DNA of 8,329 nt from Bdellovibrionales bacterium (GTDB lineage: Bacteria; Myxococcota; XYA12-FULL-58-9; SYDY01): the NCBI GenBank assembly GCA_005801425.1, contig SYDY01000048.1:1-8329 (forward strand), written 5' to 3'. Below the pieces are notes generated by a model, which was not told the DNA's origin, made no database searches, and worked only from the letters and a program-made list of their open reading frames with translations. Each line of letters opens with the position of its first letter. The stretch's first letter is position 1. This document shows, in pieces, positions 1-8,329 of the stretch. The translations under genes were made by a program, and so were the position numbers.

Positions 1-252
1 GAGCGCGTACAAACCCAACAAGTGCGCAGCGAGACCGAGATCACCCAAGCCAATGTCATCGAGCAAAGTCAAACCCATTTTGTGGTGCACATGATGGGCA
101 ACAGCCGTTTGTATCCGTTAACACGATACGATGGCGATCCTGCCGAAGTACGGCCCTTCAATGTTCGCGTGGGACTTCGTGTGGTGGATCGCGATCCCGA
201 ACATCGACGCAATGGTCTCGAAGTGGTTTCATTATCGGAGGCAGCACAATGA
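1..252 (+). CDS. C-terminal part of a hypothetical protein, possibly VirB8/TraK-like
   Basis: The reading frame is open from the first base to the TGA at 250-252, giving 83 residues, so the gene starts upstream of the window. What remains looks like a beta-rich soluble domain, with alternating hydrophobic runs such as THFVVHMM and FNVRVGLRVV, and no membrane helix. The tail RRNGLEVVSL can be aligned with the end of VirB8/TraK-type periplasmic domains, where an NPxGF-type motif is followed by a last strand of the VxSY kind; only the glycine and the strand pattern match. The stop overlaps the next start by four bases (ATGA), so the two genes are translationally coupled, and the downstream genes look VirB9- and VirB10-like. 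Coding is well supported by this coupling. The VirB8-like reading is an inference from a short fragment plus gene order. A GTG at 22 lies in frame but there is no reason to treat it as the true start. Confidence 0.7.
   Translation, partial: ERVQTQQVRSETEITQANVIEQSQTHFVVHMMGNSRLYPLTRYDGDPAEVRPFNVRVGLRVVDRDPEHRRNGLEVVSLSEAAQ
237..241 (+). promoter_or_regulatory. Shine-Dalgarno for the 249 start
   Basis: GGAGG sits seven bases before the ATG at 249 and inside the end of the preceding gene. It supports 249 over the in-frame ATGs two and five codons later, and supports coupled translation. Confidence 0.7.
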
Positions 253-1106
253 ATATGATCTCAATGGGCTTGATGCTTCTTGCAGCGTCCACAGGCGCAC
301 GAGAGCTTACCAACAAAACATTGTCCATTGTGATGAATGACAAAATTCCTTCCTATGAAGTCCCTGTGGGCCTTGGCACCCATTTTGAAGTGTGGACAGA
401 GCGGCCATGTGAACCGCCATCCCTGGGCGATCCCAATGTGTTCAAACGCGATTTTGATCAGAGCATTCAAAACCCCACGCGATTTGTATTGGCGGTGATT
501 AAAAATATCCCCGACAGACGCGCTCATTTCACTTTGAAATGCGAAGGTGGATTAGGCGTCATTTTGCAAGCACGGGTGGTTTCTGATCCTGCCGATGCCA
601 TCGGGATCATTAACGTGCGTGTTTCTGATACACTGAATGCGTTTACAGCCCAAGCCGTCAGCGATGCGATTCATGCCGAACAAGAAAAGACCAAAGCAAA
701 TAACGAAGAACAACGGCGAAAAGTCTTGCTTGAACGCGAACAGCGCAATCTCAAAAGTTTGCACGCGAGATCCATCACCCACCACGATATCGAGCATGGA
801 CGATTCGGAAAAGTCGTGGTGCACGTCACCCAACAAATCACCATGGGCGAAAGAACCTACGTTTTCTATCGCATTGAAAATAACGACCCCCATGCTTTTG
901 CCGTCGATGCCATTGAGATGCATGCCAAAAGCAATGCCATGCCCACATCTCAAAGCTTTTACATGCCAACGGGTCGGGTAGAGCCCAGCGGAAGCGAAAT
1001 GGGCGTGCTGGGCTTTGATACACCACTTACCGACACAGAACTTACCCTGATGGTACGAAGCAACACCGGGATCACCATTGAGGTAGACGATGTCGATTTA
1101 CGATGA
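249..1106 (+). CDS. Secreted two-domain beta protein, VirB9/TraN-like (or DUF2381-like)
   Basis: This protein of 285 residues is probably periplasmic or outer-membrane associated. Residues 1-17 form a short hydrophobic leader ending in ASTGA, a plausible signal peptide. Residues about 20-125 are beta-rich, with a YEVPVGLGTHFEV segment and two cysteines (C54, C98) that could form a disulfide. Residues about 135-178 are a highly charged helical linker rich in Glu, Lys, Arg and Gln. Residues about 184-285 form a second beta domain with FYRIENNDPHAFAVDAIEM, then a GSEMGVLGFDTPLTDTELTL stretch and a closing strand. Two beta domains joined by a linker, and a C-terminal pattern of neutral-to-charged Asn-rich strands, resemble VirB9 and especially Bacteroides-type TraN. 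Myxococcal DUF2381 proteins have a similar size and helical middle and, as I recall, also sit beside kinases, so that family is the main alternative. It overlaps the kinase gene by 17 bases, which suggests co-translation and a shared complex. Confidence 0.8.
   Translation: MNMISMGLMLLAASTGARELTNKTLSIVMNDKIPSYEVPVGLGTHFEVWTERPCEPPSLGDPNVFKRDFDQSIQNPTRFVLAVIKNIPDRRAHFTLKCEGGLGVILQARVVSDPADAIGIINVRVSDTLNAFTAQAVSDAIHAEQEKTKANNEEQRRKVLLEREQRNLKSLHARSITHHDIEHGRFGKVVVHVTQQITMGERTYVFYRIENNDPHAFAVDAIEMHAKSNAMPTSQSFYMPTGRVEPSGSEMGVLGFDTPLTDTELTLMVRSNTGITIEVDDVDLR
1080..1083 (+). promoter_or_regulatory. Shine-Dalgarno inside the upstream gene, sets the kinase start
   Basis: GAGG lies six bases before the ATG at 1090 and within the last codons of the preceding gene. 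It supports a start that overlaps that gene by 17 bases. Confidence 0.55.
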
Positions 1107-3054
1107 ATTGAAAGCCGATCAGATCCTCGATGGTCGTTACCGTGTGATCCGCGAGATCGGCGATGACGTTGGCGGTATGGGCAAAGTGTTTTTGGTGGAA
1201 CACCAACGCCTTCGCAAACAGATGGTTGCCAAGGTGATCCGTCGTGAGCTGCTCACCGCTGAAACAACCCTTGCGCGAAAACGTTTTCAAAACGAGGCAG
1301 AAAGCACCGCAAAATTCGACCACGATCATATTATTCGTGTGACCGATTGCGGCGAATTCCCTGGTGGACTTTATTATGTGATGGAGTTCATCCCAGGTGC
1401 CGTAAGCCTCAATAAGCGATTGAAAGATGTTTTGGACCAAGGAGCATCCGGTTTGCATCCCTCGGAAGCCGTGGCCTATTTTCTCCAAGCCACCGATGCA
1501 CTGGGGGCCGTTCATGATGCAGGCTACATCCATCGCGATTTAAAACTTCAAAATTTCCTGGTTCATCCTGAAACCTTGGCGCTTAAATTGATCGACTTCG
1601 GTATTGCCCGTGCGCCCAACAGTGAACTTACCGCAGAAGGCGCTATTGTGGGCACGGTGGCGTGGTTTTCGCCTGAAGAAGCCGCATTTGACGCAGGTTC
1701 TGGCGATGGCAAAGACATTGATTTCCGAAGCGATTATTTCAAACTCGGCGTGGCCATCTATCGGTGCTTAACGGGTAAAAAACCATTCACGGCAAAAAAT
1801 CACGAAGATTACCTTGAAACCATTATTTCCTACGAACCTCCTCCCCCATCCATGCTTCGTGATGAATTGGATCCACGCTGGGATGATCTCATTGAAGGGC
1901 TCTTGGACAAAAGTCCTAAGCATCGCTTGTGCGATCCCCTTGAAATTTCAAAACGTTTAAAAGCCATGACCCAAAATGCGACAGATATTGAAAACGCCGA
2001 TGATTGGTTTCATGGCGGTGACGAAGATCAAGGCAGTTGTGCATGGGTTGAATCGTCCAAGTCATCTTCTGTGTCAAAACCCTCGGAACAACCCACTTCA
2101 TCAGAAAACCGCTGGCATGCCATTGGGACACGCACAAAGTGGTCTTTGGGGCTTGCCATGGGAAGTTTACTCTTGTTGCTAATGGGTCTTTTGATGGGTA
2201 AAAACGATCCTGCCCCCGTCATACCACCACCCAGTGCATCCCTTGGTTCTCCTGAACTCGCACCCAAACCCGTATCCCCCGTTGATTTACTGCGCGACCG
2301 TGAAAAAGCCCGTATCCTGGCTGTGCGAGAACAAGAAAAAATTCCAGAGAAATCAACACACGTTCTGGAAACCAAAGTTTTCGACAGAACAACACAATCG
2401 CCACAGCGTCAAAGACAACAACACGTACTTGTGACAACTCCGACCACTGTGCTCAGCGCCATTCCGTCTATTGGCGAATCCTTGAGCGAGCCTGGCAGCA
2501 TTGTTAAATTTGACGTACCAGAAAAGAAGAACACAGCAACCGCACCAACATCCCTTGGATTGCCCACAGGAACACGCCTGGTGGCACGCCTTGAGCATGG
2601 CATTCATTTAACACCAGGCGAAAGCGTGCCGTGTATCGCTGTGGTGATGCTTCCCGATTGGGCATCGGCCCATGTTGCGGGCAAACAAATTAAAATTATG
2701 GGAACGGCCCGCATGAACAATGACGTTCATTCTGGACGCGCCGATGTGTCGTTTCAATCCGTTGTGTTCGACACAGACAAAGAGATCCCGTTGCGTGCCG
2801 TGGCCATGACACCCGATGGTTCTATGGGCATTCCAGGCGACATGCAGCGCCATGATGGAAAGCTCAAATCCAACGCTGTTGAAGGTGTTTTGGATGTTGT
2901 GACCGGTATTGCAAGCACTGCCATCGGTGCACGTTCTGGACAGCGTTTTACCGACGATGCACGTCGCGAAGTACGCCGTGACCGACAAGAACATGTTGAA
3001 CTCACGCTTTCCACATCGCGCGCGTTTGAAATCCAATTGACGAGGGCATTATGA
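1090..3054 (+). CDS. Membrane Ser/Thr protein kinase with VirB10/TrbI/TraM-like periplasmic domain
   Basis: This 654-residue protein phosphorylates Ser/Thr at the inner face of the membrane and carries a large periplasmic part. The kinase domain (about 17-292) keeps the key residues: a glycine loop ending in GGMGKV (28-33), Lys48 in VAKVI, a C-helix Glu at 69, HRDLKLQN with Asp150 and Asn155, DFG at 169-171, and GTVAWFSPEE at 188-197. It should therefore be active. A charged, Ser-rich linker (300-350) leads to one membrane helix (352-369), then a proline-rich stretch (373-400). Residues about 487-654 are beta-rich and begin LPTGTRLVARLEHGIHLTPG, followed by TPDGSMGIPG (574-583). These match the start of VirB10/TrbI domains (an aGTxIpAxL-type motif) and the DG...GIxxPG pattern of TraM. 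VirB10 also has a cytoplasmic tail, single helix, proline-rich segment and C-terminal beta domain, so the kinase replaces the usual tail. Kinase and topology are sure; the VirB10 match is moderate. It overlaps both neighbours. Confidence 0.93.
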   Translation: MSIYDELKADQILDGRYRVIREIGDDVGGMGKVFLVEHQRLRKQMVAKVIRRELLTAETTLARKRFQNEAESTAKFDHDHIIRVTDCGEFPGGLYYVMEFIPGAVSLNKRLKDVLDQGASGLHPSEAVAYFLQATDALGAVHDAGYIHRDLKLQNFLVHPETLALKLIDFGIARAPNSELTAEGAIVGTVAWFSPEEAAFDAGSGDGKDIDFRSDYFKLGVAIYRCLTGKKPFTAKNHEDYLETIISYEPPPPSMLRDELDPRWDDLIEGLLDKSPKHRLCDPLEISKRLKAMTQNATDIENADDWFHGGDEDQGSCAWVESSKSSSVSKPSEQPTSSENRWHAIGTRTKWSLGLAMGSLLLLLMGLLMGKNDPAPVIPPPSASLGSPELAPKPVSPVDLLRDREKARILAVREQEKIPEKSTHVLETKVFDRTTQSPQRQRQQHVLVTTPTTVLSAIPSIGESLSEPGSIVKFDVPEKKNTATAPTSLGLPTGTRLVARLEHGIHLTPGESVPCIAVVMLPDWASAHVAGKQIKIMGTARMNNDVHSGRADVSFQSVVFDTDKEIPLRAVAMTPDGSMGIPGDMQRHDGKLKSNAVEGVLDVVTGIASTAIGARSGQRFTDDARREVRRDRQEHVELTLSTSRAFEIQLTRAL

Positions 3055-3632
3055 AACACACAAGCATCGTATTGTTTGCACTGTTTTTGATGCCATCGTT
3101 AAGCCATGCGTCATCCGGTGAATTTGTTGTCTCCATGCAGCCTGAGTGGCTTATGGAAATCGCACAAAGCACGGTGGATCATGGTATTGGTACATCGCTG
3201 GCAGCCAACTACACACTCACAGATCATATTTTTGTTGGAAGCACATTGCGATTCATGGACTACGGCGGACGGCAACCCGATCCATCCCACGGCGAAAAAT
3301 TGCGCCGATTTGATGCGGTGCCATGTATCGGCCTTGTGTTTGGCAACGATTGGAAGTTTCGTACCGCATTGGGTGTTGGATTGCGCATGGAACACGCCCG
3401 CGAACGCTGGCAATTCCCCATTGATGGCATTGCGCCCATTGATGAAAATTACAGCTTGCGCGCACGCGGTGTTGCCGAATTACAAATGTCGTTGAGCTAC
3501 CGTGTTCCTCGCGACGTAGGCGGAAGCCTTGAAATAGGCCTACAAGCCAACGGACGACACGGACTTGGAATAAATTCTTTTTCACCGGAAATCGGTGCAG
3601 CACTTATGGTTGCGTGGTGGTGGTTGGGATGA
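3051..3632 (+). CDS. Small outer-membrane beta-barrel-like protein
   Basis: The predicted protein has 193 residues. Residues 1-20 are a clear Sec signal peptide (MKHT, a hydrophobic core, then SLSHA before SSGEF). The mature part of about 173 residues alternates polar and hydrophobic residues in strands of 9-12, for example IGTSLAANYTL, IFVGSTLRFMDY, FRTALGVGLRME, AELQMSLSYRV and GGSLEIGLQA, and ends in the aromatic-rich strand AALMVAWWWLG. This length and pattern fit an eight-stranded barrel of the OmpX/OmpA-like kind, although no family-specific motif is recognised. The start ATG shares ATGA with the stop of the kinase gene, and GAGGG lies four bases upstream, so it is the last gene of the coupled operon. 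A role as the outer-membrane partner of the kinase and VirB9-like protein is inferred only from this position. Confidence 0.82.
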   Translation: MKHTSIVLFALFLMPSLSHASSGEFVVSMQPEWLMEIAQSTVDHGIGTSLAANYTLTDHIFVGSTLRFMDYGGRQPDPSHGEKLRRFDAVPCIGLVFGNDWKFRTALGVGLRMEHARERWQFPIDGIAPIDENYSLRARGVAELQMSLSYRVPRDVGGSLEIGLQANGRHGLGINSFSPEIGAALMVAWWWLG

Positions 3633-3663
3633 TGGGCACGTCAAAACAACAACTGCCCATTTT
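3632..3663 (+). terminator. Weak intrinsic terminator closing the kinase operon
   Basis: ATGGGCA (3632-3638) pairs with TGCCCAT (3654-3660), with two further possible pairs inside after a bulged C, and is followed by only four T residues (3660-3663). The stem begins on the last base of the stop codon. The short T tract makes read-through into brnT plausible. Confidence 0.5.
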
Positions 3664-3726
3664 GGTAATCGCGTCATTAAAAAACGACACATTGCTTACA
3701 TCACACCACATAGCCTGTATTTTTTA

Positions 3727-3755
3727 TTGAAAATGAGATAAAAAAGGTATACATT
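3727..3755 (+). promoter_or_regulatory. Predicted sigma-70 promoter of brnTA
   Basis: TTGAAA (3727-3732) is followed after 17 bases by TACATT (3750-3755), a 4/6 match to the -10 consensus. Transcription would begin around 3762, only a few bases before the ATG at 3765, so the toxin mRNA would be leaderless or nearly so. The -10 element lies within the direct repeats that look like the operator. Confidence 0.45.
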
Positions 3756-3763
3756 CTATACAT
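3747..3763 (+). promoter_or_regulatory. Candidate BrnA operator: TATACAT direct repeats
   Basis: TATACAT occurs at 3748-3754 and again at 3757-3763, nine bases apart. The same stretch contains the inverted repeat GTATA-N5-TATAC (3747-3761). It covers the predicted -10 region and start point. Type II antitoxins with a ribbon-helix-helix fold, including BrnA, commonly repress their own promoters at short repeats like these. Assignment to BrnA is inferred from position. Confidence 0.5.
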
Positions 3764-3764
3764 A

Positions 3765-4028
3765 ATGAGCTTTGAGTATGATCCCGTGAAAAGCCTTACC
3801 AACAAGGACAAACATGGGATCGATTTTGAAGAAGCTCAGAAGATCTGGGAAAGCGATTTTGTCGAAATACCGGCCAAAACGACGGGTGAACCACGATGGT
3901 TAATCATTGGAAAAATTGATGACCTCGTTTGGACTGCGGTCATCACATATCGCAACAACATGATACGAATTATTTCAGTAAGGAGGTCCAGAGATGACGA
4001 AGCGACGCTCTACCAGCGAATTCGATAA
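3765..4028 (+). CDS. brnT: BrnT-family (DUF497) ribonuclease toxin
   Basis: This 87-residue protein is the toxin of a type II toxin-antitoxin pair. BrnT proteins have a RelE-like fold, cleave RNA and so stop translation until bound by BrnA. The family signature is clear: FEYDPVKS near the N-terminus, NKDKHGIDFEEA at 13-24, a central strand pair RWLIIGKIDD and WTAVITYR, and the terminal RIISVRRSR at 68-76, which carries the basic residues expected of the family. Length is normal and nothing looks broken. The ATG gives the canonical family start, yet no Shine-Dalgarno lies at a useful distance, which suggests weak or leaderless translation. The last 35 bases overlap brnA. Repeats over the promoter suggest autoregulation. 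Confidence 0.88.
   Translation: MSFEYDPVKSLTNKDKHGIDFEEAQKIWESDFVEIPAKTTGEPRWLIIGKIDDLVWTAVITYRNNMIRIISVRRSRDDEATLYQRIR
3981..3987 (+). promoter_or_regulatory. Strong Shine-Dalgarno for brnA inside brnT
   Basis: AGGAGGT, close to a perfect anti-16S match, lies six bases before the ATG at 3994 and within the brnT coding sequence. It contrasts with brnT, which has no clear site, and should favour excess antitoxin. Confidence 0.75.
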
Positions 4029-4227
4029 AGCGTTTGACGATGGCGAAAGTGTCATCGGAGATCTTGATCTTGAACGCGCAATCCGCCGTGTGAATCTTGA
4101 TCTACCTGAGTGGGTGATAGGCGAGCTTGATCAAGAATCTGAGCGCGTAGGCATTACACGCCAGGCACTCATTAAAACATGGATTGTTGATAAACTGGAT
4201 TCGCGCCATCACAAAAGCAGAGCATAA
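3994..4227 (+). CDS. brnA: BrnA-family ribbon-helix-helix antitoxin
   Basis: This 77-residue protein is the antitoxin partner of the upstream toxin. The C-terminal half is a CopG/BrnA-type ribbon-helix-helix: the strand RRVNLDLPEW (31-40), a helix at about 40-52, a turn RVGITRQ (51-57) and a second helix ALIKTWIVDKL (58-68). The N-terminal 30 residues are acidic and probably disordered until they bind the toxin. Two such proteins should dimerise, bind DNA through the paired strands, and repress the brnTA promoter. The start is fixed by AGGAGGT six bases upstream. The gene overlaps brnT by 35 bases in another frame and ends five bases before the stem of a terminator, so the cassette is self-contained. 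It could also be filed under a general CopG antitoxin family, but with BrnT beside it BrnA is the better name. Confidence 0.87.
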   Translation: MTKRRSTSEFDKAFDDGESVIGDLDLERAIRRVNLDLPEWVIGELDQESERVGITRQALIKTWIVDKLDSRHHKSRA

Positions 4228-4231
4228 ATCT

Positions 4232-4260
4232 GGTTTGTTTTATCAGCACAAACCTTTTTT
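4232..4260 (+). terminator. Intrinsic terminator after brnA
   Basis: GGTTTGT (4232-4238) pairs perfectly with ACAAACC (4248-4254) around a nine-base loop and is followed at once by six T residues (4255-4260). It starts five bases after the brnA stop. This should insulate the lipoprotein gene downstream from toxin-antitoxin transcription. Confidence 0.75.
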
Positions 4261-4404
4261 ATCTCGTCCATTCAACCAAAACAATAATGACCGTGTAAGA
4301 GATAACGAGTCATTCGCGATGATGTGAGAAAACATATCGTCATATTGCGCGGTGAGCTCAGGCTCTGCAATGATCGTCCCATCTAAAACCCACAAAAAAT
4401 CTAC

Positions 4405-4433
4405 TTGAACCCAACTACATGTATCCATATAGA
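4405..4433 (+). promoter_or_regulatory. Predicted sigma-70 promoter of the lipoprotein gene
   Basis: TTGAAC (4405-4410) and TATAGA (4428-4433) are separated by exactly 17 bases, putting the start point near 4440 and leaving a leader of about 30 bases. The region between the brnA terminator and this promoter (4261-4404) shows nothing else I can support. Confidence 0.5.
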
Positions 4434-4450
4434 GCTCTCGTATACATGTA
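4416..4450 (+). promoter_or_regulatory. Paired TACATGTA palindromes flanking the lipoprotein -10 box
   Basis: TACATGTA occurs at 4416-4423, between the -35 and -10 boxes, and again at 4443-4450, just after the predicted start point. Taken together, TACATGTAT (4416-4424) and ATACATGTA (4442-4450) form an inverted repeat with 9-base arms and a 17-base spacer. The placement is typical of a repressor's paired operators. The downstream copy contains TATACAT (4441-4447), the heptamer repeated at the brnT promoter. A hairpin in the 5' leader is a poorer explanation because the first arm lies upstream of the predicted start point. Confidence 0.5.
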
Positions 4451-4460
4451 TTTGTCCTCG

Positions 4461-4465
4461 GGAGG
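4461..4465 (+). promoter_or_regulatory. Shine-Dalgarno for the lipoprotein gene
   Basis: GGAGG lies six bases before the ATG at 4472. It fixes a start that yields a complete lipoprotein signal peptide. Confidence 0.75.
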
Positions 4466-4471
4466 GATTGT

Positions 4472-7400
4472 ATGTGGAAATCGAGATCAGTTCTGGTCGC
4501 GGCACTTCTTCCCTTCATATTTTGCGCATGCGATGGAAACGGGCGGCCTGCTGATTTTCAGCAAGGCGGCTTTCTCGAAGGGGCAGTCATCAAAGGCCCC
4601 GTTGCCCATGCAACAGTTCAGCTTAAAACCATCGACGGTAAAACCCTACTGAGCACAACCGAAACCGATGAAACCGGTGCCTTCAAATTACCACTGGCAA
4701 GCGCAAGCGGTGATTTTCGTGTTTGCGCTTCCAATGGTTCATTTACGGATGAAGCAAGCCGTGTACGTGTTTCGCTGCGTGACGAAACGTTGTGTTCCGT
4801 TGTCAGCGATATTCGTCCAGGCCAGTCACGACGCGGGTTTCCCATCACACCCTTCACCGATTGGACCATTGCACGCATGGACGCCCGCGTTCGATTGCAT
4901 AATGAATCCTTCCGACAAGCCTACGATGCCGCACGTCGCGATGTGGGCGAACTTTTGGGTTGCGCGCGCTATGGCACCGATATTCTCGATGCCGTTCCAA
5001 AAATTGATCTTGTGCACGACACCCCTGCCCCATCCGAGGCGTTGCGTCCTGATATTATCGCCGGGATTTTACTCCATGGTTTGAGCCATCAAGCACTGGC
5101 CATTGCACAGGGGTCCCATCTCACACCAGGTGCTGACATTCACAGTTTGGCACTTGCCCAAGCCATTTCACGCGATATCCGATCGGATGGTCTTGCAGAC
5201 GGAAAAGCAGGCAACGAACCCATTATACTGGGTAATGTTGCGCTTTCATCAAACACCTTACGCGGTGCGGATCTTGGACTTGCCCAAGGCATTCGTTCTT
5301 TCATTCGCGAAGAAGGCACACAACTCGCCATTGCTGAAAGCGATTTGGCATCACTCACCACATGCCTTGCCACATCCCATGGCGCATTGTTTGGTGGAAA
5401 TTCTGGCAATATATTGGATACGCAAGGCCCGCGCATCACACTTGCTGTTCCAAATACAGAACACGGAATTTCGGGGGCATTCACACTCACTGTTCATGCT
5501 GAAGACATTGCCGGTGTTGCGCAAATCAAAGGCGATGGCCTCGGCAATGCATTTCGTGGCTTATCCTACGAACCTTCCGACATGCCTCAAGTGGCGATGT
5601 GGACCGTACCCATCGAAACCAATACCATGGCTGACGCAGTTTATGATCTCGTAATTTCTGCCAAAGATCGCCTCGGCAATGCATCACAAATTCACAAATC
5701 GATTATTGTGAACAATCAAGCCCCGCGTATCACAACCATCGATCCCGCTGTGCAATCGTTTGTGTCTGGCCCCATTCGCATCGCAGCAGAAGCACAAGAT
5801 CAGCATGGCATTTCCAATTTCACCATTGAGAAGCCCGAAGGCCTTGTGGACATCAATCCATTGCCCAACCAGGTGGACGCCGCGTGGGAAACCACCGATG
5901 CCCCCGAAGGCCCTTTCGTCATCACGTTGAAAGCCGAAGATACCCAAGGACAAATCAGCATTCATGAATTGCCTATCGAAATCGATAATCTGAAACCAAG
6001 CACATGGTCAGGCCAAGCATTGCTTGAAACGCCCATCACCCACGGTCTGATCCAAGCCTGGAGCTTGGATGGAACAAGTCGCAAAAATATCATCGGCGCA
6101 AGCACTTCGGAAAACGGGTCATTTACGATCCAAGTGTCCGATATCTATTCAGGCCCCACACTGCTTACCATTTCAGGCACAACCACCAGCTTCAAAAGTG
6201 CAGCGACGGGACGCGATGTGATGTTTCGACCTGCGGATGAATTGAGCTTGTTGATTCATCATGTGCCAAGCAGCAACGGTCAAAAAATCGACCATTTATC
6301 CATCAATGCATGGACCACACTTGCAACCGAACTTGCACTTTCATTGCGACGCAATGGATTGGGTTGGTCAACCGCCATCACACGCGCGCACGATCTCATG
6401 GGCTCTCATTTGCGCCGAGGCGATGGTCAAAACACCACGGATATTCCTATTGATATTCGATTTACGTCAGGCATCAATCTTCTCACCCCTGATCCCATCG
6501 GCACCGAAGATGAAGTGAGCATGACATTTTCCCACGTAGGCCTTTCACGTCTTGCGGCCGAAGCATCGCTGATTGCTGGGCGCGGCAATGCAGGAAAGAA
6601 TACCATGCATCTATTGGAGGCATTGCGCGTGGATTTGGAAGACAATCGTTTCGACGGCCTTGATCATCTCGCGCACGCCATCGACATCACCGATATGGCG
6701 AAGCTCAGCGTTGAAACGCTACGGAGCGATCTTGCCGCCGAAGTGCTTAAATGGCTCAATCGACAGCCTTTATCGGATACCACCTCAGGTATCGCACCAC
6801 CCTCTTGGGTTCGCGTGCCTAATTTTGCACGACCTGGCGGATTTCTCCACGACATCAACAGCGACACATCAGAACTCTTTGGACGCGCCGAACCCAAGCC
6901 TTTTGATACCGAAGGCCCCAAAATCGCATTTGCAGGCATTCCAACCGACGGTTTTGTGCGCGGTGATTTTCCACTTTCTGTTTTGGCAACAGATAACGCA
7001 GGCGTGATCTCCGTGGATATTTTAATTGCAGGATATCCCCACGCCGTTCATCCCGAAGATGACATGGAAAATATCGCCGATTACGAACGTGCAATCATCG
7101 ACACCACACAGGTTACCGATGGCGAACACAGCGTGGTGGTAAAGGCTACCGATGCCTTTAACAACACAAGCGAATCGCATTTCAATATTCAAGTAGACAA
7201 TACACCACCTACCATCATTCCCGTGGGATTGTCCGAATTCGTACACACACGAAGCTTCCCTATCATCGCAAACATTAACGATGGAGATCATGGAAGTGGC
7301 GTAAGTTCGTTTAAGATCCTACACCTTGGAAGAGTCATTTCCACCGGTACTTTAAACGGAAGCATTGCCTCCGCATCGGTCAGCATGAATGCCTGCGAGC

Positions 7401-8329
7401 CCATGGTACTGCATCTTGTTGCCGAAGATCGCCTAGGCAATCGTTCTGAACTCGTAAAGCAAGTGACGTGCGATGATCAGCCGCCAGAAATGGTTATTCT
7501 GGGTGTCACCAATGGAACCAGCCTACCACGAACCATAGGAAGCCAATTCGGAAATGAAGCCGCAATGGCCCCTGCTTCCCTGCCTACGATGTCATTCACG
7601 CTCGCAGATCTTTACGGATCCGGTCGGAGTCCCGTTATTGCCATTAGACCACAAAACATCACAAGAGAATCTTTAGCATCCGCAGAATTTAGATTTCCTA
7701 GCGAAGGATTTTTTGCATCATGGCATTCCATGCAACAGGCCGATGATGGTGCATGGTGGGTTCCACTATCCATGGAAGATATCATTTCCCGTGGGCAAGA
7801 GATTCAAAATGTTGTTTCAATCGAATTGCGCGGATCTGATCGTGCAGGCAACAGCGTAAGTCAAAGGTACGTTTTTCGGGTTAATTTTAAAAACCCCGTG
7901 TTACGACTCGACAATTGCAAAGTTCATGACGAACTGTATGCGCGCAATTTCAATGATGGTTCATTGCAAAGCCTCTTTCAAGCGTGGCTACGACCCAAAG
8001 TTGGACGATGTGATATCACCTTTGATGCGGGCTACGCAGACAACAATCTTGCACGCAATTTTGCAATCCGCGTGAAGCCCACAACCCTACAACCTGCCGA
8101 TGTGTGGATTGAAGGCGTTACCGAGTGGGGCGAAGTCATTGACGTATTTTCCTACCGCACGCCCATTCGTGCAGAAGCGTGCAGCCGTAGTCCTTTTGAG
8201 GGTCAATGTCCCGACGGCAATACCGGTTATCAAATAGGGAAAGTGCAATCATGCGGGCCTGTACAGGTCGGGGTATTTGATTCTAATTATTGTTTGAGTG
8301 GTGTTGTCCCCGAAGCGCGCCAATGGGAA
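4472..8329 (+). CDS. Very large modular Ig-like lipoprotein, incomplete at the 3' end
   Basis: The frame stays open for 1286 codons to the last base, so the C-terminus is missing. Residues 1-20 form a lipoprotein signal: MWKSR, a hydrophobic core, then FCAC with the lipidated Cys at 20 (residue -3 is Phe, less usual than Leu). Asp follows the Cys; in E. coli that retains lipoproteins in the inner membrane, but the rule may not hold here. Domains in order: a carboxypeptidase-regulatory-like beta module (about 37-105) with a helical module (about 125-295); two Ig-like repeats (about 319-416 and 417-506); a second beta module (about 514-585) with a helical module (about 609-765); three further Ig-like repeats (about 812-910, 911-1000, 1001-1140); then a region with six cysteines (1149-1274). 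The Ig units start with patterns such as DTxGPxI and end with D(R)xGN motifs. No enzyme motif is visible; a structural, adhesive or surface role is likely. It has its own promoter. Confidence 0.9.
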   Translation, partial: MWKSRSVLVAALLPFIFCACDGNGRPADFQQGGFLEGAVIKGPVAHATVQLKTIDGKTLLSTTETDETGAFKLPLASASGDFRVCASNGSFTDEASRVRVSLRDETLCSVVSDIRPGQSRRGFPITPFTDWTIARMDARVRLHNESFRQAYDAARRDVGELLGCARYGTDILDAVPKIDLVHDTPAPSEALRPDIIAGILLHGLSHQALAIAQGSHLTPGADIHSLALAQAISRDIRSDGLADGKAGNEPIILGNVALSSNTLRGADLGLAQGIRSFIREEGTQLAIAESDLASLTTCLATSHGALFGGNSGNILDTQGPRITLAVPNTEHGISGAFTLTVHAEDIAGVAQIKGDGLGNAFRGLSYEPSDMPQVAMWTVPIETNTMADAVYDLVISAKDRLGNASQIHKSIIVNNQAPRITTIDPAVQSFVSGPIRIAAEAQDQHGISNFTIEKPEGLVDINPLPNQVDAAWETTDAPEGPFVITLKAEDTQGQISIHELPIEIDNLKPSTWSGQALLETPITHGLIQAWSLDGTSRKNIIGASTSENGSFTIQVSDIYSGPTLLTISGTTTSFKSAATGRDVMFRPADELSLLIHHVPSSNGQKIDHLSINAWTTLATELALSLRRNGLGWSTAITRAHDLMGSHLRRGDGQNTTDIPIDIRFTSGINLLTPDPIGTEDEVSMTFSHVGLSRLAAEASLIAGRGNAGKNTMHLLEALRVDLEDNRFDGLDHLAHAIDITDMAKLSVETLRSDLAAEVLKWLNRQPLSDTTSGIAPPSWVRVPNFARPGGFLHDINSDTSELFGRAEPKPFDTEGPKIAFAGIPTDGFVRGDFPLSVLATDNAGVISVDILIAGYPHAVHPEDDMENIADYERAIIDTTQVTDGEHSVVVKATDAFNNTSESHFNIQVDNTPPTIIPVGLSEFVHTRSFPIIANINDGDHGSGVSSFKILHLGRVISTGTLNGSIASASVSMNACEPMVLHLVAEDRLGNRSELVKQVTCDDQPPEMVILGVTNGTSLPRTIGSQFGNEAAMAPASLPTMSFTLADLYGSGRSPVIAIRPQNITRESLASAEFRFPSEGFFASWHSMQQADDGAWWVPLSMEDIISRGQEIQNVVSIELRGSDRAGNSVSQRYVFRVNFKNPVLRLDNCKVHDELYARNFNDGSLQSLFQAWLRPKVGRCDITFDAGYADNNLARNFAIRVKPTTLQPADVWIEGVTEWGEVIDVFSYRTPIRAEACSRSPFEGQCPDGNTGYQIGKVQSCGPVQVGVFDSNYCLSGVVPEARQWE
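4571..5356 (+). repeat. Lipoprotein internal module, copy A
   Basis: This covers residues about 34-295 of the lipoprotein: a small beta domain (GAVIKGPVAHATVQ, then a DG turn and TGAFKLPL) followed by a helical domain with ITPFTDWTIAR, SDGLADG and LSSNTLRGADL. It is matched by copy B in order and spacing of motifs. The duplication shows at protein level only and is old, since the DNA is not obviously similar. Confidence 0.55.
6002..6766 (+). repeat. Lipoprotein internal module, copy B
   Basis: This covers residues about 511-765. It has SGQALLETPITHGLIQ, a DG turn and NGSFTIQV, then a helical domain with LSINAWTTLATEL, DNRFDGL and LSVETLRSDL. Each motif lines up with one in copy A, notably LSxxTLRxxDL-type and DGL segments near the end. 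Confidence 0.55.

Follow-up and report, generated by a model that had tools for sequence, protein, structure and literature searches.

Introduction

In the described members of the VirB10 family of type IV secretion systems (T4SS), the cytoplasmic tail is short. Apart from VirB10, no T4SS subunit connects the inner-membrane complex with that of the outer membrane, and VirB10 appears to coordinate responses to signals from both sides (PMC12857230). According to a 2025 review (PMC12624023), its N-terminus has been proposed to be a switch that touches VirB4 and perhaps VirD4, and how the T4SS core senses contact with a recipient is unclear, being one of the central questions.

The stretch of DNA analysed here, hereafter the window, is one entire contig of 8329 b (G000:C38), belonging to an assembly of 3.38 Mb in 121 contigs. 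The host is a member of Myxococcota, in a family other than those of Anaeromyxobacter and Myxococcus. Profile searches and structure prediction make it probable that it encodes the VirB10 subunit of a Myxococcota T4SS, itself probably conjugative, in which a Hanks-type Ser/Thr kinase, acting as a switch, stands in place of the short cytoplasmic tail. Such an arrangement would put an enzyme whose product, phosphorylation, can be measured on the very subunit that bridges both ends of the channel. If the kinase is active, signalling through VirB10 could be read directly by phosphoproteomics or point mutants, and events at the cell surface may either be reported by the channel or switch it.

A Ser/Thr kinase fused to VirB10

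The gene at 1090-3054 (+ strand) encodes a protein of 654 aa, whose parts were assigned from the open reading frame list, Pfam, motifs, AlphaFold2 (AF2), Foldseek and VIA-align. Its kinase domain (residues 17-280, positions 1138-1929) matches Pfam Pkinase at 3.5e-37 and carries the invariant motifs VAK (K48), HRDLKLQN at 148-155, with HRD at 148-150, and DFG at 169-171; an earlier note on this DNA had described the domain as intact. The single transmembrane helix, which that note had placed at 352-369, spans residues 352-370 (positions 2143-2199), where the best hydrophobic 19-mer, starting at residue 352, has a Kyte-Doolittle mean of 2.03 and is the sole peak above 1.5. It is followed by the predicted periplasmic linker (residues 371-490, positions 2200-2559), proline-rich as formerly described, with 16 Pro in the 119 aa from 372 to 490, and by the C-terminal barrel domain (positions 2560-3051), in which the two motifs reported before, LPTGTRLVARLEHG and TPDGSMGIPG, were located at 491-504 and 574-583. 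The order kinase, membrane helix, Pro-rich linker and barrel is that of VirB10, with the kinase in place of the cytoplasmic tail, which agrees with the earlier reading.

The assignment of the C-terminal domain to VirB10/TrbI was approached with both profiles and structures. When scanned alone, the domain matches Pfam TrbI with an E-value of 3.4e-6 and 27.5 bits, which is below the gathering score of 35; a search of the window's own genome with the TrbI family profile gave no match, reflecting a limit of sensitivity, given the 27.5 bits of the direct scan. A VirB10-domain family model built without the window genome matched the domain at 5e-15, and shuffled and reversed copies gave no match. 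The profile of 24 family domains, compared with solved structures, retrieved Xanthomonas VirB10 (6gyb, 9e-6) and ComB10 (9e-5), and Pfam matched TrbI in 17 of these 24 members and conjugative-transposon TraM in 21.

The AF2 model of the domain, made from 11 sequences, has a beta core with pLDDT mostly between 84 and 94, and a low-confidence insert (model residues 123-163) at the position of the VirB10 antenna, which it may represent. All of the best 25 Foldseek matches of this model are VirB10/TraB/DotG/CagY/ComB10/TrwE chains (6gyb_C, 1.5e-7). VIA-align gave Z values of 11-15 for 12 of the 14 VirB10-type entries and 8.9 and 6.6 for the remaining two, the first unrelated entry appearing at 4.2; identity in structure alignments between the window barrel and the VirB10 family is 14-19%. 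Thus, residues ~485-654 were placed in the VirB10/TrbI fold, and the outcome that would have spoken against the proposal, an unrelated fold for residues 480-654, was returned neither by profiles nor by Foldseek or VIA-align. The other alternative considered before, that this region is only a myxobacterial kinase tail, stood in part, since related tails are indeed common in myxobacteria, but such tails also look derived from VirB10. Altogether, the profile matches and predicted fold argue strongly for the VirB10 identity of the domain.

The same assembly contains a second copy of the gene, 93% identical, which retains the fused frame. Codon changes between both copies (45 synonymous versus 23 non-synonymous) indicate that this frame is under purifying selection, and the linker is the region in which they differ most. 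Taking into account the TrbI match (3.4e-6), the leave-out model (5e-15) and this second copy with its fused frame, the fusion in the window is real and not due to chance.

Neighbouring genes in the window

The first gene, truncated by the contig end (1-252, + strand), codes for a VirB8-like protein, of which the C-terminal 83 aa are present. A VirB8 model built without the window genome matched its product with an E-value of 2.1e-6 (Z=10,000), the shuffled sequences giving 75 or worse, and its position is that of VirB8 in the relatives; its stop overlaps the start at 249 through the sequence ATGA at 249-252. The gene starting there (249-1106, + strand) encodes a VirB9-like periplasmic protein of 285 aa, related to DUF2381 and provided with a signal peptide. 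Its AF2 model consists of two beta domains with a helix between them, and the top 8 Foldseek matches are all VirB9/DotH/TraK-type chains (best 6gyb_B, 1e-7). Its N-terminal domain reached VIA-align Z values of 11-12 against DotH, TrwF, VirB9 and the F-plasmid outer-ring protein, and it is this domain that discriminates in the fold call, the C-terminal half resembling unrelated beta-sandwiches as well. A VirB9 model made without the window genome matched at 1.6e-16. Thus, this protein has the predicted fold of VirB9 and occupies its position in the operon.

Downstream of the fusion, the gene at 3051-3632 (+ strand) encodes a secreted protein of ~193 aa, probably an outer-membrane barrel, which has an equivalent in the same position in most relatives and matches weakly (E 0.08) the family model made without the window genome. 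The gene at 4472-8329 (+ strand), truncated by the other contig end, encodes a large lipoprotein that combines Ig-like domains with carboxypeptidase-regulatory-like ones (Pfam Big_13, 8.1e-9; CarboxypepD_reg, 9e-5), which the model of the operon-associated lipoprotein family, again without the window genome, matched at 7e-125. The matches of these leave-out models were set against shuffled controls. Each of the genes 1-252, 249-1106 and 1090-3054 overlaps the start of the next one, the run ending with 3051-3632, and VirB4 (7.6e-84) and the start of VirB5 are found elsewhere in this genome, on contig C103. From these gene assignments, the window reads as a fragment of a T4SS operon.

Distribution of the fusion in Myxococcota and plasmids

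The earlier note had suggested looking for other fusions of this type and for their neighbours. A six-sequence profile matched 21 of 193 Myxococcota genomes, and inspection for an in-frame kinase left 18 genomes, from 14 genera, with a kinase-VirB10 fusion, T4SS genes lying beside about 20 of the loci. Weak matches in G003, G117, G133, G017 and G060 (L009-L012, L072), which have neither a kinase nor a convincing VirB10, were dropped. The full operon has the order VirD4, transglycosylase, VirB2, VirB3, VirB4, VirB5, VirB6, VirB8, VirB9, kinase-VirB10, a secreted protein of ~200 aa and the lipoprotein, and it is present four times, with small variations, in G013 (public record JADLHZ01); in Anaeromyxobacter, Myxococcaceae and others it is partial or reordered. 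VirB1 is also among the T4SS genes beside the fusions of the relatives, as is VirD4, which matches Pfam TraG-D_C (5.6e-12 and 7.6e-12). The E-values of this operon survey are inflated, because the models were refined on those same loci, and independent support comes from Pfam, from loci outside model building and from the models made without the window genome.

Two complete circular plasmids carry the fusion: pYRE of M. stipitatus (NZ_CP102771.1, 49,970 b) and that of Myxococcus sp. MxC21-1 (NZ_CP123279.1, 64,379 b). In each of them VirB9 lies upstream of the same kinase-VirB10, and VirB4, VirB8 and VirD4 are nearby. In both records the fusion is annotated only as 'protein kinase', and the neighbour in MxC21-1 as 'DUF2381'. 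In the paper describing MxC21, 64 of the 68 plasmid genes are hypothetical and one is a Ser/Thr kinase, the T4SS not being recognised (PMC10544341), and the paper on pYRE mentions neither conjugation nor a T4SS (PMC11237760). Among 72,556 plasmid records, a single one covers at least 80% of the fusion from G128 used as a query, and the VirB10 domain of the window found no match among plasmids by tblastn; in phage records, the kinase part alone was matched, and the rest of the fusion was not. A plasmid- or ICE-borne T4SS lineage is uncovered in Myxococcota, a group of soil bacteria with few described plasmids.

A short contig and a fragmented assembly could raise the suspicion of a fusion created by chance or by the assembly itself, or of a degenerate pseudogene. 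This explanation has a negligible probability and is refuted by the recurrence of the fusion, seen in those 18 genomes and on two complete plasmids, to which conserved catalytic residues and purifying selection are to be added.

DUF2381 and chromosomal relatives

The proteins in VirB9 position at the T4SS loci of G013 match DUF2381 (PF09544; 1.5e-10 and 2.8e-10), which suggests a role for this domain as a VirB9-like core protein. DUF2381 was found above cut-off in 76 of 189 sampled genomes, and in Myxococcaceae its copies are mostly chromosomal, many per genome, with no T4SS in view. The kinases paired there with DUF2381 bear a tail resembling VirB10 (hhalign 95.5%, P 1.3e-8, 24 versus 8 sequences); a profile comparison of the Myxococcaceae lipoproteins with six VirB10 domains was weak (27%), and it rose to this value with the larger sets.

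These pairs, whose kinases fall within the clade of the T4SS kinases, together with fusions in three genomes that have no VirB4 match (G164, G165 and G042), could indicate that the protein is an envelope sensor, that is, a myxobacterial receptor kinase which borrowed the VirB10 barrel and a VirB9/DUF2381 partner as an anchor in the outer membrane, secretion having been lost. For the window this is improbable: VirB8 and VirB9 belong to one run of overlapping genes, VirB4 and VirB5 are present in the same genome, and about 20 relatives are located inside T4SS operons.

Conservation and origin of the kinase

In all 16 aligned fusions HRD is kept, as is the catalytic Lys wherever the alignment covers it; DWG replaces DFG in a few, and the orphan fusions (f23) have HRDVSPQN or HRDVSPHN. 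The window copy alone has the Gly-rich loop GDDVGGMG, with an insertion of two residues relative to its relatives, so ATP binding is not assured in this copy.

A tree that included background kinases places most T4SS kinases in a single group (94/88), in which the chromosomal DUF2381-linked kinases of Myxococcaceae are nested. A single origin of all the fused kinases was rejected for pYRE (AU p 8e-5 when joined to the group), and it was not rejected when the window kinase was joined (AU p 0.29). Since the pYRE kinase lies outside the main group, the acquisition or exchange of a kinase has likely happened two or more times, and this separate origin would suggest repeated selection for a kinase at VirB10. 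In the VirB4 tree, kinase-bearing systems are found on all deep branches, and two kinase-less ones on one inner branch with modest support (85/84); the VirB4 of the window genome is on a very long branch, and its place was therefore not used. VirB10 loci devoid of the kinase (G016 and G193:C228) indicate that a T4SS of this kind does not require it.

Conjugation and mobile elements

Mobile elements carry some of the relatives, as seen from the complete circular plasmids and from a tyrosine integrase (5.3e-19) near a G013 locus. No relaxase was found by Pfam among the scanned proteins of pYRE, nor beside the kinase-bearing loci examined, where the only relaxase-like match in the loci scanned was a Replic_Relax beside VirD4; one clear relaxase (TrwC, 1.7e-83) is near the kinase-less VirB10 of G016. 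The plasmids, the integrase and VirD4 argue for a conjugative system, and the missing relaxase against one.

Carriage on mobile elements could also mean that a plasmid- or ICE-borne kinase, tethered through VirB10, is directed to the host, whose motility, development or defence it would reprogram during transfer. Ser/Thr kinase signalling is abundant in the phylum of the host, with 81 kinase matches in G013. Nevertheless, free kinases would suffice for this purpose, leaving the covalent link to the channel unexplained, and the fusion has been kept across deep T4SS branches, so we give this proposal only a small chance of being correct.

Proposed mechanism

The identities of the parts, the operon, the recurrence and the conserved catalytic residues are what sequences and models provide; the number of subunits in the ring, the activity of the kinase, its substrates, the direction in which signals travel and conjugation as the function are those that we infer in the following scheme. 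The C-terminal barrel would be a partner of VirB9 within the outer-membrane core complex; the Pro-rich linker would span the periplasm and the single helix would cross the inner membrane, so that a ring of kinases, one per VirB10, would be located at the base of the channel, at the site of contact between VirB10 tails and VirB4/VirD4. Most likely, the VirB10 ring would be rearranged by assembly or by contact with a recipient at its outer end, and its geometry would control the kinases by bringing their domains together or releasing them, with trans-phosphorylation driven by proximity, as in receptor kinases. Phosphorylation of the ring, of the channel ATPases/VirD4 or of relaxosome proteins could then switch the state of the machine. 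It is tentatively proposed, as the whole sequence of events, that recipient contact is transmitted through the barrel and periplasmic arms to the kinase ring, and from it, by phosphorylation of ATPases or the relaxosome, to transfer; and that the VirB9/VirB10-kinase core was later taken over by Myxococcaceae and multiplied on their chromosomes, as DUF2381-kinase pairs, to serve as an envelope-spanning signalling device.

The main rival to this outside-in signalling is a gate working from the inside, in which the kinase senses the state of the cytoplasm (ATP, relaxosome docking or growth phase) and phosphorylates the VirB10 tail or linker, or the ATPases, licensing the opening of the channel with no outside signal. 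A role in sensing ATP energy has been described for VirB10 of Agrobacterium (Cascales and Christie 2004, as cited in PMC12857230 and PMC12624023), and the fused kinase is at the proposed point of contact with VirB4/VirD4. However, the architecture is that of a receptor kinase, with a cytoplasmic kinase, one transmembrane helix and an extracytoplasmic domain, and Pfam recognised no cytoplasmic ligand-binding domain in the N-terminal half, which makes this gate rather unlikely.

Comparison with known systems

Outside the myxobacteria, the nearest full-length matches to VirB4, at ~26% identity, are in the plasmid T4SS of Thermus (pTTJL1802), whose cluster, unlike that of the window type, has no annotated kinase. 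In the open-access literature, the scope of our search, no published kinase-VirB10 fusion was found.

The PASTA-type and other receptor Ser/Thr kinases (PknB/StkP) likewise have a cytoplasmic Hanks kinase, one transmembrane helix and an extracytoplasmic domain, and the nearest NCBIfam profile for the window protein is PknB_PASTA_kin, restricted to the kinase part. However, PknB and StkP carry PASTA repeats outside, whereas the window protein would be a channel subunit of a T4SS, encoded in a secretion operon. With the VirB10/TrbI/TrwE/TraB(F)/DotG/CagY family it shares the single transmembrane helix, the Pro-rich periplasmic stretch and the fold of the C-terminal barrel, as well as the context, with the VirB9 gene directly upstream in an operon of VirB genes; it differs in having a Ser/Thr kinase of ~300 aa as its cytoplasmic tail and in its remote sequence. 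Each of the three, T4SS, VirB10 and receptor kinase, is already known, and it is their covalent joining in one conserved subunit that constitutes, as far as the open literature goes, the new element.

A second copy of the window locus lies in the same assembly, on contig C119 (1-4272 of locus L005), and is 92-93% identical to it, representing a strain variant or else a second element. Between these two copies, the codon changes in the fusion gene encoding the Ser/Thr kinase joined to VirB10 comprise 45 synonymous vs 23 non-synonymous ones. In the window, genes for a BrnT toxin (Pfam, 4.3e-23) and for a CopG/HicB-like antitoxin (3765-4227) are placed between those for the secreted protein and the lipoprotein. 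This pair is absent from the C119 copy, where about 740 b are missing and the flanks match on both sides, and thus the segment represents an insertion or a deletion between the two copies.

The Gly-rich loop of the window kinase (GDDVGGMGKV, 1159-1188) is two residues longer than that of the other fusions. The kinase of the fusion carried by the Myxococcus stipitatus plasmid pYRE (17858-20299 of locus L120) does not share its origin with the other T4SS kinases (AU p 8e-5), i.e., it results from a kinase swap or a second fusion. In contig C160 of genome G013, VirB8 and kinase-VirB10 flank a partial VirB9-like duplicate of 118 aa (12267-12623 of locus L018) and a helix-turn-helix gene (13562-13888).

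In Myxococcaceae, chromosomal DUF2381 genes (loci L121, L122, L123, L124 and L024-L053), up to a dozen or more per genome, are followed by kinases or by lipoproteins of ~160 aa, with a tail that hhalign aligns to the VirB10 profile (95.5%, P 1.3e-8). These pairs are apparently orphan VirB9/VirB10 cores. Kinase-VirB10 proteins are also encoded at L017, L099 and L070 in genomes (G165, G164 and G042, respectively) from which a VirB4 match is absent, and possibly act as orphan sensors.

A T4SS of this family in contig C75 of G016 (locus L096) combines a kinase-less VirB10 (1-1032) with a TrwC relaxase (14111-15496; 1.7e-83). In both G048 (8921-10048 of locus L084; 4.7e-15) and pYRE (27070-28050 of locus L120; 3.4e-5), Replication-relaxation (PF13814) proteins adjoin VirD4, being candidates for a DNA-processing role that would substitute for a known relaxase.
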